A DNA stretch of 51,218 nt, taken from positions 1 through 51,218 of the forward strand of contig CACWIN010000016.1 of NCBI GenBank assembly GCA_902760965.1. Direction: 5' to 3'. The translations under genes were made by a program, and so were the position numbers. This document shows, in pieces, positions 1 through 51,218 of this stretch. Each line of letters starts with the position of its first letter. Position 1 is the first letter of the stretch. Origin of the DNA: an uncultured Bacteroidales bacterium. Lineage in GTDB: Bacteria; Bacteroidota; Bacteroidia; Bacteroidales; Bacteroidaceae. The notes under the pieces were generated by a model. It saw only the letters and a program-made list of their open reading frames with translations. It had not been told where the DNA came from and made no database searches.

Positions 1-386
1 ACCTGACGGGCGAGCAGGATGTGCTCACGAGTCTGAGGCATAGGACCATCAGTAGCAGCTACAACAACGATAGCACCATCCATCTGAGCAGCACCGGTAA
101 CCATGTTCTTTACATAGTCGGCGTGACCCGGGCAGTCAACGTGAGCGTAGTGACGCTTCTCAGTCTCGTACTCAACGTGAGCGGTGTTGATGGTTATACC
201 ACGCTCCTTCTCCTCAGGTGCGTTATCAATCTGATCAAATGACTTGATCTTGTCAGCGTTACCTGATACTCTCTCAGCCAACACCTTGGTGATAGCAGCA
301 GTCAGGGTAGTCTTACCGTGGTCAACGTGACCGATAGTACCGATGTTTACGTGCGGTTTAGTGCGCACAAATGTTTCTTTTGCCAT
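1..386 (-). CDS. tuf: Elongation factor Tu, N-terminal part (cut by window edge)
   Basis: GTPase that delivers aminoacyl-tRNA to the ribosomal A site. The 128 visible residues start [20 protein letters not shown] and contain the P-loop GHVDHGKT, the switch I region with the RGITI motif, and the DCPGH motif of G3. The rest of the gene lies beyond base 1. The start at 386 is the only sensible one. It is the last gene of a tRNA-Thr/Tyr/Gly/Thr-tuf block, the same order as the E. coli tufB operon, and is probably transcribed in part from the tRNA promoter at 920-951. Identification is certain. Confidence 0.98.
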
Positions 387-429
387 AGTTAAAAGCTATT
401 TTATTGATTATAAACTTGATGTCAACTAC

Positions 430-453
430 AAAAAGGCTCCCGCCAGGGCGGTC
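430..453 (-). terminator. Possible hairpin-T-run between tRNA cluster and tuf
   Basis: Read on the minus strand, a GC-rich hairpin (CCGC and GCGG arms around a short loop at 440-451) is followed by GAGCC and five T. It lies between the last tRNA-Thr and tuf and could end or attenuate tRNA transcription before tuf. The stem is short, so this is tentative. Confidence 0.35.
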
Positions 454-476
454 TCCTCCTATCCTCTATCAAATTG

Positions 477-549
<73 letters not shown>

Positions 550-554
550 GACAA

Positions 555-610
555 ATACCCGCGACCCTCAGCTTGGAAGGCTAATGCTCTATCAACTGAG
601 CTATTCCCGC
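555..610 (-). pseudogene. Truncated tRNA-Gly (TCC anticodon), 3' part missing
   Basis: The minus strand starts like a normal tRNA-Gly: GCGGGAA acceptor strand, D-arm AGCTCAGTTGATAGAGC, anticodon arm TTAGC/GCTGA with loop CTTCCAA (anticodon TCC), then GGGTCGCGGGT of the variable region and T-stem. The sequence then runs into ATTTGTC and the next tRNA. The second half of the T-arm and the TTCCCGC acceptor strand are absent, and no matching strand appears nearby. As written it cannot form a mature tRNA. It sits where glyT lies in the E. coli tufB operon. Either the gene is broken or about 20 bases were lost in assembly. Confidence 0.85.
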
Positions 611-715
611 AACTTTATTTGTCCCGACTTTTCATTCTGACCTTCCTTATATAATAAGGTGGTTTCATGAATGCGGCAAGGCTCCGGAATAACCGGAATC
701 GGACGGCCTTGTTTG

Positions 716-798
716 TGGGTGAAGATGGATTCGAACCACCGAAGTCGAGAGACAGCAGATTTACAGTCTGCCCCATTTGGCCACTCTGGAATTCACCC
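716..798 (-). tRNA. tRNA-Tyr (GTA anticodon)
   Basis: The minus strand gives a class II tRNA of 83 bases. The acceptor GGGTGAA pairs with TTCACCC, followed by discriminator A. The anticodon stem CAGAC/ATCTG presents GTA, and there is a long variable arm before the T-loop GTTCGAATC. CCA is not encoded. It matches the tyrU position of the conserved tRNA-tuf block. Confidence 0.95.
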
Positions 799-803
799 CT
801 CAG

Positions 804-875
804 AGCCGCTAGTCGGAATCGAACCAACAACCTACGCATTACAAGTGCGTTGCTCTACCATTGAGCCATAGCGGC
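804..875 (-). tRNA. tRNA-Thr (TGT anticodon)
   Basis: Full cloverleaf on the minus strand: acceptor GCCGCTA/TAGCGGC, D-arm GGCTCAATGGTAGAGC, anticodon stem ACGCA/TGCGT with loop CTTGTAA (anticodon TGT), T-loop GTTCGATTC. CCA is not encoded. It is the first tRNA of the cluster, 44 bases downstream of the promoter -7 box, and only 5 bases separate it from tRNA-Tyr. Confidence 0.95.
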
Positions 876-919
876 ATTGTTTCAAAGAACCCGCCCCTCG
901 CCTGGAGCGAAGAGCGGGT

Positions 920-951
920 GCAAAGATATTCCAAAATTATTTCCTAGCAAA
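920..951 (-). promoter_or_regulatory. Bacteroidetes promoter of the tRNA-tuf cluster
   Basis: On the minus strand a -33 box TTTG (948-951) is separated by exactly 19 bases from the -7 box TATCTTTGC (920-928). This is the full Bacteroidetes housekeeping-sigma consensus. It starts 17 bases past the hpf stop and drives the tRNA cluster. Confidence 0.8.
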
Positions 952-968
952 GAAATATGGCGGTTTTT

Positions 969-1268
969 TTATTTCTCACGCTGTTTTTCCTTGTTTTTCT
1001 TTAGCTGTCGGGTCAATGCGTCAAGGCAACCGTCAACTGCTTCCTCAAATGTATCGCAAGTCTTTTCGGCAAAAAACTCCCCGTTAGGGATTGTAACGTC
1101 AATGCTTGCCTGCTTGTTCAAGGCGGTTTCGGGCTTGACTACTTTCAGGGTAACCTCCACTTTCTGAATCAACTCGTGCACTCTTTCCAGTTTTGCACAC
1201 TTCTTTTCAATGAACGCCTGAAGCTGTTCTGTTGCAGTAAAATGCAACGCCTTAATCTTAGTTTCCAT
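969..1268 (-). CDS. hpf: Ribosome hibernation promoting factor, short form (HPF/RaiA family)
   Basis: Small protein that binds the 30S decoding centre and stores inactive ribosomes. The 99 residues have the beta-alpha-beta-beta-beta-alpha pattern of the S30AE domain: a start of the type METKIKALHFTATEQLQAFI, then strands VEVTLKVV and ASIDVTIP, and the closing helix TFEEAVDGCLDALTRQLKK, ending in a Lys-rich tail. It has no C-terminal dimerisation extension, so it is the short form. It lies 12 bases after xerC and probably shares the rpsU promoter. A ribosome-silencing gene beside rpsU, tRNAs and tuf fits a translation-linked operon. Confidence 0.92.
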   Translation of the reverse strand: METKIKALHFTATEQLQAFIEKKCAKLERVHELIQKVEVTLKVVKPETALNKQASIDVTIPNGEFFAEKTCDTFEEAVDGCLDALTRQLKKNKEKQREK

Positions 1269-1280
1269 AGTCTTTTGGTT

Positions 1281-2168
1281 TTAGGCCCTTGGATGAGCCT
1301 GTTTATATATTTCCTTCAGTTCCTTAAATGTTGTATGCACATAAATCTGGGTGGTCTGCAGACTGTTGTGGCCAAGAAGCTCCTTAACTGCTCCAAGCTC
1401 GGCATCGTGGTTGAGCATGGAGGTGGCAAATGTGTGACGCAGTACGTGAGGGCTCTTTTTTGAAACGTCCGACACCTTGCCCAAAGCATCCTTTACCAAC
1501 AGATAAACCTGATGACGCGGTATGCGCTCGCCTTTCTGGCTCAGGAAGAAAGCCCCGTGAGTCTCGCCAAACTCAGCAGTCCTGGCCTCAAGGTACTCCT
1601 TAAGACGGCGTTCCAGTTCTTCACCGAAAGGAATGAAACGCTGCTTGTCACGTTTACCGGTAACCTTGATGGTACGCGAGCCAAAATCAACATCCCTGTC
1701 ATCCAGTCCTATCAGCTCCGCCATACGCATTCCTGTCTCATAAAAGACAGCTATCACCGTTCTGTTCCTGACGCCAAGGAATCCGTCTCCCAAATCTATT
1801 TCCGGATCATCCAGAAGCCGGTCCATATCGGCCTCCCTGACAAACTGCGGAAGAGGTTTTTTGTTTTTTGGTCCTTTTACGCCCTGAGCAGGCGAAGCTG
1901 TAACGAGACCTTTGATTCGCAGAAAACGATAAAAGGAACGCAACGCGCTCAGTTTGCGGTTGACGGTAGTGGTTGTTTCACCTTTTTCCATCATGTCCAC
2001 AACCCACAGACGCACTACATCCCTGTCGGCCGAAAGAAAATCCAGACCAGCATCGGTTTCCTTAAGGAACTGCCGGAAAAGGGTCAGGTCACTGCAGTAG
2101 CTGGAAACCGTTCTTTCAGAGTAGTTCCTCTCTAACCTTAGATATTCTGCGAACTGGTCTATGTACAT
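1281..2168 (-). CDS. xerC: Tyrosine recombinase XerC
   Basis: Site-specific recombinase that, with XerD, resolves chromosome dimers at dif. The 295 residues hold an N-terminal SAM-like domain (about 1-85; FAEYLRLERNYSERTVSSY) and a C-terminal catalytic domain with the first Arg in TGMRMAELI, His241 and Arg244 in HVLRHTF, His267 in LLGHNS and the nucleophile Tyr276 in TTQIYVH. Its length is normal. It lies between rpsU and hpf. A strong hairpin at 2175-2204 ends 6 bases before the start codon and may limit its expression. The second Xer protein of this genome is at 30581-31507. Confidence 0.93.
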   Translation of the reverse strand: MYIDQFAEYLRLERNYSERTVSSYCSDLTLFRQFLKETDAGLDFLSADRDVVRLWVVDMMEKGETTTTVNRKLSALRSFYRFLRIKGLVTASPAQGVKGPKNKKPLPQFVREADMDRLLDDPEIDLGDGFLGVRNRTVIAVFYETGMRMAELIGLDDRDVDFGSRTIKVTGKRDKQRFIPFGEELERRLKEYLEARTAEFGETHGAFFLSQKGERIPRHQVYLLVKDALGKVSDVSKKSPHVLRHTFATSMLNHDAELGAVKELLGHNSLQTTQIYVHTTFKELKEIYKQAHPRA

Positions 2169-2174
2169 AACAAA

Positions 2175-2204
2175 ATTCGTCGCTGAATGGTTTCAGTGAC
2201 GAAT
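2175..2204 (-). other. Strong hairpin just upstream of xerC
   Basis: An inverted repeat with 13-base arms (one A-C mismatch) and a 4-base loop, followed on the minus strand by TTTTG and the xerC ATG. It could be a terminator, an attenuator, or a structure hiding the ribosome entry site. No T-run follows on the plus strand, so it is more likely to act on xerC than on the opposite strand. Confidence 0.6.
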
Positions 2205-2209
2205 ATAGA

Positions 2210-2245
2210 AAAGAAAAAAAAGAAATGCAAGCCCCTGGGGGACTT
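2210..2245 (-). terminator. Terminator-like hairpin after rpsU
   Basis: Read on the minus strand just after the rpsU stop, a C4/G4 hairpin with flanking AAG/CTT pairing (2229-2245) is followed, after GCATTTC, by a run of eight T. It probably gives partial termination between rpsU and xerC and so higher rpsU than xerC-hpf levels. Confidence 0.55.
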
Positions 2246-2248
2246 TTT

Positions 2249-2440
2249 TTATTCTTCGGTCTGCTGCAATTTCTGTACGTATATGGCGTGCTCCATCTTG
2301 AGACGCTTCAACTCTGAAGGTTTGTCAAACTGCTGACGACGGCGGAGTTCTTTTACAACACCGGTCTTTTCATACTTTCTCTTGAATTTTTTAAGGGCGC
2401 GCTCTATGTTCTCACCCTCTTTAACTGGAACAATGATCAT
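2249..2440 (-). CDS. rpsU: 30S ribosomal protein S21
   Basis: Small-subunit protein near the anti-Shine-Dalgarno end of 16S rRNA. The 63 residues begin MIIVPVKEGENIERALKKFK and are rich in Lys/Arg, with the family pattern KRKYEKTGVVKELRRRQQF. Its length matches Bacteroidetes S21. A well-formed promoter lies at 2494-2525, and a terminator-like hairpin follows the gene. The rpsU-xerC-hpf order recurs in Bacteroidales. Confidence 0.96.
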   Translation of the reverse strand: MIIVPVKEGENIERALKKFKRKYEKTGVVKELRRRQQFDKPSELKRLKMEHAIYVQKLQQTEE

Positions 2441-2493
2441 TTTAAATTGTTTGTTTTTATTTAGTTCTTACTTTTTCTACAGAAATTAGCGGC

Positions 2494-2525
2494 GCAAAAT
2501 TAGGCATTTTTTCATCAAGAGCAAA
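2494..2525 (-). promoter_or_regulatory. Promoter of rpsU-xerC-hpf
   Basis: Minus-strand -33 box TTTG (2522-2525), 19-base spacer, -7 box TAATTTTGC (2494-2502). This is the full Bacteroidetes consensus, about 55 bases upstream of the rpsU start codon. Confidence 0.8.
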
Positions 2526-2557
2526 AATAATGACTATTTTTTGCCGTTATTATATTG

Positions 2558-3511
2558 ATGAACACCATAAAACGGTCTGTTATCATTGCCATGGCACTCT
2601 GTCTGGCGGTCTCCGTCCGGGCTCAGTTTGACGCTCACTTTACGCATTTCCGTGAAGTGGAGAATTTTTATAACCCTGCGGCCATGAACCGCAACTCAAT
2701 GGCAAATGTCACGGCTTCGCTTTCCATGCAGATGAAAGGGTATACCAATGCCCCCGTATCAATGTATGTAGGCGGCAATACCGCTCTTCCGTTTGACCGT
2801 ATGCGGCACTCGGTAGGTGCCGTCCTGTTTAACGAGACCATAGGTCTTTTTACTAACCGCAGGCTGCTGTTCAACTATGCATATAAAATAGGTATAGGAA
2901 AAGGATGGATGAACATAGGTATCCAGGGAGGCGTAATGTCGGAACAGTTCAGCAGCGGAAAGCTCCGTACCGAAATGCAGAATGACCCGGCTTTTCCGTC
3001 ATCAGAAGAGAGGGGAACCGTAGCAGACCTGGGCGCCGGAGTGCTCTATGTAAGGGGCGACTGGTACGTGGGTGCATCGGCCCAACATCTTAATTTTCCG
3101 CATGTTGAATTTGGCAAATCAACCGGAAAAACAGCCCAAATGGATATCAAGCCTACACTATATTTGACGGGAGGATGCAATATCAAGCTCCGGAATCCGT
3201 TATTACAGGTACAGCCGGCCTTCATGGTTGAGAGCGACCTGGACTTTTACAGGACCGACATTTCAGTCAAAGGCAGTTACAGTTATGACTCCCAGCTGTT
3301 TTATATAGGTGCAACCTACAGTCCGGGCATATCGGTAACGGCAATGGCAGGCGGAAAATACAGGAATGTCCTTATTGGATACGCATACGAGTTCTTTACC
3401 AGCGGAGTTGGTTCCCTTAACGGAAGCCATGACATTATGATAAACTGGCAGACCGATGTTGATTTTTTCAAAAAGGGCAAGAACGTACATAAAAGTGTAA
3501 GATACTTATAA
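2558..3511 (+). CDS. porP: Type IX secretion outer-membrane protein, PorP/SprF family
   Basis: Outer-membrane beta-barrel of the PorP/SprF family, which in type IX secretion links the machinery to the cell surface or adhesins. About 317 residues: signal peptide (IKRSVIIAMALCLAVSVRAQ), the family start FDAHFTHFREVENFYNPAAM near residue 30, then repeated amphipathic strands, and a C-terminal segment ending VHKSVRYL. I chose ATG 2558; a TTG three bases earlier is in frame and less likely. It is 7 bases from porK and first in the porP-K-L-M-N order known from Porphyromonas. No Shine-Dalgarno sequence is seen, which is usual in this phylum. Confidence 0.9.
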   Translation: MNTIKRSVIIAMALCLAVSVRAQFDAHFTHFREVENFYNPAAMNRNSMANVTASLSMQMKGYTNAPVSMYVGGNTALPFDRMRHSVGAVLFNETIGLFTNRRLLFNYAYKIGIGKGWMNIGIQGGVMSEQFSSGKLRTEMQNDPAFPSSEERGTVADLGAGVLYVRGDWYVGASAQHLNFPHVEFGKSTGKTAQMDIKPTLYLTGGCNIKLRNPLLQVQPAFMVESDLDFYRTDISVKGSYSYDSQLFYIGATYSPGISVTAMAGGKYRNVLIGYAYEFFTSGVGSLNGSHDIMINWQTDVDFFKKGKNVHKSVRYL

Positions 3512-3518
3512 AGAACAT

Positions 3519-4958
3519 ATGAGACTAAAGAACATTGTTTGGTTAGGAGCGGCAGCCATTTTGTGTCTGACGGCATCATGTACCAGCAGCGGCTATGCCG
3601 GTGCAAACGGCGGCGAAGTGACCGGTTCATCGCAGGTTGCCTTACGCGAGCCTGTTCCTTACGGCATGGTATTGGTAAAAAGAGGTTCGCTCAAGATAGG
3701 TGAAGAGGGCAACGACAGCCTTTGGGGATCCAATGCTCCCACTAAAGAAATCTCGGTAGAATCATTCTGGATGGATGAAAAAGAGGTGTCAAACGCAAAA
3801 TACCGCCAGTTCATAAACTGGGTTCGTGATTCCATTATCCGTACCCGTCTGGCCGACCCCGCATACGGAGGTGACGAATCATACCTGATTACCGAGGACA
3901 AGTACGGCGAGCCCGTAACTCCGCACCTTAACTGGAACAAGCCCATACCCTGGAAAAAGCCTAACGAAGATCAGGCCAGGGCTATTGAAAGCGTATATTA
4001 TACCCACCCCATTACAGGTGAAAGGCAACTGGATGTAAAGCAGCTCAACTACCGTTATGAGATATTTGACTACACCCAGGCTGCACTCCGCAAGAACCAG
4101 CTTGATCCAAACGACAGGATAAAGAACACAGACCAGCAGGTGTCAAACGAGAAGGTAATGATCTCAAAAGACACGGCTTACATTGATGACAACGGCAATA
4201 TAGTACGCAAAACCATAAACAGGGAGCTGTCCAGCCTTTATGATTTTGTGAACACCTATATAGTTAACATCTTCCCTGACACCACATGCTGGGTCAATGA
4301 TTTTCCCAACGCCAATAACGAGACCTATATGAGGCTCTATTTTTCGCACCCCAACTATAACGACTATCCTGTTGTAGGTGTAAGTTGGGAACAGGCAAAC
4401 GCATTCTGCGCATGGCGTACGGATTATCTTCTGGCAGGACTGGGAGCACAGGCCAAGTATGTTCAGCGTTACCGCCTGCCTACCGAGGCCGAATGGGAAT
4501 TTGCAGCCCGCGGCCGCGAAAACAACCGCTATCCGTGGAAGGTTTCCGGTTCAAAGGACGAAGACGGCTGCTTTTATGCAAACTTTAAGCCTGAACGCGG
4601 CAACTACACCAAGGACGGCAGTCTTATTACCACCAAGGTGGGTTCTTACAAGCCAAACACCAACGGTCTCTATGATATGGCAGGCAATGTAGCCGAATGG
4701 ACATCGACCACATATACCGAGGCCGGTATACTCCAGATGAACGATATGAATCCCGAGCTCTATTACAATGCAGCTGTGGAGGATCCTTACTACATGAAAC
4801 GCAAGGCCGTACGCGGCGGTTCGTGGAAAGATCCCGAAAAGTTCATTGAATCATCTTGGCGCACATACGAGTATCAGAACGAGCAGCGTTCATATATAGG
4901 ATTCCGTTGCGTTCGTACACAGGTAGGCACCGCCGCCAGCACAAAGGGCCGCAAATAA
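3519..4958 (+). CDS. porK: Type IX secretion lipoprotein PorK/GldK
   Basis: Outer-membrane lipoprotein that forms the periplasmic ring with PorN. The 479 residues start with a lipoprotein signal (AAILCLTASC; lipid Cys about residue 21), followed by the formylglycine-generating-enzyme-like fold: GMVLVKRGSLKIG near 50, a long central insertion, VVGVSWEQANAFCAWRTDYL near 290, YRLPTEAEWEFAARG near 325, and the closing AVRGGSWKDP and YIGFRCVR motifs. In GldK/PorK this fold has a structural role, not sulfatase maturation. It lies between porP and porL in one operon. Confidence 0.94.
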   Translation: MRLKNIVWLGAAAILCLTASCTSSGYAGANGGEVTGSSQVALREPVPYGMVLVKRGSLKIGEEGNDSLWGSNAPTKEISVESFWMDEKEVSNAKYRQFINWVRDSIIRTRLADPAYGGDESYLITEDKYGEPVTPHLNWNKPIPWKKPNEDQARAIESVYYTHPITGERQLDVKQLNYRYEIFDYTQAALRKNQLDPNDRIKNTDQQVSNEKVMISKDTAYIDDNGNIVRKTINRELSSLYDFVNTYIVNIFPDTTCWVNDFPNANNETYMRLYFSHPNYNDYPVVGVSWEQANAFCAWRTDYLLAGLGAQAKYVQRYRLPTEAEWEFAARGRENNRYPWKVSGSKDEDGCFYANFKPERGNYTKDGSLITTKVGSYKPNTNGLYDMAGNVAEWTSTTYTEAGILQMNDMNPELYYNAAVEDPYYMKRKAVRGGSWKDPEKFIESSWRTYEYQNEQRSYIGFRCVRTQVGTAASTKGRK

Positions 4959-4976
4959 ACCGATAAAACGTTTGAT

Positions 4977-5678
4977 ATGGAAAATACAGAGAAGAAAGGT
5001 CTTCTGACCAGGATACAGGACTATTTGGATTCACCCAAGGGAAGAATCCTGCTCAATTATCTGTACAGCTGGGGTGCAGCTGTGGTAATTCTTGGAGCAT
5101 TGTTCAAACTGACTCACATAAAGGGTGCCAACCTGATGTTGTTTATAGGTATGGGTACCGAGGTATTGGTATTCTTTATTTCAGGTTTTGAAAGGCCTTA
5201 CATTCCGGGCCAGGAAGATGAGGACGATGAGGACGAAGCTCCGCGTCTCCGTGGAAACATCATCATAAACGGCAGTGCCGCCGGTGCACCTGCCCAGGCA
5301 CCCGTACAGACGGTTCAGGCGCCTGTAGCAGCATCGGACGGTCAATCCGTAAGCACCTTGAACGTGAACGGTGTTGAAAACATAACACAGGACTACATAG
5401 CACGTGTACATGACCTTACTCTCAAGATGGAGCAGATGTGCCGTCACTCTGAAAAGATGGAACAGAGCTCCGAGGAGATTGAGCAGCTGTCACGTAACCT
5501 TATAAGCATAAATACCTTCTATGAGATGCATCTCAAGTCGGCAAGCACGCAGATGGAGAACATTGAGAAGGTTAACGAGCAAACCCGCCAGATGGTTGCC
5601 CAGATTGAGGAACTGAACCGCGTCTATGCACGTATGGTGGAGGCTATGAAGGTGAATTCCCAGATGGGAACCAAGTAA
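4977..5678 (+). CDS. porL: Type IX secretion motor protein PorL/GldL
   Basis: Inner-membrane part of the proton-driven motor that powers type IX secretion, paired with PorM. The 233 residues carry two membrane helices (about 27-43 and 51-71) with the in-membrane Glu62 (GTEVLVFF) at the position of the Glu needed for proton use in GldL/PorL, then an acidic stretch (EDEDDEDEA, about 80-88), an Ala/Pro/Gln/Val linker and a cytoplasmic coiled coil (about 135-230). It begins 18 bases after porK and ends 6 bases before porM. Confidence 0.93.
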   Translation: MENTEKKGLLTRIQDYLDSPKGRILLNYLYSWGAAVVILGALFKLTHIKGANLMLFIGMGTEVLVFFISGFERPYIPGQEDEDDEDEAPRLRGNIIINGSAAGAPAQAPVQTVQAPVAASDGQSVSTLNVNGVENITQDYIARVHDLTLKMEQMCRHSEKMEQSSEEIEQLSRNLISINTFYEMHLKSASTQMENIEKVNEQTRQMVAQIEELNRVYARMVEAMKVNSQMGTK

Positions 5679-5684
5679 AAAGGT

Positions 5685-7262
5685 ATGAAGAGAAAAGTGA
5701 TACAGAGACCGCCATCGGCGCGTCAGAAGATGATCAACCTCATGTACATCGTCCTTTTGGCGATGCTTGCCATGAACGTGTCATCGGACGTACTGAACGG
5801 TTTCAAGATAGTGGAGGAGAGTCTGTCAAAGAGCACGACCAATGCCACAATCCAGAACGAGCAGGCTTACCGCGAGTTTGCCGCCGCCGATTCAATCAAC
5901 CACGAAAAGGTGGGTGAGTGGTACGGCAAGGCCCTTTATGTAAAGCAGATATCGGACTCGCTGTTTAATTTTGCCGATGAGCTCAAGACGCTGATTGCCA
6001 TTGAGGCCGACGGTAAGGATGCCGATGTAAACAACATCCACAACCGTGAAGACCTGGAGGCAGCCACGCAAGTCATGCTGCATCCTACACGCGGCAAGGG
6101 AGGCATGCTGTATGACGCCATCAACAACTATCGCGAGAGGATTCTGGAGATGGTATCCGATCCCACCCAGAGAGACATTATAAGCAACAACTTCAGTACT
6201 GAAGTTCCTCTCACAGTGGGTTCACTTGGCAAGAACTGGCAGGAGTACAACTATGAGAACATGCCTGTGGCTGCAGCCGTTACAATGCTTACAAAACTGC
6301 AAAACGATGTGCGTTATGCCGAAGGTGAGGTACTGCACACCCTGGTCAACAACATTGATATAGGTGACTTGCGTGTAAACGCCATAAACGCATACGTGAT
6401 TCCCACATCACAGAACGTGGTTCAGGGCAATAACTTCAAGGCACGCATCATTATGGCTGCCGTTGACTCCACCGCACGCCCCGCCATATATATTGACGGC
6501 AAAAAGATTGATTCCGAAGACGGTTGGTATGAGGTACCCGCCACCAGGACCGGCGATTACACCCTTTCCGGTTACATGGAACTCAAGTCCGGCAACGGTA
6601 TGATACGCCGTGACTTTACCCAGAACTACTCGGTGGTTTCACCTTTGGCAACAGTATCGGCCACCATGATGAATGTGCTGTATGCCGGTTATGACAACCC
6701 CATAAGCATATCGGTTCCCGGTGTGCCCAGCAACATGATTTCGGCCCGACTCAAGAACGGAGGCGGTACTCTTACACGCAGCGGCAACGGGTTCATATGC
6801 AAGCCCACAAGTGTAGGTCAGGATGTTGTGATAGCCGTAACAGCCAATCAGGAGGGACGCCAGCAAAGCATGGGTGAATATGCTTTCCGCGTACGCCAGT
6901 TACCTGACCCCACCCCGTTCATAGAGTACAAGGATGACAACGGCAATACACAGCGTTATCGTGGAGGCGGTACTCCCATTTCAAAGAAGAACCTGCAAGC
7001 TGCCGACGGCATTGTAGCCGCCATTGATGACGGATTGCTCAACATAGGGTTCCGTGTACTCAGTTTTGAGACCACATTCTTTGACAACAACGGTAACGCC
7101 GTTCCCGAGATATCGGACGGAACACGTTTCTCAAACCGTCAGAAAAGGGTGTTTGACCAACTGGGACGCGGTAAACGTTTCTATATCCAGCGCGTAAAGG
7201 CTATTGGTCCCGATGGTATAGAGCGTCAGCTTAATACTGCGCTTGAAGTGATTATTAATTGA
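5685..7262 (+). CDS. porM: Type IX secretion motor shaft PorM/GldM
   Basis: Single-pass inner-membrane protein whose long periplasmic domains reach the PorK/N ring and pass motor rotation to it. The 525 residues start with a short cytoplasmic tail with Arg/Lys, one membrane helix (MINLMYIVLLAMLAMNV, about 16-34), and then four periplasmic domains rich in beta strands, ending in the conserved C-terminal part (IQRVKAIGPDG). Length is typical of GldM/PorM. It follows porL by 6 bases and precedes porN by 13. Confidence 0.94.
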   Translation: MKRKVIQRPPSARQKMINLMYIVLLAMLAMNVSSDVLNGFKIVEESLSKSTTNATIQNEQAYREFAAADSINHEKVGEWYGKALYVKQISDSLFNFADELKTLIAIEADGKDADVNNIHNREDLEAATQVMLHPTRGKGGMLYDAINNYRERILEMVSDPTQRDIISNNFSTEVPLTVGSLGKNWQEYNYENMPVAAAVTMLTKLQNDVRYAEGEVLHTLVNNIDIGDLRVNAINAYVIPTSQNVVQGNNFKARIIMAAVDSTARPAIYIDGKKIDSEDGWYEVPATRTGDYTLSGYMELKSGNGMIRRDFTQNYSVVSPLATVSATMMNVLYAGYDNPISISVPGVPSNMISARLKNGGGTLTRSGNGFICKPTSVGQDVVIAVTANQEGRQQSMGEYAFRVRQLPDPTPFIEYKDDNGNTQRYRGGGTPISKKNLQAADGIVAAIDDGLLNIGFRVLSFETTFFDNNGNAVPEISDGTRFSNRQKRVFDQLGRGKRFYIQRVKAIGPDGIERQLNTALEVIIN

Positions 7263-7275
7263 TAAGTACGATAAT

Positions 7276-8277
7276 ATGAAAAAGAGTGTTCTTTTGATTC
7301 TGACATTGGCAATGGCAACCATCGCCAGTGCACAGCCCGCACGCCGCCTGCAGGAGCAGGCTGCACAGAAAGAGGCTGAAAAGAGTCCCACTGCAGTGAC
7401 TCTGACAGACCGTGCACGCTCACAATATACAGCTCAGACAGCCGTGCCTACAGAACTGACCTGGAGGCGTGACATTTACCGTGAGCTTGACCTTAAGAAA
7501 GAAAAAAACGCTGCGCTTTACTATCCCGAAGAGCCCCTGGGTGACCGTGTAAACTTTTTCACCCTTGTATTGAATCTTATCCTGGACGGAAAGATAAAGG
7601 CTTACGAATACCGCCTGGACGGAAACGAGCTGTTCACCCCTGACAATGAACTGGATCTGGAGAGCATGCTTGACAAATTCTACATTGACTACAAAAAAGA
7701 TGAAAAAGGCAAATACATTATTGACATTCCAAGCAGGGATATTGGCAAGTATTACATCAAGGAGAGCAACTATCTGGACAAGCTTTCCAACTATCAGACC
7801 AAGGTGACTGCAATATGCCCGGTACTGATGCAGGGTGGTTATGGTGACAAACCTACCGCTTACCCCATGTTCTGGCTCAACTATGATGAGATAAGCCCTT
7901 ATCTGGGACAGACTCAGGTCATGACAAGCAGTTACAACAATACCAGCAATATGTCGCTTGACGACTACTTTGTAATGCGTCAGTACGAGGGCGAAATATA
8001 CAAGACCTCCAACCTGCGAAACCAGCCGCTGTCCGAGTATTGCGAAACCGATTCCGCACTGCAGGCCGAAAGGGAACGTATAGAAAAGCAGCTCATTGAC
8101 TTCCAGAACGGACTTTGGAACGATGCCGACAATACCGCTGTTACGGAAAAGACCCAAAACACATCGGCCGGCAAATCCCAGAAAGAGCCCAGACAACCAA
8201 AAGAAAAAAAGGAAAAGGCTCCCCGCGCTCCACGTCAGTCAGCATCAAGTGGCGAACGCATTTCGGTACACCGTTAA
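7276..8277 (+). CDS. porN: Type IX secretion ring protein PorN/GldN
   Basis: Periplasmic protein that binds PorK and the tip of PorM. The 333 residues start with a signal peptide (VLLILTLAMATIASAQP) and contain the family core WRRDIYRELDLKKEKNAALY near 55, then FFTLVLNLILDGKIKAYEY and DDYFVMRQYEGEIY. After about residue 280 there is a low-complexity basic tail rich in Lys, Pro and Arg, commonly variable in this family. It is the last gene of the operon and is followed by a strong terminator at 8303-8340. Confidence 0.93.
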   Translation: MKKSVLLILTLAMATIASAQPARRLQEQAAQKEAEKSPTAVTLTDRARSQYTAQTAVPTELTWRRDIYRELDLKKEKNAALYYPEEPLGDRVNFFTLVLNLILDGKIKAYEYRLDGNELFTPDNELDLESMLDKFYIDYKKDEKGKYIIDIPSRDIGKYYIKESNYLDKLSNYQTKVTAICPVLMQGGYGDKPTAYPMFWLNYDEISPYLGQTQVMTSSYNNTSNMSLDDYFVMRQYEGEIYKTSNLRNQPLSEYCETDSALQAERERIEKQLIDFQNGLWNDADNTAVTEKTQNTSAGKSQKEPRQPKEKKEKAPRAPRQSASSGERISVHR

Positions 8278-8302
8278 CGTTATTATCATAACATAAATAG
8301 CG

Positions 8303-8340
8303 GTAGGTCTGTCAAAAATCATGGCAGACCTACTTGTTTT
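8303..8340 (+). terminator. Terminator of the T9SS operon
   Basis: An 11-base-pair stem (GTAGGTCTGTC with GGCAGACCTAC, one G-T pair), 9-base loop, then TTGTTTT. It lies 25 bases after the porN stop. Confidence 0.85.
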
Positions 8341-8353
8341 ATTTAAAATGTCT

Positions 8354-8362
8354 TAACTTTGC
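8354..8362 (+). promoter_or_regulatory. -7 box of promoter for the 8402 beta-barrel gene
   Basis: TAACTTTGC matches TAnnTTTGC. A weak TTG lies near the -33 position inside the upstream terminator tail. It is about 40 bases upstream of the start codon. Confidence 0.6.
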
Positions 8363-8401
8363 CACTAATAAAGGCGAATACAACTATCAAATTATGTCAA
8401 T

Positions 8402-9061
8402 ATGAAAAAAGCATTAGTAGTTTGCAGTCTTGCGCTGCTTTCATTCATCCCCGCATCAGCTCAGTTCAGCTGGGGTCTCCGCGGCGGTCTGAATCTGGTC
8501 AATAATGACATCTCTGCAATCAGCAAGGAATCGGCTTTGGACAAGGACAGTTACACCGGTTTCTTTTTCGGTCCCATGGCCGAAATCCAGATTCCTATCA
8601 TAGGTTTAGGCATTGATGCTTCTCTGCTCTATTCACAGAAAGGTCTTGAACTGGCTAACGGCAGCGATATGAAAGACCAGTCCCTGTCAATTCCCGTAAG
8701 CCTTAAGTATACTTTCGGACTGGGCAATATTCTGGGAATATTCGGACAGGTAGGTCCTCAGTTTGACTATAAGATTGGTGACCTGGACAAGACCATTGAA
8801 TTGGCCAGGACCGACGGCAGCGGTAAGGATGTACAGGAGTTCCTTCTGGACAAGTACTCATGGAGCATCAACGTGGGCGCCGGCGTCAAACTGATCAACC
8901 ACATCCAGGCAGCCGTAAACTACAACATCCCCCTTTCACAGGAAGGTACATACAATCTGTATGAGAACGTACAGGATGGACAGTATCTGGATGCTTTCAA
9001 GGCAGGCGACGACGCTTTCAAGGCAAGCACTCTCCAGTTTATCCTGACCTGGACATTCTAA
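8402..9061 (+). CDS. PorT-family outer-membrane beta-barrel protein
   Basis: Small outer-membrane protein of the OMP_b-brl_2 type. The 219 residues have a signal peptide ending SFIPASAQ, then FSWGLRGGLNLVN and a series of short amphipathic strands (FFGPMAEIQIP, IDASLLYSQKGLEL, LSIPVSLKYTFGL), ending in the aromatic LQFILTWTF expected for a barrel assembled by BamA. It has its own promoter and terminator, so it is a single-gene unit. PorT itself is a T9SS component, but this general family is large in Bacteroidales and I cannot say that this member serves secretion. Confidence 0.8.
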   Translation: MKKALVVCSLALLSFIPASAQFSWGLRGGLNLVNNDISAISKESALDKDSYTGFFFGPMAEIQIPIIGLGIDASLLYSQKGLELANGSDMKDQSLSIPVSLKYTFGLGNILGIFGQVGPQFDYKIGDLDKTIELARTDGSGKDVQEFLLDKYSWSINVGAGVKLINHIQAAVNYNIPLSQEGTYNLYENVQDGQYLDAFKAGDDAFKASTLQFILTWTF

Positions 9062-9084
9062 TCTTGAATTAAAGTTTTCATAAA

Positions 9085-9117
9085 GGCCGGTTCTTAAAAA
9101 AGAGCCGGTCTTTTTTA
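9085..9117 (+). terminator. Terminator after the beta-barrel gene
   Basis: A 10-base-pair stem (GGCCGGTTCT with AGAGCCGGTC, two wobble pairs), A-rich loop, then six T. Confidence 0.85.
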
Positions 9118-9133
9118 TTATCTTCGCCATCCC

Positions 9134-11407
9134 ATGTCACTCTATGCCGACATAATGCTTCCGGTACCTCTTAACCAGCTGTTCTGTTATCTGGTTCCCG
9201 GCACGCTTGAGCACTCTGCAGTGCCCGGAGCAAGGGTTTACGTGCCCTTTGGCAAAGGCCGCAGACTTACCGGGATAATTGTAAGGACACATACCGACAA
9301 GCCGGCTGACGGACATACAATAAAAGAGATTCTGGGTGTGCTTGATCCGGACGGCCCTTCGGTCCTTCCGTCACAACTAAGACTGATGGAATGGATGACC
9401 GGTTACTGCATGTGCAATCCGGGCGATGTAATGAAAGCTTCCGTTCCAGCAGGGCTAAGACCTGACAGCGGTTCCAATGAGCATACTTACAAACCACGTA
9501 TTGAGGTATTCGTAAAACCGGGAGCAAAACTGAAAGGTTATCCGGATGTTGACCTGGAGCAGCATCTGGGCAAAACCGCTGTAAGGCAAAAAGAGACGCT
9601 CCAAAAATACATTGAACTGTCTGACCTGGACGAGAACCCTCAGAATCCTGCTCCTGTCACAAAAAAGACATTGGCAGATGCCTGCAAGTCCGCATCGGCC
9701 CTAAAGGCCCTGCTGGATAACGGACTGTTGGAATGTTATGAACTGGAAACGGGCCGTTTGCCACAATTCAACGGCCACACACAGGAGCCCACGGCTCTGA
9801 GCCCCGCCCAGGAAAGGGCATTGAATGATATCAGAAAGTGCTTTAAAAGCAAAAACGTATGCCTTTTGCATGGAGTCACATCGAGCGGAAAGACAGAGAT
9901 TTACATCCATCTTATAAAAGAGCATATAGCCAAAGGTGGGCAGGTCCTTTACCTTCTTCCTGAGATAGCGCTGACCACACAGATCATGCATCGCCTGCAA
10001 AAGGTTTTTGGAGGCGATATGTGCGTATATCATTCCCGATGCTCCGATAACATAAGGGTTGAGGTATGGAACCGTCTTGCAGGCCCCAATCCGTACAAAC
10101 TGATTCTGGGCGCACGCTCGGCAGTAATGCTTCCGCTGCAGAATCTTAGCCTTGTGATTGTTGACGAGGAACATGAGCCCAACTTTAAGCAGGAGGAACC
10201 GGCACCCCGTTACCAGGGCCGCAATACCGCCATAATGCTGGCCTCAATGCTGGGCGCCAAGACTCTGCTTGGCAGCGCTACCCCTTCGTTGGAGAGTTAC
10301 TCAAATGCCATTAACGGGAAATACGGACTTGTAACACTGACTGAAAGGTTCCGCAACATAAAGCTACCCAGGATAGAGATTGTAGATACAGCCACCCTGA
10401 GGCGTAAAAAGTACATGAAAGGACTTTTCTCCCCTATCCTTACACAGCATATTCAGGAGGCGCTCCAAAACGGCAGACAGGCTATCCTGTTCCATAACCG
10501 TCGAGGATATGCAGGAACCGTTGAATGTCCTGACTGCGGGTGGGTACAGAAATGTGACCGGTGCGACGTAAGCCTTACGTTCCATAAAAGTACCGATACC
10601 GCAACCTGCCATTACTGCGGCCAAAACTACAGGGTGCCCGTAGTTTGTCCTGAGTGCGGAAGCAAAAGCCTTCGTGGCCGGGGATTCGGTACGGAACGCA
10701 TCCAAGAGGAGGTTGCAAACCTTTTCCCTAAAGCACGTGTAGCCAGACTTGACCTGGATTCCGCAAAGGGGGGATACGAATCCATTATAAATGATTTTCA
10801 GGAGGGCCGTACCGATATCCTTATAGGAACGCAGATGGTATCAAAAGGCTTGGATTTTGGCGGAGTGAGCGTTGTGGGAATCCTGGATGCCGATTCCATT
10901 ATGAACTATCCCGATTTCAGGGCAACCGAGCGGGCATTCCAGCTTATGGGACAGGTTGCCGGGCGGGCAGGACGAAAAGACCGGCAGGGTACGGTTATAA
11001 TCCAGACCCGACAGCCTCAGGCTCCGGTTCTTGATATGGTATGCAGGAATGATTATTCAGGATTCTTTAATGAGCAGATGCAGGAACGCAAGACCTTTAA
11101 CTATCCTCCCTATTCCCGGCTTACATTGGTCACCATTAAGGGTACCGATTTGAATTCGGTTCAGTCAGCAGCCGCCATGCTGGCAGTCTCACTTGCAGAA
11201 CTGTTTGGTTCACAAAGGGTTCTGGGCCCCGATGCGCCAGCAGTCCCAAAGGTCCAGTACCGTCACATAAGACGCATTATGATCAAGACCGGCCTGGAAC
11301 AGACATATGTCTCGGTACGGACACAGATAAACGAGGCTGTAAACAGGGTTGCCTCAAAAAACGGACTGAACGGGGTTACTGTTGCCTTTGATGCAGATCC
11401 GATGTAG
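9134..11407 (+). CDS. priA: Primosomal protein N' (replication restart helicase PriA)
   Basis: 3'-5' DNA helicase that reloads the replisome at stalled forks. The 757 residues show the N-terminal 3'BD (about 1-105), Walker A GVTSSGKTEIY near 252, the DEEH box VIVDEEHEPNF near 345, the zinc-binding block with four CxxC pairs (CPDCGWVQKCDRC and CHYCG, CPEC, about 463-510), the helicase VI region GQVAGRAGRKD near 620, and the C-terminal domain. Length is normal. The 3' end overlaps the convergent 7TM-HD gene by 32 bases. The -7-like TATCTTCG just upstream (about 9118-9125) is a weak match. Confidence 0.96.
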   Translation: MSLYADIMLPVPLNQLFCYLVPGTLEHSAVPGARVYVPFGKGRRLTGIIVRTHTDKPADGHTIKEILGVLDPDGPSVLPSQLRLMEWMTGYCMCNPGDVMKASVPAGLRPDSGSNEHTYKPRIEVFVKPGAKLKGYPDVDLEQHLGKTAVRQKETLQKYIELSDLDENPQNPAPVTKKTLADACKSASALKALLDNGLLECYELETGRLPQFNGHTQEPTALSPAQERALNDIRKCFKSKNVCLLHGVTSSGKTEIYIHLIKEHIAKGGQVLYLLPEIALTTQIMHRLQKVFGGDMCVYHSRCSDNIRVEVWNRLAGPNPYKLILGARSAVMLPLQNLSLVIVDEEHEPNFKQEEPAPRYQGRNTAIMLASMLGAKTLLGSATPSLESYSNAINGKYGLVTLTERFRNIKLPRIEIVDTATLRRKKYMKGLFSPILTQHIQEALQNGRQAILFHNRRGYAGTVECPDCGWVQKCDRCDVSLTFHKSTDTATCHYCGQNYRVPVVCPECGSKSLRGRGFGTERIQEEVANLFPKARVARLDLDSAKGGYESIINDFQEGRTDILIGTQMVSKGLDFGGVSVVGILDADSIMNYPDFRATERAFQLMGQVAGRAGRKDRQGTVIIQTRQPQAPVLDMVCRNDYSGFFNEQMQERKTFNYPPYSRLTLVTIKGTDLNSVQSAAAMLAVSLAELFGSQRVLGPDAPAVPKVQYRHIRRIMIKTGLEQTYVSVRTQINEAVNRVASKNGLNGVTVAFDADPM

Positions 11408-13436
11408 GCTCAGGATAACTTATCCTGGTGTGATACATTGTACGGAGTTTCTCCTTGAAAGTCTCCTTGACCTTGTTGACCTCAAGCCAACTGATGGGAC
11501 AATCCCTGAAATAACCCTCCTGCAGCTGGGTATCAATTATCTTGTCTACAAGCGTTCCTATACTCTCCTCGGTATATTCCTTAAGACTTCGTGAAGCCGC
11601 CTCGACTGCATCGGCCATCATTAGGATTGCCGTTTCCTTTGAGAACGGATTGGGGCCCGGATAATAGAAATCTTTGGAATCGGGTTCCTGACCGGAATGG
11701 GCCTGAGTATATTTTATATAGAAATAACGGGCTACTCCTTTTCCGTGATGCGACGCAATGAAACCGCGGATGGCATTGGGTAAACCATACTTGTCGGCCA
11801 ACTGTAAACCATTCTCTACATGTCCGGTAATGATACGGGCACTCTCCTGGGGTGTGAGTTTGTCATGCGGATTTACACCGCTCTGGTTTTCGGTAAAGAA
11901 CGGAGCGTTCTCCATCTTGCCTATGTCATGATAAAGGGCGGCGGTACGTACCAACTGTGGATTTGCCTTGATACGGGTGGCAGCCTCGGCCGCAAGCGTT
12001 GAGACCTGCATTGAGTGCTGGAATGTACCGGGAGCCTTTTCGGCCAGTTCACGCAGCAACGGATTGTTAATGTTTGACAGTTCTATCAGGGTGACGTTCG
12101 ATGTAAAACCAAACAGTTTCTCAATAACGAACAACAGCGGATAGACGAGCAGTATGACAACGCAGTTTATGGCAAAGAACAGGAACATCCAGGGGTCAAT
12201 GTCACGTATATTCTCAAGTTGTGTCATCTGGATGGCAAGCCATACAAGACTGTAAGATACAAATATCAGAAAACATGTCCTTAGAATCTGGGAACGCTGA
12301 GAGAGCTCCTTTAGGGTATATATACCGGTAAGACCGGCCATAAGCTGCAAAAGTATGTACTCATAGGGCATGGATACGACAAGCGAGGTGGACAGGATGA
12401 ACACCATATAACCTGTAAAGGCTGTCCTGGAATCAAGGAATATGCGCAGCATAATGGCCAGCATGGAACACGGGAACAGGAATATGCTCCAGTTTGAATA
12501 CTGGCGGAATAACCCTACGGCGACAGTAAAAAGAGTTATGGAACCCAATAGGAAATAAAGTATGGAGCGGCTTTCAATATCATCCATCCTGTACAGGCTC
12601 AGGTATACGAACAATACCAGGAAACACAGAAAGACAAATACCAGACGTCCTCCCCAGGTAAGCAGCTGGAACTGTTTTGATGCAGTCCTTTCATTGACAA
12701 TGTCCAGATAGGATTTTATTATCTGGCTTTTCTGCTCATCAACAATCTCACCCTGGTCTATTATTTTCTGGTCGGCCACCACCATGCCGCGGTAATGCGA
12801 GATCTCGCTCAACTGGGCCTCAAGGTCAGCCTCCGAACGCGCGGCATCGTATATTACGTTTGGCTGTATAAAGTTTTCCAGATTATGCTGGAGCAGGATG
12901 TAACGGTCATAAACATAGATGTCGGCATCGGTCAGATACCGGTATGCGTCACGTATGCTCCTTACGTCCGATGTCTGGACAAACTGTGATGTGTTGCCCT
13001 CGTAAATCCTGAACATTTCCTTGCCGGACAGGATCTCCTCATCGGAGGCGGATATCACTCCGTCACTGTACACCTTTTGCAGTCTGCGACGCAGAATCCT
13101 GTAAGACTCATCCCAAACCAGTTTGCTCAGGCTGTCCGTAAAGAAACGGTCAAAATCCGACAAGGCGGTCTCGCCGACACTTGCATTACGGCTAAAATAG
13201 GGGGCAAAATAGGTCCTCACGCTGTCGGCCTCCTTTTGCCATACGTCATCACTCTTTTCGATAGAGAAACTGAAAGGTGCAATAAGCACGTTATAGGTCC
13301 ATGGCTTGCCTATGGTGTAAATATAATTCTCCTTGTGGCTGGCCGGCATGAAATATACCGTAAGGAATACGGCAATGAACGACAGCAGGATGAGAAGGTT
13401 TCTGTTGCTCTTTACGAATTGTCTTTTATCATTCAT
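11376..13436 (-). CDS. 7TM-HD phosphodiesterase (PgpH-type, probable c-di-AMP hydrolase)
   Basis: Membrane protein of the 7TMR-HD family; PgpH members break down c-di-AMP. The 686 residues have one N-terminal helix (about 13-32), a periplasmic 7TMR-HDED domain (about 40-265), a block of about seven membrane helices (about 268-450), and a cytoplasmic HD domain with PGTFQHSMQV, the metal pair in ALYHDIGKM, and further His in GHVENG and SHHGKG. The C-terminus ends STSDLHQRQQ-like and overlaps priA. It reads away from gltX with 83 bases between starts. Confidence 0.9.
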   Translation of the reverse strand: MNDKRQFVKSNRNLLILLSFIAVFLTVYFMPASHKENYIYTIGKPWTYNVLIAPFSFSIEKSDDVWQKEADSVRTYFAPYFSRNASVGETALSDFDRFFTDSLSKLVWDESYRILRRRLQKVYSDGVISASDEEILSGKEMFRIYEGNTSQFVQTSDVRSIRDAYRYLTDADIYVYDRYILLQHNLENFIQPNVIYDAARSEADLEAQLSEISHYRGMVVADQKIIDQGEIVDEQKSQIIKSYLDIVNERTASKQFQLLTWGGRLVFVFLCFLVLFVYLSLYRMDDIESRSILYFLLGSITLFTVAVGLFRQYSNWSIFLFPCSMLAIMLRIFLDSRTAFTGYMVFILSTSLVVSMPYEYILLQLMAGLTGIYTLKELSQRSQILRTCFLIFVSYSLVWLAIQMTQLENIRDIDPWMFLFFAINCVVILLVYPLLFVIEKLFGFTSNVTLIELSNINNPLLRELAEKAPGTFQHSMQVSTLAAEAATRIKANPQLVRTAALYHDIGKMENAPFFTENQSGVNPHDKLTPQESARIITGHVENGLQLADKYGLPNAIRGFIASHHGKGVARYFYIKYTQAHSGQEPDSKDFYYPGPNPFSKETAILMMADAVEAASRSLKEYTEESIGTLVDKIIDTQLQEGYFRDCPISWLEVNKVKETFKEKLRTMYHTRISYPEPTSDLHQRQQ

Positions 13437-13492
13437 TAAGAAACTCCCGTTTGTTGACTCGTAAAAATAAGACTTTTTAGTGAGAAAATGAT

Positions 13493-13501
13493 TACTTTTG
13501 C
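13493..13501 (+). promoter_or_regulatory. -7 box upstream of gltX
   Basis: TACTTTTGC matches TAnnTTTGC, 18 bases before the gltX start codon. No clear TTTG lies at -33, so the site is only half supported. Confidence 0.5.
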
Positions 13502-13519
13502 AGCGCTAAATAAAAAGAG

Positions 13520-15049
13520 ATGACAGACAATACAGGCAGCCGTCGCGTCAGGGTACGTTTTGCGCCCAGTCCCACAGGACCTCTGCATATAGGAGGTGTT
13601 CGTACGGCACTATATAACTACCTTTTTGCCCGTAAAAACGGGGGTGACCTGATCTTCAGGATTGAGGACACCGACACAAACCGTTTTGTGCCCGGAGCCG
13701 AGGATTACATACTTGAATCTTTCCGCTGGCTGGGTATAAAGTTTGACGAAGGCGTATCATTTGGCGGCAACTACGGACCTTACCGTCAGTCCGAACGAAA
13801 GGAAATATACAAGAAATACGTTGACCAGCTTCTTGAAGCAGGCAAGGCATACATAGCCTTTGACACTCCTGCCGAACTTGAGGCCAAGCGCAACGAGATA
13901 CCCAATTTCCAGTACGATGCAAGTACACGTATGCAGATGCGCAACTCACTTACGCTGCCGGCCGATCAGGTCAAATCCCTTATTGAGGCAGGCAACCAGT
14001 ATGTTGTACGTATCCTGATAGAACCCGGTCAGGAGGTTGAGGTCAATGACCTTATTCGCGGCAAGGTAACTATAAACTCATCTGTTCTGGATGACAAGGT
14101 CCTGTATAAATCCGCAGACCAGCTCCCCACTTATCATCTGGCAAACATTGTTGACGACCATCTTATGGAGGTAAGCCACGTGATTCGCGGTGAGGAGTGG
14201 CTGCCATCGGCCCCGCTGCATGTCCTGTTGTACAGGGCTTTCGGTTGGGAGGATACCATGCCGCAGTTTGCGCATCTGCCGTTGCTGCTCAAGCCCGAGG
14301 GAAACGGCAAACTGAGCAAACGTGACGGAGACCGCCTGGGATTCCCCGTATTTCCGCTGGAATGGCATGATCCCAAGACAGGTGAGATTTCATCGGGTTA
14401 TAGGGAAAAGGATTATCTGCCCGAGGCTGTGATAAATTTCCTGGCCCTGCTTGGATGGAATCCCGGTGATGACCGCGAGATAATGTCAATGGATGAAATG
14501 GTTGACCTGTTCAACCTTGAAAAGTGCAGCAAGGCAGGCGCCCGTTTCAACTATCAGAAACTTGTGTGGTTCAACCACGAATACATAATGCTCAAGAGTG
14601 ACAGGGAGATTGCGGAACTGTTCAACCCAATACTTGAGAGCCACGGAATCAAGGTTCCTATGGAGCGTGTAGAAACAGCCGTAAGTCTTGTAAAGAACCG
14701 CGTAAATTTTGTAGGCGAACTTTGGGACAACTGCTGTTATCTGTTTGAGGCACCCGTTGAGTACGATGAAAAGTCACTCAAAAAATGGTGGAAAGACGAG
14801 GCACCCAAAACCACAGCCGAACTATGCGATTTTCTGGAATCCCAGCCTGACTGGAACGGCACTATCCTTGAACCAAAGGTAATGGACTGGATTGCATCCA
14901 AGGGTTATGCTACCGGCAAGGTCATGAATGCACTCCGCGTTACTCTGGTAGGTGCCGCTATGGGACCGCAGATATTCTGCATAACTGATTTCTTGGGACG
15001 TGAAGAGACTTTAAGACGTGCCCGCAAGGCAATATCGGTTCTCTCCTGA
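13520..15049 (+). CDS. gltX: Glutamate-tRNA ligase
   Basis: Charges tRNA-Glu. The 509 residues have the class I motif [13 protein letters not shown] (His23), the FRIEDTD motif near 52, the [11 protein letters not shown] region near 225, the KLSKRDGD form of KMSKS near 265, and a discriminating-type C-terminal anticodon-binding domain. Length is typical for Bacteroidetes. It is 15 bases from waaA, so the two are likely co-transcribed. Confidence 0.96.
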
Positions 15050-15064
15050 TAAAAGCAAAGGGTA

Positions 15065-16294
15065 ATGATAATATATTCAGTAGGTATTTATCTATACGCA
15101 GGCGCCATAACGCTTGCTTCCCTATTCAACAAAAAGGCACGCCTTCTGGTTAAGGGCCATCGTCAGATATTCAGGACCCTACAGGAACAGGTTGACAAAT
15201 CGGCCTCATACCTTTGGTTTCACGCCTCCTCGTTGGGAGAGTTTGAACAGGGACGTCCCCTTATTGAGCGTATCCATAACAAGCATCCCGAATGTAGGAT
15301 TCTGCTCACCTTCTTTTCGCCCTCAGGTTACGAGGTAAGAAAAGACTATAAAGGGGCCGATATAGTCTGTTACATCCCCTTTGACACCCCACTTAACGTC
15401 AGGAAGTTCCTGGATGCGGTAAAGATTGAAAAGGCATTCTTTATAAAATATGAGTTCTGGCCCAACTTCCTGAGAGGCCTCAACAAGCGCAAGATAGAGA
15501 TATTCAGCATATCATCCATTTTCCGTGACAACCAGCTCTTTTTTAAATGGTACGGAAAAGGATATGCCAAAGCCCTTACATACTTTAAGCACCTGTTTGT
15601 CCAGGACCGTCACTCAAAAGACCTGTTGTACAGCATAGGCATTACCAACGTGTCAATTGTAGGTGACACCCGCGCAGACCGCGTGATTGAGGTAGCCGCC
15701 GCATCAAAGCAGTTCCCCATAATAGAGAAATTCGTTAACGGAAATCCCACATTCATAGCAGGCAGTTCGTGGCCGGCCGATGAAGAGCTGTTCATTCCGT
15801 ATTTCCTGCCCAAAAGAGACTGGAAACTTATCATTGCCCCGCATGAGATACATGAGGAGCATCTGCAGCAGATAGAGTCTCTCCTTAACGGCAGGGATTA
15901 CATACGCCTGTCACAGGCCACGATTGACAACATAAAGGGATATGACACCCTTATCATAGATTGCTTTGGAATGCTGTCGTCAATTTACCGTTACGGTCAT
16001 ATTGCCTACATAGGAGGCGGATTCGGAGTGGGTATCCACAATGTACTTGAGGCCGCCGTATTTGACATACCGGTATTGTTCGGCCCCAACAACAAACGTT
16101 TCCGTGAGGCTCAGGACCTTAAACGTCTTAAAGGCGGATTTGAGATTGCCGATGCCTATTCACTGCGCATTCTTATTGACAAGTTCATAAGCAATCCTTC
16201 GGCCCTTAAGAAAGCCGGACGCGCTGCGGGAGACTATGTCCGCAGCAGCAGCGGAACATCGGACAGAATTTTAGGTGAGATAGGCCTGGATTGA
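15065..16294 (+). CDS. waaA: 3-deoxy-D-manno-octulosonic acid transferase (Kdo transferase)
   Basis: Adds Kdo to lipid A precursor at the inner membrane. The 409 residues have an N-terminal membrane anchor (MIIYSVGIYLYAGAITLASL), the first Rossmann half with LWFHASSLGEFEQGRPLIE, and the second half with GDTRADRV, FIAGSSWPADEE, APHEIHEEHL and the end motif YIGGGFGVGIHNVLEAAVF. It follows gltX by 15 bases and converges on the gamma-carbonic-anhydrase-like gene, 8 bases apart. Confidence 0.94.
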   Translation: MIIYSVGIYLYAGAITLASLFNKKARLLVKGHRQIFRTLQEQVDKSASYLWFHASSLGEFEQGRPLIERIHNKHPECRILLTFFSPSGYEVRKDYKGADIVCYIPFDTPLNVRKFLDAVKIEKAFFIKYEFWPNFLRGLNKRKIEIFSISSIFRDNQLFFKWYGKGYAKALTYFKHLFVQDRHSKDLLYSIGITNVSIVGDTRADRVIEVAAASKQFPIIEKFVNGNPTFIAGSSWPADEELFIPYFLPKRDWKLIIAPHEIHEEHLQQIESLLNGRDYIRLSQATIDNIKGYDTLIIDCFGMLSSIYRYGHIAYIGGGFGVGIHNVLEAAVFDIPVLFGPNNKRFREAQDLKRLKGGFEIADAYSLRILIDKFISNPSALKKAGRAAGDYVRSSSGTSDRILGEIGLD

Positions 16295-16302
16295 CCCAAA
16301 GG

Positions 16303-16821
16303 TTAATCCTCCTTATACCAGCTGGCGTACATGTGATAATCGCGGGCAATGCGCTGGTTCATCTCCTTGGCCTGCTCCGGATCAACATCCTTTACATATT
16401 TTGCAGGAACACCGGCCCAGATGGTGTTTGGCGGGATGACAGTCTTGCTCAGCACAACCGATCCGGCAGCAACAATGGCACCCTCGCCAACAACTGCGTG
16501 GTCAAGCACCACCGAACCCATGCCAATCAGGGCGTTGTCCTTTATCTCGGCACCATGGATTGTCACATTATGACCCACCGACACGTTATCGCCTATCACG
16601 GTGGTGGAACGCTGGTAAAGCGTATGAATGACACTGCCGTCCTGAATGTTGGTTCCGTTGCCTATGCGGATGGAGTTGACATCACCCCTGAGTACCGTTC
16701 CGAACCATATACTACAGCCCTCGCCAATCACTACGTCACCTATTATTGCAGCATTATCTGCAAGAAAACAATCCTTGCCGATTTCAGGAGTAAAGCCCCT
16801 AACTGATTTTATTATAGCCAT
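16303..16821 (-). CDS. Gamma carbonic anhydrase family protein (left-handed beta-helix)
   Basis: Hexapeptide-repeat protein of the CaiE/PaaY/YrdA group. The 172 residues from MAIIKSVRGFTPEIG show repeated [LIV]GxGxx turns (IGDVVIGEGCSIWFGTVLRG, IGNGTNIQDGSVIHT) and metal-type His in SVGHNVTIHGAEI and the preceding HTLYQ segment. A longer reading frame to 16881 exists, but residue 21 (ATG 16821) matches the family start and the -7-like TATTTTCGC lies upstream of it, at about 16844-16852. Carbonic anhydrase activity is not shown for most relatives. Confidence 0.88.
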   Translation of the reverse strand: MAIIKSVRGFTPEIGKDCFLADNAAIIGDVVIGEGCSIWFGTVLRGDVNSIRIGNGTNIQDGSVIHTLYQRSTTVIGDNVSVGHNVTIHGAEIKDNALIGMGSVVLDHAVVGEGAIVAAGSVVLSKTVIPPNTIWAGVPAKYVKDVDPEQAKEMNQRIARDYHMYASWYKED

Positions 16822-16898
16822 ATATTGTTTTTGTTTTTTCCATTGCGAAAATAGTGCAACTTTTCTGAATTTATATACCAATCTAACAAGTTATTGAT

Positions 16899-16906
16899 TA
16901 CTTTTG
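16899..16906 (+). promoter_or_regulatory. -7 box upstream of mdh
   Basis: TACTTTTG matches TAnnTTTG, about 44 bases before the mdh start. No clear -33 TTTG. Confidence 0.5.
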
Positions 16907-16949
16907 TGGTCCAAGACAAAAATAACGGACTTATATACTTAAAACAGCT

Positions 16950-17900
16950 ATGAAGTTTTTGACAAATGAGAAACTGGTCATCTCTGGCGCACTTTCATCA
17001 AACATCTGCCTCTATGATGTTTATCTTCCCGGTCTGGAAGGTGTAGTTGAGGAACTCCGTCACTGCTCTTTCCCCGGTGTGAACATCACCTTTACCGACA
17101 AGGTTGAGGAGGCTTTCAAGGATGCCAAGTACATGGTTTCATCAGGTGGCGCACCCCGTAAGGCCGGTATGACCCGCGAGGATCTGCTGGTTGGCAACGC
17201 CAAGATAGCCGAGCAGCTGGGTAAGGACATCAAGACTTACTGCCCTGACCTTAAGCACTGCGTAATCATCTTTAACCCGGCCGATATCACCGGTCTGGTA
17301 ACTCTGGTTTACTCAGGTCTCAAACCTTCACAGATAACCACTCTTGCTGCTCTTGACTCAACCCGTCTTCAGAGCGCCCTGGCCAAGCACTTCGGCATTG
17401 CCCAGGACAAGGTTACCACAGCCCGCACATACGGCGGCCACGGTGAGCAGATGGCAGTATTTGCATCAACCGCCAAGGTTGACGGCAAGCCTCTGACCGA
17501 TATCATCGGCACACCCGCTCTCACAAACGAGCAGTGGGCACAGATGAAACAGGATGTCATCAAGGGAGGTGCCAAGATTATAGAACTCCGCGGACGTTCA
17601 TCATTCCAGAGCCCCTCATTCGTATCAATCGAGATGATAGGCGCTGCCATGGGCGGTGAAAAGTTTGAGTGGCCTGCTGGTTGCTACGTAAACAACTCAC
17701 AGTTCCAGAACGTAATGATGGCTATGCCTTCAACAATTGACGCTACCGGCGTTCACTACACCGATGTTAAGGGAACCGCTACTGAGATGGCTGACATTGA
17801 GGCCAGCTACAAGCATCTGCAGGCTATGCGCGACGAGGTTATCTCACTTGGCGTACTGCCCGCAGTAAGCGAGTGGAAGAAATACAACCCCAACCTCTGA
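16950..17900 (+). CDS. mdh: Malate dehydrogenase, apparently lacking the N-terminal glycine-rich loop
   Basis: NAD-dependent malate/oxaloacetate enzyme of the Bacteroidetes lactate/malate family. It matches the family from MKFLTNEKLV onwards, with substrate residues in GGAPRKAGMTREDL, the catalytic region FNPADITG, and the His motif TYGGHGEQMAV, ending AVSEWKKYNPNL. Odd point: after residue 10 it reads VISGALSSNICLYD, whereas relatives as I recall them carry a GAxGMIGSNM-type loop and helix of about 17 more residues before NICLYD. The protein is 316 aa, about 17 short. The reading frame is intact. Such a loss would remove the dinucleotide-binding Gly motif, so activity is doubtful, or the assembly lost bases here. 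A terminator follows. Confidence 0.85.
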   Translation: MKFLTNEKLVISGALSSNICLYDVYLPGLEGVVEELRHCSFPGVNITFTDKVEEAFKDAKYMVSSGGAPRKAGMTREDLLVGNAKIAEQLGKDIKTYCPDLKHCVIIFNPADITGLVTLVYSGLKPSQITTLAALDSTRLQSALAKHFGIAQDKVTTARTYGGHGEQMAVFASTAKVDGKPLTDIIGTPALTNEQWAQMKQDVIKGGAKIIELRGRSSFQSPSFVSIEMIGAAMGGEKFEWPAGCYVNNSQFQNVMMAMPSTIDATGVHYTDVKGTATEMADIEASYKHLQAMRDEVISLGVLPAVSEWKKYNPNL

Positions 17901-17919
17901 TCAGGTTTTACAAATTAAT

Positions 17920-17958
17920 ACGGGAGCGTGCGGTTACTCTGCACGCTCCCGTTGTTAT
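17920..17958 (+). terminator. Terminator after mdh
   Basis: Perfect 12-base-pair stem (ACGGGAGCGTGC with GCACGCTCCCGT), 9-base loop, then TGTTATTT. The tail is not a pure T-run, but the stem is very stable. Confidence 0.85.
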
Positions 17959-18037
17959 TTGAAGGTTGAGTCATAAAAAAAGTTTAAAAAAACGCTTATT
18001 CCATATCCCAAAGCCCACACGAAACCTTTCAATTTAT

Positions 18038-18045
18038 TAGTTTTG
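18038..18045 (+). promoter_or_regulatory. -7 box upstream of the HTCS cluster
   Basis: TAGTTTTG matches TAnnTTTG, 21 bases before the first HTCS start. No clear TTTG is seen at -33. Confidence 0.5.
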
Positions 18046-18066
18046 TGAAACCAATTAATGTAATCA

Positions 18067-19551
18067 ATGAAACCCTTCAGGTTATCCTGTTTTTTTTCTG
18101 TTTTATTCCTGATATCCAACATCCCTTTCGGCCCAGCTTTCTCAAAAACCGGGGAACAAGCCGAAGGAGTTATTCTTACACAACCTGTAAACCGCTTTAC
18201 GATTGAAAAGGACAATCAGCCCTTTACCGATGATTTTATCTTTTCGGACAGTCTGGGAAATATCCCGCTGGAACCCGGACACTATACGCTCAAATCATTT
18301 GACACTCCGGGCAACAGGGTATCGGGCAAAAAAATCCTGGAGTTTGACATTACGGAATCCATATGGCAGACTCTTCTTGGAAAGGCAATCCTGATTACAG
18401 GCCTCTTAATATTGCTGTCCCTTGCGGTCGTCTGCATAATACTGGTCATGACAAGACGCAAGGAAAGAAAGGACAGCAAAACGCTTTTGGACAGGAATGA
18501 AAAGGTCATAACCGACCAGGGCAATCTGCTGCATGACCTTAAAACGCCTGTTTCACTAATTTACAATCCCATTAAGGATATACTGGACCGGAAATCGCTT
18601 CCAAAACAAGAATCGGACATTCTTGAAAACGTTCTTAAACAGGCCCAGAAAATTGCCGACAGTCTGTTGGCGGTTTCACCGCTTTCAGGCCATTCGGAAA
18701 CCTTGACATCAAGCCCTGAAATACTGGCCGAAGATGTTGAAGAAGAGTCCTCAAAACCCCTTAAACCCTTCAGTACGGCCAACGCATCGATCCTGTTTGT
18801 CGATGATGATACTGATCTTCTGGATTATATCCTGACGGATTACAAGGACCTGTTCAGCAACATCTATACCGCAAATAACGGTTATCAGGCATTGGAACTT
18901 GCCCGTGACAAGATGCCTGATGTGATAATCTGTGACATAATGATGCCCGAAATGAACGGATTCGACTTATGCCGTACCATAAAATCGGATCTTGAACTTA
19001 GTCATATCCCCGTCATCCTGCTTACTTCACGCAGCAACCTGCAGAATCAGGAAACCGGTTACAAGATGGGAGCCGATGCTTTCGTTGCAAAGCCTTTTGA
19101 CTCCAAGACTATGTACAAGATGATATCAAACCTGCTCAAGAACCGTTGGGACCTTAAAAAACAGTATGCCGATTCGGCTTTCACAACCCTTACCAAAGAG
19201 CAGACATACAGCCTTGCCGATGAGCAGTTTATCCTTAAGCTCAATAAACTCATCTCGGAGAATCTGTCCAATACGGACCTGGATTCTTCATTCCTTGCCA
19301 AGAATCTGGATATTACCCGTACCGCCCTGTTCAATAAGATGAGCAATCTTTTGGGAACATCGACCAAACGGTACATCCGCAAGATCAGGATTGAATATGC
19401 CAAGAACCTGCTGGCAAATTCGGACAAATCAATAGGCGAGATTGCCGTTGTTACCGGTTTTTCGTTAAGCCATTATTTCAGTACCACTTTCAAGCAGGAA
19501 ACCGGAATGACTCCAAGGCAATACAAAGAAAAGAACAAAACAAGACCCTAA
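18067..19551 (+). CDS. Decapitated HTCS: Y_Y_Y remnant, TM, His helix pair, receiver, AraC; no sensor propeller, no ATPase
   Basis: Regulator derived from a hybrid two-component system. The 494 residues, in order: signal peptide (1-26), about 70 periplasmic residues that resemble a lone Y_Y_Y fold (EPGHYTLKSFD), membrane helix (107-128), DHp helix pair with His156 in LLHDLKTPVSLIYNP, a 35-residue linker rich in Ser/Glu/Pro, receiver (about 240-355) with D246/D247, phosphoacceptor D290, T320 and K342, and an AraC domain (about 385-490; GFSLSHYFSTTFKQETGMTP). The propeller (some 650 residues in its neighbours) and the entire HATPase domain (N, G1 and G2 boxes) are missing, with no frameshift. 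It cannot phosphorylate itself; a partner kinase is needed. The next gene starts 15 bases later. Function is inferred. Confidence 0.88.
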   Translation: MKPFRLSCFFSVLFLISNIPFGPAFSKTGEQAEGVILTQPVNRFTIEKDNQPFTDDFIFSDSLGNIPLEPGHYTLKSFDTPGNRVSGKKILEFDITESIWQTLLGKAILITGLLILLSLAVVCIILVMTRRKERKDSKTLLDRNEKVITDQGNLLHDLKTPVSLIYNPIKDILDRKSLPKQESDILENVLKQAQKIADSLLAVSPLSGHSETLTSSPEILAEDVEEESSKPLKPFSTANASILFVDDDTDLLDYILTDYKDLFSNIYTANNGYQALELARDKMPDVIICDIMMPEMNGFDLCRTIKSDLELSHIPVILLTSRSNLQNQETGYKMGADAFVAKPFDSKTMYKMISNLLKNRWDLKKQYADSAFTTLTKEQTYSLADEQFILKLNKLISENLSNTDLDSSFLAKNLDITRTALFNKMSNLLGTSTKRYIRKIRIEYAKNLLANSDKSIGEIAVVTGFSLSHYFSTTFKQETGMTPRQYKEKNKTRP

Positions 19552-19566
19552 ACAGGATTACAACAT

Positions 19567-22500
19567 ATGCGTAGAAAGATCCTTTCCACTCTGTCATTAT
19601 TGATATCGGCATGTTTGTGGGCTGCAAACAGCCTGTCCGTAATACAAACCACCATTGGAAGCGGAATAGAGACCCAGTCCCTGAATGTCATCGCCAAAGA
19701 CCAACTTGGCCGGCTCTGGATTGGCTCTAACGTGGGCGTATCGGTCATATCGAACGGAACCGTGACCAATATCAGGGAGGTGGAATCGGAGGGAGGTTCG
19801 GTCATGCTGGGAAACATAAGCAGCATTGCCTGTACACAAAGTGCCCTGATATCTTCGCAAGACAGGATCCTTCATTATGAATTGGGCTGCGACTCGGCCG
19901 CCACCCTTAAATACAACGGACAAATACTTCATACCGAGGACTTTCTGGTTGAGGGAAACAATGTGACCTTTTTTGACAAGGATTACGGTTCTCTGTTCTC
20001 ATACAATATGGAAAACGGCATTTGCCGGCTTGTAGCTTCGTTCAAGAGCGACTCGGAGTTCTCCTTTTCCAAAATAATGCGTTCTGAATCCGACAGCCTG
20101 ACAATATATCTGGCCGATGACATGCTTGGATTGTACAGTTACAACAGGGATAACGGTATAATACAGCGGGTTCCGGGAACAGACCGGCCCATAATTGCAA
20201 AGGCATCGGCCATTGACAAAAGCGGAATGATATGGCTTTCCATACCGAACGGAGGAATTAAGGGATATTATATAAACAGCGGTTACGAAAACGTGGCCAA
20301 TTACAATACCCAAAACTGCAACCTTCCGTCCGATAATATCAGTCTTGTTTCGCCGTTAAACAACGGAAACCTTCTGCTTTGTCATCCTGATGCCGGAATG
20401 TGCAGGCTGCAAAGGACCGATATTGCCAATAACAGGATAACGGTAAGGAATATAAATGACCTGAATGATGTTACCAGCATCATGGTCAGTTACGACAGTC
20501 ACGAAACGTTGTTCGCCACCAGGGAACATGGCCTTATCTCTATAAAGGAGTCATTCATGTGGCAGATAGGCCATTTGACGGAGAAATCAAACGGCGTAAT
20601 AAACTATGAGAACTATTTATCCGTATTTGAAGAACCCCAGGGAACCATTCTTGTAGGAACAAGCGGAAACGGCATAAAAAGAATAGACGTTGACCGGCAC
20701 ATTGAGACCGTCTTTCCGGACGCACAGAAAGCCGTTGTGAGTTCCATGTGCAGGTTTGATGACAGGCAGGTACTAATGTTTGACAAAAGCGGTCAGGTCC
20801 TGCTGTTTGACAGACATACGGGGAAAACCGCAAAGTTGTCCAGACATCCCATATCGGACCTGATTGACAAAGTGAATTCCAGGAATGTCCGCTTTGTAAA
20901 TACATCCGAGGGGGATATCATGATATTCAATGCCGACGGACATCACTACATTTACAGGGTTGACCGGAACCTGATCCAGGAAATAAGGATTGATTACGAT
21001 AATGGCATTAACCTGCAGCAGGTTGAGAATATATGCGTTTCGCCATATGCCGTATATGTTACCACCCACGGATCGATCATTGAGATCAACACCGCTTCGC
21101 TCCAGACAAAGAGGGTTTATTACAACAATGTCCGGACTATTCACAACATTACCTCACTGGCCGCCGATTCAAACGGCAACCTCTATTTTACCGAACCTCA
21201 AGGGCTGCACCGTTATGACCCCAGGTCAAACAACGACGACCTGATTGTGAGCACATGGGGAAACGGCCGTTTTCTGAATGTAGCCGTTGACAAGAATGAC
21301 AGGGTCTGGTTCTCTACCACCAGCGAATTCATTCAGATGTATGATTATGCCAAGAAAGAAACCTTGGTCTATACTGTACAGGACGGAGTATCAAAGTCAC
21401 ATTTCCTGACCCATTTTTCACTGTGTACCGCCTCCGGGACAATCCTGTTTCCAAATGCTACCGGAATGCTGAGCATTGATACCCGCAGCATGCTTTCTAA
21501 GGACGACCAACCGCAACCTATTACCTGTCTTTCGGCTTATACGGACCGTAACAGGATTACCAAAGCCGAACTGGACAACTCGCTGATACACCCCTTCAAG
21601 CTTTCGCCGTCATTCAGGGAACTCCATCTGGAATTCTCTGCCAACTCTTTCAACCCCACATATCCTCATCAGTTCATCTTTACCATATACAGGGATGACA
21701 CTCCCGTAATGTCAATCAACTCCTCCGGCACTACTCTCAGCATTCCCCGTATGGATCATGGCAAATATACATTGGAGGTACAGCAGATTTACAGGAACGG
21801 ATTGAGTGAAAGCCGTAAAATAATCTCATACGTAATACGTAAACCCTTCCTGAAAAGCATACCCGGTCTGATCCTGTCACTTGCCCTGGTGGTATTGTTC
21901 GGTTACTCCATAGCCAGGTTCTCAAGCACAATCGAAAAAAACAGGATGGAAAAAGCAATGGCTGAGCAGGATATTAAGAACAGGGAAGACAAGATTGCGT
22001 TCCTGTCAAACATAGCTCATGAGCTCAGGACTCCCCTTTCGCTTATCTATAATCCTGTAAAGGACTTTCTTCAGGAAAAATCGGTTGACGGCATTGACTA
22101 TGAACGTATGGAAAGAATCTTTAACCAGGTCAACAAAATGACCGTAATGGTAAATATGATACTTGACAGCAGCCGTGCCGATGTAAACAAGGCCGATATC
22201 CTGATCGAAGAGGTTGATTTGAACGAATGGCTCAATTATCTGCTTGAGGATTACCGTATAGACTGCTACGGTAAGGGATTCAAACTTAAATTCATAGTGG
22301 ACAAGTCAATAGGCAAGGTTTCCATTGACAAACGCATAATAGAGACCGGACTGTCAAATATGGTCAACAACGCCATCAAATACAGCCCCAGCGGTACCAC
22401 CATAACAGTCAGCACCGCAAAGATAGGTCAGGACACCATAAGGGTATCGGTCAAGGACCAGGGTCGTGGATTTACCTGCAACTCCGAGGACCTGTTTAAA

Positions 22501-23550
22501 CGTTATTACCGTGAAAACGTGGACAACAGCATACCGGGATACGGACTTGGACTGCCCTACGCCCGCCTTCAGCTAAGCCTTATAGGTGGAAACATGTCGG
22601 CTGTAAACAATACTGACGGAGTTGGTTCCACCTTCTTTATGGATTTCCCGCAGGTTGTTGGCGAAAACGGCAAAACCATTGTTAAGGAATCTCCCACCCA
22701 GACACCGCAAACAAAAGCCACTGCTACAACCGGGCCCAAGGAACCGGAATCTCCTGCCGAAACCGAAGAGGCCATGGCACAGGATTTTGACACCAGGAAT
22801 ATGGCCATTCTTCTGGTATGTGCCGATAACAAGGAACTGGAAAACCTGCTTAAAGAGTTTAACGGTATGTTCCGGCTCATTATGACAGCACACAACGGAA
22901 AAGAGGCAGTTTCAATTCTGGAGCGCATGACCCTGGATATGGTCATAACCGACGCCGATATGCCAGAGATGGACGGATTTGAGTTGTGCCGCCATATTAA
23001 GAGTACATTCCAGATAAGCCATATACCGGTATTGCTACTGACCCGCCGCAGTGATTCCAGGAACAGGAAACTTGGATATAAGACGGGTGCCGATGCATTC
23101 CTGCCAAAACCGTATGACATTAAACAGTTGCTTACCATAATCAGGAGTCAGCTTGGCGGACGGTTTGAGATTAAACGGCAATTTAATTACGGATTCTTTA
23201 CAATGATGAATCCGGACCAGACATTCAGCGTTACCGATGAACAGTTCATTGAGAACCTGAATCAGGTAATAAAGAGCAATCTGTCCGATCCCGGTTTCAG
23301 TGACGAAACCATTCACAAACAGCTTGGCCTGTCAAGAACCCTTCTGCTTAAAAAAATGGAAGGTCTGCTTGGCACCAATATTGCAGGCTATCTGATAAGG
23401 ATTAGGAACGGATTCGTAAAGGATAAACTGTTGAACACCGACGATGAACTTGAGACTATTGCCAAGGATTCCGGCTTTGAAAGCGTGGACCAGATGAATC
23501 TTTCATTCAGGAAAGAGACGGGTAAAACAGTCTACTCATTCAGGGAATAA
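19567..23550 (+). CDS. Hybrid two-component regulator (HTCS) with intact kinase but substituted receiver pocket
   Basis: One-polypeptide sensor kinase/regulator (1327 aa). Signal peptide (1-20), periplasmic Reg_prop propeller blades (for example DQLGRLWIGSNVGVSVI, DKSGMIWLSIPNGG, DSNGNLYFTEPQGL), Y_Y_Y domain (about 685-760), membrane helix (about 765-785), DHp with His818 in AHELRTPLSLIYNP, HATPase with MVNNAIKY (about 934), DQGRGF (about 964) and GYGLGL (about 991), a Thr/Pro/Glu linker, receiver (about 1079-1195), and AraC-like end. In the receiver the two acidic residues are Cys1085-Ala1086, while D1129, the Thr and the Lys stay. The second HTH is degraded (DQMNLSFRKETGKTVYSFRE in place of a YFSxxFKxETGxxPxxY pattern). 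Probably a kinase with weakened output. Confidence 0.92.
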   Translation: MRRKILSTLSLLISACLWAANSLSVIQTTIGSGIETQSLNVIAKDQLGRLWIGSNVGVSVISNGTVTNIREVESEGGSVMLGNISSIACTQSALISSQDRILHYELGCDSAATLKYNGQILHTEDFLVEGNNVTFFDKDYGSLFSYNMENGICRLVASFKSDSEFSFSKIMRSESDSLTIYLADDMLGLYSYNRDNGIIQRVPGTDRPIIAKASAIDKSGMIWLSIPNGGIKGYYINSGYENVANYNTQNCNLPSDNISLVSPLNNGNLLLCHPDAGMCRLQRTDIANNRITVRNINDLNDVTSIMVSYDSHETLFATREHGLISIKESFMWQIGHLTEKSNGVINYENYLSVFEEPQGTILVGTSGNGIKRIDVDRHIETVFPDAQKAVVSSMCRFDDRQVLMFDKSGQVLLFDRHTGKTAKLSRHPISDLIDKVNSRNVRFVNTSEGDIMIFNADGHHYIYRVDRNLIQEIRIDYDNGINLQQVENICVSPYAVYVTTHGSIIEINTASLQTKRVYYNNVRTIHNITSLAADSNGNLYFTEPQGLHRYDPRSNNDDLIVSTWGNGRFLNVAVDKNDRVWFSTTSEFIQMYDYAKKETLVYTVQDGVSKSHFLTHFSLCTASGTILFPNATGMLSIDTRSMLSKDDQPQPITCLSAYTDRNRITKAELDNSLIHPFKLSPSFRELHLEFSANSFNPTYPHQFIFTIYRDDTPVMSINSSGTTLSIPRMDHGKYTLEVQQIYRNGLSESRKIISYVIRKPFLKSIPGLILSLALVVLFGYSIARFSSTIEKNRMEKAMAEQDIKNREDKIAFLSNIAHELRTPLSLIYNPVKDFLQEKSVDGIDYERMERIFNQVNKMTVMVNMILDSSRADVNKADILIEEVDLNEWLNYLLEDYRIDCYGKGFKLKFIVDKSIGKVSIDKRIIETGLSNMVNNAIKYSPSGTTITVSTAKIGQDTIRVSVKDQGRGFTCNSEDLFKRYYRENVDNSIPGYGLGLPYARLQLSLIGGNMSAVNNTDGVGSTFFMDFPQVVGENGKTIVKESPTQTPQTKATATTGPKEPESPAETEEAMAQDFDTRNMAILLVCADNKELENLLKEFNGMFRLIMTAHNGKEAVSILERMTLDMVITDADMPEMDGFELCRHIKSTFQISHIPVLLLTRRSDSRNRKLGYKTGADAFLPKPYDIKQLLTIIRSQLGGRFEIKRQFNYGFFTMMNPDQTFSVTDEQFIENLNQVIKSNLSDPGFSDETIHKQLGLSRTLLLKKMEGLLGTNIAGYLIRIRNGFVKDKLLNTDDELETIAKDSGFESVDQMNLSFRKETGKTVYSFRE

Positions 23551-23612
23551 GCTGATTAGTTGCATTTTAAGCTTTCTTTTACTATTTTAGCGGTTCAATT
23601 ACTGATTCAAAT

Positions 23613-26600
23613 ATGAAAAGAGCTCTGGTCTTACTGGCTTTGATGGGATTTGTATCAACAATCCGGGCCAACTTTGTTCAACAATACCAGGTTGGAGTGG
23701 AAAAGGGTCTGAGTTGCAATGCCGTCAGGTCGTTTACTAAAGATATATATGGCAGAATGTGGGTTGGTACCGTTAACGGAGCCAATCTTATATCGAACGG
23801 TTCTGTCAGGCAATACCGCTATTTTACCGTTAACGGCAACGATATTGTAACCGGCAACACCATGTCAATAGGTTGCTACAAGCATGCCATAATTGCCACC
23901 AACAGCCATATTCTGGACTTTGATCCCGAAAATGATTCCACCAGGATAGTTACATACAACGGAAATACCATAAGGACCGAATACATAATGATGCAGGGCG
24001 ACACGGCAATCTTTTACAATGCACCCCTAAGCTCACTGATGAGATACATCACATTGACCGGTCAAACGGAGAAGATTGCAGAATTCCCCGCCGAAAACCA
24101 GTTGCATTTTTCAAAACTGCTTCAGAGCCAGAACAACAGGAACCAGATCATTCTGGCCGAAAACGACCGTGGAATCTATACTTTTGACCTAAAGACAGGA
24201 ACTCTGACACACATTGGGGAGATAGGCGGAAACATCAATTCCAGGGCTTCGTTCATAGATTCAAAAGACATTCTTTGGATAGCTACAACCGGAAAGGGCG
24301 TATCGGGTTACTATATAGGGTCCGGATTTGACCTTATTTCCAAGTTCGACACCGGAAACTCCGGTATACTGAGTGACAACATAAGCTGCATGGAAGAGAT
24401 GCCGGACGGAAACCTGCTGATATGTTCCGACAATCACCGTTTGATTATCCTTAACCGCAAGAACGGAACCGTGGCAGACGCTTCTTTCGGTTATGACATT
24501 CCGCTTCATGTTACATGCGCCATGGTAAACCGTCAGGATAATGAGATAATCCTTGGTACACTTCATAAAGGAATAGTATCACTTAAATCATCCTTTTTCC
24601 ATTCCCTCAGCAACTATCAGGACGAGAACAATCAGGATTCCGAGGTTGCTACCATTCCCGTATCGGCGTTCCAGGACAATGACGGAACCATATGGTTTGG
24701 AACCGGAGGATTCGGTGTAGAGAGTTTTAACGAGAAAACCGGTAAATACACCCTGTTCAATTCCACCCAAGGAATGAGGATTTTTTCCATATGCAACTTT
24801 GACCGGGACAATCTACTTATTACAGACCGCATATCCGGACTGTTCCTGTTCAACAAAAAGACCGGAACATTAAAGCCCACACAGTTCCTGGCCGATGCCG
24901 GCATTATGATTTCGGCAGCCAGACTGACACACCTCAAGACCATATCCACCCCCGATGGTGACATAATGTTGTTCAACTGCAGCGGAAGACATCTCATTTA
25001 CAGGCAAAAGACCGGACAGGTAAACGAAATAATTCTGCAACAGATGAACGGGCAGGAAAACAACGGTATTGTCGAAGATGTAGTAGTCCGTCCGTCACAT
25101 GCTACCATTGCATGCAACGGATGTATATATCAGATTGATTACAGGACTCTTCTGGCCAGACTCATATATCAGGATAACGGCGATGGACACCATAATATCT
25201 CACACGTTGCCGAAGACTCCCGGGGAACGATATGGGCCTGCTCCCCTGATGAACTGATCAGTTTTGATCCCAGAGAGAACAAGATATCAAATGTGCTTGG
25301 CAAACAGGAGAACGAGGTTTTCCTGTCAATGAACATAGACAATCAGGACCAACTGTGGATTACCACCGACAAGTCCATGATCATAATGTATGACACAAAA
25401 GATGCGGTGCGGAAAGAACCATACTATTATTCCGGATGGAGTTCCGGTACCATCCTGAATTTCCTTACCGATTTCTCCATGGTTTCAAAAGACGGTTTCG
25501 TGTACTTTCCTCATACATCGGGCATACTTGTTATTGACCCTAATGACGTCAATTTAAAGAAAAGCAGCGGCCAGCTTGACATAATGATCACCAAGACCGT
25601 ATTGGACGGAAAAACCATTGATAACTCCCAGACCACGAACAAGGATAAAGTTTTGACCTTACCCAACCGATTCTCGCTTCTTGATGTAAATGTTGCGGTA
25701 AATCAGTTCAACCCTACCCGAATGGTTCCCCTTAAGTATACATTGCTTAAGAAAGGACGCCCGGACCCCGTCCTGGAAAGAGTTACTGCAAGTACAGGTA
25801 TATCCATTCCAAAATCAACATACGGGTCATTTACGTTGCAGATCAGTCAACGTACCGTTCAGGGGTGGACCGAACCTCAGGATATCCTCTCTTTCAATGT
25901 AGCCAAGCCGTTCATAATGACTATCCCCGCATATCTGCTCATTATCGCCATAATAATATCCATAAGCGTCACTATCTCAAAAGTAGGCATCAGCCTTAAA
26001 CAGATAGATATGGACCGTACCATAAATGCACAGCAAAACAAATACAAGGACGAAAAGATATCCCTTTTGTCAAATCTGGCCCACGAACTGAGAACTCCCC
26101 TATCCCTTATTTACAACCCGGTAAAGGATATGCTGGAGGAAAACACAGTCAAGGGTGCCGATTATGACCGGCTCCTTAAGGTTTCCAACCAAATCCGGAA
26201 AATGACCGAGATGGTCAACCTGATTCTGGACAAGGGAACTAGGGACATTACCAGGAATGACCTTGCCATTGAACCAGTACGTCTAAACTTATGGCTTGAA
26301 AATATAATCCGGGAGTTCATGCCCGAAACAAAAGACAAAGGCCTTAAGCTTGAGTTCATGCCATCGGACAAACTGGAAACGGTTTTCCTGGACCGAAAAG
26401 TAGTTGAGATTGCCGTTACCAACATTATCACCAATGCTATAAAGTTCAGCGATACCGGTACTATTACAATATCTACAGGTCTCCAGGACAACAATATCAG
26501 CATATCGGTTCATGACGAAGGCCGCGGATTCTCCTGCAAACCCGAGGAGCTGTTCAAGCGTTACAACACCGAACACGAGTTTGTTCCGGGATATGGTATG

Positions 26601-27593
26601 GGCTTGTCATATTCCCGATTCCTGATTGAACTGTTGGAGGGTACCATAACCGCATCGAGGAATGACGGTCCGGGTTCCACATTCACCATAGAGATTCCCG
26701 CCGATTTGGCCGAAAAGAATCTGCGCAAGACCTCAAGGCCTCATGTACCGCTGACCGAAGATAACGAAACCGTTAATGACATCCAGGTTGACCAGACCGT
26801 GCCCGATGAGTTTGATTTTGACACAAAGAGCATGACCCTTCTGATTGTGGATGACCAGGACGATATCCTGCAATTCATAAAAAATGAATATGCTCCCCTG
26901 TTCAAGACCATATATACAGCTCATGACGGAAAAGAGGGTCTTGACATTATAAGACAGCATATACCTAACGTTGTGGTAAGCGACATCATGATGCCCAGGA
27001 TGAACGGATTTGAGCTGTGCAGGACTATCAAGACAGACCTGGAACTGAGCAGTATTCCTGTAATCCTGCTTACGTCGCGCAGCGATCCCAAGAACCAGGA
27101 TATGGGTTACAAGATGGGAGCCGATTCTTTCCTGCCCAAGCCGTTTGATTCCAAACTGCTGTACAAGATTATACGCAGCCAGTTAAAGAACCGCTTTGAC
27201 ATAAAACGCCAGTACGCATCATCATTCATAACCGCAATATCCGAGGAGCAGACATTCAGCGCGGCCGATGAACAGTTTGTACTTAAACTGAACCGCTTTA
27301 TAAAAGACAACCTTGCCAACTCCATGCTTGGAGTTGACATGATTGTGGAACATATGGGTGTGTCACGTACCACTCTGTTCAACAAGATGAACGCTCTTGT
27401 AGGCGTATCAACCAACAAGTATATCCGTAGGATCAGGATTGAGGTTGCCAAGGAGATGCTGGCCAAGACAACAAAACCGGTAGGGACAATTGCCGATGAA
27501 ACCGGCTTTTCGGAAAGCCAGTATTTCAGCACTGTCTTTAAGCAGGAGACCGGAATGACTCCCTCACAATACAAGGAATCCCTTGAGCAGTAA
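23613..27593 (+). CDS. Hybrid two-component regulator (HTCS), complete
   Basis: HTCS of 1326 aa with all parts: signal peptide (1-20), Reg_prop propeller (DIYGRMWVGTVNGANLI, DSKDILWIATTGKGVSGY, DNDGTIWFGTGGFGVESF, DSRGTIWACSPDELISFD), Y_Y_Y (about 690-765), membrane helix (about 770-790), DHp with His824 in AHELRTPLSLIYNP, HATPase boxes TNAIKFSD, DEGRGF and GYGMGL, receiver with D1080/D1081, phosphoacceptor D1124 and SFLPKPFD, and AraC end GFSESQYFSTVFKQETGMTP. It is a paralogue of the two genes before it, 62 bases downstream; the gap holds no clear promoter. HTCS proteins usually sense glycan fragments and control a nearby polysaccharide locus, but none is present here. Confidence 0.93.
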   Translation: MKRALVLLALMGFVSTIRANFVQQYQVGVEKGLSCNAVRSFTKDIYGRMWVGTVNGANLISNGSVRQYRYFTVNGNDIVTGNTMSIGCYKHAIIATNSHILDFDPENDSTRIVTYNGNTIRTEYIMMQGDTAIFYNAPLSSLMRYITLTGQTEKIAEFPAENQLHFSKLLQSQNNRNQIILAENDRGIYTFDLKTGTLTHIGEIGGNINSRASFIDSKDILWIATTGKGVSGYYIGSGFDLISKFDTGNSGILSDNISCMEEMPDGNLLICSDNHRLIILNRKNGTVADASFGYDIPLHVTCAMVNRQDNEIILGTLHKGIVSLKSSFFHSLSNYQDENNQDSEVATIPVSAFQDNDGTIWFGTGGFGVESFNEKTGKYTLFNSTQGMRIFSICNFDRDNLLITDRISGLFLFNKKTGTLKPTQFLADAGIMISAARLTHLKTISTPDGDIMLFNCSGRHLIYRQKTGQVNEIILQQMNGQENNGIVEDVVVRPSHATIACNGCIYQIDYRTLLARLIYQDNGDGHHNISHVAEDSRGTIWACSPDELISFDPRENKISNVLGKQENEVFLSMNIDNQDQLWITTDKSMIIMYDTKDAVRKEPYYYSGWSSGTILNFLTDFSMVSKDGFVYFPHTSGILVIDPNDVNLKKSSGQLDIMITKTVLDGKTIDNSQTTNKDKVLTLPNRFSLLDVNVAVNQFNPTRMVPLKYTLLKKGRPDPVLERVTASTGISIPKSTYGSFTLQISQRTVQGWTEPQDILSFNVAKPFIMTIPAYLLIIAIIISISVTISKVGISLKQIDMDRTINAQQNKYKDEKISLLSNLAHELRTPLSLIYNPVKDMLEENTVKGADYDRLLKVSNQIRKMTEMVNLILDKGTRDITRNDLAIEPVRLNLWLENIIREFMPETKDKGLKLEFMPSDKLETVFLDRKVVEIAVTNIITNAIKFSDTGTITISTGLQDNNISISVHDEGRGFSCKPEELFKRYNTEHEFVPGYGMGLSYSRFLIELLEGTITASRNDGPGSTFTIEIPADLAEKNLRKTSRPHVPLTEDNETVNDIQVDQTVPDEFDFDTKSMTLLIVDDQDDILQFIKNEYAPLFKTIYTAHDGKEGLDIIRQHIPNVVVSDIMMPRMNGFELCRTIKTDLELSSIPVILLTSRSDPKNQDMGYKMGADSFLPKPFDSKLLYKIIRSQLKNRFDIKRQYASSFITAISEEQTFSAADEQFVLKLNRFIKDNLANSMLGVDMIVEHMGVSRTTLFNKMNALVGVSTNKYIRRIRIEVAKEMLAKTTKPVGTIADETGFSESQYFSTVFKQETGMTPSQYKESLEQ

Positions 27594-27601
27594 AAAGGGA
27601 T

Positions 27602-28714
27602 TCAACAAGGCTTGCAAACCGAACCTGGGCACTGCTTGACCAATCCTTTCATCTCAAGCGAAAACAGGACCGACATGAGTTTTGGGAAAGGAATGTTCAG
27701 TTCGGTCATAAGAGTACCTATCAAAACACCTTGTGCCTTTAAACGTATCCTGTCCCATACTTTTGACTCATCGTCAGTAAGGTCCGGGAACAGTTCTTTT
27801 TGTACCGGTTCGCTGTTACGTGCCCGTTCATTCCAGTTCATGGCATTGGCAAAATCCAAAGCAGAGCAAATAAGACCTGCACGGTTGTCTCTTATCAGTT
27901 CATTGCATCCAACCGAATATGGGTCCCCTACACTGCCCGGAAAGGCAAAACACTCACGGTTATATGTGCCTGCAATCTCAGCAGTAACCAGAGAGCCGCT
28001 TTTTGCTGCGCTCTCCACTACCACCACCGCATCGGCCAGTCCGGCAATAATACGGTTGCGTTTTACAAAGTTATGAGCCAATGGGGTGGTACGTGATGTG
28101 AATTCGGTGACAAGTCCTCCGTTGGCAAGCATGGATTTAGCCACGCTGCGGTGCGACGACGGATATATCATGTCCAAGCCGTGAGCCAGCACGGCAATGG
28201 TAGGAAAACCATATTCAAGTGCAGCCTTGTGCGACTCAATGTCTATTCCATAAGCCAGGCCGCTTATGACAGTTACGTCGGGGCACAGCTCATGCAACTC
28301 CTTTATAAAGGTATTACACATTCTTCGGCCATAATCGGTGGCCTTACGTGTTCCTACTATTGCAACACTCCTTGTTGCATTGTAATTGACGTTACCCAGC
28401 GAAAACAGGATAAGGGGAGCATCCTTACAGTCAAGCAAACGGGCAGGATAATCTTCATGGGCGGGTGTGATACATCTGATACCGTGTTTTTCAATAAAAT
28501 CAAGTTCTTCACGGATAAAAGAATCATACCTGAAACCGCACAATGCATCCACCAGATGCGTGTCGATTCCAGGTATGATTTCTTTAAGATGATCGCGGCT
28601 CCTTAAGACTTCCTGCGCGCTGCCTAACTGGTCATACAGGTATTTGGCTCCTATATTTCCAAGTCCTTCAATCCTGTTTAAGGTGAGCAGCGCCGTCAGT
28701 TCATCTTCCGGCAT
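27602..28714 (-). CDS. dprA: DNA-processing protein DprA
   Basis: Binds incoming single-stranded DNA and loads RecA in transformation. The 370 residues have a helix-hairpin-helix-like start (IEGLGNIGAKYLYDQLG), the Rossmann DprA core (VAIVGTRKATDYGRRM near 118, ISGLAYGIDIESHKAAL near 150, AHGLDMIYPSSHR near 178, TPLAHNFVKRNRIIAGLADA near 215, KSGSLVTAEIA near 240), and a C-terminal winged helix. Length is normal. It converges on the last HTCS gene, 8 bases apart, and follows the TPR lipoprotein by 27 bases. Confidence 0.93.
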   Translation of the reverse strand: MPEDELTALLTLNRIEGLGNIGAKYLYDQLGSAQEVLRSRDHLKEIIPGIDTHLVDALCGFRYDSFIREELDFIEKHGIRCITPAHEDYPARLLDCKDAPLILFSLGNVNYNATRSVAIVGTRKATDYGRRMCNTFIKELHELCPDVTVISGLAYGIDIESHKAALEYGFPTIAVLAHGLDMIYPSSHRSVAKSMLANGGLVTEFTSRTTPLAHNFVKRNRIIAGLADAVVVVESAAKSGSLVTAEIAGTYNRECFAFPGSVGDPYSVGCNELIRDNRAGLICSALDFANAMNWNERARNSEPVQKELFPDLTDDESKVWDRIRLKAQGVLIGTLMTELNIPFPKLMSVLFSLEMKGLVKQCPGSVCKPC

Positions 28715-28741
28715 TTGTTCACGCGATAAATGTATTTTTAA

Positions 28742-30427
28742 TTAAAGAGCTTCAATCTGAGCCTGGAAGAATCTGAACTCGCGATCCTTCTTAGCCTTTT
28801 CCTTCATAGCGGGATCAAGGCTGATGGCCTTATTCAGGTTCTGAACAACAGCAGCAGCGTCTTTCTCCTTAGCAGCAATCACAGCAGCCAGATATGCGGT
28901 GTTGGCATCGGCATTCTTGACAGCTGCAAGAACCTTCTTGGCGCCGGACAGGTCATTGTTCAGATACAGAGCCAGAGCCTCGGCATTGGTGTTGCTGCCC
29001 TTAAGAGCGGTAGCGGCGCGGTCATACTGTCCCTGAGCAATGTACAGGTTGCCAAGAGCCTCCTGATTCTCCTTGCTCTGACCACCCTTTGCAAAGTATG
29101 CCTGAGCCTCGGCAGGCTTGCTCTGTGCAAGGCAAACCAGACCCATGTTGGTGTTAACCTCAGGAGCTGAAGCATTGATAGCAAGAGCCTTCTTGAAGTT
29201 AGCCTCGGCAGCTGCAAGGTCACCATCCAGGAATGCCAGTTCACCAAGATTGTTGAATGCACGGTAGTCGTTAGGATAGTTCTTTGAAGCGGTTGTATAG
29301 ATATCCTTCTTCTCGGCCTTGTTCTCGGTCAGGGTAGCGGCATAAAGGAGCTCCTCTACGCTAAGAACAGAAGCGTCTGACTTGTAAGCCTCCTGGATCT
29401 CCTCGTCGGAGCGGCCGATTGTCTGATAGTTCAGGTTCAGGCGGGCACGACGCAACTGAGGAAGAATGTCGGATGCAAGATCCTTGTAAACGGCTGAGAG
29501 GTTCTTTATTTCGGCCTCACGCTTTTCGGGATCATCATATCTGGAAAGGATGCGGAGGATAAGGTCCTTGTCCTGCAGATTTGACTTTTCAACAAGAGTC
29601 TGGAAATATGCCCAGTCCTGAGCGGTGTAATTTGATGTGATATCGGCGTTTGCCTTAGCTCTCTTAACTTCACCCTTAACATAGCTAACAGCATTCTTTT
29701 CACGCTGTGCAGCCAGTTTGTCGTTCAGTTTGAAACCGCCATCAGGTGATGCGTATGCAGAAACCTCAACATCCTTGATTGCATAGTTCTTGGTGTCGGC
29801 AGCAAAGTCCTTGAGAGCCTGCTTGAGTTCCTTTACAGCATCGCTGTTGGTCTCTGATGAACGTACGTTTGCCTGCTGGATGATGAACATGATTGTAGCA
29901 TCCATGTTCTTGTCAACTATACGCTGGAAAGCGTCCTTTGAAGCAGCGGCATTGGCAGTCTTGGCTGTCTCTGAATAGAGTTCTGCTGTGGCAATTACGC
30001 CATCGGCAATGTGAACAGCTTCAAGCTCGAACGGTTTGCCCTTCTTTGTTGCCTCAAATGTTACATACAACTCGGATTTTGCCATCTCGGGCTGGTACTT
30101 GAAGTTACCGTTATAGGTGAATGTGCCGCCCTCCTTGTAACTTACAACCTTGTTGTTGCCCTGAACCTTCTCACCCTGGAGAGTAATGGGCTGACCCTTT
30201 ACGGAGCCACCCTCCCAACGGAGTTCGGGAATAGCTGTGCATACAACTTTCTTGGGGAAGAACTTAGCAGGGAAAGTACCTGTTACAGTATACTCCACCT
30301 GACCAGCTTTAGCTACAAGAGGATCAGGAGTTACTGTGAAGTAATCCTTACTCATCTCCATATTCTTACAGCTTGCAAGCATAAGAATACCTGCGCCAAG
30401 AAGCGCAAAACGTAATGATTTTGACAT
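28742..30427 (-). CDS. TPR-containing OmpA-like outer-membrane lipoprotein
   Basis: Lipoprotein of 561 aa. I chose ATG 30427 (MSKSLRFALLGAGILMLASC, lipid Cys20) over an upstream start that would put 47 unlikely residues in front, and a promoter at 30481-30512 agrees. It has N-terminal beta-rich domains (YTVTGTFPAKFFPKKVV; TFTYNGNFKYQPEM), an OmpA-C-like region with DVEVSAYASPDGG and NDKLAAQREKNAVSYV (about 215-260), and then tetratricopeptide repeats (about 355-545; FNNLGELAFLDGDLAAAEANFKKAL). It probably sits at the outer membrane and may touch peptidoglycan. High Ala/Lys content suggests strong expression. Specific role unknown. Confidence 0.85.
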   Translation of the reverse strand: MSKSLRFALLGAGILMLASCKNMEMSKDYFTVTPDPLVAKAGQVEYTVTGTFPAKFFPKKVVCTAIPELRWEGGSVKGQPITLQGEKVQGNNKVVSYKEGGTFTYNGNFKYQPEMAKSELYVTFEATKKGKPFELEAVHIADGVIATAELYSETAKTANAAASKDAFQRIVDKNMDATIMFIIQQANVRSSETNSDAVKELKQALKDFAADTKNYAIKDVEVSAYASPDGGFKLNDKLAAQREKNAVSYVKGEVKRAKANADITSNYTAQDWAYFQTLVEKSNLQDKDLILRILSRYDDPEKREAEIKNLSAVYKDLASDILPQLRRARLNLNYQTIGRSDEEIQEAYKSDASVLSVEELLYAATLTENKAEKKDIYTTASKNYPNDYRAFNNLGELAFLDGDLAAAEANFKKALAINASAPEVNTNMGLVCLAQSKPAEAQAYFAKGGQSKENQEALGNLYIAQGQYDRAATALKGSNTNAEALALYLNNDLSGAKKVLAAVKNADANTAYLAAVIAAKEKDAAAVVQNLNKAISLDPAMKEKAKKDREFRFFQAQIEAL

Positions 30428-30480
30428 ACTTTTTGTTATTGATTTTTGGTTAAACATTTTTGTCTGTCGCGCATATTTTC

Positions 30481-30512
30481 GCAAAACTACAAAAAAGAAT
30501 ATCAGAAACAAT
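30481..30512 (-). promoter_or_regulatory. Promoter of the TPR/OmpA-like lipoprotein
   Basis: Minus-strand -7 box TAGTTTTGC (30481-30489), 19-base spacer, and ATTG at the -33 position (30509-30512), one base off TTTG. It lies about 54 bases upstream of the chosen start codon and supports that start. Confidence 0.7.
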
Positions 30513-30580
30513 GCCCTGAACCCTATATTTTTAATATAGAGATGGATTTTTTTGTCAAATAAATGCAAAAAACGCGGTTT

Positions 30581-31507
30581 TTAAAGGTTGCGGGGATGAT
30601 GGGACACTATTTCCTCGCGCAGACGACTTCGGTCAATGTGGGTGTAAATCTCGGTAGTGGCTATCTTTTCATGCCCAAGCATGCACTGTATGGCACGCAG
30701 GTTGGCTCCGCCCTCCAGCAGATGTGTGGCAAAGGAATGACGGAACGTATGGGGACTTACGGTCTTGGTTATTCCGGCCTTTGCGGTAAGTTCCTTGACT
30801 ATGTCAAACACCATTATCCTGGAAATGGGACGGCCGCGTCTTTTGCTCAGGAATACAAAACTATCGGCACCGGGCTTGATCTCAATATGACAACGGTCCT
30901 GCAGGTAATTCTGTATTTCATGGATGGCTCTTCCCGAAACAGGGACAAGACGCTGTTTGCTGCCCTTTCCGGTAACCCTTATGAACCCTTCGTCCAGAAA
31001 AAGGTCCTCCATCTTGAGCGAACACAGTTCCGATACACGCAATCCGCAACTGTACATTGTCTCAATCATAGCCCTGTTGCGGTGGCCTTCAGGCTGCCTC
31101 AAGTCTATCTGACTTATTATAGAGTCTATCTCCGATACCGTCAGGACATCAGGGAGATGCCGCCCTATCTTGGGGGCTTCGAGCAGTTCACTGGGGTCAT
31201 CGGGCCTGAAACCGTCCAGGCAAAGGAACCTGAAAAAAGACCTGATGCCCGAAATGATGCGGGCATGCGTGCGAGGCGAGATACCCAGGTCGGCAACCGA
31301 AGCCGAAAACTCGTGAAGGTCCTGAAGCGTTACATCCAGAATGTCAATATTGCAGTCGTCAAAATAACGCAACAGTTTTGTAACGTCATCAACGTATGCA
31401 TCCAGCGTATTTGCAGAAAGTGATTTTTCCAGCAGCAGATACTGACGGAAACGAGTAAGCATATCTTTATGTGGCGTTTGGGCGTTATGTTGCAGGTCTG
31501 TTTTCAT
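30581..31507 (-). CDS. xerD: Tyrosine recombinase XerD
   Basis: Partner of XerC in chromosome dimer resolution. The 308 residues from MKTDLQHNAQ have an N-terminal SAM-like domain (FRQYLLLEKSLSANTLDAY) and a catalytic domain with Arg in YSCGLRVSELCSL, His253/Arg256 in HTFRHSF, His279 in MLGHEK and Tyr288 in TTEIYTH. A start 48 bases further up (31555) is possible, but it would put the -7 box at 31552-31560 inside the gene. It reads away from the O-methyltransferase, sharing a divergent promoter region. Confidence 0.93.
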   Translation of the reverse strand: MKTDLQHNAQTPHKDMLTRFRQYLLLEKSLSANTLDAYVDDVTKLLRYFDDCNIDILDVTLQDLHEFSASVADLGISPRTHARIISGIRSFFRFLCLDGFRPDDPSELLEAPKIGRHLPDVLTVSEIDSIISQIDLRQPEGHRNRAMIETMYSCGLRVSELCSLKMEDLFLDEGFIRVTGKGSKQRLVPVSGRAIHEIQNYLQDRCHIEIKPGADSFVFLSKRRGRPISRIMVFDIVKELTAKAGITKTVSPHTFRHSFATHLLEGGANLRAIQCMLGHEKIATTEIYTHIDRSRLREEIVSHHPRNL

Positions 31508-31525
31508 ATTGTCGGAAAATCCGGT

Positions 31526-31560
31526 TATCTTTGCACAGCGGTAACAGCACACCAAAGTTA
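31526..31560. promoter_or_regulatory. Divergent promoter region of xerD and the O-methyltransferase
   Basis: Plus-strand -7 box TATCTTTGC at 31526-31534 points to the methyltransferase at 31569. Minus-strand -7 box TAACTTTGG at 31552-31560 points to xerD at 31507. Neither has a clear -33 TTTG. The two start regions would face and cross each other. Confidence 0.5.
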
Positions 31561-31568
31561 AGCAAAAA

Positions 31569-32243
31569 ATGTCAACGTCCGGTCAAGGAATAGGATATAC
31601 AGGCGAAGATGCCCTTGAAGAGTACATCTCGGCCCATATAGACCCAGAAGGAGAACTGCTTGGGAATCTGTACAGAGAGACTAATCTAAGGCAGTTGAAT
31701 CCACGTATGGCATCGGGGCACATCCAGGGAAAGCTGCTTAAGATGCTTGTGTCAATGATCAAGCCCGAGCTGGTACTGGAGATTGGCACTTTTACCGGAT
31801 ACTCCGCTTTATGCATTGCAGAGGGATTGCGTCAGGGAGGAGTTCTTCATACAGTCGAAATTAACGATGAATTGGAGGATTTTATAACAAAATGGATCAA
31901 TCGCTCTCCTTTTGCGGACAGGATCCGGCTGCATATAGGCAACGCATTGGACGTGGTTCCGGCATTGGGGTTAAAGTTTGACCTGATATTTCTGGACGGT
32001 GAAAAGACAGAATATCCGGATTATTACGACATTATTCTGGACTGTCTCAAACCGGGCGGTTATATCCTTGCCGACAACACACTCTGGGACGGTCATGTAG
32101 TTGACAGCAATTATGACAAAGATCCGCAGACTATAGGTATCAGGCGGTTCAATGATATGGTTCAGGCCGATCCGCGCACCGAGGTTGCAATGATTCCTAT
32201 ACGTGACGGCATCACTATCATAAGAAAAAAGACCAACAGCTAA
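31569..32243 (+). CDS. O-methyltransferase, catechol-OMT-like (family 3)
   Basis: SAM-dependent methyltransferase of the bacterial TrmR/COMT-like family. The 224 residues contain motif I VLEIGTFTGYSALCIAEGL near 65, the acidic VEINDEL, LIFLDGEKTEYPDYYD with metal-type Asp near 138, and GGYILADNTLWDGHVVD near 158. Relatives include a tRNA U34 carboxymethyl methyltransferase and small-molecule catechol enzymes; the substrate is not settled here. Its stop codon lies in a heptanucleotide repeat (32238-32286), and rbfA follows. Confidence 0.88.
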   Translation: MSTSGQGIGYTGEDALEEYISAHIDPEGELLGNLYRETNLRQLNPRMASGHIQGKLLKMLVSMIKPELVLEIGTFTGYSALCIAEGLRQGGVLHTVEINDELEDFITKWINRSPFADRIRLHIGNALDVVPALGLKFDLIFLDGEKTEYPDYYDIILDCLKPGGYILADNTLWDGHVVDSNYDKDPQTIGIRRFNDMVQADPRTEVAMIPIRDGITIIRKKTNS

Positions 32244-32286
32244 TAGCTAACAGCCAATAGCCAACAGCTAACAGCCAATAGCCAAA
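32238..32286 (+). repeat. Seven-copy heptanucleotide tandem repeat AGCYAAN
   Basis: Seven head-to-tail 7-base units in exact register: AGCTAAT, AGCTAAC, AGCCAAT, AGCCAAC, AGCTAAC, AGCCAAT, AGCCAAA. Only positions 4 and 7 vary. The first unit contains the stop codon of the O-methyltransferase (32241-32243), and the array ends 6 bases before the rbfA start. Copy-number change would move the spacing between the two genes. Confidence 0.9.
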
Positions 32287-32292
32287 GTAAAA

Positions 32293-32628
32293 ATGAACAA
32301 CACTAGACAACAAAAGATTTCAAGGCTCATCCAGAAGGAACTGAGTGAACTGTTCCTGCAACAGACAAAACTTACAAAAGGGCTGATGATCACGGTAAGC
32401 GGAGTCAAGGTTAGCAGTGACTTGAGTATAGCCAGCGTTTACCTGAGCGTTTTCCCGTCCGAAAAAGGCGAGGAGACTGTAAAGAACATAAACGACAATG
32501 TAAAGGACATCCGCTATGATTTTGGCCAGAGGGTACGTCATCAGCTCAGGATAATCCCCGAATTGAGGTTCTTTCTGGACCGTACCATAGATTACATGGC
32601 TCACATTGACGAACTCCTTAAAAAGTGA
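32293..32628 (+). CDS. rbfA: 30S ribosome-binding factor RbfA
   Basis: Late 30S maturation factor that contacts 16S helix 45. The 111 residues show the KH-like family pattern: TRQQKISRLIQKELSELFLQ, MITVSGVKVSSDLSIASVYLSVF, then LRIIPELRFFLDRTIDYMAHIDELL. Length is typical. The stop codon overlaps the next gene's GTG start (GTGA). Confidence 0.93.
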   Translation: MNNTRQQKISRLIQKELSELFLQQTKLTKGLMITVSGVKVSSDLSIASVYLSVFPSEKGEETVKNINDNVKDIRYDFGQRVRHQLRIIPELRFFLDRTIDYMAHIDELLKK

Positions 32629-33857
32629 AATTCCCCTATTTCATAGCCAGGCGTTATCTCTTTGCAAAAAAGAGCCACAACGTGATTAACGTAATTTCGG
32701 CCATCTCGGTGGCAGGAATCATGCTTGCCTCTTTTGCGCTCATATGCACCCTTTCGGTATTCAACGGATTCCACGAACTGGTTGAGTCCCTGTTCAAGGA
32801 TATTGATCCCGAACTCAAGATTGTGTCGTCAAATAAGAAATTCTTTGACACTAACAATGAAAAGATAAACTCAGTCCTTGAATTTCCCTATATAGAAACC
32901 ACCTCGTTCACCCTTGAGGAACAGGCTCTGATAAGTTACAAGAGCAGACAGCAGATAGTCATGATAAAGGGAGTCCAGGACAGCTATCACGACCTTGTCA
33001 ACATAGAGAACCTGCTAAAGGGCAATGGCATATACATGCTTGAAGATCAGATATGTCACTACGGAATAATGGGCATAGGCCTGACCGGCAAACTGGATTG
33101 CGGCATTAGCCCGTCAGACAGGCTCAAACTATATGTTCCCAAAAAGGAGGGAAGGGTGAACGTTGCCAATCCGGCAACATCGTTCAATCAGGCTGACATA
33201 TACTCCCCGGGAGTGGTTTTCAGGGTTGAACAGGAGAAATATGATGACAACTACGTTCTGATTTCACTTGATCTTGCCCATTATCTTACAGGTCGTCAGA
33301 ATGAGGCTTCGGCACTCGAAATCAGGCTTAAGGAAGGAACTTCGGTCAATAAGGCCAAAAGGGAAATAAGCGCCGCTTTAGGAAGTGAATTCCATGTTCA
33401 GAACAGGGTTGAACAGCAGCAGGACGTATTTAAGGTAGTAAAACTGGAAAAGTTCATTTCATATCTGTTCTTATCATTCATTTTACTTATTGCCTGTTTC
33501 AACATTATAGGTTCGCTTATAATGCTTATAGTTGAAAAGCAGCAGGATGCACAGTTGCTCAAGAGCATGGGCGCCAGTCAAAGGACCATTGAACGGATAT
33601 TCATTACCAACGGAGTGCTGATTTCACTTATAGGAGCTGTATCCGGTCTGGCCATTGGAATAATAGCCACCCTGCTGCAGCAGAAATACGGATTCATAAA
33701 ACTGGGGACCGAAGGCAGTTTCCTGGTGGACGCCTATCCGGTAAAGATATATTTTCAGGATATAGTAGTTGTGCTGGTCACTGTCCTTGTGGTCAGTTTT
33801 GTTTCGGTCCGTCCTATAGGACCTATAGCACGCAGGTTCATCAAGAAATCAGAGTGA
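32625..33857 (+). CDS. LolC/LolE-family ABC transporter permease (lipoprotein release type)
   Basis: Inner-membrane permease of the MacB/LolC-E fold. The 410 residues have a first membrane helix (about 22-45, VINVISAISVAGIMLASFAL), a large periplasmic domain (about 45-270), and three C-terminal helices (about 280-305, 325-350, 380-400), with the family signatures RRYLFAKKSHNVINVIS and EKQQDAQLLKSMGASQRTIERIFI. The start is GTG at 32625, in a 4-base overlap with rbfA, so translation is coupled. The ATPase subunit is not in this window. The end overlaps convergent murI by 9 bases. Confidence 0.9.
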   Translation: MKFPYFIARRYLFAKKSHNVINVISAISVAGIMLASFALICTLSVFNGFHELVESLFKDIDPELKIVSSNKKFFDTNNEKINSVLEFPYIETTSFTLEEQALISYKSRQQIVMIKGVQDSYHDLVNIENLLKGNGIYMLEDQICHYGIMGIGLTGKLDCGISPSDRLKLYVPKKEGRVNVANPATSFNQADIYSPGVVFRVEQEKYDDNYVLISLDLAHYLTGRQNEASALEIRLKEGTSVNKAKREISAALGSEFHVQNRVEQQQDVFKVVKLEKFISYLFLSFILLIACFNIIGSLIMLIVEKQQDAQLLKSMGASQRTIERIFITNGVLISLIGAVSGLAIGIIATLLQQKYGFIKLGTEGSFLVDAYPVKIYFQDIVVVLVTVLVVSFVSVRPIGPIARRFIKKSE

Positions 33858-34691
33858 GATTGACTGAGCCTGGATTCTTTCATTCAGGAAAAGCGAGGCG
33901 TTGGGCAGGAAAGTCTCGGCCGATTCGGTAGTAAAATAACTGCATTTACCGTTCTTGGTGCAACAGGCATCCATCTCGGGATGACGATACATATAATTCC
34001 TGAGAGACTTGGCAACATACTCTCCCTGCGACAAAATACTGATGTTTTCCGGTACATACTTTCTGATCTTGGGCAACAGCAACGGATAATGGGTGCAACC
34101 CAGTATGATGGTATCAATCATGTTGTCCTTGGCCAGAAGGCTGTCTACATGACGCTTGACAAAGAAATCGGCACCCTGGCTCCCGGATTCCCCTGACTCT
34201 ACAAGCGGAACCCAAATGGGGCAGGCTTCAGCCGTAACCGTAATGTCGGGGAACAGTTTGTTTATCTCAAGCGGATAAGAAAGCGATTTTACTGTACCTG
34301 GAGTAGCCAGCAAACCCACATGACGAGTCTTGGTGAGGGCATCTATGGATTCAACAGTGGGGCGGATTATTCCCAAAACCCTGCGGGAAGCGTCAATGCG
34401 TGGCAAATCAACCTGCTGAATAGTCCTTAAGGCCTTGGCCGATGCGGTGTTACAAGCCAGAATGACCAAATGGCACCCCATATCAAAGAGTTTTTTGACA
34501 CACTCCAGCGTATATTCATAAACAACCTGGAACGACCTTGTTCCGTATGGGGTCCTGGCATTGTCACCCAAATACAGAAAATCATATTCAGGCATTGCAT
34601 GACGTATCTGTTTCAGGATGGTAAGTCCGCCATACCCCGAATCAAAGACACCTATAGGTCCGGATTTGTCTAACCCCACGTTGTTATTCAT
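33849..34691 (-). CDS. murI: Glutamate racemase
   Basis: Makes D-glutamate for peptidoglycan. About 280 residues from MNNNVGLDKSGPIGVFDSGYGG (catalytic Asp17 motif), with both active-site Cys in LACNTASAKA and LGCTHYPLLLPKI. A further in-frame start at 34760 would add 23 residues running into ompH and is unlikely. It is the last gene of the uppS-bamA-ompH group, 4 bases after the third ompH. Confidence 0.94.
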   Translation of the reverse strand: MNNNVGLDKSGPIGVFDSGYGGLTILKQIRHAMPEYDFLYLGDNARTPYGTRSFQVVYEYTLECVKKLFDMGCHLVILACNTASAKALRTIQQVDLPRIDASRRVLGIIRPTVESIDALTKTRHVGLLATPGTVKSLSYPLEINKLFPDITVTAEACPIWVPLVESGESGSQGADFFVKRHVDSLLAKDNMIDTIILGCTHYPLLLPKIRKYVPENISILSQGEYVAKSLRNYMYRHPEMDACCTKNGKCSYFTTESAETFLPNASLFLNERIQAQSISL

Positions 34692-34695
34692 TACC

Positions 34696-35274
34696 CTATT
34701 TTTGTGCGGGTTTACCGCCTGGTACAGATGAACTGTTCTCGGTCTGTACACTCTCCACATTGGTCTCTATTCCCAGGATAGAGTATACCTGATTTGAAAT
34801 GTCCACACCTTTTTCAGGGTTAATGAACAGGTAAGTACGGGTTCCGGTATCTATCACGTAATCCAGTCCCTTATCCGTACATACCTTTGAAATGACAGAC
34901 AACAGTTTCTGCTTTAAGGGAGCCAGCATGTTTACACGCTGTGTCTCCAGTTCCTCCTGAACCTTATCCCTGAACTTGGTATTGTTGTCCATTAGCAATT
35001 GCAGCTCCTTTTGACGTTTAGCCACAATCGAAGAGGAGAGATGGTCCTGCTCAAGCATAAACTCTATATACTGTCTCTCAAATTCCCTTTTGGATCGCTC
35101 TATCTCTGTCCTGTAATCAGACTGTATCTTTTGCAGATTGATTTCGGCCTCCATATACTCAGGCATTAGCTTGAGGGTTGAGTTAAAATCAAGGTAACCG
35201 AACTTGCCCTCCTGAGCGGACAGCCCAAGACACAAGTTAACAAGCACAATAAGAGATAACAGTCTGGTTTTCAT
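34696..35274 (-). CDS. OmpH/Skp-family periplasmic chaperone (third copy)
   Basis: Periplasmic chaperone type. The 192 residues from MKTRLLSLIVLVNLCLGLSAQ (signal peptide) give a start of KFGYLDFNSTLKLMPEYMEAE, a long coiled coil (about 45-110) forming the tentacle, and a closing beta strand region GLDYVIDTGTRTYLFINPEKG. The C-terminal 25 residues are an extra Ser/Pro/Gln tail not seen in the other two copies. Three such genes lie in a row after bamA. Confidence 0.9.
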   Translation of the reverse strand: MKTRLLSLIVLVNLCLGLSAQEGKFGYLDFNSTLKLMPEYMEAEINLQKIQSDYRTEIERSKREFERQYIEFMLEQDHLSSSIVAKRQKELQLLMDNNTKFRDKVQEELETQRVNMLAPLKQKLLSVISKVCTDKGLDYVIDTGTRTYLFINPEKGVDISNQVYSILGIETNVESVQTENSSSVPGGKPAQK

Positions 35275-35305
35275 AACATATAAGGTTAGTTGGAAAAGAG
35301 AGGAA

Positions 35306-35809
35306 TCACTTGATTCCAAGTTTGGCCTTTACAGCCTCGGTAACATCGGTGGTAAGTGTGGAGCTTACAAACGGAACTACACCGCCGGCTACATCAAAGA
35401 TACAAACGTATGTACCTTCTTCGCCTACAGTCTGGATAGCCTTGAGAACCTTGTTGTTTATGCCATCCATGAGTTCCTTGGACTTTTGATCCAGGTTTAC
35501 CTGGCAATCCTGATAATACTGGGTCATCTTTTGCTGGCTCTCTAACAGTTCCTGTTCACGACGGGTACGGATGCTCTCGGGAAGAGTCTCGCGGTTCTTC
35601 TCATAGTCCTCGGCTTTCTTGGCGTATTCGGAATCCATATACTGCAGCTCCTCCCTGTACTGTTTCTGAAGTTCCTCCAGCTCAGTCTGGGCGCTCTTAT
35701 ACTCACTCATCAACGGAATTATCTCTGATGTATTTACATGACCGAATTTCTGTGCAAAAACAAATCCCGGAACTAATGCCATCAAGGCAACAATAATAAT
35801 CTTTTTCAT
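35306..35809 (-). CDS. OmpH/Skp-family periplasmic chaperone (second copy)
   Basis: About 167 residues from MKKIIIVALMALVPGFVFAQ (signal peptide), the start KFGHVNTSEIIPLMSEYKSAQ, coiled coil EELQKQYREELQYMDSEYAKKAEDYEK-type region (about 45-115), and the C-terminal strand part (YVCIFDVAGGVVPF). It is 58 bases after the first copy and 31 before the third. The three copies differ clearly and are old paralogues. Confidence 0.92.
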   Translation of the reverse strand: MKKIIIVALMALVPGFVFAQKFGHVNTSEIIPLMSEYKSAQTELEELQKQYREELQYMDSEYAKKAEDYEKNRETLPESIRTRREQELLESQQKMTQYYQDCQVNLDQKSKELMDGINNKVLKAIQTVGEEGTYVCIFDVAGGVVPFVSSTLTTDVTEAVKAKLGIK

Positions 35810-35867
35810 ATCGTACATTTTAAGTTTTTCAAATTATTCAGTGATTCAGTATCACAAAAGTATGCAA

Positions 35868-36383
35868 TTAGTTTGAATATCCCAGTTTCTTGAGAACCTC
35901 ATTGCTTATGTCAATCTTGGGTGAGGCATAAATCATGCTCGAAGCCGATGAGCGGTCAACAACTACCTGATATCCGTCAGACTCGCTTATCTGTTTGATG
36001 GCCTCGTAAATCTCATCCTGGATAGGAGCCATAAGACTCTCCTGTTTCTTGTAAAGTTCGCCGTCAGGACCAAAATACTGGCGCTTAAGTTCGCTAGCCT
36101 GTTTTTCCTTGGCTACAATCTCTTCCTCTTTCTTGGCTTTCTGCTCCTCGGAAAGGAACAGTGACTCGTTCTGGTAGTTCTTGTACAGGGTCTGGGCCTC
36201 AAGGTTAAGGGCCTCTACCTCGGCCTGCCAACGTTTTGAGAACTGGTTGAGTTGCTCGTTTGCACGCTCATATGCCGGAATCCTGTTCAGGATATACTCC
36301 ATATCTACCAAAGCAAATTTCTGCGCACCTGCGGTGATGCAGAAAAACAGCATCATTGCTGCGATTGATAATGTCTTTTTCAT
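35868..36383 (-). CDS. OmpH/Skp-family periplasmic chaperone (first copy)
   Basis: About 171 residues from MKKTLSIAAMMLFFCITAGAQ (signal peptide), then KFALVDMEYILNRIPAYERAN, a coiled coil with Trp (SKRWQAEVEALNLEAQTLY), and the end GYQVVVDRSSASSMIYASP. It holds unfolded outer-membrane proteins on the way to BamA, whose gene lies 51 bases upstream. Confidence 0.92.
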   Translation of the reverse strand: MKKTLSIAAMMLFFCITAGAQKFALVDMEYILNRIPAYERANEQLNQFSKRWQAEVEALNLEAQTLYKNYQNESLFLSEEQKAKKEEEIVAKEKQASELKRQYFGPDGELYKKQESLMAPIQDEIYEAIKQISESDGYQVVVDRSSASSMIYASPKIDISNEVLKKLGYSN

Positions 36384-36434
36384 AATCGTCATTTCTTAGT
36401 GTCTACCTATATTATACCCGTTTGCTGTTGCAGG

Positions 36435-39083
36435 TTAAAATTCCTGTCCCAGGATAAAGTGCACCTGACTGCCGCTGTAACGGTTTGTTCCCATTACCTG
36501 GTCAAAGCCGTATGCCCAGTCAATACCCATCAGACCAATCATTGGAAGGAATACTCTCACACCTACGCCAGCCGAACGTTTCAGGTCAAACGGATTGAAC
36601 TTTCCAATGGAATCCCAAGCGTTACCGCCCTCAACAAACGCCAATGCGAAAATGGTGGTTGAATTCTCCATCAAAAGCGGGTATCTTAATTCTGCTCCCA
36701 TGCGGGTATATGCGTAACCGTCGGAATACGGGGTAAGCGAACCGTTGTCATAACCGCGCAGGCCCACAATCTCGGTTGCATATGTATAAGAGCCTCCGCT
36801 CATACCGTCACCACCCATGTAGAAGGTCTCAAAAGGTGATCTCTTGTATTTGTTGTAATGTCCCAGCAAACCAAAGTCAAACCTTGTCATAAGCACCAGA
36901 TGTCTCTTTACACCGCTCACCAGGGCAGTATATGTGCGACTGCGGAATTTCCATTTGTTATACTCAATCCATTTGTGCTTTTGACGCAGCTCTTCCTGAT
37001 ATGAGGCCGACGTGTTGTCCGCAGCCAGATTCTCATAATCAAGACCATCCCAAAGAGAATAAGGGGGAGTAAAGTAGACCGATGCCGAGAAATCCGAACC
37101 TGTCCTTGGGAAGATGGGATTGTCGGTCGTGTTTCTACTCAATGTAAAACCAAGATTGATATTGTTGCAGGTTCCGTTGTTTATCAGGAAATACGACCAC
37201 TGCTTAAGCTTGTAACGCGTATAGGACAGTTCGGTATAGAACGTAAAGTAATCATCGGGCCAGTGAAGACGCTTGCCCCACCCTACGCTGGCTCCGAACA
37301 TGGTGATATACTTGTCGGGATCGTAATATGATTCGTAGTTGTTGTAATATCCACCGCCATAATTGCCGTAGTTGCCGTATCCGTACATGTACTGATACAT
37401 GTTCTGGTAATATGCGGAGTTGTAGTAATTGCTGCTTATGTCTGTCTGCTTTGAGTAGAACAGGCTGACCGACAAAGAATTGGGACGTTTACCGCCAAGC
37501 CATGGCTCAAGGAACGAAATGCTGTACGAATGATAATACCTACCGTTTGTCTGGCCGCTGATGGAGAAGGTCTGGCCGTCTCCCTGTGGGATGAACATAC
37601 GGTAGTTGTCACTCTTATGGAACAGGTTGTAAATTGAAAAGTTGGTGAACTTAAGGGCGGCACGGCCTATGATACCCGTCTGACCCCAACCCATTGAGAG
37701 TTCAATCTGGTCATTTGCCTTTGACTCAAGCTGCCAGTCAATATCCACAGTTCCGTTTGAAGCATCGGGCTTGATGTCAGGATTGATTGTGGTAGGCTCA
37801 AAATGACCCATCTGGGCTATCTGACGGAAAGAACGCTCCAACGCATCATATGAGAAGGTGTCTCCGGGTCTGGTGTACAGCTCGCGCCTTACTACATTCT
37901 CATACAGACGGTCGTTTCCGTGAATATCCACACGGTTGATGGTAGCCTTAGGACCCTCGGCAAGACGTATCTCCAGGTCAATGGAGTCACCCACAACATT
38001 GGCTTCGACAGTATTCAGCTGAAGCATTACGTAACCGTTGTTGTAGTACATCTTTCCAATGGCGTCATTATCGGTACTGGTACGCTCATTCAGTTTTTTC
38101 TGGTTGTACACGTCACCGGGCTTCATGTTGAGCACGCCCATAAGCTGCTCACTGTTATAAACTGTATTGCCCACCCAGTTTATGTTCCTGATATAGTATT
38201 TGTCACCTTCGTCAAACTTAAGCCATATGTCGACGGTATTGTCGTTATAGTTGTTTGACACGCTGTCAAACACAATGCAGGCATCACGGTATCCAAGTTC
38301 GCTGTAACGTTCAAGAACCTTGTCCAGATCACCCTGATACTCCTCGTTCACGAATTTCTTGGTACGGAAAAACTCCTTTAACTTGCCCTTCTCGTTGGTC
38401 TTTTTCATCAATCTCTTGATGTTGTTGTCAGTAAGGGCCTGGTTTCCTTCAAGATGAATGGTACGTACCTTGACCTTGTCCTTTTTGTCAATGTAAATGT
38501 CAACATATGCCAGTCCGTCCTCATCGGCCTCGGAACGCTGCTGGACTCTTACTTCGGCATCCTTGAAGCCTTTCTCGTCAAAATAGCTGCGGATCAGCTT
38601 TTCGGAACGGTTCAGGCCGTTCTGGGTAATCTGGCTACCCGGGAACATACCTATCTTGTCCTCCAGTTCCGATGCCTCGCCCTTACGGATGCCGTGAAAG
38701 ACAACCTCTTTGATCTTGGGATTCTGCTCTATTGCCAGTTCCAGCCATATCTTGTCACCGGATACCTTGAGGGCCGATATCTTGATATTGGCAAACAGGC
38801 CTGTCTGCCACAGGCGTTTCATGGCATCGGTAACATCCGGTCCGGGAACTGCTATACGCTGCCCAATGGCCAAACCCGCAAGTTTGATAAGAGTCTTATG
38901 GTTGTTGGCTTCAAGTCCCGTTACCGTAATGTCGGCAATCTCGTATCTCTTGGGAGTTCCGGAGTACAGTATAACAGGCTTATCTCCGTCATTTTCCAAT
39001 GGGGTTGCGTCCGATTGGGCAAACAACGGAGCTGAAACAAACAGCCAGGTCAGGAAAAGTATCTTGTGTCTAAGCTTCATCAT
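36435..39083 (-). CDS. bamA: Outer-membrane protein assembly factor BamA
   Basis: Omp85 protein that inserts beta-barrels. The 882 residues have a signal peptide ending SAPLFAQ, five POTRA domains (about 45-425, for example YEIADITVTGLEANNHKTLI and KVRTIHLEGNQALTDNNIKRLM), and a C-terminal barrel (about 455-882) ending VHFILGQEF. The barrel has the family VRGY-like loop as GLRGYDNGSLTPYSDG near 780. Odd point: an insertion at about 548-589 is extremely rich in Tyr, Gly and Asn and should sit in an extracellular loop. It is 2 bases after uppS and before three ompH genes. Confidence 0.94.
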   Translation of the reverse strand: MMKLRHKILFLTWLFVSAPLFAQSDATPLENDGDKPVILYSGTPKRYEIADITVTGLEANNHKTLIKLAGLAIGQRIAVPGPDVTDAMKRLWQTGLFANIKISALKVSGDKIWLELAIEQNPKIKEVVFHGIRKGEASELEDKIGMFPGSQITQNGLNRSEKLIRSYFDEKGFKDAEVRVQQRSEADEDGLAYVDIYIDKKDKVKVRTIHLEGNQALTDNNIKRLMKKTNEKGKLKEFFRTKKFVNEEYQGDLDKVLERYSELGYRDACIVFDSVSNNYNDNTVDIWLKFDEGDKYYIRNINWVGNTVYNSEQLMGVLNMKPGDVYNQKKLNERTSTDNDAIGKMYYNNGYVMLQLNTVEANVVGDSIDLEIRLAEGPKATINRVDIHGNDRLYENVVRRELYTRPGDTFSYDALERSFRQIAQMGHFEPTTINPDIKPDASNGTVDIDWQLESKANDQIELSMGWGQTGIIGRAALKFTNFSIYNLFHKSDNYRMFIPQGDGQTFSISGQTNGRYYHSYSISFLEPWLGGKRPNSLSVSLFYSKQTDISSNYYNSAYYQNMYQYMYGYGNYGNYGGGYYNNYESYYDPDKYITMFGASVGWGKRLHWPDDYFTFYTELSYTRYKLKQWSYFLINNGTCNNINLGFTLSRNTTDNPIFPRTGSDFSASVYFTPPYSLWDGLDYENLAADNTSASYQEELRQKHKWIEYNKWKFRSRTYTALVSGVKRHLVLMTRFDFGLLGHYNKYKRSPFETFYMGGDGMSGGSYTYATEIVGLRGYDNGSLTPYSDGYAYTRMGAELRYPLLMENSTTIFALAFVEGGNAWDSIGKFNPFDLKRSAGVGVRVFLPMIGLMGIDWAYGFDQVMGTNRYSGSQVHFILGQEF

Positions 39084-39085
39084 GT

Positions 39086-39832
39086 TTATTTTTTACTTCC
39101 GGTAACCTGGGCACCGGTAAGACCAAAGCGGCGCTGACGCTGCTGATATTCATAAATGGCCTTGCAAAGTTCTTCCATATTAAAGTCAGGCCAGTATGTG
39201 TCACAGAAATAGAGTTCGGTGTATGCAGACTGCCACAACAGGAAATTGCTAAGTCTCAACTCGCCGCCTGTACGGATAAGCAGTTCGGGATCAGGCATGA
39301 AGTTTGTGGTCATGGCATCGGCAACCGTCTTTTCGTCAATATCCTCAGGATTTATCTCTCCTTTTGCGGCCTTGTCGGCAAGCAGACGGGCGGCGCGGGC
39401 AATCTCCCAACGCGAAGAATAGCTCAAGGCTATGACCATGCAGGAACGGTCAAACTCCTTTGTGTTTTCTATGCAATGGTTTATCTTGGCCCTGACTCTT
39501 TCAGGTATTCTCTCCAGATCACCTACAACACGCAGCCTGACGTGGTTCTTTATGAAAACCTCCTCGTCAATGTTCTTGAACATAAGCTCCATCAAAGCTG
39601 CGACTTCGTATTCCGGACGGTTCCAGTTTTCGGTCGAGAATGTATATAGGGTCAGGTATTTTATTCCAAGCTCTACGGCATTCTCCATTATCTTTTTTAC
39701 CACTTCTACTCCCTTGGCATGTCCCTGGGTACGTTCCTTACCACGCAGTTCCGCCCATCGGCCGTTACCGTCCATAATGATGGCAACGTGCTTAGGAATG
39801 CGGTTATTGTCCAATTGTTCCCTGTATGTCAT
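39086..39832 (-). CDS. uppS: Isoprenyl transferase (undecaprenyl diphosphate synthase)
   Basis: Cis-prenyl transferase making the undecaprenyl carrier for cell-wall and surface glycans. The 248 residues start near [20 protein letters not shown] (catalytic Asp in MDGNGRWA), then [31 protein letters not shown], and end with [20 protein letters not shown] and AYTELYF. Length is normal. One base separates it from the DUF6089 gene and 2 from bamA. Confidence 0.95.
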
Positions 39833-39833
39833 A

Positions 39834-40535
39834 TCATTTGATTATTTCATCATTACAATTGCAAGGACGCTTGAACACGTCAAATGTGACGTAAATCATA
39901 GTAAAACTGTAGCTGTCCTTGTTCTTTATTCCTTTTCCCTTTATCATGAAAGGGTTTTCCAGTGAGGGGCTTAAGTTTTCAGTAACATCAAGCCGGTCCG
40001 ATGTAGAAAACCTCATGGTCCATTCCAGACCCAGATTCACCCTTGGAGAGAGTTTGTAGCGTACTCCCAGACCAATGGGGAAATTTGCGGCAAAATCATT
40101 CTGGGCTGGCTTGGGGGCAAAAGTCATGCCCACGCCCAACAGCCCGTACGGGGCAATCCTGCTTATTCCGTTCCAATTGGCAGTACCATAGGCACAGAAC
40201 CCCCACTCTATCTGGACTCCAAAATCATACAGGGTCCTGCTGAATTTGATTCCGTCACCGGGCAAAACTCCGTCGGCATTGGCCGAATTACCCGAAATAC
40301 CTGCGGCAGCCAGATTAGCTTTCAACGAGAATCTGGGATTGACATTATATCTGGCTATGGCCGATACCATACCGTTGGTTCCCGCATAGAGACGGGAATT
40401 GGCATCACCCATATAAAAGCTTCCGCCTCCTCCCAGGCCAACCTCCATAAGGAAGCCGTCGTCCTGCGCCCTTACCAGCGGGAAACAGAACAACATGACT
40501 GCAAGTGCCGAAAACCTTAAACCGCGCATTTTCAT
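39834..40535 (-). CDS. DUF6089-type outer-membrane beta-barrel protein
   Basis: Protein of 233 aa with a signal peptide ending FPLVRAQ, then [26 protein letters not shown], barrel strands ([44 protein letters not shown]), and a short Cys-containing tail (RPCNCNDE). This family sits upstream of uppS and bamA in many Bacteroidales. Its role is not known. The ATG overlaps the preceding stop codon (ATGA). Confidence 0.82.
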
Positions 40536-41890
40536 TTACGTTTATCCAATCTGGTTATTGCTCCTCGCCAAACCTGACCGTCAGCGGTCATAATCCAAAT
40601 ACCTCCAATACCATCGGTTGCATAAGAGAATCCTTTGGAATACCCTTTAAGCCCCGACGGCATCTGCATATAACGGTTCCATGATGAATCATAGTCTGCA
40701 TACCGGTCACAATAGAACCATGTAAGACCATTGTCACTTGACTGCCTGAATCCGTTCAATCCCGAGCCGAATGCATAAAGCGCATCATCGTACCATATGA
40801 CCGAAAGGGATTCCGATGCAGGGAGGCATAAATCTTTGTTGACCGGAGCATCGATCCTGGTAAACACCGAATCGGTGGAGAGTTTTGTCCAGACACTTGA
40901 ATAGCTCTCTCCTGCCTTGCGGCCTATCAAAACGGTCCTCATTATTTTGGGATTGGTGGCAAGCGGGCTACAGTATGCCACTGCCACCGAATCCATAAAG
41001 CCCTGAGGCTTTTTTTGAACCGCTGTCCAGGTTTTCATATCCGCGCTTGTCACTATACTGTCTGATACAGTCAACGCCCATACCAGGTCTTTATTGTTGA
41101 CTAATGGAATCAAGGCCGATATTCCGGACCTTACAAAACTCCAGTTGATTCCGTTACGGGATTTATACAGACTGTTTCCGACAACACTGTACAGTGAATC
41201 TTTCCATGATATCACGTTGCGTGTCCATCCTGCGGCAGGAAGGCCGGTTACTGCCGAAGTACTCCATTCTCCCTCCTTGACGTTCCTTGAGGCCATCTGA
41301 AGATCTCCGTTGCTATCCTTTCCCAAATTGTACAATGTATCGCCAATCACAACCGCACACGGGTCAGAGAGCGTAGGGAAACCCTGCGAATATGCCTTGG
41401 TCCACAAAAGGGAATCCGGGAATACGGTATGTACATTCAGTTTGAAATCATATGTCCTGACATAGGAGTCATCGGTAGAACAAACTATGAAACACAGGGG
41501 ACGGGTAAAATCTATCGCCTGGGATGCGCTCCACAGATTGGCATATTCCTCGTCCAGATACTTGTACATAAGCACTCCGTTGTAATAGACCGTACAGGTA
41601 ACGGAATCAACCTTTGAACCGTATGCAAGCGAATCGGTATTGTAAATCCGGTTGTTGAACTGGTCTATGGTCATGGGATACATGAGTCCCGCCTCACGCT
41701 CATAAACAATCGTGTCACGACCCTGAACATTCACATCATGAAACCTTACATCGTAATAACCCACCACAAACGAGGTTATGCAAGCCTCGGCTGTCTTATT
41801 CTCTTCAACGTCCTTAAGACAGGAAACATTCAACGCCAGAGTGCCGCAGAACAATATGGGGAAAAACAGTCTCTTGATCAGACTACGCAT
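40532..41890 (-). CDS. DUF6242-type lipoprotein with sialidase-like propeller repeats
   Basis: Lipoprotein of 452 aa. Signal ends ILFCGTLALNVSC (lipid Cys24). The N-terminal part (about 30-150) is beta-rich, with ACITSFVVGYYDVRFHDV. The rest has repeated Trp/Ser-type blades (SWKDSLYSVVGNSLYKSRNG, QSSDNGLTWFYCDRYADYD) that resemble Asp-box turns of a beta-propeller, ending IGGIWIMTADGQVWRG. Probably outer-membrane anchored; function unknown. It is the first gene of the envelope operon running to murI, with a -7 box at 41916-41924. Confidence 0.82.
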   Translation of the reverse strand: MRSLIKRLFFPILFCGTLALNVSCLKDVEENKTAEACITSFVVGYYDVRFHDVNVQGRDTIVYEREAGLMYPMTIDQFNNRIYNTDSLAYGSKVDSVTCTVYYNGVLMYKYLDEEYANLWSASQAIDFTRPLCFIVCSTDDSYVRTYDFKLNVHTVFPDSLLWTKAYSQGFPTLSDPCAVVIGDTLYNLGKDSNGDLQMASRNVKEGEWSTSAVTGLPAAGWTRNVISWKDSLYSVVGNSLYKSRNGINWSFVRSGISALIPLVNNKDLVWALTVSDSIVTSADMKTWTAVQKKPQGFMDSVAVAYCSPLATNPKIMRTVLIGRKAGESYSSVWTKLSTDSVFTRIDAPVNKDLCLPASESLSVIWYDDALYAFGSGLNGFRQSSDNGLTWFYCDRYADYDSSWNRYMQMPSGLKGYSKGFSYATDGIGGIWIMTADGQVWRGAITRLDKRK

Positions 41891-41915
41891 TACTTATACT
41901 AATTATTTGAACCGC

Positions 41916-41924
41916 GCAAATTTA
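41916..41924 (-). promoter_or_regulatory. -7 box of the DUF6242-to-murI operon
   Basis: Minus-strand TAAATTTGC matches TAnnTTTGC, 25 bases before the 41890 start. No clear -33 TTTG at the right spacing. Confidence 0.55.
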
Positions 41925-41998
41925 ACAACAAAATCCGTAGCAGAGCGTGTATTAGTGTTGTTTTATATTAAAGATTGCCCATATACGGCATAATTTAG

Positions 41999-42007
41999 TA
42001 ACTTCGC
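41999..42007 (+). promoter_or_regulatory. -7 box of the pyrE-argH operon
   Basis: TAACTTCGC is one base off TAnnTTTGC. TTG lies 21 bases upstream near the -33 position. It is 31 bases before the pyrE start, divergent from the DUF6242 promoter. Confidence 0.5.
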
Positions 42008-42038
42008 ACCACAAAAAAACATAAACATAACAAATTTT

Positions 42039-42671
42039 ATGGACAACGTCAAGAATCAGGTAGCACGTGAACTGCTCCGCATACAGGCCGTAAAAGTCCA
42101 GCCCGATGCTCCCTTTACCTGGGCATCAGGATGGCTTTCACCATTCTATTGTGACAATCGCAAGGCACTCTCTTTCCCTGAGGTGCGCAGTCTTGTACGC
42201 GACTCGCTTTGCAATGTGATATCCCAAAACTTTCCGGAGTTTGACGTGATTGCCGGCGTGGCAACAGGCGCCATAGCCCAGGGAGCTCTTGTAGCCGACA
42301 GAATGGGCAAACCTTTTGTTTATGTACGTTCCGCGCCAAAGGATCACGGACTGTCAAACCTGATTGAAGGTTATCTTGAGCCCGGCAGCCGTGTAATGGT
42401 GGTCGAAGACCTTGTCTCAACCGGACTTAGCAGCCTTAAGGCAGTCGATGCCATACGCAATGCAGGCTGTGAGGTAATAGGAATGGCCGCCTCGTTCACA
42501 TACGGATTCCCTGTTGCCCAGGAGGCTTTTGAAAAAGCCGGAGTAAAGCTCATTACACTTACTGATTACCCTGCAATGCTTGAGGCTGCCGTAACATCGG
42601 GTTACATCAAGGTAGACAGCCTGCCTACATTGGAGGAGTGGCGCAAAAACCCGTCGGAATGGGGAAAATAA
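42039..42671 (+). CDS. pyrE: Orotate phosphoribosyltransferase
   Basis: Converts orotate and PRPP to orotidine monophosphate in pyrimidine synthesis. The 210 residues show FTWASGWLSPFYCDNRKAL, the APKDHGLSNLIEGYLEPG catalytic loop, and the PRPP motif VMVVEDLVSTGLSSLKAV. Length is normal. It is first of an apparent operon with an SRPBCC protein, argH and a lipoprotein. Confidence 0.95.
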   Translation: MDNVKNQVARELLRIQAVKVQPDAPFTWASGWLSPFYCDNRKALSFPEVRSLVRDSLCNVISQNFPEFDVIAGVATGAIAQGALVADRMGKPFVYVRSAPKDHGLSNLIEGYLEPGSRVMVVEDLVSTGLSSLKAVDAIRNAGCEVIGMAASFTYGFPVAQEAFEKAGVKLITLTDYPAMLEAAVTSGYIKVDSLPTLEEWRKNPSEWGK

Positions 42672-42685
42672 TCCGATGAAATGGT

Positions 42686-43111
42686 ATGAAAAGATTTGAA
42701 AGCAACGTTAGACAGATTCCCTATTCACAGGAATCCGTATATTCCAAGGTATCGGATCTGAGCAATCTGAGCGCCCTGGCCGACATGATTCCCGCCGACC
42801 AGAAGGAGATGGTCAGCATTGAAAACCTGCAATGCACTCCAGACCAGGTAAGCTGTACAATCTCACCTATAGGGCAGGTTGAATTCGGAGTTGTGTCACG
42901 CGAACCGTCAAAATGCGTAAAACTGGAAACAATCAGTTCCCCAATACAGTTCATAATGTGGATACAGATAGTTTCCACCGGCAGTTCAAGCTGCAAAATA
43001 AAACTTACAGCCGACGCTGACCTGAATATGTTTATGGCCAAAATGGCCGAAAAACCCATTACCGAGGCTTTGGACAAGCTGGCCGACATGCTGGCTATGA
43101 TACCCTACTAA
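42686..43111 (+). CDS. SRPBCC-fold (START/polyketide cyclase-like) small protein
   Basis: Protein of 141 aa with no signal peptide. It has the helix-grip pattern: ESNVRQIPYSQESVYSKVSDLSNLSALADMI, VSCTISPIGQVEFGVVSR, VSTGSSSCKIKLTADADLN, and the long C-terminal helix MAEKPITEALDKLADMLAMI. Such folds bind small hydrophobic ligands, but the ligand is unknown. It is 14 bases after pyrE and 12 before argH, an arrangement also found in other Bacteroidales as I recall. Confidence 0.82.
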   Translation: MKRFESNVRQIPYSQESVYSKVSDLSNLSALADMIPADQKEMVSIENLQCTPDQVSCTISPIGQVEFGVVSREPSKCVKLETISSPIQFIMWIQIVSTGSSSCKIKLTADADLNMFMAKMAEKPITEALDKLADMLAMIPY

Positions 43112-43123
43112 AAAACAAGACAA

Positions 43124-44461
43124 ATGAAACCTATCTGGGATAAGGGAAAACCCGTAAACGAACTCATTCAGAAGTACACCGTAGGACGTGACCGTGAAAT
43201 GGACCTCATGCTTGCCAAGTATGACGTCCAGGGTTCGCTGGCTCACATAAGAATGCTCCAATCCATCGGTCTTTTGGAGAAAGATGAGTTGGAAGCTCTT
43301 TCGGCAGGTCTTAAGGATCTGCTGCCTTTGATTGAACGCGGCGAGTTTACGATAGAGGACGGAGTTGAGGATGTACATTCTCAAGTTGAACTTATGCTCA
43401 CCCGCCAGCTTGGCGATATGGGCAAAAAGATTCACAGCGGACGTTCCCGTAATGACCAGGTGCTGGTTGACCTTAAACTGTTTACCCGTGACCGTCTGCG
43501 TGGCATAGTGAATTCCGTAAAGAGTCTGTTTGACATTCTGATAAAGCAGAGCGAAAAGTACAGGAACGTACTTCTGCCTGGTTATACCCACCTCCAGATA
43601 GCCATGCCTTCATCATTCGGACTCTGGTTCGGTGCCTACGCCGAAGCTCTGACCGATGACATGCTGCTGTTGCGCGCCGCCTTTGACCAGGCCAACCGCA
43701 ATCCGCTTGGATCGGCCGCCGGATACGGATCATCGTTCCCGCTAAACCGCCAGATGACAACTGACCTTCTGGGTTTTGAGTCCATGAACTACAATGTGGT
43801 TTACGCCCAGATGACACGAGGCAAGATGGAACGCAACGTGGCATACGCCCTGGCATCGGTTGCAGCCACAATAAGCCGTCTGGCTTTTGACGCCTGCATG
43901 TACAACAGTCAGAACTTTGGGTTCATTAAACTGCCCGATGACTGCACTACCGGTTCCAGCATCATGCCTCACAAAAAGAATCCCGATGTATTTGAGCTGA
44001 CACGAGCCAAATGCAACCGCATACAGGCCATACCTCAGGAGATAACCCTTATGACAAACAACCTGCCCAGCGGTTATTTCCGCGATATGCAGCTTGTTAA
44101 AGAGGTCTTCCTGCCTGCATTCCAGGAACTTGAGGAGATAATTGCCATGACCGCCTACATGCTTGACCACATAAAGGTTCGTGAGGACATCCTGTCGGAT
44201 CCCAAATATGATGCCATTTTCAGCGTTGAGGAGGTTAACCGTCTGGCACTGCAAGGCATGCCCTTCCGTGAAGCTTACCGTAAAGTCGGAGCGGAGATTG
44301 AAAACGGCACATTCAAAGCCGACCATAACATTCATCACACTCATGAGGGTAGCATAGGCAACCTTTGCAATGACCGCATTGCAGAGCGTATGGAAAAGCT
44401 TACAGCCGGATTCCCGTTTGGAAAAATTGACCAGGCCATATCTGAGCTTACGTCAAAATAA
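43124..44461 (+). CDS. argH: Argininosuccinate lyase
   Basis: Last step of arginine synthesis: splits argininosuccinate to arginine and fumarate. The 445 residues show VEDVHSQVELMLTRQLGD, SGRSRNDQVLVDLKLF, GYTHLQIAMPSSFGLWFGAY, the SIMPHKKNPDVFEL signature with the catalytic Ser, and a helical end. Length is normal. It lies with pyrE in one run, joining two carbamoyl-phosphate-linked pathways. Confidence 0.96.
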   Translation: MKPIWDKGKPVNELIQKYTVGRDREMDLMLAKYDVQGSLAHIRMLQSIGLLEKDELEALSAGLKDLLPLIERGEFTIEDGVEDVHSQVELMLTRQLGDMGKKIHSGRSRNDQVLVDLKLFTRDRLRGIVNSVKSLFDILIKQSEKYRNVLLPGYTHLQIAMPSSFGLWFGAYAEALTDDMLLLRAAFDQANRNPLGSAAGYGSSFPLNRQMTTDLLGFESMNYNVVYAQMTRGKMERNVAYALASVAATISRLAFDACMYNSQNFGFIKLPDDCTTGSSIMPHKKNPDVFELTRAKCNRIQAIPQEITLMTNNLPSGYFRDMQLVKEVFLPAFQELEEIIAMTAYMLDHIKVREDILSDPKYDAIFSVEEVNRLALQGMPFREAYRKVGAEIENGTFKADHNIHHTHEGSIGNLCNDRIAERMEKLTAGFPFGKIDQAISELTSK

Positions 44462-44475
44462 TCCGTTTTCACCGT

Positions 44476-44997
44476 ATGAAAAGGACTCTTGTACTCTGTT
44501 TCTGGCTCATTTTTGCAGTTTGTTGTGAAAAGAACAATTACAAGACCTTTTCCTCTAAATACAGGGTGTTTTTCAGCTGTAACATAGCAGACGCCCCGTT
44601 CAATGGCATTACAACTCCGGGGCGTTTCCTGTCGGCCAGGGTAAACAACGGGAAACTGATGACAGTTGACTCTGACGGAAAGAAAGAGAACATTACGCTT
44701 ACTGCCGTACAAAACGCATCATACATCATGGGACTGGGAGGTCTTATTATCGGTACTCCCACCTTTAACAACGACAATGTTTCCATTTGGGCTTATGACC
44801 TGGGCTGTCCGGAATGCGACCAACCCGGCGTAAGGCTGACATTTGATATTCAGGGCATAGCTTCGTGTTCATCATGTCAAGGCCAATGGAACATGAACTC
44901 AAGCGGAATATCGGTCAATACCGACGGCAAGGAGAGACGTCCGCTTTACCGTTATCCCACCTCCCTGAACGACGGGATACTTATAGTTTCCAATTGA
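44476..44997 (+). CDS. Rieske-like lipoprotein with C4 ligands
   Basis: Lipoprotein of 173 aa; signal peptide ends near FAVCC (lipid Cys16 or 17). The core has GLGGLIIGTP, WAYDLGCPEC (Cys111, Cys114) and SCSSCQGQWNMNSSG (Cys131, Cys134). The two CxxC pairs are 16 residues apart, the spacing of a Rieske [2Fe-2S] fold, but with Cys where Rieske proteins carry His. It ends RPLYRYPTSLNDGILIVSN. It may bind zinc, or an iron or Fe-S centre. Bacteroidales relatives often show CCPHE and CPKCG forms at these places. It follows argH by 14 bases. A bidirectional terminator follows. Confidence 0.78.
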   Translation: MKRTLVLCFWLIFAVCCEKNNYKTFSSKYRVFFSCNIADAPFNGITTPGRFLSARVNNGKLMTVDSDGKKENITLTAVQNASYIMGLGGLIIGTPTFNNDNVSIWAYDLGCPECDQPGVRLTFDIQGIASCSSCQGQWNMNSSGISVNTDGKERRPLYRYPTSLNDGILIVSN

Positions 44998-45015
44998 CGG
45001 GAACTATTTGGAAAC

Positions 45016-45052
45016 AAAAAAAATGCCAACCGTTCAAGGCTGGCATTTTTTT
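45016..45052. terminator. Bidirectional terminator
   Basis: A-run, then a stem with TGCCA/TGGCA and CC/GG pairs (one A-C mismatch) around GTTCAA, then a T-run. It separates the convergent lipoprotein and esterase genes and can work in both directions. Confidence 0.8.
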
Positions 45053-45069
45053 ATGAATCTATCGGGGGA

Positions 45070-46668
45070 TTATTCCCAAGGCAGCTTGGTAATTGACTCG
45101 CCGAACTCTGAATTCTCAGCGTCGTTCTCATCAAGTTTGAATACCATAAAGCCGGGGTTCTCCTTTGTGCAGGGAGCCCACTCGCCACCCTGAGGACCGT
45201 TAGGATCGCTGTACTTGGCAAAGTTGGTCCAAGCGGTAAGCATCTTTTCGGACAGATCCCAGTCACCCTGTGTCCAAGGTCTCCAGCAGTGCTGCAGTGA
45301 CTTGAATACGAACCAGAGGTCTGATGAGTGGAAAGCACCACGCAGACGCTGTGTTACTTCAGGATGTGAACCGTCATCGGGCAGAGGACGTGCAAACTCG
45401 TAAGCGTATGCCTTACTGCCGTTCTTGGTCATCTCCTGACGGTTCTGGCAGAATGCTGCAACACCTGCAGACATGTTGCCCATATCGTTCAGAGTGTAAC
45501 CGCACATGTAAGGAACATCGGCCAGAGTACCGTCCAGAGCAGCCTCGTCAAAGCTCTCCTTTGATACGTAACCGTCAACTATAGGCATACCGGTTATGCT
45601 GCCCTGGTTACCTGTAGCGTTGCTGTAGATGGTAGCCAATGAGTAGATAACCTCAGTATCGGCATTACGCATCTTCTGGAGGGTATTGTAACCTGCCCAG
45701 TCCATGATAACCTTGGTGTTGAACTCGGCGCGCTGCAGAGCGTTCAGACCTTCGGGAGCCTGAGGAGCCTTGTAAGCAGCAGGACGCGGGGTGTTGTTAT
45801 TGTTGCCACCGCCAAAGCCGCCAAAGCCGCCCATCATGCCCATACCCATGCCCATGCCGCCGCGCATACCGCCACGACCGCCTGCTGCATTTGCGTTAGG
45901 AACAGTCAGACCACCGGCACTCATAATGATTGCCTTGTGGAACAGACCGCGTGCCAGAGGAGACTCGCAAAGTGTACGTACGCTGCCGCCACCTGCTGAC
46001 TGACCGAAAATCATTACGTTGTCGGGGTCGCCACCAAACTGGGCAATGTTCTTCTTGATCCATTTAAGTGACTCTATCTGATCCAGGATACCATAGTTAC
46101 CTGATACACCGTTGGGGCTCTCAGCTGAGAGGTCGGGGTGTGTCATGAAACCGTAAATACCAAGACGATAGTTGATTGAAACCAGGATTACATCCTTACC
46201 GGCCCACTCCTGTGCATCAAACTCAGGCTCTGAGCCCCAGCCCTCGCGGTAACCGCCACCGTGAATCCACAGGGCAACCGGAAGCTTGGCATTTACATCA
46301 CCCGGCTTCTTGGTCCAGATGTTCAGATAAAGGCAATCCTCACTGAAGGGAGCCTCATCACCGTAACCCCACTCTGTGTAGTAGCCACCCTTGTACTGGA
46401 TGTGCTGATAGCTGGGATGATCAAAGCGGTTGCAAAGCTTTACACCCTCCCAAGGAGTAACAGGCTGCGGAGCCTTCCAACGGTTCTCACGGATAGGAGC
46501 TGCTGCATAAGGAATGCCGCGGAATACATAAACACCCTTTACACGGTCAGCGCTAACGCCCTGAACCTGACCGCCTTCGATACTCAGTACCGGACTGAGC
46601 TTCTCGGTGTTGCACTGGCAACTGGCCATCAAGGTCAGAATACCGGCAATAAACAAAAGTTTCTTCAT
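45070..46668 (-). CDS. Carboxylesterase-family lipoprotein (type B)
   Basis: Alpha/beta hydrolase of the para-nitrobenzyl-esterase type. About 532 residues from MKKLLFIAGILTLMASC (lipid Cys17). It shows VYVFRGIPYAAAPI, DCLYLNIWT, oxyanion WIHGGGYREGWG, nucleophile Ser in MIFGQSAGGGSV, and a His in GAFHSSDLWFVF. Odd point: an insertion at about 255-295 with many Gly and Met then Asn, Pro and Ala, between the Ser and the acid region. An upstream frame start at 46773 is rejected because it precedes the lipoprotein signal. The substrate is unknown. Confidence 0.88.
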   Translation of the reverse strand: MKKLLFIAGILTLMASCQCNTEKLSPVLSIEGGQVQGVSADRVKGVYVFRGIPYAAAPIRENRWKAPQPVTPWEGVKLCNRFDHPSYQHIQYKGGYYTEWGYGDEAPFSEDCLYLNIWTKKPGDVNAKLPVALWIHGGGYREGWGSEPEFDAQEWAGKDVILVSINYRLGIYGFMTHPDLSAESPNGVSGNYGILDQIESLKWIKKNIAQFGGDPDNVMIFGQSAGGGSVRTLCESPLARGLFHKAIIMSAGGLTVPNANAAGGRGGMRGGMGMGMGMMGGFGGFGGGNNNNTPRPAAYKAPQAPEGLNALQRAEFNTKVIMDWAGYNTLQKMRNADTEVIYSLATIYSNATGNQGSITGMPIVDGYVSKESFDEAALDGTLADVPYMCGYTLNDMGNMSAGVAAFCQNRQEMTKNGSKAYAYEFARPLPDDGSHPEVTQRLRGAFHSSDLWFVFKSLQHCWRPWTQGDWDLSEKMLTAWTNFAKYSDPNGPQGGEWAPCTKENPGFMVFKLDENDAENSEFGESITKLPWE

Positions 46669-46735
46669 AATGTTTGTATTGGTTTTTAAGTTAATGAAGT
46701 TTCCTGATTGATTGCTTTTTTGTATTAACGACCCA

Positions 46736-46743
46736 CAAATGTA
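46736..46743 (-). promoter_or_regulatory. -7 box upstream of the esterase gene
   Basis: Minus-strand TACATTTG matches TAnnTTTG, about 68 bases before the start. The -33 position has TTTT, one base off TTTG, at a 19-base spacing. Confidence 0.55.
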
Positions 46744-46792
46744 ATGTATTTTACTACTTGTTAAAATTAACACACCTATTTTTTCCCTAATT

Positions 46793-46825
46793 TTTGGCTA
46801 ATCCCCCAAAACCAACTACTTTTGC
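46793..46825 (+). promoter_or_regulatory. Promoter of tRNA-Leu
   Basis: -33 box TTTG (46793-46796), 20-base spacer, -7 box TACTTTTGC (46817-46825), 21 bases before the tRNA. Confidence 0.75.
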
Positions 46826-46846
46826 ACCATCCAAATACCAACATTC

Positions 46847-46931
46847 GCTCGAATGGTGGAATGGTAGACACGAGGGACTTAAAATCCCTTGGCCTTTATC
46901 GGCTGTGCGGGTTCGAGTCCCGCTTCGAGCA
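46847..46931 (+). tRNA. tRNA-Leu (TAA anticodon)
   Basis: Class II tRNA of 85 bases. Acceptor GCTCGAA pairs with TTCGAGC, discriminator A. The anticodon stem GGGA/TCCC presents TTAAAA (anticodon TAA), with a long variable arm and T-loop GTTCGAGTC. CCA is not encoded. The frame open across it is chance. Confidence 0.95.
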
Positions 46932-46967
46932 CTAACCTGCAGCACTCTGCAATATTCCATATTATCT

Positions 46968-47717
46968 ATGGCTGGCGTTAGACTATTCAGGTTTTCACTC
47001 TGCGCTCTCCTTATGCTGGGAGCCGCCAGCGTCAGTGCATCGGATTACAGATTCAACATCTATTTAGGTTTAGGGCCCATAAAGATTCCTGCCGGAACCG
47101 CCCGTATTTACGACACTCCTGTTATATACAATGGACGTGACGCCATACGGACAGCAATGGAATTGAGCACTAACACGACCACCGACAAGGTATTTACATT
47201 AAGAGATACTGTTGAGTCATACAATACCCCCCAGGGCGAAAGCCTTTACTTTAAAAAGACCATCAACGAAGGCAGCCGACATGCTCTCGAAACTGCTTCT
47301 TTCTCAAAAGACCGGGACAGGTTTGTTGTCAATCTGGACACTTGGGACATGACAACAGGCCGTCAGACCAGCCATTCCACCGAATGGAGACAGACGCGCA
47401 TTTTTGACCTTATGAGTATGATAGCGTTTGCCCAGAAGATAGACACCAAAGGTCTTAAACCGGGCAGTACCGAAACAATCCCCATGGTTAACGGCAATCT
47501 GGTGGTGCAACAGTATCTGGTCTATACAGGCAATAAAAAAGTAAAAGCCGACAATGGCCGCACATACAACTGCATAGTAGTATCCATAAAGGATTATAAG
47601 GAAGGAAAGGAACGTGAAACAGTAAAGGCATACGTTACAAACGATTCACAGCATACTCCCGTTCAGTTGGATATTAAACTTGGAGTTGGAACGTCCATCA
47701 AGGCTCTGCTAAAATAA
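46968..47717 (+). CDS. DUF3108 domain protein
   Basis: Exported protein of 249 aa from ATG 46968. Signal peptide FSLCALLMLGAASVSA, then SDYRFNIYLGLGPIKIPAGTA, the typical DUF3108 start, followed by beta strands (TAMELSTNTTTDKVF, FVVNLDTWDMTTGRQTSH) and FDLMSMIAFAQKIDTKGLKP. Ends with PVQLDIKLGVGTSIKALLK. The family is periplasmic in Bacteroidetes with no fixed role. An earlier in-frame start lies inside the tRNA-Leu region and is rejected. It is 6 bases from the next gene. Confidence 0.85.
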   Translation: MAGVRLFRFSLCALLMLGAASVSASDYRFNIYLGLGPIKIPAGTARIYDTPVIYNGRDAIRTAMELSTNTTTDKVFTLRDTVESYNTPQGESLYFKKTINEGSRHALETASFSKDRDRFVVNLDTWDMTTGRQTSHSTEWRQTRIFDLMSMIAFAQKIDTKGLKPGSTETIPMVNGNLVVQQYLVYTGNKKVKADNGRTYNCIVVSIKDYKEGKERETVKAYVTNDSQHTPVQLDIKLGVGTSIKALLK

Positions 47718-47723
47718 CTATTT

Positions 47724-48380
47724 ATGAAACTTACCGACAACCGTTGGCTTACCAGACAGGGATTCGGAGTTCACTCCCCCTGGGCTTACGACCTTATTGA
47801 CAACGTTATCAATGAGCGCCACCCATACTATGCATACGAAGACCTCTACCCTTTTTGGGAAAAGGCCCCTCAATATATGCCACAGTATCCCCAAAGCCGG
47901 GACGAACTGCTGTTCCGTCTGGTCAACCGCTTTAATCCCGGATTCATTCTGGAAGTTGGCACAGGTGCCGGCGTAAGTACAGGTTATCTTGCATCGGTAT
48001 CAAAAAAATCAAAGGTAATTACCGTTGATTTTCCAAACCCCGGCCAAAAAGATGTACGCCGCAACCTTAAGAAAATCCCCAATATTGAGTATATTGCAGC
48101 CGATGTAATCAAAACCGTCCGGGATATTCTGGACAGTGGCACCATTCCGCAATTCATACACATAGCACACACGGCTCTTTGGCGTGAGATTGTGGACATA
48201 ATCCTCCCCTACGCCAAACCCGATACCGTAATAGTAATTGAGGACATGGGCAAGAAAATAAAAAAAGAATGGTGGAAGGATGTCATTCAGGATGACAGAG
48301 TCGGAGTGACATTCCAGATGAAAAAGGTCGGGCTGCTGTTCTTTGACAAAAAGATGACCAAACAACACTACGTGTTATGA
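47724..48380 (+). CDS. SAM-dependent methyltransferase-like protein
   Basis: Protein of 218 aa with a Rossmann-type motif I FILEVGTGAGVSTGYLASV near 74 and KVITVDFPNPG. The N-terminal GFGVHSPWAYDLIDNVINE motif is shared by a Bacteroidales family found beside cobalamin adenosyltransferase genes. The segment QFIHIAHTALWREIVDIILP replaces the usual acidic motif, so the substrate and even the activity are uncertain. Its stop overlaps the next start (ATGA). Confidence 0.8.
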   Translation: MKLTDNRWLTRQGFGVHSPWAYDLIDNVINERHPYYAYEDLYPFWEKAPQYMPQYPQSRDELLFRLVNRFNPGFILEVGTGAGVSTGYLASVSKKSKVITVDFPNPGQKDVRRNLKKIPNIEYIAADVIKTVRDILDSGTIPQFIHIAHTALWREIVDIILPYAKPDTVIVIEDMGKKIKKEWWKDVIQDDRVGVTFQMKKVGLLFFDKKMTKQHYVL

Positions 48381-48922
48381 GCAAGATATATACCCGTACA
48401 GGCGATGACGGAACCACCAGTCTGGTGGGAGGCAAACGCGTAAGCAAGACTGATCCCCGTCTTGATACATACGGTACTATTGACGAACTGAATTCATTCA
48501 TAGGGCTTATGCTCTCTGTTATGGATGACAAGGCCGAAAACCCGCAAAACATACGGTGGATTCAGCAAAAACTGTTTAACATTGGCGGTTGTCTGGCAAC
48601 CGACACCTCTTGTTTTGAACTCCCGGACAGCTGCCGAATTAAAGCCGACGATGTTGAGCGCATTGAACAAATGATTGACTCTATCCAGGAGGGCCTGCCA
48701 CAGCAGCGTTCGTTTATCCTTCCGGGCGGAACCCAGGCCGCATCGTACGCCCATGTGGCACGCACGGTATGCCGCCGTGCAGAGCGTCTTATCCTGGCTC
48801 TTCCGGAGTGTGCAAAAGCGCCTAAGGAACTGCTCCAATACATAAACCGTCTGTCCGATTATCTCTTTGTCCTGGCACGCAGGATAAACTATTTTGCAGG
48901 AGTGGATGAAAAAATATGGTAG
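48377..48922 (+). CDS. Cob(I)alamin adenosyltransferase, PduO type
   Basis: Makes adenosylcobalamin from cob(I)alamin and ATP, using a helical trimer fold. The 181 residues have the N-terminal ATP motif YTRTGDDGTTSLVGGKRVSK, DTYGTIDELNSFIGL, and the conserved VCRRAERLILAL region. Length is normal. It overlaps the methyltransferase-like gene by 4 bases, so translation is probably coupled. Confidence 0.93.
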   Translation: MSKIYTRTGDDGTTSLVGGKRVSKTDPRLDTYGTIDELNSFIGLMLSVMDDKAENPQNIRWIQQKLFNIGGCLATDTSCFELPDSCRIKADDVERIEQMIDSIQEGLPQQRSFILPGGTQAASYAHVARTVCRRAERLILALPECAKAPKELLQYINRLSDYLFVLARRINYFAGVDEKIW

Positions 48923-48947
48923 AACTTTTGTATAACATATTTTTTTA

Positions 48948-48956
48948 TACTTTTGC
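48948..48956 (+). promoter_or_regulatory. -7 box of the DUF2795 gene
   Basis: TACTTTTGC matches TAnnTTTGC; a TTTG sits 17 bases upstream (48927-48930). It is about 37 bases before the start codon. Confidence 0.6.
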
Positions 48957-48992
48957 ACCCCTATAGAAGTAAACCTTAAAACACCATATTAT

Positions 48993-49214
48993 ATGTATTG
49001 GACATTGGAACTGGCATCAAAACTTGAGGATGCACCCTGGCCCGCAACCAAGGATGAGTTGATTGATTACGCTGTCCGTTCAGGAGCTCCCCTTGAGGTT
49101 ATTGAGAACCTTCAGGAGATAGAAGACGAGGGCGATATATATGAAAGCATAGAGGATATATGGCCCGATTATCCCAGCAAGGAAGACTTTTTCTTCAACG
49201 AGGATGAATACTAA
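48993..49214 (+). CDS. DUF2795 domain protein, small and acidic
   Basis: Protein of 73 aa, with no signal peptide, rich in Asp and Glu. It matches the DUF2795 family: MYWTLELASKLEDAPWPATKDELIDYAVRSG-type start with WPATKDELIDYA and PLEVIENLQEIED. The acidic C-terminus ends FFFNEDEY. Own promoter and terminator. Function unknown; a small abundant regulator or chaperone-like role cannot be tested from sequence. Confidence 0.88.
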   Translation: MYWTLELASKLEDAPWPATKDELIDYAVRSGAPLEVIENLQEIEDEGDIYESIEDIWPDYPSKEDFFFNEDEY

Positions 49215-49245
49215 ATAATGATTACAGACAACTAACCGATATAGA

Positions 49246-49287
49246 AGAGGTGCGCAAACTATGAGAGTTTGCACACCTCTTTTTTTC
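49246..49287 (+). terminator. Terminator after DUF2795 gene
   Basis: A 15-base stem (AGAGGTG and GCAAACT arms with AGTTTGC and CACCTCT, one C-A mismatch), 5-base loop, then seven T. Confidence 0.88.
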
Positions 49288-49306
49288 GCATTTCCAATTT
49301 GGCCGT

Positions 49307-50455
49307 ATGAAAGAGAAACTGAAACGCATCCTTACAGATCCCCGCACATTGTTCTGGGTATGGATGATTATCGCTGTGACGGGTATGACCCGATATGGTC
49401 ATGGACGTGAGAACAACTATCTCATCTTTAAACAGGTGTTCTGGCACGTAATCCACCAGTTGCCGCTTTTTGTCCATTATCCTGCCGAATATTTTGACCT
49501 GAACCACTATGGTCCGGTTTTCTCGCTGGTAATTGCACCGTTTGCAGTGCTTCCTACCTGGACAGGCATGCTACTGTGGCTTGTTGCCCTGACATTGCTG
49601 CTTTTCTTTGCTGTCCGGCGGAATGTGTTCACAGAGTATCAGCAGATTTTCATTTACTGGTTCTGTGCCCATGAACTGCTTAACGGAGTACAGATGCAGC
49701 AATTCAACATAGCTATAGCGGCCATAATCCTGATAAGCTACTGTTGTATAGAAAAGGAAAAGGATTTCTGGGCGGCGTTTGCCATTATGCTGGGAACGTT
49801 CGTCAAGCTTTACGGTATTGTAGGACTGGCTTTCTTCTTTTTCTCCCGACATAAAGGAAAGTTTGTATTGAGTCTGTTGTTCTGGGCCATAATAATGTTT
49901 GTGGCACCCATGATCATATCCAGTCCGGAATATATAATAGGACAATATCACGACTGGTATGTTGAACTTGTGCAGAAGAATTCGGACAACATGTTCAGCC
50001 AAGGCACAAACATATCCCTGTTAGGCCTTGTGCGCAAGATATCCGGCTGTGCCACATATTCGGACCTGTGGCTCATCATTCCGGGTATGATTGCATTCGC
50101 ATTGCCTTATCTCAGGATCGGACAGTATCCCAACCAGGCTTTCCGTCAGACCATACTGGCATCGACCCTGATGTTTGTGGTACTCTTTTCGACCGGTTCC
50201 GAGAACAGCGGTTATATAACACCCGTAATAGGCGTTGTAATCTGGTACACAGCCGCTCCATGGGAGCGTTCCAAGTGGGATATAGCACTCATGGTATATG
50301 TATTCATATTCTGTACCATGGCACATTCGGATTTTATGCCCCGATATATCAGGGATGAGTGGATGAGGCCATACGGACTCAAGGCCCTACCCGTTGTGAT
50401 AGTGTGGCTTAAACTCTGTTATGAGATGTACACCAAGGATTACCGCAAACAGTAA
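49307..50455 (+). CDS. GT87/DUF2029-type membrane glycosyltransferase
   Basis: Polytopic membrane protein of 382 aa with about ten hydrophobic helices (for example LFWVWMIIAVTGM, VFSLVIAPFAVLP, MLLWLVALTLLLFF, IAIAAIILISYC). Motifs of the family are HYPAEYFDLNHYGPVFSL near 58, NGVQMQQFNIAIAAII near 119, and FVKLYGIVGLAFFFF near 158. GT87 proteins use polyprenyl-linked sugars at the outer face of the inner membrane. The donor and acceptor are unknown. It stands alone, followed by a strong terminator. Confidence 0.85.
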   Translation: MKEKLKRILTDPRTLFWVWMIIAVTGMTRYGHGRENNYLIFKQVFWHVIHQLPLFVHYPAEYFDLNHYGPVFSLVIAPFAVLPTWTGMLLWLVALTLLLFFAVRRNVFTEYQQIFIYWFCAHELLNGVQMQQFNIAIAAIILISYCCIEKEKDFWAAFAIMLGTFVKLYGIVGLAFFFFSRHKGKFVLSLLFWAIIMFVAPMIISSPEYIIGQYHDWYVELVQKNSDNMFSQGTNISLLGLVRKISGCATYSDLWLIIPGMIAFALPYLRIGQYPNQAFRQTILASTLMFVVLFSTGSENSGYITPVIGVVIWYTAAPWERSKWDIALMVYVFIFCTMAHSDFMPRYIRDEWMRPYGLKALPVVIVWLKLCYEMYTKDYRKQ

Positions 50456-50460
50456 TACAA

Positions 50461-50500
50461 AAGAGACGGTTCTGCCAAACAGACAGAACCGTCTCTTTTT
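50461..50500. terminator. Bidirectional terminator
   Basis: Perfect stem (AAGAGACGGTTCTG with CAGAACCGTCTCTT), 9-base loop, A-run before and T-run after. It lies between the convergent GT87 and sdhB genes. Confidence 0.9.
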
Positions 50501-50515
50501 ACAGAATCCCTACTC

Positions 50516-51218
50516 TTAGTCGTTCAGCTTGGCAGCGATGAACTCGCGGTTCAGGCGGGCAATGTTGCTGATGCTGATGCACTTGGGGCACTCGGCCTCA
50601 CAGGCGCGTGTATTGGTGCAGTTACCAAAACCAAGCTCATCCATCTTGGAGAGCATTGCTTTGGCACGGCGGGCAGCCTCTACCTGACCCTGCGGGAGCA
50701 GAGCAAGCTGGCTTACCTTGGCACTTACAAACAGCATTGCTGAACCGTTCTTGCAGGCTGCTACGCAGGCACCGCAACCAATGCACGATGCTGCATCCAT
50801 AGCCAGATCGGCCTTCTCCTTTGAGATAGGAATTGCGTTGGCATCGGGCACACCACCGGTGTTGATTGATACGTAACCGCCGGCCTGCATGATCTTGTCG
50901 TATGCACGACGGTCAACCATAAGGTCACGGATTACAGGGAAACCAGCTGAACGCCAAGGCTCAACGGTGATGGTCTCACCATCCTTGAAACGGCGCATGT
51001 AGAGCTGGCAGGTGGTAGCACCTGTGGCAGGTCCGTGCGGATGTCCGTTTATGTAGAGTGAGCACATACCGCAGATACCCTCGCGGCAGTCATGGTCAAA
51101 TACCACAGGCTCCTCACCGGCATTGATGAGCTGCTCGTTCAGAATGTCAAGCATCTCAAGGAATGAGGTATCGGTGGGGATATCCTTCATTTCATACACC
51201 TTGAACTGGCCCTTCTCC
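50516..51218 (-). CDS. sdhB: Succinate dehydrogenase/fumarate reductase iron-sulfur subunit (5' end beyond window)
   Basis: Electron-transfer subunit between the flavoprotein and membrane subunit. At least 233 residues are visible. [2Fe-2S] ligands are in [17 protein letters not shown] and GATTCQLY, and the [4Fe-4S]/[3Fe-4S] ligands in [18 protein letters not shown] and [18 protein letters not shown]. The reading frame stays open to the last base, so the first residues (normally about 15-20) lie beyond 51218. In anaerobic Bacteroidales it works mainly as fumarate reductase (frdB). Confidence 0.95.

Follow-up and report, generated by a model that had tools for sequence, protein, structure and literature searches.

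Complementary kinase and output losses in neighbouring HTCS paralogues of Candidatus Colenecus

Three tandem genes between mdh and dprA

The window analysed here, a stretch of 51,218 nucleotides from a gut bacterium, a member of Candidatus Colenecus (Bacteroidaceae), carries three tandem genes in its mdh–dprA interval, all on the forward strand. Based on the open reading frame list and Pfam, together with an AlphaFold model for S and alignment for D and F, these are S (494 aa, output protein, 18067–19551), D (1327 aa, kinase protein, 19567–23550) and F (1326 aa, complete HTCS, 23613–27593). S and D are separated by 15 bases, and F follows directly downstream of D after 62 bases. A preliminary description had located S, D and the gap between them correctly, but treated them as a two-gene pair and left out F; the locus is a trio, and its composition suggests that S, D and F are paralogues of one HTCS with the work divided among them.

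The S protein consists of an N-terminal hydrophobic segment, a Y_Y_Y-like remnant, one TM helix, a DHp hairpin, a receiver (REC) and an AraC domain. Pfam detected Response_reg and HTH_18/HTH_AraC, with HisKA below threshold (14.4 bits, cut-off 26.9), and found neither a propeller nor a HATPase in the S of the window. In the AlphaFold model (mean pLDDT 71), helices at residues 99–174 and 180–202 precede REC and AraC. Motif alignment places His156 at 18532–18534. According to Pfam and residue scoring, the receiver (18784–19131) keeps the D-D acids, Asp290 (18934–18936), Thr and Lys, and alignment of the AraC DNA-binding domain (19246–19533) reveals recognition helices nearly as in F. S thus has the receiver and AraC output of an HTCS and is devoid of its propeller and HATPase.

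D shows the opposite pattern, as both Pfam and the individual residues confirm for the domain make-up previously assigned to the two genes. Its Pfam domains are Reg_prop, HisKA, HATPase_c and Response_reg, the last aligning only from profile position 14 on. The kinase is catalytically complete, with His818 (22018–22020) in the aligned DHp region (21967–22164) and, by Pfam and residue scoring, the N box Asn, G1 (DQGRG) and G2 (GYGLGL) in the HATPase (22291–22653). In the pseudo-receiver (22807–23151), residue scoring shows that Cys1085-Ala1086 (22819–22824) replace the acid pair, with Asp1129, Thr and Lys retained, so that the propeller and kinase of an HTCS are combined here with a receiver classified as non-phosphorylatable. 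The AraC end is changed in the second helix-turn-helix, and its HTH_18 score is 39 bits in Pfam versus 66 for S and 71 for F.

In F, every scored motif is intact in the window, and propeller, HisKA, HATPase, REC and AraC lie on one chain with the catalytic residues kept; His824 is present, with a Pfam HisKA score (23.3 bits) slightly below the cut-off of 26.9. Among the outputs encoded here, F is also the best conserved. The block TPxSLIYNPxKD, previously taken as a sign of S–D pairing, occurs in F as well as in S and D and is therefore non-specific. The SHIP motif is described as a lock between REC and the DNA-binding domain of HTCSs (PMC11253607). Its His is kept in S (7/7), whereas the F receiver reads SSIP where SHIP is expected, and the lock His is lost in 17/17 F proteins.

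A terminator-like hairpin (17920–17952, forward strand, pattern match) lies between mdh and S; across the region, such hairpins occur at 11 sites versus 12.7 expected in shuffles. By eye, TAGTTTTG (18038–18045, forward strand), 21 bases 5' of the S ATG, resembles the Bacteroides -7 element, whose consensus is TAnnTTTG, and TAGATTTG or TAGTTTTG was likewise seen 5' of D in five inspected genomes carrying D and F. The genes of the locus are probably co-transcribed as one operon. A Pfam scan of ten other window proteins found no SusC/SusD or glycoside hydrolase, and no regulatory target came to light. The assemblies are drafts, and the mdh gene of the window contains an in-frame gap, so that small assembly deletions may occur here.

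Distribution and conservation across the genus

Of 37 genomes, 21 have D, or a shortened derivative termed D', at the locus, and in every one of these it is accompanied by a partner whose REC and AraC are intact. Full-length D is an open frame of 1270–1332 aa in 17/17 genomes, and all 17 proteins retain the kinase motifs, while none has the canonical receiver acid pair; the phospho-Asp is replaced as well in four. The acids, whose presence in relatives would have pointed to a sequencing error in the window, are hence missing throughout. Outside the locus, 24 of 25 control HTCSs of the genus (each single within the 6–10 kb stretches read) are intact at all scored motifs, the lone exception being L026 (the same gene as L057). 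With 17/17 orthologues lacking the pair and 24/25 other HTCSs intact, an origin of the missing acids by sequencing error or by chance was rejected. Outside the 25 controls, the kinase is dead in one further HTCS, L054 in G024.

All 17 genomes with full-length D also encode F, and S is missing in 14 of them, which identifies F as the standing partner of D and S as an extra output. Strict S–D pairing is consequently rejected: the receiver loss of D is not tied to S. The absence of the short gene in relatives, proposed beforehand as evidence against a split, was partly observed, but is explained by a single loss of S with F remaining; most simply, S would be ancestral and lost once. Conversely, S never occurs without D or D' (7/7 genomes). 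By longest open reading frame, the gaps are 15, 3, -4, -4, -1 and -4 bases, with an overlap of 106 in the seventh genome (G014), so that the frames overlap or lie within 15 bases in all seven.

Receiver and AraC are intact in 7/7 S orthologues, with all receiver residues kept, and the HATPase region of the six S proteins other than that of the window is without the N, G1 and G2 residues (6/6). Conservation of S is low in the DHp (0.47, 15 pairs) and in the pseudo-HATPase (0.38, 15 pairs among the six proteins having one). Among six readable S proteins, His occupies the phosphoacceptor position in the window only; four others carry Asn and the sixth Tyr. The S His does not serve as a general phosphoryl route, and its rarity makes His818 of D the likelier phosphodonor.

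Four genomes have a reduced locus. In G004, G010 and G014, F and the propeller are gone from the locus, leaving S and D', which consists of TM, DHp and HATPase and has neither REC nor AraC; in G005, F is gone and S is accompanied by pieces of D, the last of which stops after the HATPase. In all four, S is the sole output and the D-derived kinase the only kinase at the locus. Catalysis and output thus reside on different co-encoded proteins, each without the other's part, as in a split histidine kinase, most clearly in G004, G010 and G014. The central proposal of the preliminary description, kinase and output halves on separate genes, is supported by these genomes, by the kinase-dead, output-intact S (7/7) and by the kinase-intact, receiver-dead D (17/17). 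F retains complete kinase motifs in 15/17 genomes; one copy is partly masked by Ns and one (G020) has no HATPase. In G020, half of the AraC of D is lost and a complete HATPase is missing from both S and F, leaving D as the only locus protein carrying all kinase motifs.

None of the three genes occurs in G007, which is sister to the genome of the window, or in G003, G027 and G028, and G019 retains nothing of them except an 80-aa piece of F. The outgroup genomes G008 and G013 each have a single complete HTCS. Phylogenetically, S forms a clade (support 98/96) and D' groups beside D (92/91). One tree analysis comprised 61 rows passing score and coverage limits, another omitted 8 of 67 rows (HTCSs of G015, hybrid kinases of G011, and L115), and four rows of a further quick tree were less than half filled. 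Reconstructed on the tree, the pattern is one of few events, with receiver loss in D, kinase loss in S, loss of S and loss of F each placed once.

Conservation of D and F crosses over. Across 17 genomes, mean identity in the DHp is 99.6% for D and 83.6% for F (88.9% without G020), whereas D is lower in REC (61% versus 96%) and AraC (56% versus 92%); the underlying 136 genome pairs are non-independent, with at most 8 disjoint pairs. Taking HTCSs from elsewhere in nine genomes as a yardstick, the values for D, F and the other HTCSs were 0.997, 0.890 and 0.878 in the DHp, 0.630, 0.968 and 0.914 in REC, and 0.572, 0.954 and 0.953 in AraC. HATPase identity without G020 is 0.836 for D and 0.761 for F (D higher in 115/120 pairs). 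The propeller of D, at 0.575 versus 0.637 in F (D lower in 130/136 pairs), is not specially conserved, and D is therefore not singled out as sensor. Half of the 20 intact HTCSs used to train the motif-scoring profiles were F proteins, which biases their bit scores towards F; residue letters are unaffected. For the dead receiver of D, dN/dS is 0.08–0.21 in seven close pairs with finite dS, many other dS values being saturated. This indicates some purifying selection, and the domain would thus have a role outside the account proposed below.

A search with the D kinase at 1e-48 gave matches in at least 14 of 301 family genomes, all in this genus; as at most eight candidates per genome were scored, more distant relatives may exist outside it. 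In a separate family-wide survey of tandem HTCSs, nine loci from outside the genus were taken from among the matches listed; one of them (L115) has two adjacent HTCSs, intact at the scored positions save one G2 glycine replaced by Ser in the longer one. Adjacency by itself is accordingly no sign of splitting.

A probable distributed HTCS and competing explanations

Directly observed are which domains were lost, how well these losses are conserved, how the genes are ordered and that they are retained together. From this, we consider it rather probable that the locus encodes a distributed HTCS, in which D acts as the kinase for F, S or both, either in trans or within heterodimers. The propeller of D would bind the ligand, making D the sensor kinase, which would autophosphorylate His818 using its own HATPase. 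Without a usable receiver of its own, D would pass the phosphoryl group on to a partner's receiver. In most species this partner would be F; species that have lost F would rely on S (Asp290), and the species of the window would use both. The partners, probably made together from one operon, would probably meet through their DHp bundles as membrane heterodimers or close neighbours, and F and S could then bind DNA, presumably at shared targets, via their near-identical recognition helices. The signal would hence run from D to F and S. The complete kinase motifs in most F proteins count against this account, since F may not need D. The outgroup genomes manage on one complete HTCS, which also counts against it. 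Further caution comes from the few events on the tree and the non-independent genome pairs, from a D propeller less conserved than that of F, from the constrained D receiver, and from the lack of any propeller at the locus in G004, G010 and G014.

D could instead act as a negative, RetS-like partner of F, in a heterodimer that blocks F or drains phosphoryl groups, its own receiver being free to decay. RetS–GacS heterodimers have been described (PMC12189002), F appears complete unaided, and D combines a complete and strongly constrained kinase core with a receiver-like domain that has no acid pair. With a purely inhibitory D, however, S in G004, G005, G010 and G014 would have no phosphodonor from the locus, and both S and F in G020 are without a complete HATPase; we regard it as unlikely. 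The output of S might also be driven from outside the locus, by acetyl phosphate or another kinase, or function unphosphorylated, its position beside D being simply inherited. The poorly conserved DHp and pseudo-HATPase of S would fit, and the kept SHIP His implies that DNA binding should respond to phosphorylation from any donor. Considering that S always occurs with D or D' in such close arrangement, and that S and D are both gone in G007, this possibility, too, appears improbable.

The loss of output from D and of sensor and kinase from S, together with the absence of S from 14 of the 17 genomes in which D is full-length, could also mean that F alone works and that D and S are decaying duplicates. 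Decay is hard to reconcile with a D frame open in every full-length orthologue, with a DHp more identical than that of F or of HTCSs elsewhere, with the preserved S receivers, and with the missing F in the four genomes described above. We consider this the least credible explanation by far.

Comparison with known systems and implications

HTCSs are described as a major regulator class for glycan use in gut Bacteroides and as single-chain homodimers insulated by tethering (PMC11253607). The domain chain of Bacteroides HTCSs such as BT4124 and BT1754 (propeller, TM, HisKA, HATPase, REC, AraC) is the same here, and F fits it fully. While the single-chain Bacteroides proteins are reported to signal within the HK homodimer (PMC11253607), the paralogues at the Candidatus Colenecus locus differ in which part they have lost, the kinase or the output. 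Judging by titles and abstract openings, no split or distributed HTCS was found in the open-access papers searched.

A likewise complementary arrangement is described for CheA3/CheA4 of Rhodobacter sphaeroides, with the catalytic domain on one protein and the phosphorylated domain on the other (PMC3591291). In that system it is the kinase itself that is split, with CheY6 as a separate regulator, whereas here the division runs between kinase and receiver-AraC output of membrane HTCS paralogues. Group A Streptococcus has two sensor kinase-like proteins, FasB and FasC, one a pseudokinase, for which a heterodimer has been proposed (PMC12675982). Unlike at the S/D/F locus, their phosphoryl group goes to a separate regulator, FasA. 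In the Pseudomonas GacS/RetS/LadS network, the transcriptional output is on a separate protein, RetS is inhibitory and the kinases are not known to be tandem paralogues of one receptor. These hybrid kinases are described to heterodimerise or trans-phosphorylate (PMC12189002), as proposed here for D and its partners.

A conserved kinase/output split across neighbouring paralogues, if true, would mean that HTCS insulation can be undone and rebuilt, and would provide a natural test of receiver choice by HTCS kinases as well as a ready-made split receptor. A further lesson would be not to count each HTCS gene as a sensor of its own. Tethering is reported to permit promiscuous HTCS kinase–receiver pairing (PMC11253607), and the contrast of the frozen DHp of D with the less constrained one of tethered HTCSs opens the proposed relaxation of specificity by tethering to a direct test.

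More tentatively, HTCSs of this genus might be giving up their self-contained form and turning into multi-protein units, in which D as a frozen hub kinase drives two outputs with the same target sequence and different locks (S with the SHIP His, F without), possibly yielding a response that is graded or occurs in two steps. Further cases could be represented by HTCS clusters in G022 and G024, which contain kinases without an AraC end and outputs without the phosphoacceptor His.

Gene orders between mdh and dprA

The genome from which the window derives is a 2.3-Mb draft of 93 contigs. Three genes lie in tandem in the window between mdh (16950-17900) and dprA (27602-28714, minus strand): S, a 494-aa output protein (18067-19551), D, a 1327-aa kinase protein (19567-23550), and F, a 1326-aa complete hybrid two-component system (HTCS) protein (23613-27593), which starts 62 bases past D. 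The preliminary description had presented S and D as a possible split HTCS, with an output half beside a kinase of damaged output; what it said of the two proteins matches the window sequence, but it omitted F.

Within the genus, 37 genomes including that of the window were searched (20 of them again), and the surroundings of mdh and/or dprA were read in all 37. Three genomes (G000, G001, G020) have the order S-D-F, 14 have D-F without S, and four (G004, G005, G010, G014) have S-D', where D' is a reduced D with a kinase but no receiver (REC) or DNA-binding AraC domain. A single complete HTCS occupies the locus in G008 and G013, and in G011 a complete HTCS adjoins dprA and none adjoins mdh. S, D and F are all missing at the locus in five genomes (G003, G007, G027, G028 and G019, the last with a frame that matches the F end), and the other eight have no such gene adjoining mdh, the contig of G015 stopping about 2 kb past mdh. 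The frame in G019 (locus L105, 9092-9334, between mdh and dprA) is an 80-aa ORF with 85% identity to the AraC end of F, and may be either what is left of the lost locus or a DNA-binding domain that stands alone.

Overall, D or D' is found at the locus in 21/37 genomes, each time with an intact REC-AraC protein alongside (21/21). A coupling of the S and D losses across relatives, raised in the preliminary description, holds from the side of S, which is accompanied by D or D' in all seven of its genomes, but not in the D-F genomes.

S (seven proteins, 98/96), D (17, 100/100) and F (17, 99/93) each form one clade in the output tree, where the lone HTCS of each of G008 and G013 adjoins F (89/81). 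In a separate tree, D' clusters with D (92/91). A tree of neighbouring housekeeping proteins (quick method) contains a clade of 26 genomes to which G008, G013 and G011 do not belong. Because the S-D-F genomes are scattered at its base, S-D-F would most simply be the ancestral state of this clade. On the simplest account, a single loss of S would have led to the D-F group and a single loss of F would have occurred in the S-D' group, and G007, G003/G027/G028 and G019 would have lost all three genes.

Catalytic residues and crossed conservation

All 17 full-length D proteins keep the phosphoacceptor His, the N box, G1 and G2. The receiver acid pair, whose loss might have been a sequencing error in the window, is canonical in none of the 17 (variants CA, SA, CM, GT, SD, GG and SS); the phospho-Asp position holds Asp in 13, Glu in two and Asn in two, and the receiver Lys is retained in 16/17. 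All seven S proteins retain the receiver acids together with the Asp, Thr and Lys. The His site in the DHp of S, the helices carrying the phosphoacceptor, is readable in six of the seven and holds His in one (the window), Asn in four and Tyr in one; S of the window has no HATPase, and in the other six the HATPase is stripped of its N, G1 and G2 residues. The His and receiver residues of F are intact in 17/17; its HATPase is missing in G020, and in G002 Ns mask part of it. In G004, G010 and G014, D' has 286-325 aa and the layout TM-DHp-HATPase; as read, D' of G005 is split over two frames close to an undetermined base, one a propeller piece and the other stopping after the HATPase.

Mean identities of D and F were compared over 136 non-independent pairs from 17 genomes. 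D exceeds F in the DHp in every pair (0.996 versus 0.836) and falls below it in every pair in REC (0.611 versus 0.962) and AraC (0.555 versus 0.922), so any eight disjoint pairs agree for these three domains; the propeller values are 0.575 for D and 0.637 for F. Leaving out G020, where F lacks the HATPase, gives 120 pairs with DHp means of 0.998 and 0.889 and HATPase means of 0.836 and 0.761 (D higher in 115/120). Measured against HTCSs from elsewhere in nine of the 17 genomes (DHp 0.878, HATPase 0.841, REC 0.914, AraC 0.953), the DHp of D is unusually frozen, its HATPase ordinarily conserved, and its output part strongly relaxed yet not neutral; the receiver of F is conserved somewhat above the usual HTCS level. 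Receiver dN/dS is 0.08-0.21 in D (seven close pairs with finite dS) and at most 0.02 in F.

Proposed phosphotransfer and known parallels

Judged by its motifs, S would be unable to phosphorylate itself, and D is unable to use its own receiver. The simplest joint reading would be phosphotransfer from His818 of D to the F receiver, the S receiver or both. A route via the His of S itself cannot be general, because five S proteins have Asn or Tyr there. According to PMC11253607, HTCS kinase-receiver specificity can be promiscuous owing to tethering, so transfer between paralogues would be easier. The recognition helices of S and F are near-identical, and the two probably share targets for this reason. 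An AlphaFold model of S (mean pLDDT 71, pTM 0.41) has a two-helix DHp hairpin running into REC and then AraC, consistent with a capacity of S for pairing by way of its own DHp.

The same source describes the SHIP motif as part of the REC-DBD lock (PMC11253607). At this locus, F alone has SSIP instead: the SHIP His is missing in 17/17 F and retained in 7/7 S, 17/17 D and 24/24 readable HTCSs at other loci of the genus. Beyond the genus, three of seven readable HTCSs (from a list of ten) lack it, so losing this His is not in itself rare. Following the argument of that paper, F should be less inhibited while unphosphorylated.

F is an HTCS, and D and S are best called HTCS-derived, each failing a defining feature. 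As a set, the three look like a split kinase, a principle already known and described for CheA3/CheA4 (PMC3591291) and FasB/FasC (PMC12675982). What looks new is its place: in these HTCS paralogues the split separates the kinase from the tethered transcription factor.

Other HTCS clusters and neighbouring genes

A related division is seen in further tandem HTCS clusters of G022 (L101 and L102, both cut by contig ends) and G024 (L052 and L053), which suggests a possible trend. In L053, and in L052 on the other strand, the kinase lacks an AraC end and its receiver is broken. The second protein lacks the AraC end in both, with a dead kinase and intact receiver in L053 and both parts intact in L052. 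The outputs of the two loci are alike, with intact REC and AraC, no recognisable DHp and most HATPase residues still there. Lesions in the G022 and G024 clusters are complementary, with kinases lacking the AraC end and outputs lacking the phosphoacceptor His. The stretches read at L057 (G022) and L054 (G024) each contain a single HTCS, which has a dead kinase, an AraC domain and its receiver acids intact.

Among the neighbouring genes, a 286-aa protein (30563-31423) beside a TPR gene is found piecemeal in many relatives and matched neither NCBIfam nor Pfam at 0.001. The window mdh lacks a 16-residue in-frame segment that is present in relatives and contains the glycine-rich NAD-binding motif, its remainder being 99-100% identical to the nearest relatives; the segment may truly be lost or may have dropped out in assembly. 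Across the genus, mdh occurs in two kinds, with 87-100% versus 62-64% identity to that of the window, G001 and G020 carrying the distant kind. This split departs from the neighbouring-gene tree, which suggests that mdh may have been replaced in place.
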